64,000 nucleotides of DNA, taken from the NCBI RefSeq assembly GCF_013314895.1, contig NZ_JABTYE010000025.1, positions 1 through 64,000 on the forward strand, in the 5' to 3' direction. The DNA is from Cupriavidus gilardii. GTDB taxonomy: Bacteria; Pseudomonadota; Gammaproteobacteria; Burkholderiales; Burkholderiaceae. Numbering within the stretch: position 1 is the first letter of the stretch; the number at the start of each line of letters is the position of its first letter. The notes beneath the pieces are model-generated. The model saw only the letters and a list, made by a program, of their open reading frames with translations, was not told the origin of the DNA and made no database searches. A program made the position numbers and the translations under genes. Shown here piece by piece: positions 1 to 64,000 of the stretch.

Positions 1-2
1 GG

Positions 3-548
3 GCGGAAGGCGATAGGCGGCTGCGCGTCTACCTGTATCACATCCCCGCGGTCAGCCAGGTGCCGCTTGGCCTGGACCTGATCGATCGGCTGTTGACCGC
101 CTATCCGGGCATCGTGGCCGGCATCAAGGACAGCTCGGGCGACCTCGCCAACACGCGCGCGATGATCGAGCGCTTCGGCGCGCGCGGCTTCGATGTGTTC
201 GCCGGTACCGAGGCCATCCTGCTGGAGACCATGCGCGCGGGTGGGGCGGGCTGCATCACCGCCACCGGCAATGTCAATCCCGCGCCGATTGTCGACCTGT
301 ATGCCAACTGGCAGGCGCCGGACGCCGATGCGCGGCAGGCCGCGCTGAACCGCACGCGTGCGGCGTTCCAGCAGTTCCCGATGATCGCCGCGATGAAGGA
401 GGCGATCGCGGTGCAGAGCGCCGACGGCGGCTGGCGCACGGTGCGGCCGCCGCTGACCGAACTGCAGGAGGCGCAGCGCGCGATGCTGGCGCAGGCGCTC
501 GATGCGCTGGGCTTCGCGATGCCGGGCGCCGACCGGCTCGCGGCCTGA
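3..548 (+). CDS. DapA-family (DHDPS/NAL) lyase or aldolase, 5'-truncated
   Basis: The reading frame is open from the left edge, so the N-terminus lies outside the window. The visible part starts with LYHIPAVSQVPL, the strand that carries the conserved Tyr-x-Ile-Pro segment of the dihydrodipicolinate synthase / N-acetylneuraminate lyase TIM-barrel family. Next comes GIKDSSGD, whose lysine is the Schiff-base lysine of the family, and then the C-terminal helices. Such enzymes condense or cleave pyruvate-type substrates. Next to a Bug binding protein and a UxaA/GarD-like dehydratase it is more likely a catabolic sugar-acid aldolase or dehydratase than the lysine-pathway DapA, but the substrate cannot be read from the sequence. 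A GTG at 60 lies inside the conserved domain and is not the true start. Confidence 0.85.
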   Translation, partial: AEGDRRLRVYLYHIPAVSQVPLGLDLIDRLLTAYPGIVAGIKDSSGDLANTRAMIERFGARGFDVFAGTEAILLETMRAGGAGCITATGNVNPAPIVDLYANWQAPDADARQAALNRTRAAFQQFPMIAAMKEAIAVQSADGGWRTVRPPLTELQEAQRAMLAQALDALGFAMPGADRLAA

Positions 549-620
549 TCGAATCGCAAGCCAGCAGGACCATCGCAACAAGCATCCCCAACACCAACAA
601 CGACACCCCAGGAGACAGCC

Positions 621-1637
621 ATGATGTTTGCCACCCAGCCATGCCGTCGGTTTGCCGGCCTTCGCCTCGCCTTGTGCGCCGGCGCGGCCGGACTCGCGAT
701 GACCGCGATCACGGCCATGCCGGCGGCGGCCGCCACCGAGGCCTTTCCCAGCAAGCCGATTCGCGTGGTCGTCGGCTTTGCTCCCGGCGGCGGCGCCGAC
801 ATCGTCGCGCGCCAGCTCGGCGCGCAGCTGTCCAAGCAGATGGGGCAATCGATCGTGGTCGAGAACCGGCCCGGCGCGACCGGCACCATCGCGGCGTCGA
901 ACGTCGCGCAGTCGCCGGCCGACGGCTATTCGATGATGCTGGCCTCGCAGTCGACCATGGTGATCGCGCCGAGCATGTACGCGAAGCTGCCGTTCGATCC
1001 GCTGAAGGACTTCATGCCGGTCACGCAGGTGGTGTCGATGCCGCTGGTGATGGTGGTCAATCCGTCGGTGCCCGCCACCACGGTGAAGGAGGTCGCCGAT
1101 CTGGTGCGCGCCGGCAAGCTGACCAGCTACGCGTCGTCCGGCCCCGGCGGCCCGCAGCATATCGCCGGCGAGCTGTTCAACACGATGAGCGGCATCAAGC
1201 TGACGCACGTGCCGTACAAGGGCGAGTCCGCCGCGCTGACCGACGTGATCGCCGGCAACGTGCCGGTGATGTTCGCCAACGTACCGGTGGCCGCGCCGTT
1301 CATCCAGTCCGGCAAGCTGAAGGCGATCGCGGTGTCGAGCCTGGCGCGCGCGCCGAGCCTGCCGCAGGTGCCGACGGTCGCCGAGGCCGGTCTGAAGGAC
1401 TTCGAGGTGCTGACCTGGTATGGCCTGTTCCTGCCCGCCAGCACGCCGCGCCCGATCGCCGCGCGAATCAGCGACGAGGTGGCCAGGGCGCTGAAGGAGC
1501 CGGCGCTGCGCGCCAAATTCGTCGAGCAGGGGCTGAATATCCTGGGCACCAATCCCGAGCAGTTCGGCAAGTTCATGACCGGCGAAGTGCCCAGATGGGC
1601 GGCGGTGGTGAAGGCGTCGAATATCCGGCCGGAATAA
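621..1637 (+). CDS. Bug-family (TctC) periplasmic solute-binding protein
   Basis: A 338-aa exported protein. The N-terminus is basic, then hydrophobic (about residues 10-32), and ends in an AAA-type signal-peptidase site before the mature start near ATEAFPSKPIR. The mature protein opens with the Bug family's KPIRVVVGFAPGGGADIVAR signature, then NRPGATGTIA and the YKGESAALTDVIAGNV region. Bug proteins bind carboxylated ligands in the periplasm, usually for tripartite tricarboxylate transporters. No TctA/TctB gene is visible, and orphan Bug proteins are very common in Burkholderiaceae. An AGGAGA Shine-Dalgarno lies 6 bp before tandem ATG codons (621 and 624). It sits between the DapA-like gene and the dehydratase on the same strand, so it probably serves the same catabolic pathway. 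Confidence 0.9.
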   Translation: MMFATQPCRRFAGLRLALCAGAAGLAMTAITAMPAAAATEAFPSKPIRVVVGFAPGGGADIVARQLGAQLSKQMGQSIVVENRPGATGTIAASNVAQSPADGYSMMLASQSTMVIAPSMYAKLPFDPLKDFMPVTQVVSMPLVMVVNPSVPATTVKEVADLVRAGKLTSYASSGPGGPQHIAGELFNTMSGIKLTHVPYKGESAALTDVIAGNVPVMFANVPVAAPFIQSGKLKAIAVSSLARAPSLPQVPTVAEAGLKDFEVLTWYGLFLPASTPRPIAARISDEVARALKEPALRAKFVEQGLNILGTNPEQFGKFMTGEVPRWAAVVKASNIRPE

Positions 1638-1712
1638 GGCCGCTTGCCGTCCCCCCATCCGATCCCGATCCCGATCTCGTTCTCGTCCACAAAACACGGA
1701 AACAAGCGCCGT

Positions 1713-3272
1713 ATGGAAGCTGGCCACACGATTCGCCAAGACAAGACCCTGCTGGGCCCCTGCATCCGCCTGCATCCCGCCGACAATGTCCTGGTCGCGC
1801 GCATGGATGTCGGCATCGGTGCGCAGGTGCCGGGCCAGACCTGGACCACGCGCAGCCAGGTGCCGGCCGGTCACAAGATCGCCGCGCGGGCGATCCGCGC
1901 CGGCGAGCCGATCGTCAAGTACAACGTCTGCATCGGCTTCGCGGCGACCGACATCGCGCCCGGCAGCTACGTGCATTCGCACAACGTGAGCTTCCAGGAG
2001 TACGAGCGCGACTACGCCTACGGCCGCGACTATGTGCCGGTCGAGCGCGTGCCCGCTTCGCGTCAGGCCATGTTCGACGGCATCGTGCGGCCCGATGGGC
2101 GCGTCGCCACGCGCAACTATGTCGGCATCCTGTCGACGGTCAATTGTTCGGCCACCGTGGTGCGCAAGATCGCGCAGTGGTTCACGCCCGAGCGGCTGGC
2201 CGACTATCCCAATGTCGATGGCGTGGTCGCCTTCAGCCATTCGCTCGGCTGCGGCATGGAGATGACCGGCGAACCGATGGACCTGCTGCGGCGGACCATG
2301 GCCGGCTACGCGCGCCATGCCAATCTCGGCGGCGCGCTGATCGTCGGGCTGGGCTGCGAGCGCAACCAGCTCAAGGGCCTGCTCGAGACGCAGTCGCTGC
2401 AGGACGGCCCCTTGCTGCGGACCTTCGTGATGCAGGACAGCGGCGGCACTCGCAAGACCATCGAGGCCGGCATCGCGGCCGTGCTGGCGCTGCTGCCCGA
2501 GGCCAACCGCGTCGAGCGCCGGCCGGTACCGGCCAGCCACCTGACGGTGGGCCTGCAGTGCGGCGGCTCGGACGGCTTCTCGTCGATCACCGCCAATCCG
2601 GCGCTGGGCGCGGCGGTGGACCTGCTGGTGCGCCACGGCGGCACCGCGATCCTGTCGGAGACGCCGGAGATCTATGGCGTCGAGCACACGCTGACGCGGC
2701 GGGCCGTCAGCCGCGCGGTCGGCGAGAAGCTGGTCGAGCGGATCCGCTGGTGGAAGGACGAGTATTCGGTCGGGCGGGACGTGCAGATCAACGGGCAGGT
2801 CAGCCCGGGCAACCAGATGGGCGGGCTGGCGAACATCTTCGAAAAGTCGCTGGGCTCGTCGATGAAGGGCGGCACCGGTCCGCTGATGGCGGTCTACCGC
2901 TATGCCGAGCCGGTGACCGAGCACGGCCTGGTCTTCATGGATACGCCCGGCTACGACCCGGTATCGGCGACCGGGCAGATCGCCGGCGGCGCCAACCTGA
3001 TCGCGTTCACCACCGGGCGGGGCTCGATGTTCGGCGCCAAGCCGGTGCCCAGCGTCAAGCTGGCCACCAATTCGCCGATGTACCGCCGGCTGGAAGAAGA
3101 CATGGACCTGAACTGCGGCACCATCCTCGACGGCGAGAAGACCATCGAGCAGGTCGGCGAGGAGATCTTCCAGCTGATGCTGCGCACCGCCTCGGGGCAG
3201 CGTTCGAAGAGTGAATTGCTGGGGCTGGGCGACAACGAGTTCGTGCCGTGGCACATCGGCATCATGAGCTGA
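1713..3272 (+). CDS. UxaA/GarD-family (altronate/galactarate-type) dehydratase
   Basis: Predicted 519 aa. I chose ATG 1713 (MEAGHTIRQDK) because the upstream in-frame codons from 1644 encode an unconserved Pro/Ser/Ile-rich stretch. Layout: an N-terminal SAF-like domain (LLGPCIRLHPADNVLVA), then the large D-galactarate dehydratase / altronate hydrolase domain with conserved cysteine motifs NCSATV, GLGCERNQ, LQCGGSDGFS and DLNCGT. These enzymes are metal-dependent dehydratases acting on hexonates or hexarates. A full-length single-chain architecture is normal for UxaA/GarD. The gap to the upstream Bug gene is 75 bp, so the two are probably co-transcribed. The exact sugar acid is inferred only as a class. 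The gene ends inside an 8-bp tandem repeat. Confidence 0.87.
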   Translation: MEAGHTIRQDKTLLGPCIRLHPADNVLVARMDVGIGAQVPGQTWTTRSQVPAGHKIAARAIRAGEPIVKYNVCIGFAATDIAPGSYVHSHNVSFQEYERDYAYGRDYVPVERVPASRQAMFDGIVRPDGRVATRNYVGILSTVNCSATVVRKIAQWFTPERLADYPNVDGVVAFSHSLGCGMEMTGEPMDLLRRTMAGYARHANLGGALIVGLGCERNQLKGLLETQSLQDGPLLRTFVMQDSGGTRKTIEAGIAAVLALLPEANRVERRPVPASHLTVGLQCGGSDGFSSITANPALGAAVDLLVRHGGTAILSETPEIYGVEHTLTRRAVSRAVGEKLVERIRWWKDEYSVGRDVQINGQVSPGNQMGGLANIFEKSLGSSMKGGTGPLMAVYRYAEPVTEHGLVFMDTPGYDPVSATGQIAGGANLIAFTTGRGSMFGAKPVPSVKLATNSPMYRRLEEDMDLNCGTILDGEKTIEQVGEEIFQLMLRTASGQRSKSELLGLGDNEFVPWHIGIMS

Positions 3273-3298
3273 TGAGCTGATGAGCTGATGAGCTGATG
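3264..3298 (+). repeat. 8-bp tandem repeat (ATGAGCTG x4) over the stop codon
   Basis: Four exact copies of ATGAGCTG plus a partial ATG overlap the end and stop codon of the UxaA-family gene. Each copy carries a TGA, so unit gain or loss by replication slippage would change only DNA after the stop or, at most, the last codon. Confidence 0.9.
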
Positions 3299-3312
3299 CC
3301 GGGGCCGGGCCT

Positions 3313-4149
3313 CTAGCCGGCGTCCCGCGCTGCCAGCAGCGCGTCCACCATCTCGGCAAAGCCTTCGCCGCCAGGGGCCTCGGTCACATAGGCCGGCGGC
3401 ACCGGCAGCAGCGGCAGGATCTCGCGCACATTGGCCACGCCGACCGACAGCGGGAAGTGGGCGAACATCGACGCATCGTTGGCCGAGTCGCCGATGAACA
3501 CCCATTCGTCGCGCTGCGCGTCCAGATCGGCGCCGAGCAGTTCGGCCGCGCACAGGCGGCTGGTACTGAGCTTGTCGTGCTGGCCGAACCAGCCGTTGAC
3601 ATGGATCGAGCTGACGGTGGCCGTCATGCCGGCCTCGTGCATCAGCGCGACGATACGGTCCACCGCCGCGGGCGGCAGCGGCGCGACGTCCTCGGCGTGA
3701 TCGATGGCCAGGTCGGCGGCGTGCCAGTGCTGGTCGGACGCCAGCGCGCAGCCGGGCACTTCCCGCAGGATCCTTTCGCCCAGCTCGTGGATGCGCCGCA
3801 GGTTGTGCGCGCGCGTTGGCGCGTCGTCGATAAAGCGCGTGACCAGGCGCCCGTCGCGCAGATGCGAGTAGAAGGCGCCGTTCTCGCCGATGATCGCGTC
3901 GACCGGCCACAGCCGCGTCAGGATCTCGGCCCAGGCGATGCAGCGGCCGGTGACGGGGATCACCTGCAGGCCGGCGTGCCGCAGGCGCTCGATCGCCAGA
4001 TAGGTCTGCGCCGGCAGGCGGCCCGCGGTGGTCAGCGTGCCGTCGATATCGGTCAGCACGCCGCGCACGCGGCGCAGCGCCGCGGCGGGCAGCGAGGCGG
4101 GGAAGACCGGCAGGGCGGGGAGGGCGGGGGGGGTTTGCGGGGTCGACAT
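3313..4149 (-). CDS. HAD-superfamily (HAD-IIB, Cof-like) phosphatase
   Basis: A 278-aa cytosolic protein. Motif I is DIDGTLTT, where the first Asp is the nucleophile and the second the general acid; the VTGR motif follows, and motif IV is GDSANDASMF. The large insert between them is a type IIB cap (GENGAFYS segment), as in Cof, sucrose-phosphate and mannosyl-3-phosphoglycerate phosphatases. It hydrolyses a small phosphorylated metabolite; the substrate cannot be predicted. It runs opposite to and converges with the dehydratase gene, and diverges from the ugp operon across 219 bp. The N-terminus is Pro/Ala-rich before VRGVLTDIDG, so the start at 4149 is plausible but not certain. Confidence 0.85.
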   Translation of the reverse strand: MSTPQTPPALPALPVFPASLPAAALRRVRGVLTDIDGTLTTAGRLPAQTYLAIERLRHAGLQVIPVTGRCIAWAEILTRLWPVDAIIGENGAFYSHLRDGRLVTRFIDDAPTRAHNLRRIHELGERILREVPGCALASDQHWHAADLAIDHAEDVAPLPPAAVDRIVALMHEAGMTATVSSIHVNGWFGQHDKLSTSRLCAAELLGADLDAQRDEWVFIGDSANDASMFAHFPLSVGVANVREILPLLPVPPAYVTEAPGGEGFAEMVDALLAARDAG

Positions 4150-4188
4150 GGCGGCGCATTGTACCTCGCGGTCACGGTGGCCTAAGCT

Positions 4189-4206
4189 AAGTCACGGCGC
4201 TGTCAT
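4189..4206 (+). promoter_or_regulatory. possible Pho box upstream of ugpB
   Basis: AAGTCAC-GGCG-CTGTCAT: two 7-mers with the 4-bp spacing of a PhoB site. The second 7-mer is a perfect CTGTCAT; the first matches at GTCA plus the allowed final C. It lies about 160 bp before ugpB in the divergent gap. ugp genes are PhoB-controlled in E. coli, which supports but does not prove the call. No good -10 follows at the expected distance. Confidence 0.3.
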
Positions 4207-4368
4207 CTTGCTTGCCACCGGCCCGAATCGACCGCGAGCCGGCCTGGACATTGGTAGAAACGCTCGGTTTCTCGGCGCGCGTGAGCGGAGTAACATCCGC
4301 TTGTCACAAAAAATGCATACATTCAGCCGGTTTCCGACTGGGTGACGCAATAAAGAGGAGAGCCGTCG

Positions 4369-5700
4369 ATGACCATCCGCCGCAGTATCACCGTCAAGCT
4401 GGCCGCCGCGGCCGCCGCCGTGGCCGCGCTGAGCGCCACCGGCGCCGCGCACGCCGCCGTCGAAGTCCAATGGTGGCATGCGATGCAGGGCGCGCTGAAC
4501 GACAAGGTCAATGAGGTCGCCAACAAGTTCAATGCCAGCCAGACCGAGTACAAGGTCGTGCCGGTCAACAAGGGCAACTACGACGAGACCCTGGCGGCGG
4601 GCATTGCCGCCTTCCGCGCCGGCAGCGCCCCGGCGATCCTGCAGGTGTTCGAGGTCGGCACCGCCACCATGATGAGCGCCAAGGGCGCGATCAAGCCGGT
4701 CTCGACCGTGATGAAGGAAGCCGGCGAGAAGTTCGACCAGAAGGTCTATATCCCGGCGGTGGCGGGCTACTACACGTCCGCCAAAGGCGAGATGCTGTCG
4801 TTCCCGTTCAACAGCTCGACCACGGTCTTCTACTACAACAAGGACGCCTTCAAGAAGGCCGGCCTCGATCCCGAGAAACCGCCCAGGACCTGGCCCGAGG
4901 TGATGCAGTACTCGGCCAAGATCAAGGCCTCGGGCGGCAACTGCGCCTACACCACCGACTGGCAGGGCTGGGTCCACCTCGAGAGCTTCTCGGCCTGGCA
5001 CAACACGCTGTACGCCACCAAGAACAACGGCTTCGGCGGCACCGATACGCGTCTGGTGTTCAACAGCCCGCTGCACGTCAAGCACATCGGCAATCTGCAG
5101 GACATGGTCAAGAAGGGCTACTTCAGCTACGGCGGCCGCAAGGCGGAGTCGGGCGCGAAGTTCTTCAATGGCGAGTGCGCGATGTTCACCGGCTCGTCGG
5201 CGACGCTTGCCAACGTGCGCAAGAACGCCAAGTTCGCCTTTGGCGTGTCGCAACTGCCGTACTACCCGGATGTCGAGGGCGCTCCGCAGAACACCATCAT
5301 CGGCGGCGCCTCGCTGTGGGTGATGGCCGGCCGCAAGCCCGAGGAATACAAGGGCGTGGCGAAGTTCTTCAGCTTCCTGTCGCGCCCCGAGGTGCAGGCC
5401 GACTGGCATCAGGCCACCGGCTATCTGCCGGTCACGACGGCGGCCTATGAGCTGACCAAAAAGTCCGGCTTCTACGAGAAGAATCCGGGCGCCGACGTGT
5501 CGGTGCAGCAGATGGTCGTCAAGACCACCGACAAGTCGCGTGGCGTGCGGCTGGGCAACATGGTCCAGGTGCGCACCGTGGTCGACGAGGAACTCGAGGC
5601 GGTCTGGGCCGGCAAGAAGGAGCCCAAGGAAGCGCTCGATACCGCGGTCAAGCGCGGCAACGAGCTGCTCGAGCGCTTCCAGCGCACCGCCAAGGAGTAA
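4369..5700 (+). CDS. ugpB: glycerol-3-phosphate ABC transporter, binding protein
   Basis: 443 aa with a clear signal peptide (hydrophobic Ala-rich core, cleavage near [10 protein letters not shown]). The mature start [18 protein letters not shown], the [12 protein letters not shown] segment and the [17 protein letters not shown] region are characteristic of UgpB, the periplasmic binding protein for sn-glycerol-3-phosphate and glycerophosphocholine (cluster 1 of extracellular binding proteins). An AGAGGAG Shine-Dalgarno precedes ATG 4369. It is the first gene of ugpBAECQ; a strong hairpin follows it before the permease genes. The complete Ugp set downstream makes the assignment secure. Confidence 0.95.
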
Positions 5701-5763
5701 GCGGCAACCAGCGATCGGCGCCGCGGTTCGCGCGCCGGTCGGCCGCCTGCGATTCTGTCGCGC

Positions 5764-5793
5764 ACCTGCCGCCGTCCTCGTGCGGCGGCAGGT
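5764..5793 (+). other. stable intercistronic hairpin between ugpB and ugpA
   Basis: A perfect 10-bp GC-rich stem, ACCTGCCGCC pairing with GGCGGCAGGT, around a 10-nt loop and without a T-run. Such hairpins between a binding-protein gene and its permease genes commonly protect the 3' end of the upstream mRNA, giving more binding protein than permease. Confidence 0.65.
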
Positions 5794-5841
5794 CCGATTC
5801 CTCCGGGGCGCCGCGACGGCGCTCCTTTGCATTCGCCACGC

Positions 5842-6723
5842 ATGGAAAAACGCGTCGTCTTCCGTTCGCCCTGGCTGCCGTATCTGCTGGTCTTGCCGCA
5901 GATCGCCATCACGCTGATCTTCTTCTTCTGGCCTGCGGGCCAGGCGCTGTACCAGTCGGTGCTGCAGCAGGATGCGTTCGGCATCAGCCTCGAATACGTC
6001 GGCGCGGCCAACTTTATGACGCTGTGGAACGACCCGAACTACCTCGAGTCGTTCCGCGTGACCGCGATCTTCGCGTTTGGCGTGGCGCTGCTGGGCATGT
6101 CGTTCGCGCTGCTGCTGGCGTATTTCGCCGATCGCGCGCTGCGCGGCGCGGTCGCCTACAAGACCCTGCTGATCTGGCCGTACGCGGTGGCGCCGGCGGT
6201 CGCGGGCGTGCTGTGGATGTTCCTGTTCAACCCGACGCTGGGCATCGTCTCGTACATGCTGCGCAAGGGGGGAGTGGACTGGAACTTCCTGCTCAACGGC
6301 GACCAGGCCATGCTGCTGGTGATCATCGCCGCGGCGTGGAAGCAGGTCAGCTACAACTTCCTGTTCTTCCTGGCCGGGCTGCAGAGCATTCCGCGCTCGC
6401 TGATCGAGGCCGCCGCGATCGACGGCGCCGGGCCGTGGCGCCGCTTCTGGTCGATCGTGTTCCCGCTGCTGTCGCCGACCACCTTTTTCCTGATGGTGAT
6501 CAACGTGGTGTACGCGTTCTTCGACACCTTCGCCATCATCGACGCGGTCACCCATGGCGGGCCGTTCAATTCGACCAACACGCTGGTCTACAAGGTCTAT
6601 CACGACGGCTTCCGCGGCATGGACATCGGCGGCTCGGCGGCGCAGTCGGTGATTCTGATGGCGATCGTGATCGCGCTGACGGTGGTGCAGTTCCGCTACG
6701 TCGAGCGGCGCGTCCAGTATTGA
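5842..6723 (+). CDS. ugpA: glycerol-3-phosphate ABC transporter permease UgpA
   Basis: 293 aa starting at ATG 5842 ([20 protein letters not shown], the usual UgpA N-terminus); a TTG 15 bp upstream is in frame but not needed. About six membrane spans are visible, the first at residues 12-35. The EAA loop that contacts the UgpC ATPase reads [16 protein letters not shown]. With UgpE it forms the inner-membrane channel for sn-glycerol-3-phosphate. It lies 141 bp after ugpB, across the hairpin, and 96 bp before ugpE. Confidence 0.94.
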
Positions 6724-6733
6724 GCGGCAACCG

Positions 6734-6826
6734 ATGAATACTGCATCGAAGACCGCAACGAAGACCGCAATGAAGACCGCTATGAGGACCGCAACGCAGA
6801 CGGCAGACAGGTATCCCACATGGTAG
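6734..6826 (+). repeat. imperfect 12-bp repeats, open as a 30-codon micro-ORF
   Basis: The ugpA-ugpE gap is filled by near-copies of a GAAGACCGCAAC-like 12-mer (about 6748-6803). Read from ATG 6734 it encodes a Lys/Thr/Ala-rich 30-residue peptide of the pattern [19 protein letters not shown]. Its stop TAG at 6824-6826 falls just inside ugpE, whose ATG is at 6820. Translation of the micro-ORF could couple to ugpE, but nothing shows that it is made. Expansion of a simple repeat is the alternative. Confidence 0.5.
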
Positions 6827-7668
6827 AGCGGCGTCCCTTCCTCGATTTCCTGACCCACGTGGTGCTGATCGTCGGCATCCTGATCGTGGCCTTCCCGGTC
6901 TATGTGACCTTCGTCGCCTCGACGCTGACCGCCGAGGAGGTGCTGGACGCGCCGATGACGCTGATGCCGGGCCCGCATCTGCTGGAGAACTACCGCACCG
7001 TGCTGTTCGAGGGCGTCGGCGTGGCGGCGGCCCCAGTGTCCACCATGCTGATGAACAGCATGATCATGGCGCTGGGCATCTCGCTGGGCAAGATCGCGAT
7101 CTCGATCATCTCGGCCTTCGCGGTGGTGTACTTCAAGTTCCCGCTGCGCAAGACCTTCTTCTGGATGATCTTCATCACGCTGATGCTGCCGGTGGAGGTG
7201 CGCATCCTGCCGACCTACGAGGTGGTGTCGGACCTGGGCATGCTCGACAGCTATGTCGGCCTGACGGTGCCGCTGATCGCCTCGGCCACCGCGACCTTCC
7301 TGTTCCGCCAGTTCTTCCTGACGGTGCCGGACGAACTGGCCGAGGCCGCGCGCATCGACGGGGCGGGGCCGATGCGCTTCTTCCTCGACGTGCTGCTGCC
7401 GCTGTCCAAGACCAGCATCGCGGCGCTGTTCGTGATCCAGTTCATCTACGGCTGGAACCAGTACCTGTGGCCGCTGCTGATCACCACGCAGAAGTCGATG
7501 ATCCCGGTAGTGGTCGGCGTCACGCAGATGATCTCGCGCTCGGGCGATGCCGCCACCGACTGGAACCTGGTGATGGCGACCGTGATGCTGGCGATGATCC
7601 CGCCGGCGGTGGTGGTGATCCTGATGCAGAAGTGGTTTGTGAAGGGATTGGTGGAGACCGAGAAGTAA
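6820..7668 (+). CDS. ugpE: glycerol-3-phosphate ABC transporter permease UgpE
   Basis: 282 aa, second permease of the Ugp importer. It begins [19 protein letters not shown], with about six membrane segments. The EAA loop is [16 protein letters not shown], followed by [22 protein letters not shown], which is strongly UgpE/MalG-like. It pairs with UgpA in the membrane and with the UgpC dimer in the cytosol. No strong Shine-Dalgarno precedes ATG 6820, which is unusual for this operon and may mean translation depends on the upstream repeat-containing micro-ORF. Confidence 0.94.
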
Positions 7669-7707
7669 CGACGGTTTTCTCCCCCTCTCTCCAACCCCTC
7701 TCCCCAA

Positions 7708-7734
7708 CTCCTCTCCCGCAATGCGGGAGAGGAG
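7708..7734 (+). repeat. REP-like palindrome, copy 1
   Basis: A 13-bp perfect stem, CTCCTCTCCCGCA against TGCGGGAGAGGAG, with a 1-nt centre. It is preceded by a CT-rich tail (about 7682-7707). It belongs to the CTCTCCCGC/GCGGGAGAG family found four more times in this window (15991, 16085, 37686, 37771). It lies between ugpE and ugpC, inside the operon. Confidence 0.85.
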
Positions 7735-7789
7735 AGCAAGACAACGCAGCCAATCGGCCGAATCGATCGATATCGAACAACAGAAACAC

Positions 7790-8914
7790 ATGGCAAAACT
7801 GTCGCTCCGAAACGTTCAGAAGACCTACGCCGGCAATGTCGCCGCCGTGCATGGCATCGACATGGAAGTCGACGATGGCGAGTTCGTCGTGATCGTCGGG
7901 CCGTCGGGCTGCGGCAAGTCGACGCTGCTGCGGATGGTCGCGGGGCTGGAGACCATCACCGGCGGCGAAGTCCATATCGGCGGCCGCGTGGTCAATCAGC
8001 TGGAGCCGGCCGAGCGCGATATCGCGATGGTGTTCCAGAACTACGCGCTCTATCCGCACATGACCGTCTACGACAACATGGCGTACGGTCTCAAGATCCG
8101 CGGGATGCCCAAGGCCGAGATCGAACAGCGCGTGCGCCATGCGGCCGGCATCCTCGAACTGGCGCCGCTGCTCGAGCGCAAGCCGCGCCAGCTGTCGGGC
8201 GGCCAGCGCCAGCGGGTGGCGATGGGGCGCGCGATCGTGCGCGAGCCGGCGGTGTTCCTGTTCGATGAGCCGCTGTCGAACCTCGACGCCAAGCTGCGCG
8301 TGCAGATGCGGCTGGAACTGAAGGAGCTGCATCGGCGCCTGCGCACCACCAGCCTGTATGTCACGCACGATCAGGTCGAGGCGATGACGCTGGCCGACCG
8401 GATGATGGTGCTCAACGGCGGGCGCGTGGAGCAGATCGGCACGCCGCTCGAGGTCTATGCGCGGCCGGCCAGCATCTTCGTCGCCGGCTTTATCGGCTCG
8501 CCGCCGATGAACCTGATTCCGGTAGTGCGCAACGAAGCGGGGCAGGGCACGGCGCCTTCCGGTGTGCCATCAGACGCGCCGATGCGCGTGCTGGGCCCGG
8601 ACGGCCAGCCGTCCGACGCGACGCTCGGCCATCTGCCGATGGGCCTGCATCTGCCGCAGCGGGCGCTGCTGGGTTTGCGGCCCGAACATCTGGAACCCTG
8701 CGCCGCTCAGGAAGCCATCGCCCAGATCGACGTGCGCGTGGTCGAGGCGCTGGGGGCGGACTCGTTCGCCTACGGCACGCTCGGCGGCCAGCAGGTGGTG
8801 GTCCGGCTGGACAGCCATATGCCCGTGCGGGCCGGCGAGAAGCTGCCGGTGACGGCATCGAGCGACCATCTGCACTTCTTCGACCACGCCAGCGGCAAGC
8901 GGATCGAGGCCTGA
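7790..8914 (+). CDS. ugpC: glycerol-3-phosphate ABC transporter ATPase
   Basis: 374 aa from ATG 7790 ([15 protein letters not shown]); the in-frame codons upstream read through the REP-like element and are not conserved. ABC motifs: Walker [11 protein letters not shown]-loop [12 protein letters not shown], signature LSGGQRQRV, Walker [14 protein letters not shown]-loop [10 protein letters not shown]. The C-terminal third is the OB-like regulatory domain of the MalK/UgpC group ([11 protein letters not shown]). It drives uptake through UgpAE and may sense substrate or phosphate state by analogy with the family. It stops 1 bp before ugpQ. Confidence 0.95.
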
Positions 8915-8915
8915 G

Positions 8916-9716
8916 ATGGCAGCCGACCGCCAGTCCGCCGATGCAAGGACCGCCGAGGCCACGCTGCCGCCCTGGCCCTATCCGCGCACGATCGCCCATC
9001 GCGGCGCCGGCAAGCTGGCGCCGGAGAACACGCTGGCGGCCTTCCGCCACGGCGCATCGTTCGGCTATCGGATGTTCGAATTCGACGTCAAGCTGTCGGC
9101 CGACGGCAAGCCGGTGCTGCTGCACGACGCCACGCTGGAGCGCACCACCAGCGGCCGCGGCCGCGCCGATGCGCTGACGCTGGGCGAACTGGCGCAGCTC
9201 GACGCCGGCAGCTGGCACAGCCCGACGTACGCCGGCGAACCGATTCCGACGCTGGCGGCGATCGCGGCCTACACGCGCGCCAACGGCCTGCACGTCAATA
9301 TCGAGATCAAGCCGGTGCCCGGCACCGAGGCCCGCACCGGCGCCGCGGTGGCGCTCGACGCGCTGGCGCTGTGGGCCGGCGCCGCCGTGCCGCCGCTGCT
9401 GTCGTCGTTCTCGGAGGCGGCGCTCGAGGCCGCGCGCCGGGTCGCGCCCGACCTGCCGCGCGCGCTGCTGCTCGACACGCTGCCGGCCGACTGGCTGGAC
9501 CGGCTGGCACGGCTGGGCTGCGTTGCGCTGGACGCCAACCATCGAGAGCTGGATCGAAATGTGATTGAAGCTGCGCACCAGGCCGGATATCGGGTCGCCT
9601 GCTATACCGTCAACGATCCGGACCGTGCCGCGGCGCTGCTGGAATGGGGCGTCGACGCGGTGATTACCGACGCGGTCGACCGGATCGCGCCGTGCGAGGG
9701 AATATCGGCTGGTTAA
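8916..9716 (+). CDS. ugpQ: cytoplasmic glycerophosphodiester phosphodiesterase
   Basis: 266 aa, GDPD TIM-barrel family. Catalytic and metal-binding motifs are TIAHRGAGKLAPENT (catalytic His and Glu), FEFDVKLSADGKPVLLHD (second His) and NIEIKP. No signal peptide is visible, so it acts in the cytosol, splitting imported glycerophosphodiesters into sn-glycerol-3-phosphate and the alcohol. It starts one base after the ugpC stop and is therefore translated from the same mRNA. The C-terminus VNDPDRAAALLEWGVDAVITD is typical for the family. Confidence 0.94.
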   Translation: MAADRQSADARTAEATLPPWPYPRTIAHRGAGKLAPENTLAAFRHGASFGYRMFEFDVKLSADGKPVLLHDATLERTTSGRGRADALTLGELAQLDAGSWHSPTYAGEPIPTLAAIAAYTRANGLHVNIEIKPVPGTEARTGAAVALDALALWAGAAVPPLLSSFSEAALEAARRVAPDLPRALLLDTLPADWLDRLARLGCVALDANHRELDRNVIEAAHQAGYRVACYTVNDPDRAAALLEWGVDAVITDAVDRIAPCEGISAG

Positions 9717-9872
9717 AGACGACGGAATGAAAGCCGTCTGAAAGAAATCGACGGCATTTCGCAACAGCCATTCCCCAAAGTGCACGGGGTTATGGGCGGG
9801 GAAAACCGGCAAGGCGTGCAATACCGCGGGAAACCGTTGGATCGGTGTTGCACTACAGGAAAAGAGCGATGG

Positions 9873-9896
9873 ACGTTTGCGCAAACGTGCTATTCT
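9873..9896 (+). promoter_or_regulatory. perfect 16-bp palindrome abutting an extended -10 before odhA
   Basis: ACGTTTGC/GCAAACGT (9873-9888) is a perfect inverted repeat. TGC-TATTCT (9888-9896) directly after it is a good extended -10. No convincing -35 is present at 16-18 bp, consistent with an extended -10 promoter. The palindrome would lie across the promoter spacer, where a dimeric regulator would block or recruit polymerase. Only the promoter of the odhABL genes lies downstream. Confidence 0.5.
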
Positions 9897-9958
9897 TACG
9901 CGCAGTGAAGACTTAAGGTCCTTCCCCGCACAACTTGCCCTTCCGGGCTTCTGCGCGC

Positions 9959-9977
9959 CGGCACCCCAGTGGTGCCG
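9959..9977 (+). other. small hairpin in the odhA leader; rest of the 9717-10090 gap
   Basis: CGGCACC-CCAGT-GGTGCCG is a 7-bp stem followed by TTTGCTT, a weak terminator or attenuator-like element in the roughly 190-nt odhA leader. Apart from this hairpin and the palindrome/promoter at 9873-9896, I see no gene or other signal in the 374-bp gap between ugpQ and odhA. Confidence 0.35.
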
Positions 9978-10090
9978 TTTGCTTAGGGGCCTTCAAGAGT
10001 TGTTTGCAATCCGCTAACCGGTCAAGCCGTGTCGCGGAAGGTTGATAAACCCGCTTAACTTCGGCATACCCGAAGAATAGTGAGCGCCCC

Positions 10091-12943
10091 ATGATGCAGC
10101 AGTATCAGAGCAATTCGTACCTCTTCGGCGGCAACGCGCCGTACGTGGAAGAGCTGTACGAAGCCTACCTCCAGAATCCCGCCTCGGTCCCCGACAACTG
10201 GCGCGCGTACTTCGACGCGATGCAGAACGTGCCGGCCGCGAACGGCACCGCCTCCCGAGATATTCCCCACGCCCCGATCGTCGCCTCGTTTGCCGAGCGC
10301 GCCAAGCAGGGCCCGATCCGCACCATCGTCGCCTCGGCCGATGCCGACATGGGCCGCAAGCGCGTCGCCGCGACCCAACTGATCGCCGCCTACCGCAATA
10401 TCGGTTCGCACTGGGCCGACCTCGATCCGCTCAAGCGCCAGGAGCGTCCGCCCCTGCCGGATCTGGATCCCGCCTTCTACGGCTTCTCCGAGGCCGACCT
10501 CGACATCGTCTTCAATGCCAGCAACACGTATTTCGGCAAGGAGACGATGAGTCTGCGCGAACTGCTGCAGAACCTGCGCGAGACGTATTGCAGCAGCATT
10601 GGCGCCGAATTCATGTACATCAGCGACCAGGCGCAGAAGCGCTGGTGGCAGGAGCGCCTCGAATCGACGCGCGCCCGTCCGGTGTTCACGGCCGAGAAGA
10701 AGAAGCACATCCTCGAGCGCCTGACTGCCGCCGAAGGCCTGGAGCGCTTCCTGCATACCAAGTACGTCGGTCAGAAGCGCTTCTCGCTCGAAGGCGGCGA
10801 GAGCTTCATCGCCGCGATGGACGAGCTGATCCAGCGCGCCGGCAAGCAGGGCGTGCAGGAAATCGTCATCGGCATGGCCCACCGCGGCCGCCTGAACGTG
10901 CTGGTCAACACCCTGGGCAAGATGCCCGCGGACCTGTTCGCCGAATTCGAAGGCAAGCACGTCGACGATCTGCCGGCAGGCGACGTCAAGTACCACAAGG
11001 GCTTCTCCAGCGATGTGTCGACGGAAGGCGGCCCGGTCCACCTGTCGCTCGCGTTCAACCCGTCGCACCTGGAAATCGTCAACCCGGTGGTCGAGGGCTC
11101 GGCCAAGGCGCGCCAGGAGCGCCGCGGCGAAGCCGGCCATCGCGAAGTGCTGCCGGTGCAGGTGCACGGCGACGCGGCCTTCGCCGGCCAGGGCGTCGTG
11201 ATGGAAACGCTGAACCTGGCCCAGACCCGCGGCTACGGTACCGGCGGCACGATGCACATCGTGATCAACAACCAGATCGGCTTCACCACCTCGGACCCGC
11301 GCGACGCGCGTTCGACGCTGTACTGTACCGACGTGGTCAAGATGATCGAAGCGCCGGTGCTGCACGTCAACGGCGACGATCCCGAAGCGGTCGTGTTCGC
11401 GATGCAGCTGGCGGTGGACTACCGCATGGAGTTCAAGAAGGATGTCGTGGTCGACATCATCTGCTTCCGCAAGCTAGGTCACAACGAGCAGGACACCCCG
11501 GCGGTCACGCAGCCGCTGATGTACAAGAAGATCTCGCAGCATCCGGGCACCCGCAAGGTCTACGCCGACAAGCTGGCCACGCAGAACGTGGTGCCGGCCG
11601 AGTTCGGCGACGAGCTGGTCAAGGCCTACCGCGCCGCGATGGACGCGGGCAAGCACACGGTCGATCCGGTGCTGTCGAACTTCAAGAACAAGTTCGCGGT
11701 CGACTGGATGCCGTTCCTGAACCGCAAGTGGACCGACGCCGCCGACACCGCCGTGCCGGTGACCGAACTGAAGCGCCTGGCCGAGCGGATCACCACGATC
11801 CCCGAACAGTTCAAGCTGCATCCGCTGGTCGAGAAGGTGATCAAGGACCGCGCCAACATGGGCCGCGGCGATCAGCCGCTGGATTGGGGCATGGGCGAGC
11901 ACCTGGCCTTCGCCTCGCTGGTGGCATCGGGCTATCCGGTCCGCATCACCGGCCAGGACGCCGGCCGCGGCACCTTCACGCACCGCCACGCGGTGCTGCA
12001 TGACCAGAACCGCGAACGCTGGGATGCCGGTACGTACGTGCCGCTGCAGAACGTCTCCGAAGGCCAGGCCCCGTTCACCGTGATCGACTCGGTGCTGTCC
12101 GAGGAAGCGGTGCTGGGCTTCGAATACGGCTACTCGACCGCCGAGCCGAACGCGCTGGTGATCTGGGAAGCCCAGTTCGGCGACTTCGTCAATGGCGCGC
12201 AGGTCGTGATCGACCAGTTCATCTCGTCGGGCGAAGTCAAGTGGGGCCGCGCCTCGGGCCTGACGCTGATGCTGCCGCACGGCTACGAAGGCCAGGGTCC
12301 GGAACACAGCTCGGCGCGCATCGAGCGTTTCCTGCAGCTGTGCGCGGACCACAATATGCAGGTCTGCCAGCCGACCACGCCGGCGCAGATCTTCCACCTG
12401 CTGCGCCGTCAGATGATCCGGCTGTTCCGCAAGCCGCTGGTCATCATGACGCCGAAGTCGCTGCTGCGTAACAAGGACGCGGTGTCGCCGCTGTCGGATC
12501 TGGCCAAGGGCCATTTCGAGACCGTGATCGGCGAACACGAGGAGCTGAACGCCAGCAAGGTCAAGCGCGTGATCATGTGCTCGGGCAAGGTCTATTACGA
12601 CCTGGTCGCGACGCGCAAGGAGCGGGGCGCCAGCGATGTCGCCATCATCCGCCTCGAGCAGCTCTATCCGTTCCCGCACAAGGCGGTGGCCGCCGAACTG
12701 AAGAAGTATCCGAACGCCACCGAGATCGTGTGGTGCCAGGACGAGCCGCAGAACCAGGGCGCCTGGTTCTTCGTCCAGCACTACATCATGGAGAACATGA
12801 CGGAAGGGCAGAAGCTGGGCTATGCCGGCCGTCCGGCGTCGGCTTCGCCGGCCGTGGGCTACTACGCCAAGCACAACGAGCAACAGAAGGCGCTGCTCGA
12901 TGCGGCGTTCTCCAAGCTCAAGGGCTTCGTGCTGAGCAAGTAA
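10091..12943 (+). CDS. odhA: 2-oxoglutarate dehydrogenase E1 component
   Basis: 950 aa, full-length SucA/OdhA. This thiamine-diphosphate enzyme decarboxylates 2-oxoglutarate and transfers the succinyl group to the lipoyl arm of E2. Visible marks: N-terminal E2-contact segment SYLFGGNAPYVEELYEAY, EFMYISDQAQKRWWQERLE, IGMAHRGRLNVLVN, the ThDP/Mg segment with DPRDARSTLYCTDVVKM and GDDPEAVVFAMQLA, and the transketolase-like C-terminal half (GQDAGRGTFTHRHAVLHD). Tandem ATGs occur at 10091 and 10094. It is first in odhA-odhB-odhL; the 201-bp gap to odhB shows no clear terminator. Confidence 0.97.
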   Translation: MMQQYQSNSYLFGGNAPYVEELYEAYLQNPASVPDNWRAYFDAMQNVPAANGTASRDIPHAPIVASFAERAKQGPIRTIVASADADMGRKRVAATQLIAAYRNIGSHWADLDPLKRQERPPLPDLDPAFYGFSEADLDIVFNASNTYFGKETMSLRELLQNLRETYCSSIGAEFMYISDQAQKRWWQERLESTRARPVFTAEKKKHILERLTAAEGLERFLHTKYVGQKRFSLEGGESFIAAMDELIQRAGKQGVQEIVIGMAHRGRLNVLVNTLGKMPADLFAEFEGKHVDDLPAGDVKYHKGFSSDVSTEGGPVHLSLAFNPSHLEIVNPVVEGSAKARQERRGEAGHREVLPVQVHGDAAFAGQGVVMETLNLAQTRGYGTGGTMHIVINNQIGFTTSDPRDARSTLYCTDVVKMIEAPVLHVNGDDPEAVVFAMQLAVDYRMEFKKDVVVDIICFRKLGHNEQDTPAVTQPLMYKKISQHPGTRKVYADKLATQNVVPAEFGDELVKAYRAAMDAGKHTVDPVLSNFKNKFAVDWMPFLNRKWTDAADTAVPVTELKRLAERITTIPEQFKLHPLVEKVIKDRANMGRGDQPLDWGMGEHLAFASLVASGYPVRITGQDAGRGTFTHRHAVLHDQNRERWDAGTYVPLQNVSEGQAPFTVIDSVLSEEAVLGFEYGYSTAEPNALVIWEAQFGDFVNGAQVVIDQFISSGEVKWGRASGLTLMLPHGYEGQGPEHSSARIERFLQLCADHNMQVCQPTTPAQIFHLLRRQMIRLFRKPLVIMTPKSLLRNKDAVSPLSDLAKGHFETVIGEHEELNASKVKRVIMCSGKVYYDLVATRKERGASDVAIIRLEQLYPFPHKAVAAELKKYPNATEIVWCQDEPQNQGAWFFVQHYIMENMTEGQKLGYAGRPASASPAVGYYAKHNEQQKALLDAAFSKLKGFVLSK

Positions 12944-13144
12944 GCGCCAGTGCGGGCAGGGCGCGCCGGTTGGCGGGCCCTGCCGCGCTGCGCTCGCCGC
13001 CGTGCTTGCACGTGCGCCCGCGCAATCCCCGATCGCATCGCATCGAACCGCATCGGACCGCGCCAGTCGCCTCCCTTAGTCACGACTGCGCCGGTTCGTC
13101 CCGAATACCGCTGCATACACGCATTTACCGAGGAAACTCACACC

Positions 13145-14377
13145 ATGGCCATTGTTGACGTCAAGGTCCCGCAACTGTCCGAATCCGTCGCCGAGGCGAC
13201 CCTGCTGAACTGGAAGAAGAAGCCCGGTGAAGCCGTCGCCCAGGACGAAATCCTGATCGAAATCGAGACCGACAAGGTCGTGCTCGAAGTGCCGGCACCC
13301 TCCGCAGGCGTGCTGTCGCAGATCGTCAAGAACGACGGCGACACCGTGACGGCCGATGAAGTCATCGCCAAGATCGATACCGAAGCCACCGCTGGCGCCG
13401 CCGCTCCCGCTGCCGCCGCGCCCGCCCCGGCCGCCGCACCGGCTGCCGCCGCTCCCGCCGCCGCCGGCGCCGTGGCGATGCCGGCGGCCGCGAAGCTGAT
13501 GGCCGAGCAGGGTCTGTCGGCCGGCCAGGTTGCCGGCACCGGCAAGGATGGCCGCATCACCAAGGGCGACGTGCTCGCCGCCGGTTCGGCACCCGCGGCC
13601 AAGGCCGCGCCGGCTCCGGCCGCCAAGCCGGCCCTGCAGCAAGTGTCCGCCCCGGTCGACTTCGCCACACTGGGCGATCGTCCGGAAGAGCGCGTGCCGA
13701 TGAGCCGCCTGCGCGCCCGTATCGCCGAGCGCCTGCTGCAATCGCAACAGACCAACGCCATCCTCACCACCTTCAACGAAGTGAACATGAAGCCGGTGAT
13801 GGACCTGCGCAACAAGTACAAGGACCGCTTCGAGAAGGAACACGGCGTCAAGCTGGGCTTCATGTCGTTCTTCGTCAAGGCGGCCGTGCATGCGCTGAAG
13901 AAGTACCCGATCATCAACGCCTCGGTCGACGGCAACGACATCGTCTACCACGGCTACTTCGACATCGGCATCGCGGTCGGTTCGCCGCGTGGCCTGGTGG
14001 TGCCGATTCTGCGCAACGCCGACCAGATGAGCCTGGCCGACATCGAGAAGAAGATCGCCGAGTTCGGCGCCAAGGCCCGTGACGGCAAGCTGTCGCTGGA
14101 CGAGCTGTCGGGCGGTACCTTCTCGATCTCGAACGGCGGTGTGTTCGGCTCGATGCTGTCGACCCCGATCATCAACCCGCCGCAGTCGGCGATCCTCGGC
14201 GTGCACGCGACCAAGGACCGCGCCGTGGTCGAAGACGGTCAGATCGTGATCCGTCCGATGAACTACCTGGCGATGTCCTACGACCACCGCATCATCGACG
14301 GCCGCGAAGCCGTGCTGGGCCTGGTGGCGATGAAGGAAGCGCTGGAAGATCCGGCCCGCCTGCTGCTGGACCTGTAA
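13145..14377 (+). CDS. odhB: dihydrolipoyl succinyltransferase (E2 of 2-oxoglutarate dehydrogenase)
   Basis: 410 aa from ATG 13145 with GAGG upstream; 65 earlier in-frame codons from 12950 are unconserved. Domains: an N-terminal lipoyl domain with the modified lysine in [11 protein letters not shown]; an Ala/Pro-rich flexible linker; a peripheral-subunit-binding domain ([14 protein letters not shown]); a second Ala/Pro/Lys linker; and a catalytic acyltransferase domain ending in [12 protein letters not shown] with the active-site His and Asp. A single lipoyl domain is normal for succinyltransferases. It forms the core to which OdhA and the E3 subunit bind. Confidence 0.97.
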
Positions 14378-14391
14378 TCGCAGCATCCGCC

Positions 14392-14414
14392 GCGGTCTCC
14401 CGATCGGGGACCGC
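14392..14414 (+). other. intercistronic hairpin between odhB and odhL
   Basis: GCGGTC-TCCCGATCGGG-GACCGC forms a stem that continues inward through TCCC/GGG. There is no T-run, so mRNA stabilisation or partial attenuation is more likely than full termination. Confidence 0.45.
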
Positions 14415-14519
14415 GCGCCGCCCGGGCGCAGGCCCGGCGGCCAACCGAACGCAATACCATGCCGCGCGCCGGCCCCGACCTGAGTCGGGCAGGGCGCGCC
14501 GACGCAACGAGGAATTCCC

Positions 14520-15956
14520 ATGAGCAAACAATTCGACGTGCTGGTGATCGGCGCGGGCCCCGGCGGCTATATCGCCGCGATCCGCGCGGGCCAGCTTGGC
14601 CTGAACGTCGCCTGCTGCGAAGGCAATCCGTATGACGATCCGAAGGGCGAAGCCCGCCTCGGCGGCACCTGCCTGAACGTCGGCTGCATCCCGTCGAAGG
14701 CGATGCTGGCCTCGTCCGAAGAAGTCGAGAACGTGCAGCACCACCTGGCCGACCATGGCATCACCGTGGGCGACGTCAAGGTCGATATCGCCAAGATGCT
14801 CAAGCGCAAGGACGATATCGTCGGCAAGATGACCAAGGGCATCGAGTTCCTGTTCCGCAAGAACAAGGTCACGCTGTTCAAGGGCTTCGGCAAGTTCGTC
14901 GGCAAGAATGCCGACGGCTTCCAGGTCGAGATCGCCGGCAAGGCCGGCACCGAGACCATCACCGCGAAGCAGGTGATCATCGCCACCGGTTCCAAGGCCC
15001 GCCATCTGCCCGGCATTCCGGTCGACAACAAGCTGGTCAACGATAACGAAGGCGCGCTGAAGTTCGCCGAAGTGCCGAAGAGGCTGGGCGTGATCGGCGC
15101 CGGCGTGATCGGCCTGGAGCTGGGCTCGGTGTGGCGCCGTCTCGGTGCCGACGTGACGGTGCTGGAGGCGCTGCCGTCGTTCCTGGGCGCCGCCGACGAA
15201 GGCGTCGCCAAGGAAGCGCAGAAGCTGCTGACCAAGCAGGGCCTGAAGTTCAGCCTGGGCGTCAAGGTCAATGAGGTGAAGACCGGCGACAACAACGTCA
15301 CCGTCAGCTATACCGACAAGGACGGCAACGCGCAGACGCTGGAAGTCGATCGCCTGATCGTGTCGGTCGGCCGCGTGCCGAACACCGACAACCTGGGTCT
15401 GGACGCCGTCGGTCTGGGTACCGACGAGCGCGGCTTCATTCCGGTCGACGACCACTGCGCGACCTCGGTGCCGGGCCTGTGGGCGATCGGCGACGTGGTG
15501 CGCGGCCCGATGCTGGCGCACAAGGCCGAGGACGAAGGCGTGGCCGTGGCCGAGCGCATCGCCGGCCAGAAGCCGCACATCGACTACAACTGCATTCCGT
15601 GGGTGATCTACACCTACCCGGAAATCGCCTGGGTCGGCAAGACCGAGCAGCAGCTCAAGGCCGAGGGCCGCGAGTACAAGTCGGGCCAGTTCCCGTTCGT
15701 GGCCAACGGCCGCGCGCTGGGCATGGGCGCCTCGGACGGCTTCGTCAAGATGCTGGCCGATGCGAAGACCGACGAGATCCTGGGCGTGCACGTGGTCGCG
15801 GCCAATGCTTCGGACCTGATCGCCGAAGCCGTGGTGGCGATGGAGTTCAAGGCCGCCAGCGAGGATATCGGCCGCGTGTGCCATCCGCACCCGTCGATGT
15901 CCGAGGTGATGCGCGAAGCCGCGCTCGCGGTGGACAAGCGTCAGCTCAATATGTAA
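14520..15956 (+). CDS. odhL: dihydrolipoamide dehydrogenase (E3)
   Basis: 478 aa, FAD flavoprotein that reoxidises the dihydrolipoyl group of OdhB and makes NADH. Motifs: N-terminal FAD dinucleotide-binding fold [13 protein letters not shown]; redox-active disulfide [13 protein letters not shown] (CxxxxC); NAD fold [16 protein letters not shown]; second FAD motif [22 protein letters not shown]; and the C-terminal dimer interface with the catalytic His-Glu pair in [21 protein letters not shown] precedes the start. It is the third gene of the complex; the same fold also serves pyruvate dehydrogenase, but the position makes this the odh copy. Confidence 0.96.
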
Positions 15957-15990
15957 GGCGCAGGCACGGCTTGCGACGCGCAGCCGTGCT

Positions 15991-16014
15991 CCCTCTCCCG
16001 CTTGCGGGAGAGGG
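15991..16014 (+). repeat. REP-like palindrome, copy 2
   Basis: CCCTCTCCCGC-TT-GCGGGAGAGGG, an 11-bp perfect stem, followed by the tail GGTTGGGGAGAGGG-like sequence to about 16026. It lies just after odhL and could also act as a weak 3' stabiliser. It forms an inverted pair with copy 3. Confidence 0.88.
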
Positions 16015-16084
16015 TTGGGGAGAGGGCAGGTGCGCTTGCAAGAGCGCTGCCGGTCGATCGGCCGCTGCTTTCTCTCTCCCCCGG

Positions 16085-16110
16085 CCCCTCTCCCGCAAGC
16101 GGGAGAGGGG
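16085..16110 (+). repeat. REP-like palindrome, copy 3 (inverted relative to copy 2)
   Basis: CCCCTCTCCCGC-AA-GCGGGAGAGGGG, a 12-bp perfect stem. Its CT-rich tail lies upstream (about 16070-16084), so it has the opposite orientation to copy 2 at 70 bp distance. Paired inverted units are typical of REP/REPIN-type elements. Confidence 0.88.
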
Positions 16111-16171
16111 AGTATCGCGGTGCCATCCCGCTCGCCTGGACCAGGCGCTGCCGCACACTTTCCTTCCCCCG

Positions 16172-17269
16172 ATGAACGTCACCGAGTACTACCACCACGA
16201 ACTGCAGCAGCGCGGCTATCGGTCCGACGAGGCGCAGTTGCGCGCGGTGGCGCGGCTGCAGCAGTGCTACGACGAATGGGTCGCCTACAAGCAGCGGCGC
16301 AACAATGCGCTGAAGAAGCTGCTGATCCGGCCGGAGGTGCCCAGGGGCGTCTATCTGTGGGGCGGGGTCGGGCGCGGCAAGTCCTTTCTGATGGACAGCT
16401 TCTACCACTGCGTGCCGGTGGTCAGGAAGACCCGTCTGCATTTCCACGAGTTCATGCGCGAGGTGCATCGCCAGCTCGAGGAACTGCGCGGCCGGCCCGA
16501 TCCGCTGGACGAGCTGGCCAAACGGATCGCCCGCAAGTACCGGCTGATCTGTTTCGATGAATTCCATGTCAGCGATGTCGCCGACGCGATGATCCTGCAT
16601 CGCCTGCTCGAGCAGATGTTCGAGAACGGCGTGCAGTTCGTGATGACGTCGAACTACCGCCCGGATCTGCTGTATCCGGACGGGCTGCATCGCGACCGCA
16701 TCCTGCCCGCGATCGCGCTGCTCGAGCGCAAGCTCGACGTGCTGAACGTCGATGCCGGCATCGATTACCGCAAGCGCACGCTGGAGCAGGTGCAGGCCTA
16801 CTACACGCCGCTGGACGCCAAGGCCAGCGCGGCGCTGCGGGATGCCTTTGCCGCGCTGGCCGGCATCGCCGACGAATCGCCGATCCTGCATATCGAGAAG
16901 CGCGAACTGCATGCGCTGCGCAAGGCCAACGGCGTGGTCTGGTTCGACTTCGCCACGCTGTGCGGCGGCCCCCGTTCGCAGAACGACTATCTGGAGCTCG
17001 CCGAGCGCTTCCACACCGTGATCCTGTCGGACGTGCCGAAGATGACGCCGCGGATGTCGTCGGAAGCGCGCCGCTTCACCTGGCTGGTCGACGTGTTCTA
17101 CGACCACAAGGTCAAGCTGCTGATGTCGGCCGAGGTGCCGCCCGACGAACTCTATGTCGAAGGCCAGATGGCCAACGAATTCCATCGCACGGTCTCGCGC
17201 ATCATCGAGATGCAATCGCGCGAATATCTGGAAGCGCCGCGGCGCACCGGCGCCACCGAGCTGGCCTGA
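16172..17269 (+). CDS. zapE: AFG1-family ATPase ZapE
   Basis: 365 aa from ATG 16172 (MNVTEYYHHELQQRGYRSDE); the preceding in-frame codons cross the REP-like elements. The P-loop is GGVGRGKS near residue 65 and the Walker B segment is LICFDEFHVSDVADAM. Conserved AFG1 segments include FVMTSNYRPDLLYPDGLHRDRI and the C-terminal LVDVFYDHKVKL. ZapE is a cytosolic/peripheral ATPase that associates with the divisome and affects Z-ring stability in E. coli, especially under low oxygen. Placement after the odh genes is usual in Burkholderiaceae. Confidence 0.93.
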   Translation: MNVTEYYHHELQQRGYRSDEAQLRAVARLQQCYDEWVAYKQRRNNALKKLLIRPEVPRGVYLWGGVGRGKSFLMDSFYHCVPVVRKTRLHFHEFMREVHRQLEELRGRPDPLDELAKRIARKYRLICFDEFHVSDVADAMILHRLLEQMFENGVQFVMTSNYRPDLLYPDGLHRDRILPAIALLERKLDVLNVDAGIDYRKRTLEQVQAYYTPLDAKASAALRDAFAALAGIADESPILHIEKRELHALRKANGVVWFDFATLCGGPRSQNDYLELAERFHTVILSDVPKMTPRMSSEARRFTWLVDVFYDHKVKLLMSAEVPPDELYVEGQMANEFHRTVSRIIEMQSREYLEAPRRTGATELA

Positions 17270-17335
17270 GCGTCCCGAGCCGCCTGGACGGCGGCGCGCC
17301 GCATGGCGGTGCAGGGCGTACCGATTGCGTGCGTC

Positions 17336-17349
17336 TTGACCGGGATCAA
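17336..17349 (+). promoter_or_regulatory. FNR/Anr box in the ccoI promoter
   Basis: TTGAC-CGGG-ATCAA matches the FNR consensus TTGAT-N4-ATCAA at nine of ten half-site bases. TAGAAT at 17372-17377 is a good -10. It puts the start near 17384, so the box centre (17342.5) is about -41.5, the class II FNR activator position. The ccoI ATG follows at 17400. Confidence 0.85.
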
Positions 17350-17399
17350 TTCGCCGCGCCGGCGCGGTCCCTAGAATCGATCGGACATCCAGGAATACG

Positions 17400-20021
17400 A
17401 TGCCGATCGCCTTCGCCCCTTCCTCTCCCGCCGACCCTTGCGCGCCCGCGCGGCACACCACCGCCACCGCCACCGCCACCGTAGCGGAGGCTGCCGTCTG
17501 CTTCCATTGCGCTCTGCCGGCGTCGGCCACGGAGACGCTGCGCGCGGCGGTCGGCGGCGTGGAGCGCCGCTTCTGCTGCGCCGGCTGCCTGGCGCTGGCG
17601 CAGGCGCTGGATCGGGCGGGCTTTGCCCATCTCTATGCCGGCGAATTCCGCTTCGGCCGGCCGCTCGACGACGCGGCACGCGCGCGGCTCGAGCCGGTCT
17701 GGCAGGCCTACGACACCGAGGAACTGCGCGCGCGCTTCGTGCGCCGGCTGGACGGCGCGAGGGCGCAAGGGCCCGAGGAACGATCCGAGGAGCGCTTCGA
17801 AATCACGCTGGCCCCCGAGAACATCCGCTGCGCCGCCTGTACCTGGCTGATCGAGCAGAAGCTGGCGCAGCTGCCGGGGGTCGAATCCGCGGTCGCCAAT
17901 CTGGCCACGCGCCGCGTGCTGGTGCGCTGGCGCGGCAACGCGTTGACCGTCGCCGGCCTGCTGGGCGCGCTTGCCGATATCGGCTACACCGCGTGGCCGT
18001 TCGAATTTTCCGCCGCGGACCGGCAGGACAGCGTGGCGCGGCGCGGCCTGCTGATGCGGCTGGCGGTAGCCATGCTCGGCATGATGCAGGTGATGATGTA
18101 CGCGTGGCCGGTCTACATGCACGAAGGTTCGATCGCCACCGCGCATCTGCGGCTGCTGCAATGGGCGAGCCTCGCGCTGACGCTGCCGGTGATCGTCTAC
18201 AGCGCGGCACCGATCTTTGCGGGCGCGTGGCGCAGCCTGCGCCGGGGCCATGTCGGCATGGACGTGCCGGTCGCGCTGGGGCTGGCCGCGGCCTTCGGCG
18301 CCAGTCTGCTTGCCACCGTGCGCGGCACCGGCGAGGTCTACTACGACTCGGTCACCATGTTCGTCGCCTTGCTGCTGCTGGCGCGCTATCTCGAATTGCG
18401 CGTGCGGCAGGCCTCGCGCAGCGGTGCCGAGACGCTGGCGCGCCAGTTGCCGGCCACCTGCGAACGGCTGTTGCCCGACGGCACGCCCCGCCGCGTGCCT
18501 GTCGCGCGCCTGATGCCGGGCGACCGTGTGCGCGTGCGCGCCGGCGAGATCGTGCCGGCCGATGGCGAGATCCTGGAAGGCCGCAGCGATCTCGACGAAT
18601 CGATGCTGAGCGGCGAGAGCCGGCCGGTGCCGCGCGGACCCGGGCAGCCGGTGCTGGCCGGCTGCTACAACGCCAGTAGTCCGCTGGTCATCGAAGTGCG
18701 CCAGGTCGGGGCCGGCACGCGTCTGGCGGAAATCGTCGCACTGCTGGAACGCGCGCTGGCCGACAAGCCGCGGCTTGCGGTGGTCGCCGACCGCGTGGCC
18801 GCGTGGTTCGTGGCGGCGCTGCTGGTCATTGCCGCAGCCGTGGGCCTGCTCTGGTGGTTGGTCGCGCCGGAGGGCGCGCTGATGGTCACCGTCGCGGTGC
18901 TGGTGGTCAGCTGCCCTTGCGCGCTGTCGCTGGCGACGCCTGCGGCGCTGGCGGCCGCCGGGGCGGCGCTGTCGCGGCGCGGCATGCTGCTGACGCGCGG
19001 CCATGCGCTCGAGACGCTGGCCGGGGTCACCGATGTCGTGCTCGACAAGACCGGCACGCTGACCGAAGGGCGATTTGCCGTTGCCAACGTGATCGCGCTC
19101 GGCGATCTGGCGCAGGCCGATTGCCTGACGCTGGCCGGCGCGCTGTGCCGCAGCGGCGAGCATCCGGTGGCGCGGGCGCTGGTGGCCGCAGCCGACCGCG
19201 CAGCGCAGCCGTCCGCCGCGGGCGGCGAGGGCATCGCCGGCATGGATGTCGCGCAACGACTGAGCGGCTTGCGCAATCGTCCGGGGCAGGGCGTGGAAGC
19301 GATGCTGGACGGCCGGCCGATCCGGGTGGGCCGGCGCGACTTCGTCGACACGCTGGCGCCGGCCGAGCGCGCCGTCGACGCCGCCGCCGCGCTCGAACTC
19401 TTGCGTGGCCATTTGCACGATGGCGCCTCGCCGGTGTGGTTGGGCGACGAGCGGGGTCCGCTGGCCGTGTTCGTGCTGTCCGATACCGAGCGTGCGCAGG
19501 CCGCCGATCTGCTGGCGCGTCTGCGCACGCTCGGCCTGCGTTGCCATCTGATATCGGGCGACAGCCAGCCGACGGTCCGCTGGTGGGCGCGGCATTTCGA
19601 CATCGACGACGCGCAGGGGCGCGTCAGTCCCGAGGGCAAGCGCGACTACGTCGCCGCGCTGCAGCGCGACGGGGCGGTCGTGCTGGCGGTCGGCGATGGC
19701 ATCAACGATGCGCCGGTGCTGGCACAGGCGCAGGTGTCGCTCGCTCTGGCGAGCGGCGCGCCGCTGGCGCAGGTCGGCGCCGATGCGGTGCTGACGCACG
19801 ACGGCATCGCCGAGATCGCCGCCGCGCTGGCCATCGCCCGCCGTGCACGCGCGGTGATCCGGCAGAACCTCGGCTGGGCCTTTGCCTACAACCTGGTCGC
19901 GATTCCGCTGGCCGCGAGCGGCCACCTCACGGCGTGGATGGCGGGGCTCGGCATGTCGCTGTCGTCGCTGCTGGTGGTCGCCAATGCCTGGCGCTTGCTG
20001 CGCCTGCCGAAGGGGCGCTAG
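17400..20021 (+). CDS. ccoI: cbb3-oxidase-type copper P-type ATPase (FixI/CcoI)
   Basis: 873 aa P1B-type ATPase. A long N-terminal region contains CFHCALP and RFCCAGCL cysteine clusters (FixI-type metal-binding domain), then an HMA domain with CAACTW. The transmembrane metal site is CPCALSLATPAA, the phosphorylation site DKTGTLTEG, and the hinge GDGINDAPVLAQAQVS. CcoI moves copper across the inner membrane for assembly of the cbb3 haem-copper centre. It is immediately followed by ccoS and the oxidase operon and carries its own FNR box, so it is expected to be induced when oxygen is low. Confidence 0.94.
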   Translation: MPIAFAPSSPADPCAPARHTTATATATVAEAAVCFHCALPASATETLRAAVGGVERRFCCAGCLALAQALDRAGFAHLYAGEFRFGRPLDDAARARLEPVWQAYDTEELRARFVRRLDGARAQGPEERSEERFEITLAPENIRCAACTWLIEQKLAQLPGVESAVANLATRRVLVRWRGNALTVAGLLGALADIGYTAWPFEFSAADRQDSVARRGLLMRLAVAMLGMMQVMMYAWPVYMHEGSIATAHLRLLQWASLALTLPVIVYSAAPIFAGAWRSLRRGHVGMDVPVALGLAAAFGASLLATVRGTGEVYYDSVTMFVALLLLARYLELRVRQASRSGAETLARQLPATCERLLPDGTPRRVPVARLMPGDRVRVRAGEIVPADGEILEGRSDLDESMLSGESRPVPRGPGQPVLAGCYNASSPLVIEVRQVGAGTRLAEIVALLERALADKPRLAVVADRVAAWFVAALLVIAAAVGLLWWLVAPEGALMVTVAVLVVSCPCALSLATPAALAAAGAALSRRGMLLTRGHALETLAGVTDVVLDKTGTLTEGRFAVANVIALGDLAQADCLTLAGALCRSGEHPVARALVAAADRAAQPSAAGGEGIAGMDVAQRLSGLRNRPGQGVEAMLDGRPIRVGRRDFVDTLAPAERAVDAAAALELLRGHLHDGASPVWLGDERGPLAVFVLSDTERAQAADLLARLRTLGLRCHLISGDSQPTVRWWARHFDIDDAQGRVSPEGKRDYVAALQRDGAVVLAVGDGINDAPVLAQAQVSLALASGAPLAQVGADAVLTHDGIAEIAAALAIARRARAVIRQNLGWAFAYNLVAIPLAASGHLTAWMAGLGMSLSSLLVVANAWRLLRLPKGR

Positions 20022-20037
20022 CGATGGAAACGCTGTG

Positions 20038-20253
20038 ATGGAGACATTGTTCCTGCTGGTGCCGATGAGCCTCGCGCTGGCCGCGCTGATCGCCGGCGCA
20101 TTGTGGTGGGCGCTGCGGGCCGGGCAATACGACGATCTCGAGCGGCCCGCACAGGCGATCCTGCTCGACAACGACCGTCCCGACGCCAACGCCAACGCCA
20201 ACGCCAACGCACGCGCCGTGCCGCCGCCGCTTCGTGGCGAAACGCGCCACTGA
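20038..20253 (+). CDS. ccoS: cbb3 oxidase maturation protein CcoS
   Basis: 71 aa, beginning METLFLLVPMSLALAALIAGALWWALRAGQYDDLERPA. It has one N-terminal membrane helix and then the conserved GQYDDLERPAQAIL motif of CcoS, needed for insertion of cofactors into the oxidase. The ATG overlaps the TGA of a four-codon ORF (ATG 20024) that also encodes MET-Leu, a possible coupling element or duplicated start. The tail contains an Asn-Ala repeat (20185-20209) from a GCCAAC hexamer, which looks like slippage in an unconserved region. Confidence 0.9.
   Translation: METLFLLVPMSLALAALIAGALWWALRAGQYDDLERPAQAILLDNDRPDANANANANARAVPPPLRGETRH
20185..20209 (+). repeat. GCCAAC hexamer repeat within ccoS
   Basis: About four exact tandem copies of GCCAAC encode the Ala-Asn run in the CcoS tail. 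The unit is a multiple of three, so length changes would keep the frame. Confidence 0.8.
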
Positions 20254-20280
20254 GTTTCCGCGGGCGCCGTGCATCTGCAT

Positions 20281-20304
20281 CGCCCTTGATCCGGATCAAG
20301 GGCG
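20281..20304 (+). promoter_or_regulatory. perfect FNR box within a 24-bp palindrome, ccoN promoter
   Basis: TTGAT-CCGG-ATCAA (20286-20299) is an exact FNR consensus. The symmetry extends to a perfect 24-bp palindrome with CGCCC/GGGCG arms. TACATT at 20322-20327 is the likely -10. It gives a start near 20334 and a box centre (20292.5) at about -41, a class II activator position. This is the expected oxygen-limitation switch for ccoNOQP. Confidence 0.93.
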
Positions 20305-20369
20305 CATCGCCCGACCCCTTCTACATTGACGTCATCGATCGGTTTATCACGTCAATCTTGGGGGTCTGA

Positions 20370-21869
20370 ATGGATGTCACCGCCGCCGGCCTGACCGGCA
20401 CGGCCACGCCCGCGCATGCCGACACCTTCAACTATCACGTCGTGAGGCAATTCGCCATCATGACGGTGGTCTGGGGGATCGTCGGCATGGCAGTCGGGGT
20501 GCTGCTAGCCGCGCAGCTGATATGGCCTGAGCTCAATTTCGATACGCCGTGGCTGTCGTTCGGCCGCCTGCGTCCGCTGCATACCAATGCGGTGATCTTC
20601 GCCTTCGGCGGCAGCGCGCTGTTTGCCACCTCGTACTACGTGGTGCAGCGGACCTGCCAGGCGCGCCTGTTTGCCGCGCCGCTGGCGGCCTTCACCTTCT
20701 GGGGCTGGCAGATCGTGATCGTGGCCGCGGCCATCACGCTGCCGCTGGGCATCACCACGTCGAAGGAATACGCCGAGCTGGAATGGCCGATCGACCTGCT
20801 GATCGCGGCGGTATGGATCGCCTATGCGATCGTGTTCTTCGGCACCATCATCCGGCGCAAGACCCGCCATATCTACGTCGCCAACTGGTTCTTCGGCGCC
20901 TACATTCTGACGATCGCGATCCTGCATATCGTCAACAACATCGAGCTGCCGGCGTCGTTGTGGAAGTCGTATTCCGCGTACGCCGGCGTGCAGGATGCGA
21001 TGGTGCAGTGGTGGTACGGCCATAACGCGGTCGGCTTCTTCCTGACCACCAGCTTCCTCGGCATGATGTACTACTTCATTCCGAAGCAGGCCGAGCGGCC
21101 GATCTATTCGTACCGGCTGTCGATCGTCCATTTCTGGGCGCTGAACTTCACCTACATGTGGGCCGGTCCCCACCATCTGCAATACACCGCGTTGCCCGAC
21201 TGGGCGCAGTCGCTGGGCATGGTGTTCTCGCTGATCCTGCTGGCGCCGTCGTGGGGCGGCATGATCAACGGGATCATGACGATGTCGGGCGCCTGGCACA
21301 AGCTGCGTACCGATCCGATCCTGAAGTTCCTGGTGGTGGCGCTGTCCTTCTACGGCATGGCGACCTTCGAGGGCTCGATGATGTCGATCAAGACCGTCAA
21401 CGCGCTGTCGCACTACACCGACTGGACCATCGGCCACGTGCATTCGGGCGCGCTGGGCTGGGTCGCGATGATCACGATCGGCTCGCTGTACTACCTGGTG
21501 CCGCGCCTGTTTGGACAGCAGAGGATGTATAGCGTGCGCGCGATCGAATGGCACTTCTGGATCGCGACCATCGGCGTGGTGCTCTATATCGCCTCGATGT
21601 GGATCGCCGGCGTGATGGAAGGACTGATGTGGCGCGCCACGCAGCCCGACGGCACGCTGACCTATGCCTTCGTCGAAGCGGTCAAGGCCAAGACCCCGTT
21701 CTACCTGATCCGTCTGCTGGGCGGCCTGTGCTTCCTCGCCGGCATGCTGGTGATGGCGTGGAACGTGGCGCGCACGATTGCAGGCCGCCGCGCCTTCGAT
21801 GCGGTGATTCCGGCGGGCACTACCGTCGCGGCCGCCGCCGCGAGCGCCGCGACCGCCCCCGCCGCCTGA
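20370..21869 (+). CDS. ccoN: cbb3-type cytochrome c oxidase subunit I
   Basis: 499 aa, 12 or more membrane helices. This is the catalytic haem-copper subunit, which reduces oxygen at the haem b3-CuB site. Visible features: N-terminal [31 protein letters not shown] (haem ligand His), [13 protein letters not shown], the MWAGPHHL segment of the CuB ligands and HVHSGALGW. It lacks the CuA subunit of aa3 oxidases and uses CcoO and CcoP instead. A G-rich ribosome-binding region precedes ATG 20370. First gene of ccoNOQP, under a perfect FNR box. Confidence 0.96.
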
Positions 21870-21888
21870 ATGCCATCCGGATTCCATC

Positions 21889-22533
21889 ATGTCCCAACAA
21901 CGACGCTTCTTTTCGCACGAGACGCTGGAGAAGAACATCGGCTGGCTGATCGTCTGCACCATCGTGGTCGTCAGCATCGCCGGCTTCGTGCAGATCCTGC
22001 CGCTGTTCTTCCAGCATTCGACCACGCAGCCCGATCCGGGCATCGTCCCCTACTCGCCGCTGCGGCTGATGGGCCGCGACATCTATATCCGCGAGGGCTG
22101 CGTCGGCTGCCACTCGCAGCAGGTGCGCACGCTGCAGGCCGAGGTCGAGCGCTACGGGCCTTATTCGACCGCCGGCGAGTCGGTCTACGACCATCCGTTC
22201 CTGTGGGGCTCCAAGCGTACCGGTCCTGACCTGGCCCGCGTGGGCGGCCGCTACTCGGACGACTGGCAACGCATCCACCTGCGCAATCCGCGCGACGTCG
22301 TGCCGGAGTCGGTGATGCCTTCGTATCCGTGGCTGGCGAAGACCGCGCTGCCGACCGACGACATCCGCCAGCGCATGCGGACGCTGCGCGCGCTCGGCGT
22401 GCCCTACAGCGAGGCCGACATCGAGGCGGCGCCGGACGCGTTGAAGGGCAAGACCGAGGAGGATGCGCTGGTGGCCTATCTGCAGGGCCTTGGCACCAAT
22501 CGCCGCACGCTGGCGCCGACCGCGGGGCAATGA
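21889..22533 (+). CDS. ccoO: cbb3 oxidase subunit II, mono-haem cytochrome c
   Basis: 214 aa. One N-terminal membrane anchor (about residues 17-40) is followed by a periplasmic cytochrome c domain with the haem motif CVGCH ([13 protein letters not shown]). The axial methionine is probably in [10 protein letters not shown]. It passes electrons from CcoP to CcoN. The stop codon overlaps the start of ccoQ by ATGA, showing tight coupling in the operon. Confidence 0.96.
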
Positions 22534-22784
22534 CCATGGCGACCTTGACCGCGTTTTCCACGCTGATCTTCCTCGTCGTCTTTATCGGCATCGTCTGCTG
22601 GGCGTGGTCCGGCGGGCGCCGCCATGCCAATCGGGAAGCCGCCTGGCTGCCGTTCGCATTGCCCGACGAGGCAGGCGGCGAGGTCCGCGAGGTCGGAGAA
22701 GAGGCTGGCAGAGAGGGCACTGGCGACAGCAGGGCGGTGCCGCGCGACGCCGCGCGGGCACACGCCATCGAGCAGGGACATTGA
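22530..22784 (+). CDS. ccoQ: cbb3 oxidase subunit CcoQ
   Basis: 84 aa, start overlapping the ccoO stop (an alternative ATG is at 22536). One membrane helix ([15 protein letters not shown]) is followed by [15 protein letters not shown], the usual CcoQ pattern, which helps stabilise the oxidase complex. The tail from about residue 45 is unusually long and acidic ([14 protein letters not shown]) compared with the roughly 50-60 residues typical of CcoQ; its role is unknown. Confidence 0.88.
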
Positions 22785-22788
22785 CGTC

Positions 22789-23751
22789 ATGAGCGACTTT
22801 ATTTCGGATTTCTGGGGCTATTACATCGGTGCGATCGCGCTGGGCGGCATCGTCTGGTGCGTCTGGCTGCTGTTCTCGCAGACGCGCGTCGCCAAGGGCG
22901 CGGCCGCATCCGACGTGGCTCCGGCCGTCGATGCCGGCGCCCAGGCGCACGACACCGGCCACGTGTGGGACGACGATCTGCGCGAGCTGAACAACCCGCT
23001 GCCGCGCTGGTGGATGTGGATGTTCCTGCTGAGCTGCGTGTTCGCGCTCGGCTACCTGCTGCTGTATCCCGGCCTGGGCGCGTATCGCGGCATGCTCGGC
23101 TTCACCAGCCGGGGCGAGCTGGCAGAGCAGCGGCGGGCCGCGCTGCGCGGCCAGCAGGCGGTGTACGGCAAGTACATGGATCTGAAGATCGAACAGGTGG
23201 CGGCCGATCCCGAGGCGCGCGAGATCGGCCAGCGGCTGTTCCTGAACTACTGCGCGCAGTGCCATGGCTCGGACGCGCGCGGCAGCCGCGGCTTTCCCGA
23301 TCTGACCGATCGCGACTGGCTCCACGGCGGCGATCCGGCCGTCATCATGCAGAGCATCGCCAAGGGCCGGCATGGCGTGATGCCGTCGTTCGCCGCTGTC
23401 ATCGACGAGAAGGGGGCAGGCGATGTCGCGCAATACGTGCGTTCGCTGTCGGGCCTCGCCTTCAACCCGATTCGCGCGGCGCGCGGCGAGCCCGTCTTCA
23501 AGTCGACTTGCGTCGCCTGTCACGGCGGCACGGGGAAGGGCAATCAGGCACTCGGCGCGCCGAATCTGACCGACAAGGTATGGCTGCATGGCAGCAGCGA
23601 GGCTCAGATCGTCAAGGCGATCCTGCAGGGCCACGACAACCGGATGCCGGCGCACGAGGACATCCTGACGCCCGAGCGGATTCGCATGCTGACCGCCTAC
23701 GTCTGGGGACTGTCTGCCGACAGCACCGCGATGCCGGCGGCGGGGCAGTGA
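22789..23751 (+). CDS. ccoP: cbb3 oxidase subunit III, di-haem cytochrome c
   Basis: 320 aa from ATG 22789 (MSDFISDFWGYYIGAIALGG), 4 bp after ccoQ. Two membrane segments (residues about 11-30 and 78-98) precede two cytochrome c domains with haem motifs CAQCH and CVACH. HVWDDDLRELNNPLPRWW between the helices is a CcoP signature. It accepts electrons from periplasmic cytochrome c and feeds CcoO. The last gene of the structural operon, 52 bp before ccoG. Confidence 0.96.
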   Translation: MSDFISDFWGYYIGAIALGGIVWCVWLLFSQTRVAKGAAASDVAPAVDAGAQAHDTGHVWDDDLRELNNPLPRWWMWMFLLSCVFALGYLLLYPGLGAYRGMLGFTSRGELAEQRRAALRGQQAVYGKYMDLKIEQVAADPEAREIGQRLFLNYCAQCHGSDARGSRGFPDLTDRDWLHGGDPAVIMQSIAKGRHGVMPSFAAVIDEKGAGDVAQYVRSLSGLAFNPIRAARGEPVFKSTCVACHGGTGKGNQALGAPNLTDKVWLHGSSEAQIVKAILQGHDNRMPAHEDILTPERIRMLTAYVWGLSADSTAMPAAGQ

Positions 23752-23803
23752 TGGACACCGCTTCCCGCAATCGGTTCGCGACCCGCCATCTGCGAGGACG
23801 GTC

Positions 23804-25222
23804 ATGAACGCGCCCGGCATCGATCCGACCGAGGCCTCGCTGTACGAGGTCCGCCGCAAGATCTATCCGCGCGCGGTGACGGGCGCGTTCGCCCGCTGGC
23901 GCATTGCGATGCTGCTGGCGACGCAACTGGTGTTCTACGGCACGCCGTGGCTGCAGTGGAACGGCCGCCAGGCGGTGCTGTTCGACCTCGGCGCGCGCAA
24001 GTTCTATCTGTTCGGCCTGGTGCTGTGGCCGCAGGACGTGATCTATCTGGCCGTGCTGCTGGTGATCTCGGCGCTGTCGCTGTTCCTGTTCACCGCGATC
24101 GCGGGGCGGCTGTTCTGCGGCTATGCCTGCCCGCAAACGGTCTACACCGAGATCTTCCTGTGGATCGAGCGCAAGGTGGAGGGCGATCGCATCGCGCGCA
24201 TTCGCCTCGACGGCGAGCGCTGGAGCCCGCGCAAGCTGCGCATCAAGGCCACCAAGCACCTGCTGTGGATCGCGCTCGCGCTGTGGACCGGCTTCACCTT
24301 CGTCGGCTACTTCTCGCCGATCGATGCGCTGGGCAGCACGGTGCTGAACCTGTCCACCGGGCCGTGGGAAACGTTCTGGATCGGCTTCTATGCGTTCGCC
24401 ACCTGGGGCAACGCCGGCTTCATGCGCGAGCAGGTCTGCAAGTACATGTGCCCCTATGCGCGGTTCCAGAGCGTGATGATCGACAAGGACACCTATGTGG
24501 TGACCTACGACGCGCAGCGCGGCGAGCCGCGCGGCTCCCGTTCGCGCAAGGCCGATCCGAGGGCGATGGGCATCGGCGATTGCGTGGACTGCAGCATCTG
24601 CGTGCAGGTCTGCCCGACCGGCATCGATATCCGCGACGGCCTGCAGTACGAATGCATCGGCTGCGGGGCGTGCATCGATGCCTGCAATCAGGTCATGGAC
24701 AAGATGCGCTATCCGCGCGGGCTGATCCGCTACACCTCCGAGAACGCGATGCGTCGTGCGCTGTCGGCCGCCACTGCGCGCCGCCGGATGATTCGCCCGC
24801 GCATCGTGCTGTATGCGGTGCTGTGGCTGGCGCTGGCCGGCGGCTTCGTCTGGTCGATGGCGGTGCGCACGCCGCTGAAGGTGGACATCCTGCGCGATCG
24901 GCAGGCGCTGGCGCGCGAGGTCGACGGGCGCTGGATCGAAAACGTCTACCGGCTGCAGTTGATCAACACGACAGAGCGCGAGATGGACGTCGCCATCGCC
25001 GCGCAGAGCCCGGACTTGCCGGGGCTGTCCGTCGAGTACGAAGACGGCGCCAGCCATCTCGCGCCAACCTCGAACCGGCTGCTGCCGCTGCGGCTGCGCG
25101 TGCCGCTGGAGCAGGCCGCGTCGGGCACCCATGTGGTCGATATCGTCGTCCATGGTGCCGTCGGCAGCGAGCCGGTGCAGGTGCGGCAGTCCACCCGCTT
25201 TATCGTTCCCGATCAACCGTAA
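23804..25222 (+). CDS. ccoG: cbb3 accessory iron-sulfur membrane protein CcoG (RdxA)
   Basis: 472 aa polyferredoxin-like protein. Several membrane spans lie in the first 200 residues (includes GYACPQTVYTEIFLWIE). Two 4Fe-4S motifs follow: CVDCSICVQVCP and CIGCGACIDACNQ. A C-terminal span and a periplasmic Ig-like domain (VYRLQLINTTEREMDVAI) complete the FixG/CcoG layout. It acts as a cupric reductase in assembly of the oxidase copper site, by the established role of the family. Followed at 26 bp by fixH. Confidence 0.94.
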   Translation: MNAPGIDPTEASLYEVRRKIYPRAVTGAFARWRIAMLLATQLVFYGTPWLQWNGRQAVLFDLGARKFYLFGLVLWPQDVIYLAVLLVISALSLFLFTAIAGRLFCGYACPQTVYTEIFLWIERKVEGDRIARIRLDGERWSPRKLRIKATKHLLWIALALWTGFTFVGYFSPIDALGSTVLNLSTGPWETFWIGFYAFATWGNAGFMREQVCKYMCPYARFQSVMIDKDTYVVTYDAQRGEPRGSRSRKADPRAMGIGDCVDCSICVQVCPTGIDIRDGLQYECIGCGACIDACNQVMDKMRYPRGLIRYTSENAMRRALSAATARRRMIRPRIVLYAVLWLALAGGFVWSMAVRTPLKVDILRDRQALAREVDGRWIENVYRLQLINTTEREMDVAIAAQSPDLPGLSVEYEDGASHLAPTSNRLLPLRLRVPLEQAASGTHVVDIVVHGAVGSEPVQVRQSTRFIVPDQP

Positions 25223-25248
25223 CCAGGCATCGACAACGAGGCATCGAC

Positions 25249-25494
25249 ATGTCCCAATGCAAACCGTGGTGGAAGGAACCGTGGCCGTGGCTGCTGATCA
25301 GTGGCCCCGCGATGGCGATGATGGGCTGCGCGGCGACGATCTGGGTCGCGATGCAGCACGCGGATCGGCCCATCGTCGATGGCGTGGTGCGTCAGGGGCT
25401 GGTAATCCGGCAGGCCGCGAAGGCAACGGCGGTGGTGCCGGCCGCGCGGGCCACGCACGCCGGCGCCAATCCGCAAGCGGCGGCACGGCCATGA
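25249..25494 (+). CDS. fixH: FixH-family cbb3 assembly protein, short
   Basis: 81 aa. The sequence starts MSQCKPWWKEPWPWLLISGP, then one membrane helix containing MMGCAATIWVA, and ADRPIVDGVVRQGLVI. The KPWWKEPWPW N-terminus followed by a single helix is the FixH hallmark. The protein is shorter than rhizobial FixH (about 150 aa), the usual situation in Burkholderiaceae. It sits between ccoG and the next small gene, with which it overlaps by ATGA, and is thought to help copper-pump or oxidase assembly. Confidence 0.85.
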   Translation: MSQCKPWWKEPWPWLLISGPAMAMMGCAATIWVAMQHADRPIVDGVVRQGLVIRQAAKATAVVPAARATHAGANPQAAARP

Positions 25495-25760
25495 AGGCGC
25501 GCTGGCTGATGTGGGTGCTGTGGCCCGCTTTCGTCGGCGCGGCGGTAGCGTTCGTGCTGGTGTTCTCGCTGATCGATCCGCGCGAGTTGCGGATCCTGGG
25601 GCAGCCGCTGGAACTGTCGCACGGTGCGGTCTATACGATCGGCTTCGCGGTCGCGTGGGCGGTGTGCGCGCTGTCCAGCGCGCTGACGCTGTGCATGCTG
25701 CCGGCCTCGATCCTGGCGCCGAGTTCGGCCCCGATGTCGGCGGCCGACGAACTGGAGTAG
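25491..25760 (+). CDS. small membrane protein of the cbb3 locus, function unknown
   Basis: 89 aa with two predicted membrane helices, residues about 7-28 (LWPAFVGAAVAFVLVFSLI) and 45-70 (AVYTIGFAVAWAVCALSSAL). The middle reads DPRELRILGQPLELS and the tail is Ser/Pro/Ala-rich. Start and stop overlap fixH by ATGA, so it is translationally coupled to the assembly genes and probably linked to oxidase assembly. I do not recognise a named family. Confidence 0.85.
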   Translation: MKARWLMWVLWPAFVGAAVAFVLVFSLIDPRELRILGQPLELSHGAVYTIGFAVAWAVCALSSALTLCMLPASILAPSSAPMSAADELE

Positions 25761-25791
25761 GGCGATGGACGACGCCACCGCCGTGCCGGCA

Positions 25792-26559
25792 TCAGCAGGC
25801 CGTCCTGCCCAGCAGCTGGCGGATGCCGTCCATGTCGACCAGCTTCACATGGCGCTGGCGGATCTGGATCAGGCCCGCTTCGGCGAAGCGCGAGAACAGG
25901 CGGCTGACGGTCTCGAGCTTCAGGCCCAGATAGCTGCCGATTTCCTCGCGGCTCATCCGCAGCACGAACTCGGACGCCGAATAGCCGCGTGCCGCCAGGC
26001 GCTCGGACAGGCTGATCAGAAAGCCCGCCAGCCGCTCTTCGGCGCGCATCGAGCCCAGCGTGATCAGCATCATCTGATCCTGCGTGATTTCCTTGCTCAT
26101 CAGCCGCATGAACTGGTGCTGCAGCGAAGGCAGCGAGGCCGACAGCGTCTGTATCTCGTCGTAGCGGACCACGCAGACCTCGGTGTCTTCCAGCGCGGTC
26201 GCGTCCGATGCATGCCGCATCTCGGTCAGGCCATCGAAGCCGACCACTTCGCCGGGCAGGTGAAAGCCGGTGATCTGCGCGCGGCCGTCCTCCATCGTCA
26301 CGTGCGTCTTCAGCGTACCGAAACGGATCGCATAGACCGCGTCGAGCGGATCGCCAAGGCGATAGAGCGGTTCGCCCTTGCGCACGCGCACGCGTTCCTG
26401 CACCAGCGCGTCCATCTTTTCGACGTCCTGCGCCGACATGCCGATCGGCAGGCACAGCTGTCCCAGCGAGCAGGTGGAACAGCGGGTCGATTGGTCGTTC
26501 AGGGGAATGGCGTTCAGCAATTGGAATCCGCGCGAAGGGAAGGGGGTTGCCATCGACAT
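25792..26559 (-). CDS. fnr: FNR/Anr-type oxygen-sensing transcription regulator
   Basis: 255 aa from ATG 26559 (MSMATPFPSRG); other in-frame ATGs are at 26553 and 26586. The Fe-S sensor cysteines are C27, C30 and C36 (CSTCSLGQLC) plus C129 (EVCVV). A cNMP-like beta roll and dimer helix follow, then the helix-turn-helix EIGSYLGLKLETVSRLFSRF, whose E-SR recognition residues read TTGAT half-sites. It is therefore the expected activator of the boxes before ccoI and ccoN. It is convergent with the cbb3 assembly genes and divergent from the SafE-like gene. ATTCTA at 26585-26590 (TAGAAT on the minus strand) is a possible -10. Confidence 0.95.
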   Translation of the reverse strand: MSMATPFPSRGFQLLNAIPLNDQSTRCSTCSLGQLCLPIGMSAQDVEKMDALVQERVRVRKGEPLYRLGDPLDAVYAIRFGTLKTHVTMEDGRAQITGFHLPGEVVGFDGLTEMRHASDATALEDTEVCVVRYDEIQTLSASLPSLQHQFMRLMSKEITQDQMMLITLGSMRAEERLAGFLISLSERLAARGYSASEFVLRMSREEIGSYLGLKLETVSRLFSRFAEAGLIQIRQRHVKLVDMDGIRQLLGRTAC

Positions 26560-26620
26560 CGCGATGGGCGCAAAGCGTGCGGGCATTCTACCGTGCACCC
26601 TCTGACCAGGGGAGCCTGAG

Positions 26621-27382
26621 ATGGCGATCGGCGTACTGATCAGCGTGTTTCTGCTGGCACTGTTGGGCGGTGTCCACTGTGCGGCGATGTGCGGCGGCAT
26701 CGCGCTGGTGCTCGAGGGCAGCGATGCGCGGCAGGCCGCGCCGGTGCCGCTGTACCGCAGACGCGCTGCGTGGGTCCGTGAACTGCTGGTCCTGCATGCC
26801 GGCCGCCTGAGTGCCTATGCCATGCTCGGTGCCTTGCTTGGCGCGGTGGGGACGGCCGCGTGGAAGGCGCAGTATCTGCCGCTGCAGCGCGCGCTGTTTG
26901 CAGCAGGCAGTGCGAGCCTGCTGCTCGCCGGCCTATGGACGCTCGGCGGCGCGCGGCTCGCGGGAAAGCTGCGGGGCGTCGAGGCGGCAGCCCGGCGGCT
27001 GGCGGCGACGTGGGCGCGCTGGGGCGGCAGGGTTCTCGTGCGGCAGGACACGGGCGCAGACCGACGGCTGCTGCGCCGCTATGCGGCCGGACTCGCGTGG
27101 GGATTGGTTCCCTGCGGCATGGTCTACGCCGCGCTCGCGCTGGCGCTGCTGGCCGGCAGCGCGCCGTCCGGCGCGCTGGTGATGCTGGCCTTCGGTCTCG
27201 GCACGCTGCCCAATCTGCTGATGCTGTCGAGCCTGTCGGCCGGCCTGCGCGTGCTGGCGCGGCGCCCGTGGGTTCGCCGCGGCATTGGCGCGGCGGTGGC
27301 CCTGTTCGGCGCGGCCGGTCTCGCGCGGGCCGCGATGCTGCCCGAAACGCTGGCCGCGCACGGCTTCTGCCTGACCCTTTGA
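26621..27382 (+). CDS. SafE/DsbD_2-type (sulfite exporter-like) membrane protein
   Basis: 253 aa, about six membrane segments. The first helix carries GGVHCAAMCGGI, the HC-x3-C signature of the SafE/DsbD_2/UreH-like group that often lies beside cbb3 oxidase genes and is suspected to handle copper or redox equivalents for oxidase assembly. Other conserved parts: LLVLHAGRLSAYAMLGALLG and AGLAWGLVPCGMVYAAL, with a second Cys near a Pro kink. It is divergent from fnr with a 61-bp gap. A function in copper or thiol traffic is inferred from context; the transported species is unknown. Confidence 0.82.
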   Translation: MAIGVLISVFLLALLGGVHCAAMCGGIALVLEGSDARQAAPVPLYRRRAAWVRELLVLHAGRLSAYAMLGALLGAVGTAAWKAQYLPLQRALFAAGSASLLLAGLWTLGGARLAGKLRGVEAAARRLAATWARWGGRVLVRQDTGADRRLLRRYAAGLAWGLVPCGMVYAALALALLAGSAPSGALVMLAFGLGTLPNLLMLSSLSAGLRVLARRPWVRRGIGAAVALFGAAGLARAAMLPETLAAHGFCLTL

Positions 27383-27401
27383 GGGGCGCCTGCCGCCCCT
27401 C
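27381..27401 (+). terminator. hairpin at the end of the SafE-like gene
   Basis: GAGGGGCG-CCTGC-CGCCCCTC, an 8-bp perfect stem that begins on the stop codon. No T-run follows, so it may be a weak terminator or 3' stabiliser. Confidence 0.5.
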
Positions 27402-27415
27402 GTCCCACCCCGCGG

Positions 27416-27445
27416 TTGCAGGCCGGCGCGGGAATGCCATACAAT
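27416..27445 (+). promoter_or_regulatory. sigma-70-type promoter upstream of scpB
   Basis: TTGCAG, an 18-bp spacer and TACAAT. It faces scpB, whose start codon is at 27971, and so implies a leader of about 520 nt. Confidence 0.6.
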
Positions 27446-27454
27446 CGCGGGAAG

Positions 27455-27970
27455 CCACGGCGACCGGGCCGCTTTCGCGCAGGTGTCGTGGTCGCCCGGT
27501 CGCGCTTGTTCCAGGCGTCTGTCAAGGCACTCATGGGTTTCCATACCCATCTCCCTCCCCGCACTGTCCGGCTAGAACATCCGGTGTCGACATCGGCCAA
27601 GAATACCGGCCAGCGGCGTGGCAGCGAGGGGCCCGACAGGCTGCACGCCAGGCCATGACCAAGTTGTCTCGCAATCCGGACAGTCGCGGCTGTCCGGGCG
27701 TGTCGGCCGCAACAGGGGAGACGGCGCGGCGCGCTGGTCCTTCCGCCGACCGAAATCGGGAGACGGGCGGACGATCTTCTGCCGGACCGGACCGGCAATC
27801 GATGCACCGATGAGAAGGCGCGCGGACCCGATGCGGCAAGCATCCCGGTCCGCTGCGCGATGAATGGCGGCAGGCGTCCCTGAAGCGGAACGCGCGCTGC
27901 TGAATCGACCAATCTCCAGCGCGTCCGGGTGTCACGGACGCAGATGCAAAGACAGGCCGCACACCACAAC
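27455..27970 (+). other. long structured leader before scpB, no gene seen
   Basis: No convincing coding region. Two strong inverted repeats are visible: GCGACCGGGC (27460-27469) with GCCCGGTCGC (27494-27503), and CCGGACAG-TCGCGG-CTGTCCGG (27676-27697). CCACG (27455-27459) can pair with CGTGG (27487-27491), competing with the first stem, so alternative folds are possible. It could be a regulatory leader or an unannotated RNA gene. It does not match RNase P, tmRNA or SRP RNA as far as I can see. Confidence 0.45.
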
Positions 27971-28999
27971 ATGAATACCCAAGAGGCGAAAATCGTCCTC
28001 GAGACGGCGCTGATCTGCGCGCAGGAGCCGCTGCGCGTCGCCGATTTGCGCCGCTTGTTCGCCGACGACGTCGGCGCCGACACGATCCGCGTTCTGCTGG
28101 AAGAGTTGCGCAAGGACTGGGAGCCGCGCGGGGTCGAGCTGGTGGCGCTGGCGAGCGGCTGGCGCTTTCAGAGCCGTCCGGCGATGCGCGAATATCTGGA
28201 CCGGCTCAATCCGGAAAAACCGCCGAAATACTCGCGTGCGGTGATGGAGACGCTGGCCATCATTGCCTATCGCCAGCCCGTCACGCGCGGCGATATCGAG
28301 GAAATCCGCGGGGTCACGGTCAGCACCGAAGTGATCAAGAAGCTGGAGGATCGCGGCTGGATCGAGGTGATCGGCCATCGCGACGTGCCCGGCAAGCCGG
28401 CGCTGTATGCGACCACCAAGACCTTCCTCGACGACCTCGGCCTGCGTACGCTGGACGAACTGCCGCCGCTGGAAGATCCACAGGCGCAGGTTCAGGAAGC
28501 GCTGCTGAAGCAGGGGGCGATCGACTTCGAAGAGGTCGCCACCGCGGCCGGCGTCGATGAGGAAGCCTTCGCGGCGGCACCGGAAGGTGTCGCGCATGCC
28601 GACGGCGTCGGTGCTGCTGCGGTCGCTGCTCCTGCGGTCGATGCGGCCGGCGTGGCGCCCGGGGCCGGCGTGGCGCCCGCGGATGCGGGTGCTGTCGACG
28701 AAACGAATGCGGTCGGCGTGACCGCCGACGCGGCCTCCGGCGACGCGCCGGTGCAGACCCACGATTCCGCCGAAGCCGCCGGATCCGCTGAACCTGCCGA
28801 GGCCGCTGAACCTGCGGAAGCTGCTGAACCTGCCGAAGCCGCCGAAGCCGCGGATATGCCCGCAGCGGCGGCCGCTGGCGATGCCACCGATGCTGACCAC
28901 GCCGACGCTGCCGACGAGTCCGCCGACCAGGCCGACGCCGATGCGCCCCAACTGGATCCACGCGATGCCGACGAGCAAGGCGCGCGCGTTTCGAACTAA
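27971..28999 (+). CDS. scpB: segregation and condensation protein ScpB with extended acidic tail
   Basis: 342 aa from ATG 27971 ([21 protein letters not shown]). Residues 1 to about 180 form the two winged-helix domains of ScpB ([29 protein letters not shown]), which binds ScpA and the SMC/MukB-type condensin on DNA. Residues about 185-342 are a low-complexity Ala/Asp/Glu/Val tail containing [21 protein letters not shown]-type repeats, much longer than the usual 180-200 aa protein. The tail is probably disordered and is typical of Burkholderiaceae homologues. rluB starts 6 bp later, so the two are coupled. Confidence 0.92.
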
Positions 29000-29005
29000 C
29001 ACCAG

Positions 29006-30883
29006 ATGCAACAAGCGAGTGTGAATACTTTGTCCGACTCTATCGATCAAGACGTGCGCGACGCGGAGACGCCAGCCGAAGGCGCCGCGCCGCGCCGCAA
29101 GGGCCTGCGCCGCGGCCTGCGCAATCTGGTGGCCTCGCGCCGCCAGTCCGCGCAGGACCGCGACGCCAGCGAAGCCGTCGCCGGCGATGCCGGCGCGGCG
29201 GCGCAGCCCGAAGGCGGCGCCAGCGGCGCCACGGCGGCGCCCGCGCCAGGATCGCGAGGCGGACGCGGGCGGCGCGCCAAGCCGGCCGAGGGCGAGGCGC
29301 CGCGCGAGAATGCCGGCAAACGCCGCGGCCGCGGCAATGCCGGTCAGAATGCGGGCGCGAACGCCGGCCAGAACGGCGGGCAGAACGGCGGCCAGAACGG
29401 CGGCGCCCGGGCCGAGGGTGCACGGCCCGAAGGCGAAGCCGGCAACAACGGTCAACCGCGTCCGGCGGGCAAGCGCAAGGGCGGCAAGAACGCCGCACGT
29501 CCCGCCAAGGGCGCCGGCAAGTCCGCCGCGCCGACGGCCGACAAGGGCAGCGCCAGGCCGGCCGCGAAGGGCGACAAGAGCGCCGCGGCCGAGGATCTGT
29601 TCCGCTTTGTGATCTCGGGCCAGTACGACGCCGACGGCGGTGCCGCTGGCACGTCGCGCAAGGCCAAGCCGGTGCGCGAACTGTCCGCCGAGGACGATGC
29701 GCCGAAGCTGCACAAGGTGCTGGCCGAAGGCGGCCTCGGTTCGCGGCGCGAAATGGAAGAGTTGATTCTGCAGGGCCGGGTGTCCGTCAATGGCCTGCCT
29801 GCGCATATCGGGCAGCGCATCCTGCCGACCGACCAGGTCAGGGTCAACGGCAAGCTGATCCATCGCCGCGTGACCAGCAAGCCGCCGCGCGTGCTGCTGT
29901 ATCACAAGCCGGCGGGGGAGATCGTCAGCCAGTCGGATCCGGAAGGCCGTCCGACCGTGTTCGACAGCCTGCCGCGCCTGAAGACCGCCAAATGGGTCGC
30001 CGTGGGCCGGCTGGACTTCAATACCGAGGGCCTGCTGATCTTCACCACGTCCGGCGATATCGCCAACCGCTTCATGCATCCGCGCTACGGCGTCGAGCGC
30101 GAATACGCGGTGCGCACGCTGGGCGAGCTGGCCGAGGCGGATCGCCAGCGCCTGCTGCATGGCATCCAGCTCGACGATGGTCAGGCCAACTTCCTGCGCA
30201 TCGTCGACGGCGGCGGCGAAGGGGTCAACCACTGGTATCACGTGGCACTGACCGAGGGCCGCAACCGTGAAGTGCGCCGCATGTTCGAGGCGGTCGGTCT
30301 GACCGTGTCGCGGCTGATCCGTACCCGGTATGGCCAGTTCCTGCTGCCGCGCGGCCTCAAGCGAGGCCGCTGGCAGGAGCTCGAGCCCGAGGAGGTGCGT
30401 GCGCTGATGGCGGCGGTCGGGCTGAAGGCCCCGGCCAAGCAGGCCGGCGCCCCCAAGGGCGCGACCAAGGTCGGTGGCCGCAAGCAGCGCGAGCAGGCCG
30501 CGATCGAGGGCAAGCCGATGCCGACCGGCATGGACGGCCTGCCGCGCTTCAACAAGGAAGGCGGCCGAGGCGGCGCCAATCGCGGCCAGCCGGACCCGAT
30601 GCAGACGTCGATGGGCTATATCACCTCGCCGACGTTGCTGACCTCGCACACCGGCAGGTTTGCGGCCGGCGTCAGCTTGCCGCCGCAGCCCGGCATGCGC
30701 GGCCCGGCCGGCGGTGGCCGCGCTGGCGGTGCGCGCGGGGGTGCCCGCGGCGCGCAGGGGCAGGGCGGCCAGGGCCAGGGGCGTCCGCAGCGACGCGGCG
30801 GCGAGCCCAACGGCAATGTGATTCCAAAGGCTGGCAAGCCCCCCGCGCCCCGGCGCGGGCGCCCTCGCGGCGGCAGCCGCTGA
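29006..30883 (+). CDS. rluB: 23S rRNA pseudouridine synthase RluB with long basic arms
   Basis: 625 aa. An N-terminal arm of about 230 residues is low-complexity, rich in Gly, Ala, Arg, Asn and Lys ([13 protein letters not shown] at about 29370). Next is the S4 RNA-binding domain ([20 protein letters not shown]) and the RsuA-type catalytic domain with Asp in [14 protein letters not shown] (near residue 334). The C-terminus from about residue 520 is a Gly/Arg-rich arm ([19 protein letters not shown]). It isomerises U2605 (E. coli numbering) of 23S rRNA. The two disordered basic arms roughly double the usual size and probably add RNA contacts. Confidence 0.92.
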
Positions 30884-30955
30884 GGCAAGCGCGCGCCGGG
30901 CCGCGAGGCCGGACGGGGCGAAGGCTGGCACAAAGCGTGCCCCCTTCGCTCTGCT

Positions 30956-30984
30956 TTGCCTTTTGTGGCCCTAGCGCGTATAAT
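30956..30984 (+). promoter_or_regulatory. promoter of the rimP-nusA-infB operon leader
   Basis: TTGCCT, a 17-bp spacer and a consensus TATAAT (30979-30984). The start would be near 30991, about 190 nt before rimP and only about 38 nt before the terminator hairpin. Confidence 0.75.
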
Positions 30985-31028
30985 GCGAGTCTATTCAAAA
31001 AGTCATCCTCCAAGGGGATGGGCGAATG

Positions 31029-31053
31029 ATGGGCGTTCCGCCCATTTTTTTTT
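31029..31053 (+). terminator. intrinsic terminator/attenuator in the rimP-nusA-infB leader
   Basis: ATGGGCG-TTC-CGCCCAT followed by nine T. It lies between the TATAAT promoter and rimP in the same direction, so it can end most transcripts after about 60 nt. A second copy of GATGGGCG (31017-31024) just upstream could compete for the same CGCCCAT arm. Tandem ATG codons (31026, 31029) with AAGGGG upstream overlap the stem. The remaining leader to 31178 shows no gene. Confidence 0.8.
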
Positions 31054-31178
31054 GGTTCGTCCGATCGTCCGAACACGCGGAAAATCGCGATGTGGGGCTC
31101 CGCCGGAGATGACGGCAGGCAGCCGGCCATTCGCCGCGGCCTTGCCCGGTAGTTTGATGGCCATTTTTCGGAACGACA

Positions 31179-31667
31179 GTGCATCTGGCAGATTTGATCG
31201 AAACCACACTGACCGGCATGGGGTATGAGCTGGTCGAACTTGAACGCGCCCCAGGCGGGTTGCTGCGCGTCTATATCGATCAGCCTGACACCGGCATTGC
31301 CATCGAGGATTGCGAGAAGGTCAGCCGCCAGCTGACCCACGTGCTGACCGTCGAGAACGTCGATTACGAACGGCTCGAGGTCTCCTCTCCGGGACTGGAC
31401 CGTCCGCTGAAAAAACTGGCCGACTATGTTCGCTTTGCCGGCGAGGAGGCGCGCGTGACGCTGCGCCTGCCGATCGACGGCCGCAAGAACTTCGTCGGCA
31501 TCCTGCAGCCGCCCACGGGCGAGCCCGGCGCCGAGAAGATCGGCCTGGAATTCGAGGGCAAGGATGGCCCGGCGCTGCTGGAATTTACCGTATCCGATGT
31601 CGACAAGGCGCGCCTGGTGCCGGTTATCGACTTCAAAGGAAATCAGAGAAAAGGGAACAAGCAATGA
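31179..31667 (+). CDS. rimP: ribosome maturation factor RimP
   Basis: 162 aa, GTG start at 31179 (read as [14 protein letters not shown]). The N-terminal alpha/beta domain has [20 protein letters not shown] and [13 protein letters not shown], then the conserved [11 protein letters not shown], and a C-terminal SH3-like domain. It assists 30S subunit maturation. The last four bases overlap the nusA start (ATGA), the usual rimP-nusA arrangement. The gene has only a weak Shine-Dalgarno. Confidence 0.95.
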
Positions 31668-33139
31668 GCCGCGAAGTTCTGTTGCTCGTCGATGCGCTTG
31701 CGCGCGAGAAGAACGTCGACAAGGATGTGGTATTCGGTGCGCTCGAAGCGGCTCTCGCTTCGGCCACCAAGAAGCGTTTCGAGGAAGACGTCGATATCCG
31801 TGTGCACATCGATCGGGAATCCGGCGAGCACGAGACTTTCCGCCGCTGGCTGGTGGTGCCCGACGAGCAGGGCCTGCAGGAGCCGGACAAGCAGATCCTG
31901 CTGTTTGAAGCCCGCGAGCAGGACCCCAATATGGAACTCGGCGATTTCGTCGAGGAGCAGATCGAATCGGTCGAATTCGGCCGCATCGGCGCGCAGGCCG
32001 CCAAGCAGGTGATCCTGCAGAAGATCCGCGACGCCGAGCGCGAGCAGATCCTGAACGATTACCTGGAACGCGGCGAGAAGATCATGACCGGCACGGTCAA
32101 GCGCGCCGACAAGAAGGGCCTGATCGTGGAGTCCGGCCGCGTCGAGGCGTTGCTGGCACGCGACCAGATCATTCCGAAGGAAAATCTGCGTACCGGCGAC
32201 CGCGTCCGAGCGTATATCCTGAATGTGGACCGCACCGCGCGTGGCCCGCAGATCGAGCTGTCGCGCACCTCGCCGCAGTTCCTGATCAAGCTCTTCGAGA
32301 ACGAAGTGCCGGAGATGGAACAAGGCCTGCTGGAGATCAAGGCGGCCGCCCGCGACCCGGGCGTGCGCGCCAAGATCGCGGTGGTGGCGCACGACAAGCG
32401 CATCGATCCGATCGGCACCTGCGTCGGCGTGCGCGGTACCCGCGTCACCGCGGTGCGCAACGAGATCGGCGGTGAAGCGGTCGACATCGTGCTGTGGTCG
32501 GAAGATCCGGCGCAGTTCGTGATCGGCGCGCTGGCGCCGGCTCAGGTGCAGTCGATCGTCGTCGATGAAGAGAAGCACAGCATGGACGTCGTGGTCGACG
32601 AGGAAAACCTCGCCGTCGCGATCGGCCGCAGCGGACAGAACGTGCGCCTGGCGTCCGAGCTGACCGGCTGGCAGATCAACATCATGACGCAGGAAGAATC
32701 GGCACAGAAGCAGGCCGAGGAAAGCGAAGTGGTGCGGCGCCTGTTCATGTCCAAGCTGGACGTGGATCAGGAAGTGGCCGACATCCTGATCGAGGAAGGC
32801 TTCTCCTCGCTCGAGGAAGTCGCCTACGTGCCGATCAGCGAGATGATGGAAATCGAGGCCTTCGACGAGGACACCGTCAACGAGCTGCGCAATCGCGCCC
32901 GCGATGCGCTGCTGACGATGGAGCTGGCTCGCGAAGAGAAGGTCGAGGCGGTGTCGCAGGATCTGCGCTCGCTCGACGGCCTGACGCCGGAGCTGATCGG
33001 CAAGCTCGCCGAGGGCGATATCCACACGCGTGACGACCTTGCCGAACTGGCGGTCGACGAACTGGTCGAGATGACCGGGGTCAGCGAAGAAGAAGCCAAA
33101 GCGCTGATCATGAAAGCACGGGAACACTGGTTCAACTGA
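31664..33139 (+). CDS. nusA: transcription termination/antitermination factor NusA
   Basis: 491 aa from ATG 31664 ([20 protein letters not shown]). Order: N-terminal RNA polymerase-binding domain, S1 domain ([22 protein letters not shown]), KH1 and KH2 ([39 protein letters not shown]), then two acidic C-terminal repeats ([18 protein letters not shown] and [18 protein letters not shown]). The pair of C-terminal repeats is found in proteobacterial NusA. It controls pausing, termination and antitermination and often regulates its own operon; a terminator in its leader is therefore notable. Confidence 0.97.
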
Positions 33140-33214
33140 GGGACACGTTCGCATAGAGCGCGCTTTCCGCACAAGACTGTCCCGACGTAGAAACCGAGCA
33201 TTGAAAGGGTTTGA

Positions 33215-36091
33215 ATGGCAAGCACAACAGTTGCCCAACTGGCCGCAGAACTGAGTCGCAGCGCAGCTGCCCTGCTGGAACAATTGCAGGCAGCTGGGGT
33301 GGGCAAGTCCAAGCCTGAGGACGTGATCACCGAGACCGACAAGGCCAGGTTGCTGGACTACCTGAAGCGTTCGCACGGTCAGGCAGACGACGGCTCGCGC
33401 AAGAAGATCACGCTGACCAAGCGCGAAACCTCGGAGATCCGCCAGGCGGATGCAACCGGGAAGACGCGCACGGTGCAGGTCGAGGTCCGCAAGAAGCGCG
33501 TGCTCATCAAGCGCGACGAGACGCCCGCCGATGGCGCGGCCGACGGCCAGGAAGTGTCCGAGCCGGTGGTCGACCAGGCCGAGCTGGCACGCCGCGCCGA
33601 AGAGGAGCGCCGCCAGGCCGAATTGCTGGCGCGCCAGGAAGCCGAGCTGAAGGCCCGCCAGGAAGCGGCCGAACGCGAGGAAGCCGAGCGCCGCGCACGC
33701 CAGGAAGCGCTGGAGGCGGAAGAGCGCCGCCAGGCCGAGCTGGCCGCCCGGAAGGCCGAGGAAGAGGCCGCGGCGACGCGTGCCGCGAGCGAGGCCAACG
33801 AGGATTCGGATCGCAAGAAGGCCGAAGACGACAAGACGCGTCTGGCGGCCGAGCGTGCTGCCGCGCAGAAGGCCGCCGACGATGCCAAGGCCGCCGCCGA
33901 CAAGGTGCGCGCCGAGCAGGACGCGGCCCGCAAGCGCCGCGAGGCCGCCGAGGCCGAGGCCCGCGCGATCCAGCAGATGCTCAATGCGCCGGCGCGCGTG
34001 CTGAAGGCACCGTCCGAGCGCAAGGCCGAGGAAAAGAAGGCCGAGCAGAGCGGCACGCTGCACAAGCCGGTCAAGCCGGCCGGCACGGTCGAGGCCAAGA
34101 AGGACGAGAAGAAGCCCGCGGTGGCTACCACGACGGTCGACAAGAAGACCGGCAAGGTGGTCAAGGGCTCGTCGACCTGGCAGGACGAGGGTGCGCGCAA
34201 GAAGGGCGGTGGCCTGAAGACCCGCGGCGATTCGTCGGGCGGTGTCGGCGGCTGGCGCGGTGGCCCGCGCGGCCGTGGCGGCAAGCATCAGCAGGACGAC
34301 CGCAGCGGCTTCCAGGCCCCGATGGAGCCGGTGGTGCGCGAGGTCCATGTGCCCGAGACCATCTCGGTCGCGGACCTGGCTCACAAGATGGCCGTCAAGG
34401 CTTCCGAGGTCATCAAGCAGATGATGAAGCTCGGCCAGATGGTGACCATCAACCAGGTGCTGGACCAGGAGACCGCGATGATCGTGGTCGAGGAAATGGG
34501 CCACAAGGCGCTGGCGGCCAAGCTGGACGATCCGGAAGCGCTGCTGATCGAAGGCGGCGAGGAGCAGTCGGACGCCGAGCAGCTGCCGCGTCCGCCGGTG
34601 GTCACCGTGATGGGTCACGTCGACCACGGCAAGACCTCGCTGCTGGACTACATCCGCCGCACCAAGGTCGCGGCGGGCGAAGCGGGCGGCATTACGCAGC
34701 ATATCGGTGCCTACCATGTGGAAACCGATCGCGGCGTGATCACCTTCCTCGATACGCCGGGCCACGAGGCCTTCACGGCGATGCGTGCGCGCGGTGCCAA
34801 GGCGACCGATATCGTGATCCTGGTGGTGGCCGCCGATGACGGCGTGATGCCGCAGACCAAGGAGGCGATCGCCCACGCCAAGGCGGCCGGTGTGCCGATC
34901 GTGGTGGCGATCAACAAGATGGACAAGCCCGAGGCCAATCCGGACCGCGTCAAGCAGGAACTGGTGGCCGAGCAGGTCCTGCCGGAAGAGTACGGCGGCG
35001 ATTCGCCGTTCGTGCCGGTGTCGGCCAAGACCGGCGCAGGCGTCGAAGAGCTGCTGGAACAGGTGTCGCTGCAGGCCGAAATCCTGGAGCTGAAGGCACC
35101 GGTCGACGCGCCGGCCAAGGGCCTGGTCGTCGAAGCGCAGCTGGACAAGGGCAAGGGCCCGGTGGCGACGGTGCTGGTCAGCAGCGGCACGCTCAAGCGG
35201 GGCGATGTCGTGCTGGCGGGCAGCGCCTACGGCCGCGTCCGTGCGATGCTGGACGAGAACGGCAAGCCGACCAAGGAAGCAGGTCCGTCGATTCCGGTCG
35301 AGATCCAGGGCCTGTCCGAAGTGCCGGCTGCCGGCGAGGAAGTGCTGGTGCTGCCCGACGAGCGCAAGGCGCGCGAAATCGCGCTGTTCCGTCAGGGCAA
35401 GTTCCGCGACGTCAAGCTGGCCAAGCAGCAGGCGGCCAAGCTCGAGACCATGCTGGAGCAGATGGCTGAAGGCGAAGTGCAGACGCTGCCGTTGATCGTC
35501 AAGGCCGACGTGCAGGGTTCGCAGGAAGCGCTGGTGCAGTCGCTGCAGAAGCTGTCGACCGACGAAGTGCGCGTGCAGATCGTGCACGGCGCGGTGGGCG
35601 GCATCACCGAGTCCGACGTCAACCTGGCCACGGCATCGAAGGCGGTCATCATCGGCTTCAACGTGCGTGCCGACGCCGGTGCGCGCAAGCTGGCCGAGAA
35701 CAACGGCATCGACATCCGCTACTACAACATCATTTACGATGCGGTAGACGAGATCAAGGCGGCCATGTCGGGCATGCTGGCGCCGGAGAAGCGCGAAGTG
35801 ACGATCGGCCAGGTCGAGGTGCGCCAGGTGTTCCGCGTGCCGAAGATCGGCGCGGTGGCCGGCTGTATGGTCACCGACGGTTTGGTCAAGCGTGGCGCCT
35901 TCGTGCGCGTGCTGCGCAACAACGTCGTGGTGTTCTCGGGCGAACTCGATTCGCTCAAGCGCTTCAAGGACGATGTCAAGGAAGTCAAGCAGGGCTTCGA
36001 GTGCGGTCTGTCGATCAAGAACTTCAACGACGTTCAGGAAGGCGACCAGCTCGAAGTGTATGAAATCACCGAGGTCGCGCGCACGCTGTAA
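33215..36091 (+). CDS. infB: translation initiation factor IF-2
   Basis: 958 aa. The N-terminus [24 protein letters not shown] is an IF2-N motif. It is followed by a very long charged Ala/Glu/Arg helix region (residues about 110-330) and a second IF2-N domain. The GTPase G1 motif GHVDHGKT lies near residue 467, with DTPGHEAF and NKMD following. Domains II-IV bind fMet-tRNA. It places initiator tRNA on the 30S subunit. Its start is 75 bp after nusA in the same operon. Confidence 0.97.
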
Positions 36092-36198
36092 GGCGGCGCG
36101 CCGCGGCGGCGGACCTTCACCGGTCCGCCGCCGCCGGCCCATCCACGCCGTCGGAACCATCGCCTTCGCTGGCGACCCCGCTGGCAAAGTCGTATCGC

Positions 36199-36567
36199 AT
36201 GGCCAAAAAAGGCAATATCTCCTCCCGTAACCTGCGCCTGTCCGATCAGATCCAGAAGGATCTGGCCGAGATGATCCAGCGCGAACTGCGCGACCCGCGG
36301 CTCGGCCTGGTGACGCTGCAGTCGGTCGCGCTGACGCCCGACTACGCGCATGCCAAGGTTCACTTCACGGTGCTGGGCGCCGAACCGGCCGACGCCGAGG
36401 CGATCCTCAACGAGAAGGCCGGCTACCTGCATTCGCTGCTGTTCAAGCGGCTGCATATTCATACCGTGCCGACGCTGCGCTTCGTGCACGATACCTCGGT
36501 CGAACATGCGATCGAGATGTCCAAGTTGATCGACCAGGCCAACGCCACGCGCGCCAAGGACGAGTAA
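36199..36567 (+). CDS. rbfA: ribosome-binding factor A
   Basis: 122 aa starting [34 protein letters not shown]; a KH-like fold with [24 protein letters not shown]. RbfA binds the 30S subunit and helps mature the 5' end of 16S rRNA, with a cold-shock role. It lies between infB and truB as in most proteobacteria. Confidence 0.96.
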
Positions 36568-36634
36568 GTCAGCGGCGCCGGCGCTTCCTGCGCCGTCGCC
36601 TTCCCCGAGCCACGCGGCCGGGTGGCATGCCGAC

Positions 36635-37657
36635 ATGGCAACTACTGCCGCCACCGCTGCCGACGCTCCCCTCGTTTCATTCCCCATGACCGAATCCAAC
36701 GCTCCACGTCCGCCCCGGCTGCCGCGCCGCGACGTGCATGGCGTGCTGCTGCTCGACAAGCCGCTCGGGCTGTCGTCGAACGATGCGCTGATCCGCGCCA
36801 AGCGGCTGCTGCGCGCCAACAAGGCGGGCCATACCGGCACGCTGGATCCGCTGGCGACCGGGCTGCTGCCGCTGTGCTTCGGCGAGGCGACCAAGTTCTC
36901 ACAGGACCTGCTCGACGCCGACAAGACCTACGAGGCGACGGTACGGCTGGGGCAGCGCACGTCGACCGGCGATGCGGAAGGCGAGGTAATCGCCGAGCGT
37001 CCGGTGCGCTGCGATGCCGCGGCGTTGAGCGAGGCGCTGGCGCGTTTCGTCGGCGCGATCGAGCAGGTGCCGCCGATGCATTCGGCGCTGAAGAAGGATG
37101 GCCGGCCGCTGTACGAATACGCGCGCGCGGGGCAGACCGTCGAGCGCGCGGCGCGCAGCGTAACGATCCACGAGATTGGCCTGCTGAGCTGCGAACTGCC
37201 CGACGCGCCGCTGTTCGCGATGCGCGTGACGTGCAGCAAGGGGACCTATATCCGGACGCTGGCCGAGGACATCGGCGAGGCGCTGGGCTGCGGCGCGCAT
37301 CTGACCGCGCTGCGACGCACTGCGGTCGGCGATCTGACGCTGGACGGCGCGGTCACGCTGGAGCAGCTCGCCGAGCATGACGACGGCGCGCGTCCGGCCT
37401 TGCTGGCACCGGTGGATGCGCTGCTGCAGCGCTGCGTGCCGGTAACGCTCGATGCTTCCGCGACGCAGCGCTTCCTGCAGGGACAGCGCATCGCCGGGCG
37501 GGATTTGCCCGCGCAGGCATTCCACAGCATGGGATCGCGGGAAGACGCGCTGGCGCGCGTCTATGGCGGCGAGCCGCCGCGGCTGCTCGGCGTGGCCCGA
37601 TGGCGCGAAGGCGCGCTGCGGCCGGAGCGGTTGGTGCGGCTGACTCCTGCCGACTGA
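36635..37657 (+). CDS. truB: tRNA pseudouridine(55) synthase
   Basis: 340 aa if ATG 36635 is used; ATG 36686 (MTESNAPRPPRLPRRD) is an alternative that would drop 17 unconserved residues. The catalytic Asp is in HTGTLDPLATGLLPLCFGEATKF; KTYEATVRLG, PPMHSALKKDGRPLYEYAR and the C-terminal PUA-like domain follow. It makes pseudouridine 55 in the T arm of tRNAs. It is the last gene of the nusA-infB operon; two REP-like palindromes follow. Confidence 0.94.
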   Translation: MATTAATAADAPLVSFPMTESNAPRPPRLPRRDVHGVLLLDKPLGLSSNDALIRAKRLLRANKAGHTGTLDPLATGLLPLCFGEATKFSQDLLDADKTYEATVRLGQRTSTGDAEGEVIAERPVRCDAAALSEALARFVGAIEQVPPMHSALKKDGRPLYEYARAGQTVERAARSVTIHEIGLLSCELPDAPLFAMRVTCSKGTYIRTLAEDIGEALGCGAHLTALRRTAVGDLTLDGAVTLEQLAEHDDGARPALLAPVDALLQRCVPVTLDASATQRFLQGQRIAGRDLPAQAFHSMGSREDALARVYGGEPPRLLGVARWREGALRPERLVRLTPAD

Positions 37658-37685
37658 CGACCGACGGGGATTTCCCTCGCCCCAA

Positions 37686-37709
37686 CCCTCTCCCGCAAGC
37701 GGGAGAGGG
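37686..37709 (+). repeat. REP-like palindrome, copy 4
   Basis: CCCTCTCCCGC-AA-GCGGGAGAGGG, an 11-bp perfect stem, preceded by CCCAA. It lies between the convergent truB and emrB-like genes. Confidence 0.88.
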
Positions 37710-37770
37710 AGAACGTAGCAGGGGAGGAGAACACAGCGGGGATGGGCAGGACAAGCGCAGCGCTGTCTTT

Positions 37771-37800
37771 CGCCCGTCTCCCGCATGCGGGAGACGGGCG
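37771..37800 (+). repeat. REP-like palindrome, copy 5 (diverged)
   Basis: A perfect 30-bp palindrome with arms CGCCCGTCTCCCGCA / TGCGGGAGACGGGCG, followed by GGGAGAGGGC as in the other copies. The compensating changes on both arms (GTCTCCC/GGGAGAC) suggest the stem is maintained. Confidence 0.85.
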
Positions 37801-37866
37801 GGGAGAGGGCAAACGGCGGTCGCTATTCCGGCGAGCCACGCCGCCGTCAATGCGATCCCAACGCCC

Positions 37867-39489
37867 TCAATGCGCCCCCATCGCATCCGCCGACCCACCC
37901 CCGCTACCCTTCGGCCTGGTCAGCCAGACAAACACGATCAGCGCGAAGAACATCACCCCCGAGATCCAGAAGATATCGTTGGCCCCCAGCATCGACGCCT
38001 GCTGGGAGATGGTCCGCTCGATCACGCCGACCGCCTGCAGATGGCTCATGCCCTGCTGCATCAGATGCTCGACCTGGGCGTTGTAGATCGGGTTGTACGG
38101 ATTGACCTGCTCGACCAGATGCGCGTGGTGCATGGCCGAGCGGTTCTCCCACACCGTGGTCGAGACCGAGGCCCCGATCGCGCCGAAGGTAATGCGTACG
38201 AAGTTCGACAGGCCCGAGGCCGCCGGAATCTTGTCGGGCGGCTGCCCCGACAGGATGATCGACGTCAGCGGGATGAAGAACATCGCCATCGCCGCGCCCT
38301 GGATCAGCGTCGGAATCATCAGCGTGGTGGTGTCCACGTCGATCGTGAACCGCGAGCGCATCAGGCTGACGATGCCGAAGGTGATGAAGGCCGCGGTGGC
38401 CACCCAGCGCGGATCCATCTTCGGCAGATTGCGGCCGATCACCGGGGACAGCAGGATCGCGAAGATGCCTACCGGCGCCATCACGATGCCGGCGTCGGTC
38501 GCGGTATAGCCGACGATGGTCTGCAGCCACAGCGGCAGGATCACCAGGTTGCCGAAAAACAGTCCGTAGGCGACCGAGATCGCCACCACGCCCGCGCTGA
38601 AGTTGCGGCCGTTGAACAGGCTGATATCGACGATCGGATGCTTCTCGTAGCGCTCCCATGCCAGGAAGAACAGGAAGCCGACCACCGCGACCACCGTCAG
38701 CGTGACGATCTCGGTCGAATGGAACCAGTCGAGCTCCTTGCCCTTGTCGAGCATCAGCTGCATCGACCCGACCCAGATCACCAGCAGCGCCAGCCCGATC
38801 GTATCGATCGGCAGCACGCGCTTCGGCGTCTCGCGGTCGCGATAGATGACCCAGGTCGCGTAGGCGGCCAGGATGCCGACCGGGATGTTGATGTAGAAGA
38901 TCCACGGCCACGTCATGTTGTCCGAGATCCAGCCGCCGAGCAGCGGGCCCATGATCGGCGCGACCAGCGTGGTCATGCCCCATAGCGCCAGCGCCATCGT
39001 GCTCTTGTGCGGCGGATAGCTCGACAGCAGCAGCGATTGCGACAGCGGAATCATCGGCCCGGCCACCGCGCCCTGCAGGATCCGCGCGGCCAGCAGCACC
39101 TCCAGGTTCGGCGCCACGCCGCACAGCCACGACGACAGCACGAACAGCAGGATCGACGTGACGAACAGCCGCACCGCGCCGAAGCGCGTGGTCAGCCAGC
39201 CGGTCAGCGGCACCGAGATTGCGTTGGCGACCGCGAACGACGTGATGACCCAGGTGCCCTGGTTCGGCGACACGCCGAGGTCGCCGGAGATGGCGGGGAT
39301 CGATACGTTGGCGATCGACGAGTCGAGCACGTTCATGAACGTGGCCAGCGACAGGGCGATCGTGCCGACGATCAGCTTGCCGCCCGACAGCGGCTGCTGG
39401 TGCGCGGGGCGCGCCGGAGCCGCAGGGGCCGCAGAGGCCGATCCGGGCGTGGGTTCGACGCCCTCGCGGGCGGTCAGGGTATCGGCCAT
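37867..39489 (-). CDS. emrB: EmrB-type MFS (DHA2) multidrug efflux permease
   Basis: 540 aa, about 14 membrane helices, DHA2 drug:proton antiporter family. Conserved parts: ATFMNVLDSSIANVSIPAISGDLG in helix 1, TRFGAVRLFVTSILLFV (motif A region), GAVAGPMIPLSQSLLL, MGPLLGGWISDNMTWPWIFYIN (motif C region). With the membrane-fusion protein and outer-membrane factor encoded just upstream it exports hydrophobic compounds across both membranes. It begins 2 bp after the emrA-like gene and is the last gene of the operon. Confidence 0.93.
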   Translation of the reverse strand: MADTLTAREGVEPTPGSASAAPAAPARPAHQQPLSGGKLIVGTIALSLATFMNVLDSSIANVSIPAISGDLGVSPNQGTWVITSFAVANAISVPLTGWLTTRFGAVRLFVTSILLFVLSSWLCGVAPNLEVLLAARILQGAVAGPMIPLSQSLLLSSYPPHKSTMALALWGMTTLVAPIMGPLLGGWISDNMTWPWIFYINIPVGILAAYATWVIYRDRETPKRVLPIDTIGLALLVIWVGSMQLMLDKGKELDWFHSTEIVTLTVVAVVGFLFFLAWERYEKHPIVDISLFNGRNFSAGVVAISVAYGLFFGNLVILPLWLQTIVGYTATDAGIVMAPVGIFAILLSPVIGRNLPKMDPRWVATAAFITFGIVSLMRSRFTIDVDTTTLMIPTLIQGAAMAMFFIPLTSIILSGQPPDKIPAASGLSNFVRITFGAIGASVSTTVWENRSAMHHAHLVEQVNPYNPIYNAQVEHLMQQGMSHLQAVGVIERTISQQASMLGANDIFWISGVMFFALIVFVWLTRPKGSGGGSADAMGAH

Positions 39490-39491
39490 GA

Positions 39492-40763
39492 TCAGGCGTG
39501 CGAGGCGGCTTTCGCGTTGGCGGCGGACTTGGCGGTCGAGGCGCGTGCCGCCGATGCCGATGCCGGAGCCGCGGGCTCGGCGCCCTGGCGGCCGCTGTTG
39601 TTCGCGATGATGCGTGCGATCAGCGCATCGGCATCGTGCCCGACCTTGTCATAGACATCCGTCTGCAGCGGCTTGCTGGCGGTGGTCGTCGTCATCGCCG
39701 CCCCTTCGGTCTTGCGCACGTCGACCGTGACGTTCATCGACAGGCCGATGCGCAGCGGATGGTCCTTCAGTTGCTGTGGATCGAGCGCGATGCGCACCGG
39801 CAGGCGCTGCACCACCTTGATCCAGTTGCCGGTGGCGTTCTGCGCCGGCAGCAGCGAGAAGGCCGAGCCCGTGCCCGCCGAGAAGCCGGCCACCTTGCCG
39901 TGATATTCGACGTCGGAGCCGTAGACGTCCGCATGCAGCGTGACGGGCTGGCCGATCCGCATATGCGTGATCTGGACCTCCTTGAAGTTGGCGTCGACCC
40001 AGACCTGATCGAGCGGCACCACCGCCATCAGGGGGGAGCCGGCGGCCACGCGCTGGCCGACCTGTACCGACCGCTTGGCGACATAGCCTGTCACCGGCGC
40101 CGGCAGCTGCGAGCGCGCGTAGTTCAGGTACGCGGCACGCACGTTGGCGGCGGCGCGCTGCACGTTCGGGTGCTTCTCGACGGTGGTCTGGTCGGTCAGC
40201 GCCTTGTTCGACGCGAGCTGTTCGCGCGCGGCCTGCAGCGCCGATTCGGCGGCCTGCAGCGTAGTGCGCGCATGGGCGAGTTCTTCGGACGAGACGGCGC
40301 CGGAGCCGGCGATGGCCTGGCGGCGCTTCAGATCTTCACGGGCCCGCGCGACATCGGCCTGGCGCAGCGCCACGTTGGCCGCCAGCGAACCGTTGTTGAC
40401 GTACAGCGTGCGCACCTCGCGCACCGCCTGCGCCAGCTGGGCTTCGGCCTGGGCCAGCGCGACCTCGCTGTCGGCGCGGTCCAGCTGGATCAGCGGCTGG
40501 CCGGCGGTGACCAGCTGCGTGTCGTCGGCGCCGATGGCCACCACGGTGCCGGGCACCAGCGGAGTGACCTGCACCACGTTGCCGGCCACGTAGGCGTCGT
40601 CGGTGCTTTCGAAATGGCGCGCATACAGGGCCCAGTAGCCGCCGTAGGCCAGGCCCGCGACCACCACGGCGGCGGTCAGCGAGAGCAGCAGGCGCTTGCG
40701 CTTGCCGTTGTTGTTGTCGGAGGGTTGCGTGCGGGTGGCCGCGTTCTGTTGTTGGTCGCTCAT
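39492..40763 (-). CDS. emrA: EmrA-type periplasmic membrane-fusion (HlyD) protein
   Basis: 423 aa. A short polar N-terminus, one membrane helix (about residues 24-48, LLLSLTAAVVVAGLAYGGYW), then FESTDDAYVAGNVVQVTPLVPGTV (lipoyl half-motif), a long alpha-helical hairpin (about residues 95-200) and the beta-barrel and second lipoyl half (PAPVTGYVAKRSVQVGQRVAAGSPLMAVVP). The protein bridges the MFS pump and the outer-membrane channel. The C-terminal tail is Ala/Ser-rich. 71 bp separate it from the outer-membrane factor gene. Confidence 0.93.
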   Translation of the reverse strand: MSDQQQNAATRTQPSDNNNGKRKRLLLSLTAAVVVAGLAYGGYWALYARHFESTDDAYVAGNVVQVTPLVPGTVVAIGADDTQLVTAGQPLIQLDRADSEVALAQAEAQLAQAVREVRTLYVNNGSLAANVALRQADVARAREDLKRRQAIAGSGAVSSEELAHARTTLQAAESALQAAREQLASNKALTDQTTVEKHPNVQRAAANVRAAYLNYARSQLPAPVTGYVAKRSVQVGQRVAAGSPLMAVVPLDQVWVDANFKEVQITHMRIGQPVTLHADVYGSDVEYHGKVAGFSAGTGSAFSLLPAQNATGNWIKVVQRLPVRIALDPQQLKDHPLRIGLSMNVTVDVRKTEGAAMTTTTASKPLQTDVYDKVGHDADALIARIIANNSGRQGAEPAAPASASAARASTAKSAANAKAASHA

Positions 40764-40834
40764 GATGTCGGTCGATAAAACGATTCGGACGTTGTCGTTG
40801 TTCTTCGAGGTCGGGTTGCGGGTCGGCGGAGGTC

Positions 40835-42427
40835 TCAGCCGTGCGCCGCTGCAGTGGCGGAGGAGGGCGCGGGCGTGGCCGCGGCTGGGCTGGCGGCCTG
40901 TGCCGGTTGGCCATCGGTCGGCTCGCCGGGTTGCTGGCCCGGTTGCTGGCCCGGCTGCTGGCCGGATTGCTGATAACCGCCACCCAGCGCCTTGACCAGC
41001 GCCATCTGCAGATCCAGACGGCGCGCCTGCAGATCGGTGGCCAGGCGCCGCTGCTGCAGCACGTTGCTCTCGGCATTGAGCACGGTCAGCTGCGTGCCGA
41101 GGCCGGCCTTGTAGCGCGTGGTCGCCAGTGCATAGGCGTGCTCGGCCAGCTCCAGCGCCTCGCGCTGCGTCTGGATCTGCTGATCGACGCTGCGGATGCT
41201 GGTCACCGTATCCGCGGTCTCGCGCAGCGCATCGACCAGCGTCTGCTTGTAGTTGGCCACCGCCAGGTCGTATTGCGCGTGCTTGCCCTTCAGGTTCGCG
41301 CGCAGCCGGCCGCCTTCGAAGATCGGCAGGCGGACCGCGGGGCCGAAGCCGAACTGGCGGCTGATGCCGAGCAGCAGATTGGACGGGTCGAGCGAGGCCA
41401 GGCCAGCGAACGCGCTCAGCGTGATATTGGGCAGGAACTCCGCGCGGGCGACGTCAATGTCCTTCGACGACGCCTCGACGCGCCAGCGCGCCGCCACCAG
41501 GTCGGGCCGGCGACCGAGCAGGTCGATCGCCAGATTGTCCGGCAGTGTCGGCGTCGCCTGTGCCAGCAGCGTCGGCCGCTGAATCGCCAGCCCACGGTCC
41601 GGCCCCTTGCCGAGCAGCGCGGCGATCTGGTTGCGCGCCAGCGCGATCTCTTCTTCGATGCGTTGCAGATCGGTGCGGGCCGACGCGACGGTGCCGCGTG
41701 CCTGCGTGGTTTCCACTTGCGTATCGAGCCCGGCGGACAGGCGCTGACGCGACAACTCGGTCAGATCGCCACGCTGCGCGATCGCGCGTTCGGCGACATC
41801 GCGCTGCGCGAACAGCGCGGCCAGGCGGGCGTAGTTGCGCGCCACCGCGGTAGTCAGCAGCAGCCGCGAGGCCTGGCTTTCGGCTTCGGCCGCGCGGTCG
41901 TCCGACAGCGCGGCTTCCAGCGCTGCGCGGTTCCGGCCCCAGAAGTCGAGGTCGTAGGACAGGCCCACCTGCATCCGCGACAGGTTCTGCCACGAGCCGG
42001 CACGGGGCGTGCCCTCGTACAGATCGGTCTCGGAGAAACGCTGGCGCGTCAGCGAGGCGTCGAAGTCGATATGCGGATACAGCGCGCTGCGGGTCGCATC
42101 GGCCATCGCTCGCGAGGCCTGCACGCGTGCCAGCGCTGCCTGCAGGTTGGGGCTGTTCTGCACGGCTTCGTCGACCAGCGCGCGCAGCTGCGGATCGCCG
42201 AACTGGTCGACCCAGTCCTGCGACGGCCATTGGCCGTGTTCGCCGGGCAGCGTCTGCGCGGTCGCCATCTGCGCGGGCTCGGTCATGACCTGGGTGGTGT
42301 GCGAATTGCCGAAGGCGGCGCAGCCGGCCAGCGCGGCGGCGGCCAGCGCGCTCAGCGCGAAGGCGCCGAGGCGGCGGACGGGTTGCCGCGCCGGAGCGCG
42401 GCGGGAAGTCGAAAATTGTTGGTTCAT
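40835..42427 (-). CDS. NodT-family outer-membrane efflux lipoprotein
   Basis: 530 aa from ATG 42427 (MNQQFSTSRR). The signal peptide ends in the lipobox LAGCA (the Cys becomes acylated). The TolC-like core has two OEP domains (QFGDPQLRALVDEAVQNSPNLQAAL; SYDLDFWGRNRAALEAA; RRPDLVAARWRVEASSKDI). The C-terminus carries GQQPGQQPGQQPGEP, encoded by a 12-bp repeat at about 40926-40973, and an Ala/Pro/Ser tail. It is the exit duct for the EmrAB-like pump. Being encoded inside the operon, it avoids reliance on a general TolC. Confidence 0.92.
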   Translation of the reverse strand: MNQQFSTSRRAPARQPVRRLGAFALSALAAAALAGCAAFGNSHTTQVMTEPAQMATAQTLPGEHGQWPSQDWVDQFGDPQLRALVDEAVQNSPNLQAALARVQASRAMADATRSALYPHIDFDASLTRQRFSETDLYEGTPRAGSWQNLSRMQVGLSYDLDFWGRNRAALEAALSDDRAAEAESQASRLLLTTAVARNYARLAALFAQRDVAERAIAQRGDLTELSRQRLSAGLDTQVETTQARGTVASARTDLQRIEEEIALARNQIAALLGKGPDRGLAIQRPTLLAQATPTLPDNLAIDLLGRRPDLVAARWRVEASSKDIDVARAEFLPNITLSAFAGLASLDPSNLLLGISRQFGFGPAVRLPIFEGGRLRANLKGKHAQYDLAVANYKQTLVDALRETADTVTSIRSVDQQIQTQREALELAEHAYALATTRYKAGLGTQLTVLNAESNVLQQRRLATDLQARRLDLQMALVKALGGGYQQSGQQPGQQPGQQPGEPTDGQPAQAASPAAATPAPSSATAAAHG

Positions 42428-42530
42428 GTTGGACGACGAAATGCGGATGCCGCGGTCCGGTGCCGGGAGCACGGGCCGCAAGGACGAATCGGGATGACCG
42501 GGATCGATGACCGGGACGGCGCGGGCGCCG

Positions 42531-43004
42531 CTACCCGGTGTTGTTGGCGATCACCCGTTTCAGCATGTCGCGGAACTGGGCGATTTCGGCCTCGGAGAAG
42601 CCGCGGAAGCGCCGGTTCAACACCCGGCAGAAGATCGCGGGCAATTGGTCGACCAGCGCCCGTCCGGCCGGCGTGACGCACAAATCCACAATGCGCCGGT
42701 CGGCGTCGCTGCGGCGCCGCTCGACCAGGCCCCGTTTTTCCATGCGGCTGATCAGGCGGGTGACCGAACCCATATCGGTGTTCAGTTCGCGGCCGAGATC
42801 CGTCACCGTCCGGGCGCGGTCGTGGGCCAGCATCACCAGGCAGGAGGCCTGGGCGTGCGTGATATCCAGCGCGCCGACCTCCTGCTCGACGTCGCGCGAC
42901 AGCTCGCCCTTGGCGCGCGCCATCAGATAGCCGACGCTGTCGCAGATCCGATACGAGGCGGGATCGAAGGGGTAGGAGTCGTCGGTGAGCGGGCCGTTCA
43001 TCAT
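42531..43004 (-). CDS. MarR-family regulator of the efflux operon
   Basis: 157 aa from ATG 43004 (or 43001). Winged helix-turn-helix: GALDITHAQASCLVMLAHDRARTVTDLGRELNTDMGSVTRLISRMEKRGLVERRRSDADRRIVDLCVT, with the DxR-type wing typical of MarR/EmrR. The protein likely represses its own promoter and the downstream outer-membrane factor, emrA and emrB genes, releasing on binding phenolic or drug ligands. It is the first gene of the reverse-strand operon and divergent from typA. Confidence 0.92.
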   Translation of the reverse strand: MMNGPLTDDSYPFDPASYRICDSVGYLMARAKGELSRDVEQEVGALDITHAQASCLVMLAHDRARTVTDLGRELNTDMGSVTRLISRMEKRGLVERRRSDADRRIVDLCVTPAGRALVDQLPAIFCRVLNRRFRGFSEAEIAQFRDMLKRVIANNTG

Positions 43005-43016
43005 TTGCCTATGCAA
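43005..43016 (-). promoter_or_regulatory. MarR-type operator next to the marR-like start codon
   Basis: TTGC-CTAT-GCAA is an imperfect palindrome closely resembling the E. coli marO half-site pair TTGCCTGGGCAA. A larger inverted repeat, ATTTGCC (43003-43009) with GGCAAAT (43027-43033), overlaps it. It lies between the predicted start site and the ATG, where a bound repressor would stop transcription. Confidence 0.5.
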
Positions 43017-43030
43017 TCTTTGTCGTGGCA

Positions 43031-43059
43031 AATATATGCAGGGATTGAGCGAACAGCAA
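43031..43059 (-). promoter_or_regulatory. promoter of the marR-emr operon
   Basis: Read on the minus strand: TTGCTG (43054-43059), a 17-bp spacer, TATATT (43031-43036). Confidence 0.6.
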
Positions 43060-43162
43060 GAACGTCAATTCGTCATTGCGGTTTCCGAAATAGTGCGCTG
43101 CAAGCCCTTGCAGCAACACGAAAGACAGTCGGACCGGTCGCCCGCAGTTTTGCGTCGCAACA

Positions 43163-43171
43163 TGCTAGAAT
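43163..43171 (+). promoter_or_regulatory. extended -10 promoter of typA
   Basis: TGC-TAGAAT, an extended -10 element 44 bp before the typA start, in the divergent gap with the marR-like gene; no clear -35. Confidence 0.5.
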
Positions 43172-43214
43172 GGCGGGTTGAATTTTTGATGCCCAGCTGC
43201 AAGCGAGAGCCGCA

Positions 43215-45035
43215 ATGACCCGCGCAATCCGCAATATCGCCATCATCGCCCACGTCGATCATGGCAAAACCACCCTGGTGGACCAACTCCTGCGCCAGGC
43301 AGGCACCTTCCGTGAGAACCAGCAGGTTGCGGAGCGGGTGATGGACTCGAACGACCTGGAAAAAGAACGCGGGATCACGATCCTGGCGAAGAACTGTGCG
43401 GTCGAGTACAACGGCACCCATATCAATATCGTCGACACCCCGGGCCACGCCGACTTCGGTGGCGAGGTCGAGCGCGTGCTGTCGATGGTCGACGGCGTGC
43501 TGCTGCTGGTCGACGCTGTCGAAGGCCCGATGCCGCAGACCCGCTTCGTCACGCGCAAGGCGCTGGCGCTGGGCCTGAAGCCGATCGTCGTGATCAACAA
43601 GATCGACCGTCCGGGCGCCCGTCCGGACTGGGTCATCAACCAGACCTTCGACCTGTTCGACAAGCTGGGCGCGACCGACGAGCAGCTCGACTTCCCGGTG
43701 ATCTACGCCTCGGGCCTGAACGGCTACGCCGGCCTGACCGAGGACGTGCGCGACGGCGACATGAAGCCGCTGTTCGAGACCGTGCTCGACAAGGTGCCGG
43801 TCCGTAACGACGACCCGGACGGTCCGCTGCAGCTGCAGATCATCTCGCTGGATTACTCGAGCTACGTCGGCAAGATCGGCGTCGGCCGCATCTCGCGCGG
43901 CCGTGCCCGTCCGCTGCAGGATGTGGTGGTCAAGTTCGGCCCCGAAGGCAACCCGATCAAGGGCCGCATCAACCAGGTGCTGAAGTTCCGTGGCCTGGAG
44001 CGCGAGATCGTGCCCGAGGCCGAGGCCGGCGATATCGTGCTGATCAACGGCATCGAAGAACTCGGCATCGGTTGCACCGTATGCGCGCCGGAAGCGCAGG
44101 ACGCGCTGCCGATGCTGAAGGTCGACGAGCCGACGCTGACGATGAACTTCTGCGTCAACACTTCGCCGCTGGCCGGCCGTGAAGGCAAGTTCGTCACCAG
44201 CCGCCAGCTGCGCGAACGTCTGGACCGCGAACTGAAGTCCAACGTGGCGCTGCGCGTGGCCGAGACCGGCGACGACACGGTGTTCGAAGTGTCGGGCCGC
44301 GGCGAACTGCACCTGACCATCCTGCTGGAAAACATGCGCCGCGAAGGCTACGAGCTGGCCGTGTCGCGTCCGCGCGTGGTGTTCAAGGAGATCGACGGTG
44401 TCAAGCACGAGCCGTACGAGCTGCTGACGGTCGACGTCGAGGACGGCCACCAGGGCGCCGTGATGGAAGAACTGGGCCGCCGCAAGGGCGAACTGCTCGA
44501 CATGGCGTCGGACGGCAAGGGCCGCACCCGCCTCGAATACCGTATTCCGGCGCGCGGCCTGATCGGCTTCCAGGGCGAATTCCTGACGCTGACGCGCGGT
44601 ACCGGCCTGATCTCGCACATCTTCGACGACTACGCGCCGGTGCGCGAAGGCGGTCTGGGCGAGCGCCACAACGGCGTGCTGATCTCGCAGGACGACGGCG
44701 AGGCCGTGGCCTACGCGCTGTGGAAGCTGCAGGATCGCGGCCGCATGTTCGTCAAGCCGGGCGACCCGCTGTACGAAGGCATGATCATCGGCATCCATAG
44801 CCGCGACAACGACCTGGTCGTCAACCCGATCAAGGGCAAGCAGCTGACCAACGTGCGTGCCTCGGGTACTGACGAAGCGGTGCGTCTGGTGCCGCCGATC
44901 CAGATGACGCTCGAATACGCGGTGGAATTCATCGCCGACGACGAACTGGTCGAGATCACGCCGAAGAGCATCCGCCTGCGCAAGCGCTTCCTGAAGGAAC
45001 ACGAGCGCAAGCGCGCCTCCCGCGAAGGCGTATAA
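43215..45035 (+). CDS. typA: ribosome-associated GTPase TypA/BipA
   Basis: 606 aa. G1 [15 protein letters not shown], switch [18 protein letters not shown]3 [16 protein letters not shown]4 [11 protein letters not shown], then EF-G-like domains II, III and V and the TypA-specific C-terminus ([27 protein letters not shown]). It binds the 70S ribosome and helps growth at low temperature and under stress and 50S assembly. ATG 43215 is the canonical N-terminus ([18 protein letters not shown]). Confidence 0.96.
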
Positions 45036-45087
45036 GCGACCAGCGACACGCGAGAAGCGATAAGCGATACGCTGACCGGAAGGTCGA

Positions 45088-45129
45088 GGGCCGAGTCCTG
45101 TGGTAACGGGGCTCGGCCCTTGTCGTTTT
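45088..45129 (+). terminator. terminator after typA
   Basis: GGGCCGAG (45088-45095) pairs with CTCGGCCC (45112-45119) over a 16-nt loop, followed by TTGTCGTTTT. The rest of the gap shows a GCGATAAGCGATA-like short repeat near 45037-45070. Confidence 0.65.
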
Positions 45130-45175
45130 GGGATGCCGGTCTGGTTCGGCGCAGCGCGGCGAGAGGTCCCCGTCG

Positions 45176-45526
45176 TCAGAGATGGCAGAGGATGTTCACC
45201 AGCCTGCCGAACGGATCGCGCACGAAGAAGCGGCGCACACCCCAAGGCTCCACGGCGATGCCGTATTCGATCGGGAAACCTGCCTGCACGGCCCGGGCAT
45301 GAACCTCGTCCAGGTTGTCCACTTCGATCGACAGATCAGGCACCGGTGTGCCGGAGCCTCCCTCGGTCGCAAAGCTGACCTGTGCCGTGGCGGTTTGCCC
45401 AGTGGCGAACGTCCGGATCCAGCCGTGATCCATCACGACATCCATGCCGAGCATGTCGCCATAGAAGGCCTGGGCTTTGTCGATGTTCGGGGTCGCGATG
45501 TTGGCGACGATGCGTTTGACAGTCAT
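45176..45526 (-). CDS. VOC (glyoxalase/bleomycin-resistance fold) protein
   Basis: 116 aa from ATG 45526 with AGGGAG upstream; the 30 in-frame codons before it are unconserved. Two beta-alpha-beta-beta-beta units: KRIVANIATPNIDKAQAFYGDMLGM and SIEVDNLDEVHARAVQAG...FFVRDPFGRLVNIL. Metal-ligand positions are incomplete, so enzyme class (glyoxalase, dioxygenase or binding protein) cannot be told. It converges with typA and diverges from the chemoreceptor gene. Confidence 0.85.
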   Translation of the reverse strand: MTVKRIVANIATPNIDKAQAFYGDMLGMDVVMDHGWIRTFATGQTATAQVSFATEGGSGTPVPDLSIEVDNLDEVHARAVQAGFPIEYGIAVEPWGVRRFFVRDPFGRLVNILCHL

Positions 45527-45636
45527 GGTGCCGGCTCCCTGGTAAGCACGGGCCATTCTAAAGCCGACGTCCTGATCGGATAAGCGCGCATCGATTCGCA
45601 GATCCTGCGGATACACAGACTTTCATTCCGGTGCCG

Positions 45637-45663
45637 TCAAGGAACGCGCCAGCGCGCCGTTGA
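45637..45663 (+). promoter_or_regulatory. candidate sigma-28 (FliA) promoter of the chemoreceptor
   Basis: TCAAGGAA, an exact 11-bp spacer and GCCGTTGA, compared with the FliA consensus TAAAGTTT-N11-GCCGATAA. Six of eight -10 positions match; the -35 is weaker. It ends 52 bp before the chemoreceptor ATG. Confidence 0.5.
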
Positions 45664-45715
45664 TAGCGGAGCGGCAAAACATGCCGCGATTGCACAACGA
45701 GAACGGGGAGCTGGA

Positions 45716-47329
45716 ATGTTTCGAGACACCACCATTGGGGCCAGATTGTGGGGCCTGATTGTCGTTACCAATTTGATCCTGCTGATCGTCGGCGCCTTCG
45801 GATGGCTCGGCATGTCGCGCAGCAACGATGCCACGCGACAGATCTACCAGCATCAGCTGGCCGCGGCGATGCATCTGTCCGAGGCGCGTGCCAACCAGTT
45901 GCTGGTGCGCGTGCTGCTGGATCAGGCGACGTTCGCCACCGATCCGGCCGATGCGCTCGCACGTGCCGAGACCGCGGCCGGATTCGCGCGGGCGTCGGAG
46001 ACTGCCTGGAAGGCCTATCTGGCAATGCCACGCGGTGAAGACGAAGACCGTGCTGCGGCGCTGGTGTCGGCGCGTCGCGAGGCGCTGCACAAGCAAGGGG
46101 TCGAGCCGATGATCGCCGCGCTGAAGGCAGGCGATCGCGACCGCGTGATGGCGCTGGTGCTCGATACCATTCCAAAGCTCGATATCGCCTTCACGTCCGC
46201 CAATGCGGAGTTGAACAAGCTGCAGACCGCCGCCGCGCAAGCCGTCTATCAGGATTCGCAGCAGCGCTATGCGAAGTTGCGCATGGGGTCGCTGGTGCTG
46301 TTGGTGCTGTTGGTGCTGGGCGTGGCGTTCAGCACCGTCTTTGCGTGGCGGCTGCGCGGCTCGATCGTCGGTCCGCTCGATTGCGCGATGGCGCGTTTCG
46401 AGCGGATCGCGCGCGGCGACCTGAGTGCGGCGCGGGCTCTCGATACGCCGCGGCAGCAAGATCGTCGTGTCGGAGACAATGGTGGCGGCGTGGCGGGTGA
46501 GGCCAGCCGCAACGAGACCAGCCGCATGCTCGACATGCTGGCGCGCATGGAAGCGAGTCTCGCCGGCATGGTCGGCGAGGTGCGGACCGGTGCCGATGCG
46601 ATCGCCGCGGCGAGCCGGCAGATCGCGCTGGGCAATGCCGATCTGTCCCAGCGCACCGAGGAACAGGCGGCCTCGCTCGAGCAGACCGCGTCGAGCATGG
46701 AACAGTTGACCGGCACCGTGCGGCAGACTGCCGACAATGCGCGCGAAGCCGATGCGCTGGCCGGCGACGCCAGCGGTCTGGCGGAGCGGGGCGGCGAAGC
46801 GGTGACGCGCGTGGTCGACACCATGCAGGCGATCGACGCCAGCGCCAACAGGATCGTCGACATCATCGACGTGATCGAGAAGATCGCATTCCAGACCAAT
46901 ATCCTGGCGCTGAACGCCGCGGTCGAGGCCGCACGTGCCGGCGAGCATGGCCGCGGCTTCGCCGTGGTGGCGGGCGACGTGCGCGACCTGGCGCAGCGTT
47001 GCGCGACCGCGTCGAAGGAGATCCGCGGTCTGATCGACGAATCGGTGCGCAACGTCCGCGCCGGCAGCGAGATCGTTGCCGATGCCGGCCGGGCAATGGA
47101 GGACATCGTCGGCGCGGTGCGCCGCGTCAGCGTGATCGTCGGCGGCATCAGCGCCGCCTCGATGGAGCAGTCGCAGGGCATCGAACAGGTGAATCAGGCG
47201 GTCACGCAGATGGATGGCATGACTCAGCAGAATGCGGCGCTGGTCGAGGAGGCCGCCGCTGCGGCGACTTCGCTGGAGGACCAGGCGCAGCGGCTGACCG
47301 GCCTGATGGCGCGCTTCCGTCTCGCCTGA
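45716..47329 (+). CDS. methyl-accepting chemotaxis protein
   Basis: 537 aa. TM1 at about residues 11-33, a periplasmic four-helix-bundle sensor (about 34-188), TM2 at about 190-210 ([20 protein letters not shown]), HAMP, then the methylation and signalling helices. The hairpin tip is the conserved [23 protein letters not shown]. Tsr/Tar-like class; no NWETF-type CheR-docking pentapeptide at the C-terminus. The sensed ligand is unknown. An isolated receptor gene, preceded by a FliA-like promoter and GGGGAG ribosome site. Confidence 0.93.
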
Positions 47330-47421
47330 ATCCCCGGCATCCGGCCGGCGGCACGGACTTCGGCCCGGCATGGCTGGTGTACAGTGACGGCCTGCATTTC
47401 GTCACCACAGGAACAGGAGAC

Positions 47422-48516
47422 ATGACCGAGTTTGTTGCAACCGAAGTCGTCGGCGGTGTCGGCTATCTGACGCTGACCCGGCCCCAGGCCCTGAACGCCC
47501 TGTCGCTCGACATGGTGCGTGCCTTGACGCAGGCGCTGGACCAGTGGGCCGCCGATCCCGGCGTCGTGGCCGTGGTGGTCGCCGGTGCCGGCGGCAAGGC
47601 CTTCTGCGCAGGCGGCGACATCCGTTTCTTCCATCAGGCCGCGCTGGCCGGCGATCCGATGCTGGACCGGTTCTTCGTCGAGGAATACGCGCTCAATCAC
47701 AAGATCCACCGCTATCCGAAGCCGTATATCGCGCTGATGGATGGCGTGGTGATGGGCGGGGGCATGGGCATCTCGCAAGGCGCGCAGCGCCGGCTCGTCA
47801 CCGAGCGCACCAAGATGGCAATGCCCGAGACCAATATCGGCCTGTTTCCCGACGTGGGCGGCGGCTGGTTCCTGGCGCGCACGCCCGGACGCCTGGGCGA
47901 GTATCTGGGCCTGACGGGCAACGTGATTCACGCCGCCGACGCGCTGTACGCGGGCCTGGCCGATGCCTTCGTGCCGAGCAACGCGCTGGCCGAGCTGGCG
48001 GCGTCGCTGCGCGCCGGTACCTTCGCCAGCGGCGACGACGTGCTGGCCGCGATCGATGCGGTCACTGCCCGGCATAGTGGCGCGTGCGATCCGGCAGCGA
48101 GCATGCTGGCGCGCCAGCGCGATGCGATCGACGTGGCCTTCGGCGCCGCCACGGTCCCGGAGATCGTCGCCATCGTCAGCGATGCGGGCGACGAGCGGTC
48201 GGCGCAGACCGCCGCCGCCTTGCGGACACGCTCGCCGCTGATGCTGTGCGTGACGCTGGAGCAGATCCGCCGCGCACGGACGATGGCGCTGGAGGACGAG
48301 CTGCGCATGGAGCTCGACATGATGCACGACGTGTTCCGCTACGGCGACGGCGTCGAAGGCATTCGCGCGCTGGCCATCGACAAGGACCACGCGCCGAAGT
48401 GGCAGCCGGCCCGGCTCGACGAGGTCGAGCGCAACAAGGTCCTCGCGTTCTTCGACAGCCCGTGGCGTGCGCAGGAGCATCCGCTGGCTGGATTGCAGGC
48501 CGGACAGCAAGCGTAA
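47422..48516 (+). CDS. 3-hydroxyisobutyryl-CoA hydrolase / enoyl-CoA hydratase family
   Basis: 364 aa from ATG 47422 with AGGAGA 6 bp upstream. Crotonase fold with AGGKAFCAGGDIRFFH (oxyanion hole), LNHKIHRYPKPYIALMDGVVMGGGMG, and MPETNIGLFPDVGGGWFLAR. The combination of YPKPYIA, the PET-IG-FPDVGG motif and a C-terminal extension of about 110 residues is typical of the HIBYL-CoA hydrolase subgroup (valine breakdown) rather than simple enoyl-CoA hydratases. It is a lone gene here; the remaining valine pathway is not visible. Confidence 0.85.
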   Translation: MTEFVATEVVGGVGYLTLTRPQALNALSLDMVRALTQALDQWAADPGVVAVVVAGAGGKAFCAGGDIRFFHQAALAGDPMLDRFFVEEYALNHKIHRYPKPYIALMDGVVMGGGMGISQGAQRRLVTERTKMAMPETNIGLFPDVGGGWFLARTPGRLGEYLGLTGNVIHAADALYAGLADAFVPSNALAELAASLRAGTFASGDDVLAAIDAVTARHSGACDPAASMLARQRDAIDVAFGAATVPEIVAIVSDAGDERSAQTAAALRTRSPLMLCVTLEQIRRARTMALEDELRMELDMMHDVFRYGDGVEGIRALAIDKDHAPKWQPARLDEVERNKVLAFFDSPWRAQEHPLAGLQAGQQA

Positions 48517-48521
48517 GCTGC

Positions 48522-48554
48522 TGCGCGCCTCGGCGCCATGGGCAGAGGCGCGCA
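48522..48554 (+). terminator. hairpin after the hydrolase gene
   Basis: TGCGCGCCTC pairs perfectly with GAGGCGCGCA over a 13-nt loop. No T-run, so Rho-independent termination is uncertain. Confidence 0.45.
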
Positions 48555-48666
48555 CGGCCGAAGCGACATCGGGTTAGAGTGTGGTCTGGGCGCCGGCTAG
48601 AGGTGGCCGGTCCGGCCGTCTTTCGGCGGCCTTTCCTTTCCCGTCTCTCTCAGAAAAGGAAGCACG

Positions 48667-49227
48667 ATGAGCACTCCACGCGATGTCGCAGTACTGGTGG
48701 GCAGTCTCCGCAAGGATTCCTTCAATCGCAAGCTGGCGCTGGCGCTGGCGAAACTGGCTCCGCCCGAGCTCAAGCTCGAGATCGTCGAGATCGGTCAGCT
48801 GTCGCTGTACAACCAGGACGAGGACGACAACCCGCCTGCACCATGGACCGCGTTCCGCGACCGGATCCGCCGCGCCGATGCGGTGCTGTTCGTCACGCCG
48901 GAGTACAACCGCTCGGTGCCGGCGCCGCTGAAGAACGCCATCGATGTGGGTTCGCGCCCGTACGGGCAGAGCGCCTGGGACCGCAAGCCGGGGGCTGTGA
49001 TCAGTGCCTCGCCGGGCGCAATCGGCGGGTTTGGTGCCAATCACCATCTGCGCCAGTCGCTGGTATTCCTCAATGTGCCGGTGCTCCAGATGCCGGAAGC
49101 CTATATCGGCGGCGTCGACAAGCTGTTCGATGAACAGGGCAATATCGGCAACGAATCGACGCGTGCCTTTCTGGGCAAATTTCTGACGACCTTTGCGGCC
49201 TGGGTGGAGCGCAACGCCGCAAGCTGA
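48667..49227 (+). CDS. NADPH-dependent FMN reductase (ChrR/YieF-like)
   Basis: 186 aa flavodoxin-fold protein. The phosphate-binding loop GSLRKDSFNRKL, the isoalloxazine region TPEYNRSVPAPLKNAID, and SASPGAIGGFGANHHLR identify the NAD(P)H:FMN/quinone reductase family that includes ChrR. It reduces quinones or metal oxyanions such as chromate in a two-electron manner; the physiological substrate is not evident. An AGAAAAGGA-type ribosome site precedes ATG 48667. Confidence 0.9.
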   Translation: MSTPRDVAVLVGSLRKDSFNRKLALALAKLAPPELKLEIVEIGQLSLYNQDEDDNPPAPWTAFRDRIRRADAVLFVTPEYNRSVPAPLKNAIDVGSRPYGQSAWDRKPGAVISASPGAIGGFGANHHLRQSLVFLNVPVLQMPEAYIGGVDKLFDEQGNIGNESTRAFLGKFLTTFAAWVERNAAS

Positions 49228-49254
49228 CTGTGACGGCGCCTGCGCCGCCTTGCC

Positions 49255-49269
49255 CCCCTACGGTAGGGG
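49255..49269 (+). promoter_or_regulatory. inverted repeat CCCCTA-CGG-TAGGGG before the 109-aa gene
   Basis: A perfect 6+6 inverted repeat, 35 bp before the start of the next ORF and 28 bp after the FMN reductase. It may be an operator or a small hairpin. Confidence 0.4.
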
Positions 49270-49303
49270 TAAAGAATGCGAAGCTGGCGCCGACAATGCT
49301 GAT

Positions 49304-49633
49304 ATGGATGCAAGCGACAATTCCTCCGACTTCCCGGACAGTGCGGCCAACGCCGAACTGGTCGGGTGCTGGGCCACGGCCTCGCCGCAATTGCTGGCCA
49401 CCGTGCTGAACAACGCCATCGACGCCGAAGACCTGTCCGGCTTCGCGGCGCTGCTGTCCGACATCGCCCGCGACCGCGGGCTCAAGGGCAACCGCGGGGC
49501 GCACCAGTCGATCTACGACATGCCGTACGCGAGCCTGCTGCCGCGCCAGCAGCACCTGCTGGCCGATGCCTTCGACCTGTTCGTCAAGTTGGGGCTGGAG
49601 CTGCAGCCGCGGGAGCAGCGGCTGAACGACTGA
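49304..49633 (+). CDS. hypothetical 109-aa soluble protein
   Basis: ATG 49304 (MDASDNSSDFPDSAANAE); no membrane segment or signal peptide. A helical body: SPQLLATVLNNAIDAEDLSGFAALLSDIARDRG, then SIYDMPYASLLPRQQHLLADAFDLFVKLGLELQ. Normal GC and codon use compared with its neighbours. No motif that I recognise. It could be a small conserved Burkholderiaceae protein. It stands between the FMN reductase and dusA, on the same strand, and has no clear ribosome site. Confidence 0.65.
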   Translation: MDASDNSSDFPDSAANAELVGCWATASPQLLATVLNNAIDAEDLSGFAALLSDIARDRGLKGNRGAHQSIYDMPYASLLPRQQHLLADAFDLFVKLGLELQPREQRLND

Positions 49634-49730
49634 GCCGCCGCGCAGAGGGGGCCTGGGCCTGGGCGGGGCCGGCCGGCCCGCAGCTGGCCATCGACCGGCA
49701 AAACGGTGGGCGGTGCGATGCCGCGCCGGG

Positions 49731-49739
49731 TGGTAAACT
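49731..49739 (+). promoter_or_regulatory. extended -10 promoter of dusA
   Basis: TGG-TAAACT, an extended -10-like element 50 bp before the dusA start; no clear -35. Confidence 0.35.
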
Positions 49740-49788
49740 TTCCGGTTTTCCTCGTTCCCGTCGACGGACGGGATAGCCGACCCAAGTC

Positions 49789-50844
49789 ATGTCCGAATCG
49801 CTAGCCGCAACCGCGGCGCCGGCTCCTGCCGATCCCCAGAAGGTCAATCCTCGGCGCATTTCGGTGGCGCCCATGATGGACTGGACGGACCGCCATTGCC
49901 GGACCTTTCATCGCCACCTGAGCCGCCACACCTGGCTGTACACCGAGATGGTGACAACCGGCGCGCTGCTGCATGGCGATGTCGCGCGGCACCTGGACTT
50001 CGATCCGGCCGAGCAGCCGGTGGCCCTGCAACTGGGCGGCAGCGAGCCGGCCGATCTTGCTGCATCGGCCAGGCTTGGCGAGCGTTGGGGTTACGCCGAG
50101 ATCAATCTGAATTGCGGCTGCCCATCCGAGCGGGTCCAGCGCGGGGCGTTCGGCGCCTGCCTGATGGCGGAGCCGCAGCTGGTGGCGGACTGCGTGCGGG
50201 CGATGCGCGACGCCGTGTTGGTGCCGGTTACCGTCAAGCACCGGATCGGCATCGACACCATCGAGCACTACGACTTCGTCCGCGATTTTGTCGGCACCAT
50301 TGCCGAGGCCGGCTGCGAGACTTTTATCGTCCATGCGCGCAACGCGATCCTCAAGGGGCTGAGCCCGAAGGAAAACCGCGAGATTCCGCCGCTGCGCTAC
50401 GAGGTGGCCTACCAGCTGAAGCGGGAATTCCCGCAGCTCGAAATCCTGATCAATGGCGGCATCACGCGCTACGACGAGATCGACGAACACCTGGGCCACG
50501 TCGATGGCGTGATGATCGGTCGGGAGGCCTACCACCAGCCGTTCCTGCTGGCGGAGGTCGATCGCCGCTACTACGGCGATACCGCGCCGTCGCCTTCGCG
50601 GCTCGACGCCGAACTGGCGATGCAGCGCTATATCGGCGATCTGGTGGAGCGGGGCGGTTATATGGGCGCGGCGACGCGGCATATGCTCGGGTTGTATCGC
50701 GGCGTGCCGGGCGGACGGGGGTGGCGGCGCGTGCTTTCCGACGCCCGTCGAATGAACGCGATACGCACCCGGGACGGTGTCGATGCGCTGTTCGAGGAGG
50801 CGCGTAGCCATCTGCATGCGGAGCGGCCGCTGCAGGCGGCGTGA
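49789..50844 (+). CDS. dusA: tRNA-dihydrouridine(20/20a) synthase
   Basis: 351 aa FMN-dependent TIM-barrel enzyme. ISVAPMMDWTDRHCR at the N-terminus, INLNCGCPSERVQRGAFGACLM with the catalytic Cys, TVKHRIGID, and VHARNAILKGLSPKENREIPPLRY, a DusA-specific stretch, then NGGITRYDEIDEHL and the C-terminal helical domain. It reduces U20/U20a in the D loop of tRNAs. The DusA subgroup is clear from ARNA-LKGLSPKENR; DusB and DusC lack it. Confidence 0.93.
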   Translation: MSESLAATAAPAPADPQKVNPRRISVAPMMDWTDRHCRTFHRHLSRHTWLYTEMVTTGALLHGDVARHLDFDPAEQPVALQLGGSEPADLAASARLGERWGYAEINLNCGCPSERVQRGAFGACLMAEPQLVADCVRAMRDAVLVPVTVKHRIGIDTIEHYDFVRDFVGTIAEAGCETFIVHARNAILKGLSPKENREIPPLRYEVAYQLKREFPQLEILINGGITRYDEIDEHLGHVDGVMIGREAYHQPFLLAEVDRRYYGDTAPSPSRLDAELAMQRYIGDLVERGGYMGAATRHMLGLYRGVPGGRGWRRVLSDARRMNAIRTRDGVDALFEEARSHLHAERPLQAA

Positions 50845-51100
50845 GCTCTGACCGGCGGCTGCGCCGGAATGCGTGATCCTCGCCGTGGCCGTGCAAGAGC
50901 CGCCGATTGGAGGGCAGACTCTAATTTCGAATCCGGTTTGGTCGCGCACGGCCCGTGCCGCCGTCTTGGAGCCACTTTCCGCGCCAGCGCGGGCGATGGC
51001 AGGCACCAGGAAAGGGATTCCCCTAGATAGCCAAGCCGATTCCGATTTTCTTAAACTGTCCGTGCCCTCGAATACAGGGCTTTCTTCAACTGATTTTGGA

Positions 51101-51124
51101 GCCCGCCTTGTGCGGGCTTTTTTT
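51101..51124 (+). terminator. intrinsic terminator 1, about 260 bp after dusA
   Basis: GCCCGC-CTTGT-GCGGGC followed by seven T. A smaller hairpin GCCCT-CGAATAC-AGGGC (about 51064-51080) followed by TTTCTT lies just upstream. No gene is visible between dusA and this terminator (50845-51100); it may end dusA or an unseen RNA. Confidence 0.85.
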
Positions 51125-51235
51125 GTCTGGAGCCCGGTCGGCCGCCGGTCCTTTCGTTTACCCGAATGGTGCTTGGCGTCGATGACAGTTACATTGCAAT
51201 TGCCTTCAGGGCATTGAGATCGCAAGAGTTTAAGA

Positions 51236-51260
51236 GTCCGCCATGTGCGGACTTTTTTTT
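51236..51260 (+). terminator. intrinsic terminator 2, near-copy of terminator 1
   Basis: GTCCGC-CATGT-GCGGAC followed by eight T. Loop, length and the GAG before the stem parallel the terminator 112-135 bp upstream. The intervening 110 bp has no ORF; a short RNA gene is possible but no clear promoter is seen. Confidence 0.85.
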
Positions 51261-51285
51261 GCCCGGGTCTTCGCTCCTGCAGCTC

Positions 51286-51339
51286 TCCCGCAGTCCTCCC
51301 GCAGTCCTTCCGCAGTCGTCCCGCAGTCGTCCCCCGCAG
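51286..51339 (+). repeat. 11-bp tandem repeat (TCCCGCAGTCC/G)
   Basis: Four consecutive 11-mers: TCCCGCAGTCC twice, TTCCGCAGTCG, TCCCGCAGTCG, then a degenerate fifth ending CCGCAGC. The unit equals about one helical turn. The following stretch to 51518 is C-rich and shows no gene. Confidence 0.85.
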
Positions 51340-51518
51340 CCAGCCGCCATCCGCCGTCCCTTCTCCATTCCGCTCCGCCCCCCTGCGCCGGCCTGATGCC
51401 GCCGAGCAACGTCCCCGCCGACAATCCTTGTTTACCTCTGCAAAGGGGTGACCCCCCAACCGGGTGATGGCAAGATGGAGCCCAAAAACGACAAGAAGAT
51501 CTGGCCTCGGAGGGTGGA

Positions 51519-51770
51519 ATGGAAAATGAGGGCTTGTTTGGTGTCGCGTTCGAAGGTTTCCGCGTCGTCTGGGTCGTCGAGCGGTTGCAGAACGGTACCT
51601 GGACCGCTCGCTACTGCTGGCACCGGGGTACCGATGCCGCGGCCGCGGCCGCTCTGCAGACCGATGTGCTGAACGGCAGGAGCCGACGATTGCCGGGTAC
51701 CTATCAGACGGAGCAGGAAACGCTTGACGCGATCCACGAGGCGATCCGGCTCGAAGCCCGCTGGTCGTGA
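51519..51770 (+). CDS. hypothetical 83-aa orphan protein
   Basis: Starts MENEGLFGVAFEGFRVVWVVERL after a good GGAGGG Shine-Dalgarno 5 bp upstream, which supports real translation. The sequence reads NGTWTARYCWHRGTDAAAAAALQTDV, then TYQTEQETLDAIHEAIRLEARWS. The N-terminal half could form a small beta-sheet and the C-terminal half a helix. No known motif. Placed between the tandem-repeat region and tRNA-His, in a spot with a low density of conserved genes. Confidence 0.55.
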   Translation: MENEGLFGVAFEGFRVVWVVERLQNGTWTARYCWHRGTDAAAAAALQTDVLNGRSRRLPGTYQTEQETLDAIHEAIRLEARWS

Positions 51771-51843
51771 GGTTTCCGAAACTCCGCTTGGCCGCACCTG
51801 AAAATTTTTGTGCGTACTACTAGCCATCGCCGAACGAAGTTTG

Positions 51844-51849
51844 TATAAT
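51844..51849 (+). promoter_or_regulatory. -10 element (TATAAT) of tRNA-His
   Basis: A consensus TATAAT about 38 bp before the tRNA, with no convincing -35 at 16-18 bp; the position and consensus match make it the likely tRNA promoter. Confidence 0.6.
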
Positions 51850-51887
51850 CTTGGTTTCCGTCGAGCAGTACTGACGGCGGTGCTACG

Positions 51888-51963
51888 GTGGCTGTAGCTC
51901 AGTTGGTAGAGTCCAGGATTGTGATTCCTGTCGTCGTGGGTTCGAGTCCCATCAGCCACCCCA
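51888..51963 (+). tRNA. tRNA-His (GTG anticodon)
   Basis: 76 nt cloverleaf: acceptor GTGGCTG pairs with CAGCCAC, a TAGCTCAGTTGGTAGAG D arm, anticodon stem AGGAT/ATTCCT with GTG at 51921-51923, T arm GTGGGTTCGAGTCCCAT, and CCA encoded at 51961-51963. G at 51887 and C at discriminator position 51960 form the G-1:C73 pair that marks histidine tRNAs. Confidence 0.97.
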
Positions 51964-51974
51964 AGATTCCATGC

Positions 51975-52008
51975 AAACAGCCGCTCATCGAGCGGCTGTT
52001 TTGCTTTG
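51975..52008 (+). terminator. terminator of tRNA-His
   Basis: ACAGCCGCT-CATCG-AGCGGCTGT, a 9-bp stem flanked by AAA and TTTTGCTTT. Strong intrinsic terminator 12 bp after the tRNA. Confidence 0.9.
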
Positions 52009-52051
52009 TGCCGAGATCAAACAGGCAGGCGGGTGAGGGCGCTTGTGGTCC

Positions 52052-52201
52052 TCAGACCAAACGCGCCGCAGCCTTTGTGATCGTCCACCCGACACCCACA
52101 CACAACGCGATCCAACCCGCTGCGATCAGTGCGACGTCGTGCCAGTTCATGGTGCGGCGACCGGGACGAAGCAGCTTGATGGTGTCGTCTGACGAAGGCA
52201 T
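52052..52201 (-). CDS. small single-span membrane protein (49 aa)
   Basis: Minus-strand ORF, ATG 52201 with a perfect AAGGAG Shine-Dalgarno 6 bp upstream. The sequence begins MPSSDDTIKLLRPGRRTMN, followed by one hydrophobic helix WHDVALIAAGWIALCVGVGW and a short basic end (TITKAAARLV). Charged, basic cytosolic end and single span suggest a small inner-membrane protein. It lies downstream of lexA on the same strand, with one other small ORF between. Function unknown. Confidence 0.6.
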   Translation of the reverse strand: MPSSDDTIKLLRPGRRTMNWHDVALIAAGWIALCVGVGWTITKAAARLV

Positions 52202-52415
52202 GGCCGTCTCCTTCGAAAAGCATGGGAACAGGCTAGGCCATGCCTCTACGAATTCACGGTCCGAGTTGTAAAGGTTTGTTGCGATGGGTCAGAGTCGTCG
52301 CTTGCAATCGGACAGCCATCTCTGACGTCTCCTGCAGGCGGGCGCGCAAGGTCGAAACGCAGTGGATGTTGTCGCAGCGTTCAAACGAACGCCGCTTGCC
52401 CGCGTGTTCAGCCGT

Positions 52416-52589
52416 TCAGCCGTTCAGCTTCACGCCCGGCTGATCGAGTTCAAGCATTCGGCAGATCGCGGCCATGCTGCCGACCATCGTGCGGCGCTGC
52501 GCGCCCTGATAGATGCGGACACCTTTGGACTGGCGGAACGGCGTCGGCTTGACGGGGTAGCGGGTCAGGGAGCGGTCGGCTTGCAGCAT
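52416..52589 (-). CDS. small ORF (57 aa) downstream of lexA
   Basis: Minus strand, ATG 52589 with AGAGGA upstream. The sequence starts MLQADRSLTRYPVKPTPFRQ, continues SKGVRIYQGAQRRTMVGSM and ends RMLELDQPGVKLNG. Soluble, basic, no known motif. It begins 124 bp after lexA ends on the same strand, so it could be carried on a lexA transcript. A GTTCAGCC triple repeat lies at its 3' end. Conservation cannot be judged here. Confidence 0.45.
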   Translation of the reverse strand: MLQADRSLTRYPVKPTPFRQSKGVRIYQGAQRRTMVGSMAAICRMLELDQPGVKLNG

Positions 52590-52713
52590 GGTGGTCCTCT
52601 TCGGTAAGGCGTCAGCGGATGTCTTGCGGCAACACGGGGCCCTGCGGCTCGTGCAGCTGCATGACTGAGGTTGGCGCCAAGGCGGCGGCGCCTGCCGGAA
52701 TGCTGGGTTGGGG

Positions 52714-53370
52714 CTAGAAGCCGGACTGGCGGATCAGTCCGACCGCGATGCCTTCGAGCGAGAACTCCTCGCGTCCGGGCTTGACGATGATGTTGGCGAA
52801 GTCCGGGTTCTCGGCGATCAGTTCGATCGCGTCGCCGCGGTGCTTGAGCCGTTTGACGGTCACGTCTTCGCCGATGCGGGCCACCACGATCTTGCCATTG
52901 GCGGCGTCCTGCGCGCGTTTGACCGCCAGCAGGTCGCCATCGAAGATGCCCGCGTCGCGCATGCTCATGCCGCGCACGCGCAGCAGGTAGTCGGGGCGCT
53001 CGTCGAAGACCGAGGCATCGACCTGGTATTGCCGGTCAATATGTTCTGCCGCCAGGATCGGGCTGCCGGCAGCGACACGGCCGACCAGCGGCAGCGTCAG
53101 CTGCATCACGCCGGCCATCGGCAGCGAGAACTGGTCAGGCAATTCGGAGTCGCTGCGGCTAACCTTGAGTCGGATGCCGCGCGACGCGCCGGGCGTCAGC
53201 TCGATCACGCCCTTGCGAGCGAGCGCGCGCAGATGTTCTTCGGCCGAATTCGGCGACGAGAAGCCGAATTCCGCAGCGATCTCGGCGCGGGTCGGCGGAA
53301 TGCCGGTCTGCCGGATGGTATTGCGGATCAGGTCGAAGATCTGCTGCTGCCGGGGTGTCAGAGTCGCCAT
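52714..53370 (-). CDS. lexA: SOS repressor LexA
   Basis: 218 aa from ATG 53370 ([23 protein letters not shown]); in-frame codons further upstream are not conserved. Winged helix-turn-helix [26 protein letters not shown]; autocleavage site Ala-Gly in GRVAAGSPI; catalytic Ser in [10 protein letters not shown] and Lys in LLAVKRAQ. It represses SOS genes and cleaves itself on activated RecA. Two perfect SOS boxes sit in its own promoter, showing autoregulation. Confidence 0.96.
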
Positions 53371-53460
53371 GGCTTGTCCGTGTTGTTGTATCCGGTGGCG
53401 GCCCGGCCGGTGGTGCAAGCTGAAAAGCGAGCGAAGCATCGGTGGCCGCCATATACAGCA

Positions 53461-53476
53461 CTGTACGTTTGAACAG
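53461..53476 (-). promoter_or_regulatory. LexA box 1
   Basis: CTGT-ACGTTTGA-ACAG, an exact CTGT-N8-ACAG site; covers the region just downstream of the lexA start site. Confidence 0.9.
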
Positions 53477-53480
53477 TGTG

Positions 53481-53513
53481 CTGTGATTTTATACAGTATC
53501 GATTGAAGTGCAA
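53481..53513 (-). promoter_or_regulatory. LexA box 2 and lexA promoter
   Basis: CTGT-GATTTTAT-ACAG (53481-53496), exact consensus, overlaps the -10. On the minus strand TTGCAC (53508-53513), a 16-bp spacer and TAAAAT (53486-53491) form the promoter. Box centres are 20 bp apart, about two helical turns, allowing two LexA dimers on one face. Confidence 0.85.
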
Positions 53514-54213
53514 GAGAAATTTGCATCGTCGTCCACTTTGAGCGACGCAACGGTCCGCCAGGCCGTCGCGGTACACGTTGCGCTTCCTCTGCGATATCCC
53601 GGGTAACCGCCGCGGCGCGACCGTTCAATGCTTCTCCCGTCATCGCCGCCGATGTCCTCCCACGGTTCCGCCATGGACCGGCGGCGTCCACCCGGCCATC
53701 GGACCGTCGACGACCACAAGCTGCACGCATCAATCGTCTCATCGCGGACAGGTCGGCCGCAGCTGGCCGATGTCGCGTTGTCGCCTGACCCAGCTGCCTC
53801 AAGTCGGCTGCTCCGAAGATTCAATTAGTGATGTTGAGATCAGTTCTTCGGCAATTCTTTATCTAGTCAATTCGAGATCAGCATTTAAAAATTTCGACTT
53901 GCCAGGAAAATTGCGGTCGATTCTAATGATCGGCAGATATTCTTCTCCGCCAGATTTTTGGTGAATTCATATTATTGAAATACAAGGCGCCGCCAGCATG
54001 AGCGGCTCGGCCATCTATTTCTGCCGGCTCATCGTGATCGTTTGCTGATGTCAGCACGTCATGGCCGAATTCAATGGTGTCAAATCGATCGCGATATTCA
54101 GCCGCGAAGGCGTTCGCGATCGAAGGCAGCCAGCGTCGCGTATCGGGTGCGCGCGCCGATCAGAGGTTGATCGCATGGACCCGGATGTTCCTTTACCAGG
54201 AGGCAGGACCGAA
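53514..54213 (+). other. 700-bp gap; AT-richer part before the methyltransferase
   Basis: No convincing gene. About 53820-53990 is visibly richer in A and T than the rest of the window (runs such as TTTAAAAATTT and ATATTATTGAAAT). TTGCCA (53899-53904), a 17-bp spacer and TCTAAT (53922-53927) is a possible promoter reading toward the methyltransferase. The compositional change is consistent with imported DNA. Confidence 0.5.
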
Positions 54214-55257
54214 ATGGATATGCTCAAGCGCAACAACGCTGCAACGCTCTCCCCGAACGAAGAAGCCGCGCTGTTCTTGTTGGACCAGACGATGGGTTAC
54301 GCCTATCAGGGAGCACTGCGCGCTGCGGCAGTCCTGCGCGTGGCGGACCACCTGGTGGATGGCCCGAAAACGGCGGACGAGCTCGCATTGGCTGTAGGCG
54401 CCAACGCAAATCGACTGCACCGCGTGCTGCGATTGCTCACCACTCGCGGTATTTTCCGTCAGAACGGCGAAGGCCAATATGAATTGACGCCGCCCGCGCA
54501 ATATCTGCGGTCCGATTTTCCTTACTCGCTGCGGGCGGCAGTACTTTGGCTGACTGACGAGCCAATGTTGCGCCCGATCGGAAATATTGTCGAGAGCGTG
54601 CGTGGCGATTCGGCTTTCGCGCATATCTATGGAATGCCCTATTTCGAATATTGGGCAAAGGCCAATGTGTCGTCGGGGGATTTTGACGAGGGAATGTGTT
54701 CGTATTCGGCGCTGGAAAGTTCAATCCTGGCGCGCAGCTACGATTTCCCGGAAAACGCGACGGTCGCGGACATCGGCGGCGGCTTTGGCATCCTGCTGCT
54801 GCATGTCCTGAAGGAGAATCCGGGCCTGCGTGGCATTCTGTTCGACCAGCAGCACGTCCTGGCGAAACACCGCCTCGCCGAACTGGGCGACGAAAGCCGC
54901 TGGGAACTGGCGTCCGGCAACTTCTTCGAATCGTGTCCGCGGGCGGACTTCTATCTGCTGAAGTTTGTGCTGCACGACTGGGACAACGAACGTGCCACGC
55001 AAATTCTGCGCTGCTGCAGAAAGGCGATGGCGCCGGGGGCGAAGGTGCTCGTGATGGACCCGATGATTCCGGCAGGCAACGCCTGGCATACCAGCAAGCT
55101 GGTAGACATGGTCGTCATGGCCGCCTGTCACGAAGGCGGTGGCTCCGAGCGTACGGAGGAGGAGTATCGGGAGCTGCTGGCCGGCGCCGATTTGCGACTG
55201 AATCGGATCATCGATACGGGTACCTACGTGCCGATCATCGAGGCGGTCGCCAACTGA
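54214..55257 (+). CDS. SAM-dependent O-methyltransferase (Methyltransf_2 type)
   Basis: 347 aa from ATG 54214 (MDMLKRNNAATLSPNEE) with GGAGG 10 bp upstream; a longer frame from 54061 lacks conservation. An N-terminal winged-helix dimerisation domain (residues about 15-100), then the Rossmann domain with SAM motif VADIGGGFGILL and KFVLHDWDNERATQIL, whose His is the catalytic base in plant COMT and bacterial polyketide O-methyltransferases. It stands alone between lexA and the asparaginase, next to AT-rich DNA, so it is probably accessory. No other biosynthetic gene is near, so the substrate is unknown. Confidence 0.88.
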   Translation: MDMLKRNNAATLSPNEEAALFLLDQTMGYAYQGALRAAAVLRVADHLVDGPKTADELALAVGANANRLHRVLRLLTTRGIFRQNGEGQYELTPPAQYLRSDFPYSLRAAVLWLTDEPMLRPIGNIVESVRGDSAFAHIYGMPYFEYWAKANVSSGDFDEGMCSYSALESSILARSYDFPENATVADIGGGFGILLLHVLKENPGLRGILFDQQHVLAKHRLAELGDESRWELASGNFFESCPRADFYLLKFVLHDWDNERATQILRCCRKAMAPGAKVLVMDPMIPAGNAWHTSKLVDMVVMAACHEGGGSERTEEEYRELLAGADLRLNRIIDTGTYVPIIEAVAN

Positions 55258-55348
55258 CGGCCCAGGCCGGCGAGGCAGGGCAAGACCGTACGGGAAAGGG
55301 GTGGCGTGGCGGGTACAATCTGCGCCTGCCTATGAATACCTCGTACCC

Positions 55349-56344
55349 ATGACTCTGCCTCGCGTCATCGTCCTTGCCACCGGCGGCACCATCGCCGGTT
55401 CCGCGTCCAGCGCCGCCAGCAGTGCGCGTTATCAGGCGGCCACGGTGCCGGTGTCGACGCTGCTCGAAGCGGTGCCGGCGCTGAAGGACGTGGCCCGGGT
55501 CGAGGCCGAGCAGGTCGCGCAGGTCGACAGCAAGGACATGTCGTTCGGCCTGTGGACGCGGCTGGCGGCGCGGGTTCACCACTGGTCCACGCAGGACGAC
55601 GTGGCCGGCATCGTGATCACGCATGGCACCGATTCGCTCGAAGAAACCGCGATGCTGCTGCATCTGGTGGGCGTGGCCAGCGTGCCGGTGGTGCTGACCG
55701 CTGCGATGCGGCCGGCGACCTCGCTGTCGGCCGACGGGCCGTTGAACCTGCTCGATGCCGTGCGGGTGGCGGCGCATGCGGATGCGGCGGGCAAGGGCGT
55801 GCTGGTGGTGATCAATCAGGAAATCCACGCGGGACGCGACGCGGTCAAGGCGCATACCTCCGCGGTCGATGCCTTCGCGTCTCCCGGCACCGGGCCGATC
55901 GGACTGGTGCAGGACGCGTTGGTGCGCTTTACCCGCGCACCGCTGCGGCTGCCCCAGCAGGCGTTGCCGCTGCCGGGGAACTGGCCCCCGGTCGAAATCG
56001 TCGCCAGCTATACGGAGCCGGGGCGCGTGGTCGTCGATGCGCTTGTGGCAAGCGGAGTGCGCGGTCTGGTGGTTGCGGCGGCGGGCAATGGTTCGATTCA
56101 CGAGACGCTGGCGGCGGCACTCGCCGACGCGGCACGCGCCGGTGTCGCGGTGGTGCGCAGCACCCGCACAGGCGCCGGCAATGTGATTGCCCCGTCGCAG
56201 CCGAATCCGGCGGCGGGCGCCTTCGTATCGGCCGGCGATCTGAATCCGTACAAGGCGCGGGTGGCGCTGCTCGTGGCGCTTGGCGCCGATCCCGGCCTGG
56301 CGGGCGATCCGGTGCGATTGCAGCGGTTCTTCGCGCAGATTTGA
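55349..56344 (+). CDS. asparaginase (type I/II fold)
   Basis: 331 aa from ATG 55349 (MTLPRVIVLATGGTIAGS). Active-site threonines: TGGTIAG and HGTDSLEETA; further conserved parts VVLTAAMRPATSLSADGPLNLLDA and AGNGSIHETL. It hydrolyses asparagine to aspartate and ammonia. The AQVDSKDM stretch resembles type II enzymes, but no signal peptide is visible, so it should stay in the cytosol. TACAAT at 55314-55319 is a possible -10 about 35 bp before the start. Confidence 0.9.
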   Translation: MTLPRVIVLATGGTIAGSASSAASSARYQAATVPVSTLLEAVPALKDVARVEAEQVAQVDSKDMSFGLWTRLAARVHHWSTQDDVAGIVITHGTDSLEETAMLLHLVGVASVPVVLTAAMRPATSLSADGPLNLLDAVRVAAHADAAGKGVLVVINQEIHAGRDAVKAHTSAVDAFASPGTGPIGLVQDALVRFTRAPLRLPQQALPLPGNWPPVEIVASYTEPGRVVVDALVASGVRGLVVAAAGNGSIHETLAAALADAARAGVAVVRSTRTGAGNVIAPSQPNPAAGAFVSAGDLNPYKARVALLVALGADPGLAGDPVRLQRFFAQI

Positions 56345-56395
56345 GGCCTGCGGCGTGCGCCGGGCGGCGCCAATCCGGCTGCGAGCCCATGCAGC

Positions 56396-56424
56396 TTGCC
56401 GTCCTGGCCGTTCCGGGCTATACT
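56396..56424 (+). promoter_or_regulatory. promoter of rpsF-priB-rpsR-rplI
   Basis: TTGCCG, a 17-bp spacer and TATACT; the start would be near 56431, about 60 nt before rpsF. Confidence 0.75.
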
Positions 56425-56491
56425 CGCGGGCTATTTAACCCTTGCTGCACCGGACTTGGCGCCCGGGCGGCTTATCCCAAAAGGAGCGTCA

Positions 56492-56866
56492 ATGCGTCAT
56501 TACGAAATCGTATTCATCGTCCATCCGGACCAGAGCGAGCAAGTGCCGGCCATGATCGAGCGTTACAAGACGCTGGTCACGTCGCAGAACGGCCAGGTGC
56601 ATCGCGTGGAAGACTGGGGCCGTCGTCAACTGGCCTACATGATCCAGAAGCTGGCCAAGGCTCACTACGTTTGCCTGAACATCGAGTGCGGCAAGGACAC
56701 GCTGGCTGAGCTCGAACACGCGTTCAAGTTCAACGACGCCGTGCTGCGCCACCTGATCGTCCAGACCAAGAAGGCCGAGACCGGCCCGTCGCCGATGATG
56801 AAGGAAGTGCAGCGCGAAGAAGCCCGCAAGGCATCGGCGCAAACCAGCGAAGGCCAGGCCGCCTGA
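56492..56866 (+). CDS. rpsF: 30S ribosomal protein S6
   Basis: 124 aa from ATG 56492 ([21 protein letters not shown]) with AAAAGGAG upstream. Ferredoxin-like fold, [23 protein letters not shown] and [13 protein letters not shown]. Binds 16S rRNA together with S18. The acidic tail ([21 protein letters not shown]) resembles that of S6 proteins modified by glutamylation in some bacteria, but no evidence for it here. Confidence 0.97.
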
Positions 56867-56931
56867 GTGCGGTCTGCTGTGGGCGGTTCGCTCCGGCATG
56901 ACCGGAGCGGCATGCGAGGGGCGGTGGCGCG

Positions 56932-57231
56932 ATGAACCAGCTGAGGCTGCACGCCACCCTCGTCGAGCGCGACGCGTTGCGCTATACACCGGCCGGCATC
57001 CCCGTCGTCAATTGCCTTCTGCAATACGGCGGCGAGGTGGTCGAAGCGCAGACGCCGCGGCAGATCGAGTTCGCGATCGCCGCGATGGGCGTCGGTCCGG
57101 TCGGCCAGCACCTCGAGCGCACGCCGCTCGGCACGGTGCTCGACTGCGAAGGCTTCCTCGCCCGCAAGCACCGCAACAGCAAGGCTCTCGTCTTTCACAT
57201 CACTGGATGTAAAGCATTCGTAAAGGATTGA
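56932..57231 (+). CDS. priB: primosomal replication protein PriB
   Basis: 99 aa OB-fold protein (MNQLRLHATLVERDALRYTPAGIPVVN, VLDCEGFLARKHRNSKALVFHI). It binds single-stranded DNA and PriA in replication restart. Located between rpsF and rpsR, its classical place in beta- and gammaproteobacteria, and co-transcribed with them. Confidence 0.95.
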   Translation: MNQLRLHATLVERDALRYTPAGIPVVNCLLQYGGEVVEAQTPRQIEFAIAAMGVGPVGQHLERTPLGTVLDCEGFLARKHRNSKALVFHITGCKAFVKD

Positions 57232-57234
57232 ACC

Positions 57235-57513
57235 ATGGCATTCGTCAAACGTGACAACAAGAACAAGAAGCGCTTCCAGCAGCAGAACCCGCTGTTCAAG
57301 CGCAAGCGCTTCTGCCGCTTCACCGTGGCCGGCGTCGAACAGATCGACTACAAGGATCTGGACACGCTGAAAGACTTCATCGGCGATAACGGCAAGATCA
57401 CGCCGGCTCGTCTGACCGGCACCAAGGCGCACTATCAGCGTCAGCTCGACACGGCAATCAAGCGCGCTCGCTTCCTGGCGCTGCTGCCGTACACCGACCT
57501 GCACAAGAACTGA
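57235..57513 (+). CDS. rpsR: 30S ribosomal protein S18
   Basis: 92 aa beginning [20 protein letters not shown]; conserved [23 protein letters not shown] and the basic C-terminal helix ([20 protein letters not shown]). Forms a pair with S6 on the platform of the 30S subunit. Starts 3 bp after the priB stop. Confidence 0.97.
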
Positions 57514-57540
57514 TCGCCTGGTCGCCAAGGAGAAAACACG

Positions 57541-57993
57541 ATGCAAGTCATTCTGCTGGAAAAAGTCGTCAACCTGGGCAACCTGGGTGACATCGTTCGC
57601 GTCAAGGATGGTTACGCCCGTAACTTCCTGATCCCGTCCAAGCGTGCCCGCCGCGCCACGCAGACCGCCATCGCCGAGTTCGAGGCCAAGCGCGCCGAGC
57701 TGGAAAAGGCCGCCGCCGAGAAGCTGGCCGCCGCGCAAGCCGAAGGCGAGAAGCTGAACGGTCTGACCGTTCAGATCACGCAGAAGTCGGGCGTGGACGG
57801 CCGTCTGTTCGGCTCGGTGACCAACGCCGACATCGCCGAAGCGCTGGCTGGCCAGGGCTTCAAGGTCGAGAAGGCGCAGGTTCGTCTGCCGAACGGTCCG
57901 CTGAAGATGGTCGGCGACTACCCGATCAGCGTGTCGCTGCACACGGACGTCGCGGTCGACATCACCGTCTCGGTGCTGGGCGAGCACGTCTAA
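57541..57993 (+). CDS. rplI: 50S ribosomal protein L9
   Basis: 150 aa: N-terminal domain [32 protein letters not shown], a long connecting helix, and the C-terminal domain with [19 protein letters not shown]. Binds 23S rRNA near the L1 stalk. Preceded by AAGGAG. Last gene of the ribosomal operon. Confidence 0.97.
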
Positions 57994-58054
57994 GCTTGCC
58001 GGCCGCGCTGGCGCGACATCGGTTCGCGCCGCCGCGGCTCGGTCAGGCCAGCAA

Positions 58055-58092
58055 GAAGGCAGGAGAGGCTGACAGCCCCTTCTGCCTTTTTT
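58055..58092 (+). terminator. terminator of the ribosomal operon
   Basis: AAGGCAG (58056-58062) pairs with CTGCCTT (58082-58088) enclosing a further GGCT/AGCC pair, and runs into TTTTTT. The remainder to dnaB shows no gene. Confidence 0.85.
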
Positions 58093-58217
58093 CTTTGCTG
58101 CCTTTTTCCTTGCATCGCACGCACCCATGCGCGCGACGCCCACGGCGCCACCATTGCCCGGATCATCCGCCGCCCATCGCCGCCCGAGAATCGCTCGGCC
58201 ATGCGCGGGCAGGCCGC

Positions 58218-58223
58218 TATAAT
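58218..58223 (+). promoter_or_regulatory. -10 element close to the dnaB start
   Basis: TATAAT only 8 bp before the ATG at 58232, so the transcript would begin within a few bases of the start codon. No good -35 is seen. Confidence 0.45.
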
Positions 58224-58231
58224 TGCCCCCC

Positions 58232-59623
58232 ATGAACGCGCCCGTCGCCGATCCCCAACTCGACAATCTCAAAGTCCCTCCGCATTCCATCGAGGCCGAG
58301 CAATCGGTGCTGGGTGGCCTGCTGCTGGATAACGCGGCCTGGGACCGCATCGCCGATTTCCTGTCCGAGGCGGATTTCTATCGCTACGATCACCGGGTGA
58401 TCTTCCAGTGCATCGCGCGGTTGATCTCGGACACCAAGCCGGCCGACGTGATCACGGTCTACGAGATGCTGCAGGTCGCCGGCAAGGCGGAGGAGGTCGG
58501 CGGTCTCGCGTATCTGAATTCGCTGGCGCAGAACACGCCGAGCGCGGCCAATATCCGCCGCTACGCGGAGATCGTCCGCGAGCGTTCGGTGCTGCGCAAG
58601 CTCGTCACGGTGGCCGACGATATCGCGACCTCGGCCTTCGCGCCGAAGGGCCGCGAGGTGCGCGAGCTGCTGGACGAGGCCGAATCGAAGGTGTTCGCGA
58701 TCGCCGAGGAAGGCTCGCGCGGGCAGAAGGGCTTCCAGGAAATCCAGCCGCTGCTGACGCAGGTGGTCGAACGCATCGACGAGCTGTATCACCGCGACGC
58801 CAATACCGATGTCACCGGCGTACCCACGGGCTTCATCGATCTGGACCGGATGACCAGCGGCATGCAGCCGGGCGACCTGATCATCGTCGCAGGCCGTCCG
58901 TCGATGGGCAAGACCGCGTTCTCGCTGAATATCGGCGAGCACGTCGCGGTCGAGCAGGGCCTGCCGGTGGCGGTGTTCTCGATGGAAATGGCCGGCACGC
59001 AGCTGGCGATGCGTATGCTCGGCTCGGTGGGCCGGCTCGATCAGCACCGTCTGCGTACCGGGCGGCTGCTCGACGAGGATTGGCCGCGGCTGACGCATGC
59101 GATCCAGCGGATGAACGATGCGCAATTGTTCATCGACGAGACGCCGGCGCTGAACCCGATGGAGCTGCGCGCGCGTTCGCGCCGGCTGGCGCGGCAATGC
59201 GGCCAGCTGGGCCTGATCATCATCGACTATCTGCAGCTGATGTCGGGCTCGGGCGGCGGCGAAAACCGCGCCACCGAGATCTCCGAGATCTCGCGTTCGC
59301 TCAAGGGGCTGGCCAAGGAGCTCAACTGTCCGGTGATCGCGCTGTCGCAGCTGAACCGCAGCCTGGAGCAGCGTCCCAACAAGCGCCCGGTGATGTCCGA
59401 CCTGCGCGAATCGGGCGCCATCGAGCAGGATGCCGACGTGATCCTGTTCATCTATCGCGACGAGGTCTACAACCCCGATTCGCAGGACAAGGGCACCGCC
59501 GAAATCATCATCGGCAAGCAGCGTAACGGTCCGATCGGCACCGTACGGCTGACTTTCCTGGGCCAGTTTACGAAGTTCGACAACTTCAGCGGCGGCCCGG
59601 CGTTCTTCGACAACGACACCTGA
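58232..59623 (+). CDS. dnaB: replicative DNA helicase
   Basis: 463 aa from ATG 58232; a TTG 9 bp upstream is in frame. N-terminal DnaB domain (VPPHSIEAEQSVLGGLLLDN), linker helix, and RecA-like motor with Walker A GRPSMGKTAFSLN, Walker B LIIIDYLQLMSG, and RPVMSDLRESGAIEQDADVILF. Hexameric helicase that unwinds DNA ahead of the replication fork and loads primase. A normal-length protein without an intein. Confidence 0.97.
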   Translation: MNAPVADPQLDNLKVPPHSIEAEQSVLGGLLLDNAAWDRIADFLSEADFYRYDHRVIFQCIARLISDTKPADVITVYEMLQVAGKAEEVGGLAYLNSLAQNTPSAANIRRYAEIVRERSVLRKLVTVADDIATSAFAPKGREVRELLDEAESKVFAIAEEGSRGQKGFQEIQPLLTQVVERIDELYHRDANTDVTGVPTGFIDLDRMTSGMQPGDLIIVAGRPSMGKTAFSLNIGEHVAVEQGLPVAVFSMEMAGTQLAMRMLGSVGRLDQHRLRTGRLLDEDWPRLTHAIQRMNDAQLFIDETPALNPMELRARSRRLARQCGQLGLIIIDYLQLMSGSGGGENRATEISEISRSLKGLAKELNCPVIALSQLNRSLEQRPNKRPVMSDLRESGAIEQDADVILFIYRDEVYNPDSQDKGTAEIIIGKQRNGPIGTVRLTFLGQFTKFDNFSGGPAFFDNDT

Positions 59624-59816
59624 CGCAGCCGGTGCGGCGCGGCGGCAGCGCGCCGCCGCGTTGCGCTACACAAAGCGTACGTCACGCGTTGACTACCCTG
59701 TAGAATATTGCTTTTCCGTGACAGCCGGCGGCGACGCCGGCTGTTGCGCAATCTCTCCCGCAATCCAGTTATTCCCAACGAGACGGCGCGCTCGCGCGCC
59801 GCGACAAGGAACAGCC

Positions 59817-60443
59817 ATGTTCGGCCGATTCATGCCCACCGAGGGCAAGTTCTTCGAATACTTCAACCAGCACGCCGACTGCGCGGTCACCGCATCGCGC
59901 GAACTGGAAACGCTGATCAACGATCTCGGCAACGCCGAAGCCCATGCGCGGCGCGTGCAGGCCACCGAGAAGAAGGCGGACCGGATCACGCACGACACCA
60001 TCGATCTGCTGCACAAGACATTCATCACGCCGCTCGACCGGGACGAGATCCACAAGCTGATCACGACCATGGACGACATCCTCGATCTGATGGAGGACGT
60101 GGCCGAGACCATCACGCTGTACGACGTCACCAGCCTGACCGACGAGGCCCGCAAGCTCGCCTCGATCTGCGTGCAGTGCTGCGAACTGGTCAAGATCGCA
60201 GTGGGCCTGCTCGAGGACATGGGCAACGCCAGCACGATCCTGAAGACGGCCCAGCAGATCGATCAGCTCGAATCCGAGGCTGACCGGTTGATGCGCGGGG
60301 CGATTTCCAAGCTGTTCCGCGACGAGACCGACGTCAAGCGGCTGATCAAGATGAAGGCCATCTTCGAGCAGCTCGAGACGATCACGGACAAGTGCGAGGA
60401 CGTGGCCAACATCATCGAAGGCATCGTGCTGGAAAACGCCTGA
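59817..60443 (+). CDS. DUF47 PhoU-like protein, partner of Pit
   Basis: 208 aa from ATG 59817 (MFGRFMPTEGKFFEYFNQHADC). All-helical PhoU-like fold with two metal-cluster motifs of the ExxxD type (EKKADRITHDTIDLLHKT and ESEADRLMRGAISKLF). DUF47 genes lie directly before pit genes in most bacteria and seem to regulate the low-affinity phosphate transporter. The gap to pit is 21 bp; co-transcription is likely. In-frame codons from 59661 to 59816 are unconserved. Confidence 0.9.
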   Translation: MFGRFMPTEGKFFEYFNQHADCAVTASRELETLINDLGNAEAHARRVQATEKKADRITHDTIDLLHKTFITPLDRDEIHKLITTMDDILDLMEDVAETITLYDVTSLTDEARKLASICVQCCELVKIAVGLLEDMGNASTILKTAQQIDQLESEADRLMRGAISKLFRDETDVKRLIKMKAIFEQLETITDKCEDVANIIEGIVLENA

Positions 60444-60464
60444 GCGCGCCAACCGGAACTCCGC

Positions 60465-61475
60465 ATGCAGACTGTACAAATGAGCTTGTGGGTGATCGTC
60501 CTGCTGGTGACGCTCGCCTTGCTGTTCGACTTCATGAACGGCTTTCACGACGCCGCGAACTCGATCGCGACCGTGGTGTCGACCGGCGTGCTCAAGCCCC
60601 ATCACGCAGTGGCGCTGGCCGCCGTCTGCAACGTGATCGCGATCTTCGTGTTTCATCTGAAGGTAGCCGCCACCGTTGGCACCGGCACGATCGACGTCAA
60701 TATCGTCGACCACTACGTGATATTCGGCGCGCTGGTCGGCGCCATCGCGTGGAACCTGATCACCTGGTATTACGGCATCCCGTCGTCGTCCTCGCATGCG
60801 CTGATTGGCGGCCTGGTCGGCGCCGCGGTGGCCAAGGCAGGCACCGGCGCGCTGGTGGCCAGCGGCCTGCTGAAGACCGTGGCCTTTATCCTGATCTCGC
60901 CGCTGATGGGCATGCTGCTCGGCTCGCTGCTGATGCTGGTGGTCGGCTGGACCTTCTTCCGCACGCCGCCGTCGCGGGTGGACCGCTGGTTCCGCCGGCT
61001 GCAGCTGGTGTCGGCCTCGCTCTATAGCCTGGGCCACGGCGGCAACGACGCGCAGAAGACCATCGGCATCATCTGGATGCTGCTGATCGCCAGCGGCCAC
61101 GTTCTGCAGAGCGACAGCGCGCCGCCGACCTGGGTCATCGTCAGCTGCTATGTGGCGATCGGCATGGGCACGCTGTTCGGTGGCTGGCGTATCGTGCGGA
61201 CCATGGGGCAGAAGATCACCAAGCTCAAGCCCGTGGGCGGCTTCTGCGCCGAGACGGGCGGGGCGATCTCGCTGTTCCTCGCTTCCACGCTGGGTGTGCC
61301 GGTCTCGACCACGCATACGATCACCGGCGCCATCGTCGGCGTCGGCACGGTGCGCAAGACCTCGGCGGTGCGTTGGGGCGTGGCCGGAAATATCGTCTGG
61401 GCGTGGGTGCTGACCATTCCGGCATCGGCGTTCATGTCGGCGATCGCATGGTGGATCGGGCGGCATCTGCTGTAA
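60465..61475 (+). CDS. pit: low-affinity inorganic phosphate transporter
   Basis: 336 aa, about ten membrane helices. PiT-family signature FDFMNGFHDAANSIATVVSTG near the N-terminus and the repeated GVPVSTTHTITGAIVG near the C-terminus, with SLGHGGNDAQKTIG in the middle loop. It moves phosphate (as metal-phosphate) by proton symport. ATG 60480 is an alternative start. Together with DUF47 forms a two-gene operon. Confidence 0.94.
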   Translation: MQTVQMSLWVIVLLVTLALLFDFMNGFHDAANSIATVVSTGVLKPHHAVALAAVCNVIAIFVFHLKVAATVGTGTIDVNIVDHYVIFGALVGAIAWNLITWYYGIPSSSSHALIGGLVGAAVAKAGTGALVASGLLKTVAFILISPLMGMLLGSLLMLVVGWTFFRTPPSRVDRWFRRLQLVSASLYSLGHGGNDAQKTIGIIWMLLIASGHVLQSDSAPPTWVIVSCYVAIGMGTLFGGWRIVRTMGQKITKLKPVGGFCAETGGAISLFLASTLGVPVSTTHTITGAIVGVGTVRKTSAVRWGVAGNIVWAWVLTIPASAFMSAIAWWIGRHLL

Positions 61476-61507
61476 CGCCGGCCCCGACAGGGCGATGGGC
61501 AACAGCA

Positions 61508-61538
61508 AAGGCCAGGCATCTGCCTGGCCTTTTCCTTT
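61508..61538 (+). terminator. terminator after pit
   Basis: AAGGCCAGGC-ATCT-GCCTGGCCTT, a perfect 10-bp stem followed by TTCCTTT. Confidence 0.85.
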
Positions 61539-61576
61539 GGGGCTTCGACTGCGCGCCTGTGCCGACCCGCGCCGGA

Positions 61577-62260
61577 TCAGCGATTGGCGAAGGCTGCGAT
61601 CGGGTCGTCGTCTTCGGGCATCGGCGCCGGCGCGGGCGAAGGCGCGTTCGGCACCGATGGCGGTGAAGCCGGCACGGCGGGCGCGGCCCGCGGAACCGGC
61701 GTGCTGGGCGCGACCGGTACTGCGGCGCTCGCCACCCGTCGCGCGCCGTTGTAGCGCGACGCCCAGTACGGCTTGGTCATGTCCTCCAGCCGCACGGTGC
61801 CGCCGGTCGACGGCGCGTGAACGAAGCGGTTTTGCCCGACGTAGATGCCCACATGCGAGTTCGCGCGCCCGGTGGTGTTGAAGAACACCAGATCGCCCGA
61901 GGCGACCTGCTCCCGCTCGAGCGGCGTGCCCCGCGTGCCCATCGCCTCGGTGGTGCGCGGCAGATTGACGTTGGCCGCGCGCGCCACCACGTAGCGCACC
62001 AGACCGCTGCAGTCGAAGCCGGAATCGGGGGTGTTGCCGCCGTAACGGTAGGGCGTGCCGACCAGCGACATCGCCTGGATCGAGATCTCCTCCAGGCCGG
62101 CGCTCGGTTCGACCATCGGGGCGCGCGGCGCGCGGGCATGGCCACCATGACGCGAGGGTGGCGTGCTGGCGCAGGCGGCCAGCAGCAGGGCGAGGGCGCC
62201 CAGCAGCAGGGGGCGCGCACGAACGGTCGATGAAACAGGGCCGGTGCTTGTCGATCGCAT
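61577..62260 (-). CDS. NlpC/P60-family lipoprotein peptidoglycan hydrolase
   Basis: 227 aa. Signal peptide with lipobox LLAACAS. NlpC/P60 domain from about residue 58: catalytic Cys in GFDCSGLVRYV, His in SHVGIYVG and the third polar residue in HAPSTGG. The tail (from about 180) is Pro/Ala-rich. The enzyme should cut peptidoglycan stem peptides in the periplasm, anchored to a membrane. It converges with pit. The next gene on the same strand, 64 bp upstream, encodes another exported protein. Confidence 0.92.
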   Translation of the reverse strand: MRSTSTGPVSSTVRARPLLLGALALLLAACASTPPSRHGGHARAPRAPMVEPSAGLEEISIQAMSLVGTPYRYGGNTPDSGFDCSGLVRYVVARAANVNLPRTTEAMGTRGTPLEREQVASGDLVFFNTTGRANSHVGIYVGQNRFVHAPSTGGTVRLEDMTKPYWASRYNGARRVASAAVPVAPSTPVPRAAPAVPASPPSVPNAPSPAPAPMPEDDDPIAAFANR

Positions 62261-62324
62261 GGGCTGGTGGGCCAGCCGGTGCGGTCCATCGACGCGCGCG
62301 GTGCCCTGCGCAGGGTCCGGATCG

Positions 62325-62858
62325 CTACCAGCGCATTTGCGCGTCGTAGGTACCGGTGCCGACGGTCATGGACTTGGGCTGGCCGTTGTAAGTGGCGTGC
62401 ACATTGTAGCGGCCCTCCGGCGCCTTGATCAGGCAGCGCGGCCCTTCGGTGCGAAATCGCGCCACTTCGTGGCCTTCGCGCATCAGTCGGACCTCGACAT
62501 CGGCCAGATACTCGCCGGTGGATCCCTGCGTAAACAGCACGCCCATATTGAACTGCTTCTGGCGCGCGGCCAGCCGCTGCTGTTCATCCTCGCCGACGCC
62601 CCCGCAGACATAGCTGACCGCACCGATGGTGCGGATCACCGGTTCGTTGACCGGCGGGGCGGCCACCGGCGCAGGGGCCGGCGACGGAGTGGCGACCGAT
62701 GGCGGGGTCACGCCCGGCGCCGTCGAGCCCGGAGGCGGCGCCGCTCCCGGTTGCGACACGGCCTGCGCGCGCAGCAGGTCCGGCGCGCTGGCCGCGACCG
62801 CCGCCATCAGACAGGGGATCAGCGCGCCATGGACGCGCTGCCAGCGATAGACTCGCAT
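62325..62858 (-). CDS. exported protein of unknown function (177 aa)
   Basis: Start ATG 62858 with GGAGG upstream. Signal peptide (residues about 1-32, cleavage near LRAQA). A Pro/Ala/Ser/Val-rich stretch (about 35-80) precedes a compact domain containing GAVSYVCGGVGEDEQQRL, GSTGEYLADVEVRLMREG and GRYNVHATYNGQPKSMTVGTG. This domain looks like an Ig-like/carboxypeptidase-regulatory sandwich that might bind a ligand, but I do not recognise the family. Lies between the NlpC/P60 lipoprotein and phoH genes, same strand. Confidence 0.72.
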   Translation of the reverse strand: MRVYRWQRVHGALIPCLMAAVAASAPDLLRAQAVSQPGAAPPPGSTAPGVTPPSVATPSPAPAPVAAPPVNEPVIRTIGAVSYVCGGVGEDEQQRLAARQKQFNMGVLFTQGSTGEYLADVEVRLMREGHEVARFRTEGPRCLIKAPEGRYNVHATYNGQPKSMTVGTGTYDAQMRW

Positions 62859-62875
62859 CGCTTGCCTCCGTCCGC

Positions 62876-64000
62876 TCACAGCACGTCCGCCGCGTGGTCG
62901 GCCAGGCGGGAACGCTCGCCGCGGGCCAGCGTAATATGGCCGCTGTGACTCCAGCCCTTGAAGCGGTCCACCACGAAGGTCAGGCCCGACGAGCCTTCGG
63001 TCAGGTACGGCGTGTCGATCTGCGCGATGTTGCCCAGGCACACGATCTTGGTGCCCGGGCCCGCCCGCGTGACCAGTGTCTTCATCTGCTTGGGCGTCAG
63101 GTTCTGCGCCTCGTCGATGATGACGAACTTGTTGACGAAGGTGCGGCCGCGCATGAAGTTCATGCTCTTGACCTTGATGCGCGAGCGGATCAGTTCCTGC
63201 GTGGCGGCGCGCCCCCATTCGCCGGCGCTGTCGTCGCTCTTCTGCAGCACCTCGAGGTTGTCGTCGAAGGCGCCCATCCACGGCTGCATCTTCTCTTCCT
63301 CGGTGCCGGGCAGGAAGCCGATGTCCTCGCCGACCGGCACGGTGGCGCGCGTGACGATGATCTCGTTGTACAGCTTCTGATCCAGCACCTGCTCGAGCCC
63401 CGCGGCCAGCGCCAGCAGCGTCTTGCCGGTGCCGGCCTGGCCGAGCAGCGTGACGAAGTCGATGTCGGGGTTCATCAGCAGGTTCAGCGCGAAGTTCTGC
63501 TCGCGGTTGCGCGCGGTCACGCTCCAGACGTTGTTCTTGTGGTGCGTGTAGTCCTTCAGCGTCTGCAGCAGGGCGGTCTTGCCGTTGATCTCCTTGACCT
63601 GCGCGTACAGCGGCAGGCTGCCGTCCATCGGCTCGAGGTAGACGAACTGGTTGACCAGGAACGAGGGCACCAGCGGGCCGGTCAGCCGGTAGAACATCGC
63701 ACCGGTCTTCGGGTCCTGCCAGCTCTCGACGCCCTTGCCGTGTTTGGCCCAGAAATCGTTGGGCAGCACCATCACGCCCGAGTACAGCAGGTCCTTGTCC
63801 TCGAGGACCTGGTCGTTGAAATAGTCCTCGGCCGGCAGGCCCAGCGCCCGGGCCTTGATCCGCATGTTGATGTCCTTGGACACCAGCACGACGTCGCGCT
63901 CGGGATGCTGCTGCCGCAGCGCGCTGACCACCGCCAGGATCTGGTTGTCGGCCTTGCCCTCGGGCAGGCCTTCGGGCAGCTTGGTGTCGTTCAGGCGGGT
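62876..64000 (-). CDS. PIN-PhoH family ATPase, 5'-truncated
   Basis: The frame stays open to the right edge, so the N-terminus is outside the window; 374 residues are visible. The first part (NDTKLPEGLPEGKADNQILAVVSALRQQHPERDVVLVSKD) is the end of a PIN nuclease domain. The PhoH ATPase domain has Walker A GQAGTGKTLLALAAG, Walker B FVIIDEAQNLTPKQM, and SSGLTFVVDRFKG. PIN-PhoH proteins are implicated in RNA unwinding and cleavage. A GTG at 63931 is internal. The last gene on the right; its promoter lies outside. Confidence 0.9.
   Translation of the reverse strand, partial: TRLNDTKLPEGLPEGKADNQILAVVSALRQQHPERDVVLVSKDINMRIKARALGLPAEDYFNDQVLEDKDLLYSGVMVLPNDFWAKHGKGVESWQDPKTGAMFYRLTGPLVPSFLVNQFVYLEPMDGSLPLYAQVKEINGKTALLQTLKDYTHHKNNVWSVTARNREQNFALNLLMNPDIDFVTLLGQAGTGKTLLALAAGLEQVLDQKLYNEIIVTRATVPVGEDIGFLPGTEEEKMQPWMGAFDDNLEVLQKSDDSAGEWGRAATQELIRSRIKVKSMNFMRGRTFVNKFVIIDEAQNLTPKQMKTLVTRAGPGTKIVCLGNIAQIDTPYLTEGSSGLTFVVDRFKGWSHSGHITLARGERSRLADHAADVL

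Follow-up and report, generated by a model that had tools for sequence, protein, structure and literature searches.

In a published list of genes regulated by transcription attenuation, rimP holds first place, and the leader that precedes it has been described as the most ubiquitous attenuator (Naville & Gautheret, 2010; PMC2965389). The same paper described a terminator stem of the form GGGC...GCCC that is conserved ahead of rimP-nusA-infB and named NusA as the best candidate, leaving recognition of the conserved stem sequence as a hypothesis (PMC2965389). In Streptococcus agalactiae, short and long RNAs arising from one start were reported from RNA-seq, with termination 31 nt downstream (PMC4448216). 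NusA of Bacillus subtilis is described in a review as autoregulated through NusA-stimulated termination in its own leader, and the same review links NusA dependence above all to hairpins that are weak or U-runs that are interrupted (PMC12288461). A role for NusA in regulating its own operon has also been stated for Escherichia coli (PMC6511841). Among the open-licence literature matches listed, none treated the locus in Cupriavidus, Ralstonia, or Burkholderia as a rimP leader; the main texts of RNA-seq studies of C. metallidurans (PMC7563307) and B. cenocepacia (PMC4603805) are silent on rimP and nusA, and the main text of a review on Burkholderia small RNAs has nothing on either gene (PMC10987360).

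Here, we describe the region upstream of rimP in a 64,000-nt stretch of Cupriavidus gilardii DNA (contig NZ_JABTYE010000025.1, positions 1 to 64,000), referred to as the window. Judged by its sequence, the element found there is a further example of the rimP-leader attenuator published in 2010. The features of the locus are as follows:

29006 to 30883, + strand: rluB, by domain match, followed by a 295-nt gap before rimP.
30956 to 30984, + strand: sigma70-like promoter TTGCCT-17-TATAAT (TTGCCT at 30956-30961, TATAAT at 30979-30984).
31003 to 31021, + strand: HP1, the 5' hairpin of the leader RNA, TCATCCTC-CAA-GGGGATGG; -8.9 kcal/mol for the segment.
31017 to 31024, + strand: upstream copy of GATGGGCG, an alternative 5' arm, read from the sequence.
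31018 to 31045, + strand: alternative hairpin ATGGGCGAATG-loop-CGTTC-CGCCCAT; -13.4 kcal/mol for the segment alone, with 3' arm and U-run in common with the terminator.
31028 to 31035, + strand: proximal copy of GATGGGCG, read from the sequence.
31029 to 31053, + strand: intrinsic terminator ATGGGCG-TTC-CGCCCAT plus nine T, the rimP-leader hairpin (stem 31029-31045, loop TTC 31036-31038, CGCCCAT 31039-31045, nine T 31045-31053); -10.1 kcal/mol for the hairpin.
31179 to 31667, + strand: rimP, first gene of the operon, with a GTG start and Pfam matches to RimP_N and the RimP C-terminal domain.
31664 to 33139, + strand: nusA, with Pfam matches to NusA_N, S1, KH_5, and HHH_5.
33215 to 36091, + strand: the next frame after nusA, which we take to be infB from a reading of the open reading frame.

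The likeness to the general rimP leader extends to its place before rimP-nusA-infB, in what would be the 5' untranslated region if the region is transcribed as we suppose; to a G-rich 5' arm and a C-rich 3' arm forming GGGC...GCCC ahead of a U-run; to a distance of 125 nt between terminator and rimP, within the published range of 4-130; and to the lack of a clear antiterminator (PMC2965389). What sets the window leader apart is an additional 5' hairpin and a duplicated 5' arm. A terminator before the nusA operon is likewise common to the window, the NusA-controlled leader of B. subtilis, and the E. coli metY-nusA-infB operon; E. coli, however, has metY upstream, whereas no tRNA gene precedes the leader in the window. 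A cluster of tRNA-Gly, tRNA-Cys, and tRNA-Leu genes upstream of rimP on the same strand was seen in three of 60 stretches from the order (L138, L163, and L179), which come from two other families.

The Rfam model of the gammaproteobacterial rimP leader, RF01770, resembles the window leader in its downstream hairpin, UGGGC...GCCC with a U-run before rimP, which in E. coli K-12 is CUGGGCUUUAGGCCC followed by seven U just before rimP, within the RF01770 match. In contrast, the first hairpin of RF01770, present in E. coli, has no visible counterpart in the window, and the model (cut-off 47 bits) gave no match at the window leader up to an E value of 10; five weak matches lie elsewhere in the genome, the best at 21.4 bits. 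The whole leader weakly matched RF02883 (BcKCsr2; 17.2 bits, E 0.12, cut-off 40), a family that we ruled out: it scores well in 15 of 60 genomes, and the ten best loci have no rimP, nusA, or rluB match. The gene next to RF02883 presumably encodes a bcp-type peroxiredoxin, which it resembles by eye. A 25-nt match elsewhere in the same genome (L002) falls in a run of short repeats beside a frame that looks chemotaxis-like by eye and was taken as chance. Elsewhere in the window, at 10004-10086, there is a SucA RNA motif (RF01070; 87.5 bits, well over its cut-off of 40).

The promoter at 30956-30984 is the sole promoter-like site that a consensus scan found between 30000 and 32500 on both strands, with 0.3 expected in shuffled sequence. 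From it, transcription would start near 30990. Such coordinates as the initial annotation had given for the leader elements proved right on a check of the sequence; its further statement that the terminator follows TATAAT within about 40 nt fits the putative start, which the stem follows by about 39 nt, and falls short for TATAAT itself, the end of which lies 45 nt before the stem. All 38 Cupriavidus-group leaders (the window and L003-L039) have a promoter-like site no more than 110 nt upstream of the terminator, and a sigma70-type scan found none between terminator and rimP in any of the 38. It follows that in these genomes a rimP transcript from a recognizable sigma70 promoter, or from read-through out of rluB, must cross the terminator. 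Across 41 aligned leaders, the -10 box varies in a single column, three Ralstonia-type rows having TACAAT, and a crude -10 pattern, counted with no control made, stands 12-33 nt ahead of GGG in 44 of 79 genomes of the order. It has to be considered that the terminator may mainly end an upstream unit containing rluB, especially in view of the fact that the scan finds no other + strand terminator-like site between rluB and rimP; the conserved -10 box, which stands between rluB and the terminator and 43-47 nt before the stem in all 41 Cupriavidus and Ralstonia-type leaders, makes this the least probable of the readings considered here.

With regard to the strains, the RimP protein of the window is 99% identical to those of C. 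cauae and C. gilardii records (L003, L004). A record named C. gilardii J11 (L005) has a RimP 96% identical to that of the window and a leader sequence unlike that of the C. gilardii record L004, and its species name may be doubtful.

A terminator scan of 30000-32500 yielded two terminator-like sites, the leader terminator included, versus 1.7 expected, which is not beyond chance, and the case for the terminator therefore rests on conservation. Up to 600 nt upstream of rimP were compared in the window and 80 named loci (81 leaders). The hairpin and T-run are kept in 80 of them; the sole exception, L043 (C. basilensis OR16), has unrelated sequence before the T-run near position 2929 and matches RimP only over residues 25-162, and it looks like an assembly fault or join. 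The T-run has nine T in 76 of the 80 leaders, ten in L042 and L077, six in L049, and five in L016 (Cupriavidus sp. UYMMa02A, 1589-1684), the last being either real or a sequencing fault. Of 31 genomes searched, G000 among them, 26 contain the pattern TGGGC(N2-9)GCCCATTTTT, 23 of these exactly once, and its reversed control occurs in none of the 31; at least one match (G066) is on a contig other than that of rimP. Of 20 further genomes from the family of the window, 18 carry the relaxed terminator pattern; by eye, the remaining two have ATGGGC...GCCCAT with a longer loop (L267) and a different hairpin (L268). Covariation in the terminator amounts to one pair with two-sided changes (three cells), and shuffles reach all of the scores. 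A candidate second terminator at about 31160-31169 (ATGGCCATTTTT) was set aside, as by eye its T-run is broken in many relatives (ATTACTCGG and others).

Of 160 genomes searched at the level of the order, 155 had a rimP match. Upstream DNA was taken from 80 of these, which represent 37 families, include two genomes from the family of the window, and were selected in part for having sufficient contig left. In 13 listed plus-strand places rimP starts no more than about 430 nt into the contig, and there may be repeated sequence upstream there. GGGC(N2-9)GCCC followed by T precedes rimP in 73 of the 80 genomes versus 1 of 800 mononucleotide shuffles. The relaxed terminator core is present in all of them except G110 (79 of 80); by comparison, it turns up in 30 of 1600 mononucleotide shuffles and, on the opposite strand, in 10 of 80 genomes. 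The strict form, TGGGC...GCCCA plus T, occurs in 62 of 80 genomes and in none of 1600 shuffles, and on the opposite strand only 2 of 80 have it. The sequences thus indicate that the stem sequence itself, beyond mere pairing, is largely kept across the order, and this suggests recognition. A looser pattern, GGGC(N2-9)GCCCNTTTTT, is unspecific, matching in 107 of 120 genomes of the phylum, in many of them several times. The U-run is more variable: 25 of 79 order genomes have at least seven consecutive T, and in the other 54 the first stretch of T is shorter, in many cases with A or G and then further T behind it. The terminated leader before rimP-nusA that the initial annotation had claimed is upheld by this order-wide conservation, together with the finding that no promoter-like site follows the terminator in the 38 Cupriavidus-group leaders.

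We favor, with moderate confidence, a transcription attenuator of the rimP-leader kind with NusA feedback as the best explanation. RNA polymerase would start near 30990 and make a leader of about 60 nt, most polymerases would stop at the hairpin and its U-run, the last base of which is 31053, and only those that read through would transcribe rimP-nusA-infB. NusA, itself a product of the operon, aids hairpin formation in the RNA exit channel, so that high NusA would lead to more termination and less NusA synthesis. Termination in vivo and its extent are what the sequence leads us to infer, and the part of NusA as sensor is assigned by analogy. The feedback idea, which the initial annotation had put forward, corresponds to a model already in print, where it has been suggested or described in E. 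coli, B. subtilis, and S. agalactiae; that annotation had, in effect, rediscovered a known kind of control from the sequence alone. Several points count against the attenuator model. Firstly, the uninterrupted run of nine U and the GC-rich stem look like a strong terminator, and NusA dependence is tied to weak hairpins or interrupted U-runs (PMC12288461). Secondly, no antiterminator is visible that would provide sufficient read-through. Thirdly, the two transcriptome papers on related species are silent on rimP and nusA in their main texts. A fixed damper, in which the terminator removes a constant share of the transcripts from a strong promoter with no regulation, would suit the finding of neither an antiterminator nor a sensor domain and the ending of both folds at the same U-run. 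However, the strict form of the stem is kept over the order far beyond shuffles, and NusA feedback has been stated for E. coli (PMC6511841) and B. subtilis (PMC12288461), and we regard a fixed damper as unlikely.

The same locus and hairpin are also matched by the Rfam family RF02420 (Bp1_162, Bp1_Cand612_SIPHT), which is modeled on the opposite strand. The match covers 30997-31052 of the window on the minus strand and was found at a relaxed threshold (34.1 bits, below the cut-off of 50). Among 60 genomes of the bacterial family, 25 have a match, in one place each, and 18 of these exceed the cut-off; rimP adjoins the match on the opposite strand at all 25 loci (L093-L117), with rluB on the other side in 24. 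The source paper presented RF02420 as a Burkholderia candidate sRNA on the minus strand of chromosome 1, using RT-PCR primed with oligo(dT) (PMC3521395), an experiment that in our judgment does not settle the strand. It could be a true antisense RNA; the T-run and the promoter sit on the rimP strand and not on that of RF02420, and the family is probably a strand-reversed annotation, built on the complementary strand of the rimP leader. RF02420 has been described as an sRNA (PMC3521395) and the rimP leader is listed among attenuator-derived RNAs bound by ProQ (PMC5391140), both of which would fit a terminated RNA of about 60 nt that acts in trans as a small RNA. Yet the leader upstream of the hairpin differs between genera and the RF02420 match is to the opposite strand, so that we consider a trans-acting role quite improbable.

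It was initially proposed that the upstream copy of GATGGGCG competes for the CGCCCAT arm and thereby relieves termination. The upstream copy (31017) lies partly within the 3' arm of HP1 (31003-31021), a hairpin missing from that account, and may be used in two structures: in HP1 with TCATCCTC, which leaves the proximal terminator free, or in pairing with CGCCCAT. The latter gives a longer hairpin with the same end base and U-run, and because this hairpin directly abuts the U-run it should also terminate and would be no antiterminator. In folds computed on the leader up to the U-run, no alternative pairing that removes the terminator hairpin was visible, both competing folds ending at the same U-run. 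The ensemble prediction for the window gives 0.997 to the proximal and 0.003 to the upstream pairing, and relief of termination by the upstream copy is not supported. Pairing of GGGCGAA (31020-31026) with TTCGTCC (31056-31062) was also rejected: 95.1% of its cells are paired, with no two-sided change, it is partly broken in Ralstonia types, and TTCGTCC is transcribed after the U-run, so that the pairing cannot act as an antiterminator.

The duplication that the initial annotation had pointed out is well kept in near relatives, with exceptions. All 38 Cupriavidus-group leaders carry TGGGCG no more than 45 nt before the stem, whereas dinucleotide shuffling of these segments produced it in 79 of 7600 cases. 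Of 15 leaders from the Ralstonia-type genus (the genus of G024, named for its likeness to L040-L042), 14 retain the upstream GATGGGCG. The copy is destroyed in the remaining one, L242, and absent in G004, the single genome examined from its genus. In the Burkholderia group, 18 of 39 leaders have GGGCG no more than 90 nt before the stem, a count made with no control, and an upstream GGGCG is therefore not confined to Cupriavidus and Ralstonia.

Sequence and folding predictions make a two-state device from the duplicated arm suggestive only. In such a device, peculiar to Cupriavidus and Ralstonia, one 3' arm and U-run would serve two 5' arms with HP1 as the chooser: HP1 would hold the upstream GATGGGCG and leave the weaker proximal hairpin, and opening of HP1 would allow the longer and stronger one. 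The segment energies in the window (-10.1 versus -13.4 kcal/mol) are in agreement with this, as is the fact that 99.5% of cells are paired in the alternative hairpin while the inner proximal pair is non-standard in 28 of 35 distinct leaders. The upstream pairing is also predicted above 0.3 in six of 41 leaders (L005, L011, L034, and L040-L042), and two of the three Ralstonia types have values of 0.83-0.86. Against it, the alternative hairpin shows no two-sided change and shuffles reach its score; HP1, paired in 93.6% of cells over the 35 distinct leaders, has one-sided changes only, with a score that shuffles also reach, and is weak in Ralstonia types. Considering in addition the very low upstream pairing predicted in the window and the loss of the upstream copy in L242, we hold two terminator strengths to be unlikely.

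The leader also contains AUG codons, initially noted behind AAGGGG and overlapping the stem, which might open a leader ORF. A Shine-Dalgarno-like sequence ends 8 nt ahead of the first AUG of ATGATG in the window, and ATGATG is kept in all 38 Cupriavidus-group leaders; translation starting at these AUGs, behind GGGG or GAGG, might shield the hairpin, cause read-through, and couple the operon to initiation capacity. However, no conserved leader peptide or short ORF with regulatory codons was found across the 41 leaders. The encoded peptides are alike only where hairpin and U-run force the likeness, and beyond these both peptides and stops diverge, so that a leader ORF is not supported; frame lengths span 14 to at least 89 codons, Ralstonia types use different reading frames, and L042 lacks the first ATG. 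Moreover, low initiation would, by inference, lower IF2 further under this scheme, and we think it very unlikely that the AUGs control read-through.

Taken at this strength, the sampled Burkholderiales, Cupriavidus included, join the bacteria that seem to gate rimP-nusA by a sequence-conserved terminator, and the Rfam sRNA family RF02420 is probably drawn on the wrong strand. The extra 5' hairpin and second 5' arm in Cupriavidus and Ralstonia make up a lineage-specific elaboration on a known kind of attenuator; if the two terminator strengths were true, control would be by terminator strength instead of by an antiterminator. The occurrence of both interrupted and perfect U-runs provides natural test cases for what, if anything, recognizes the conserved stem.
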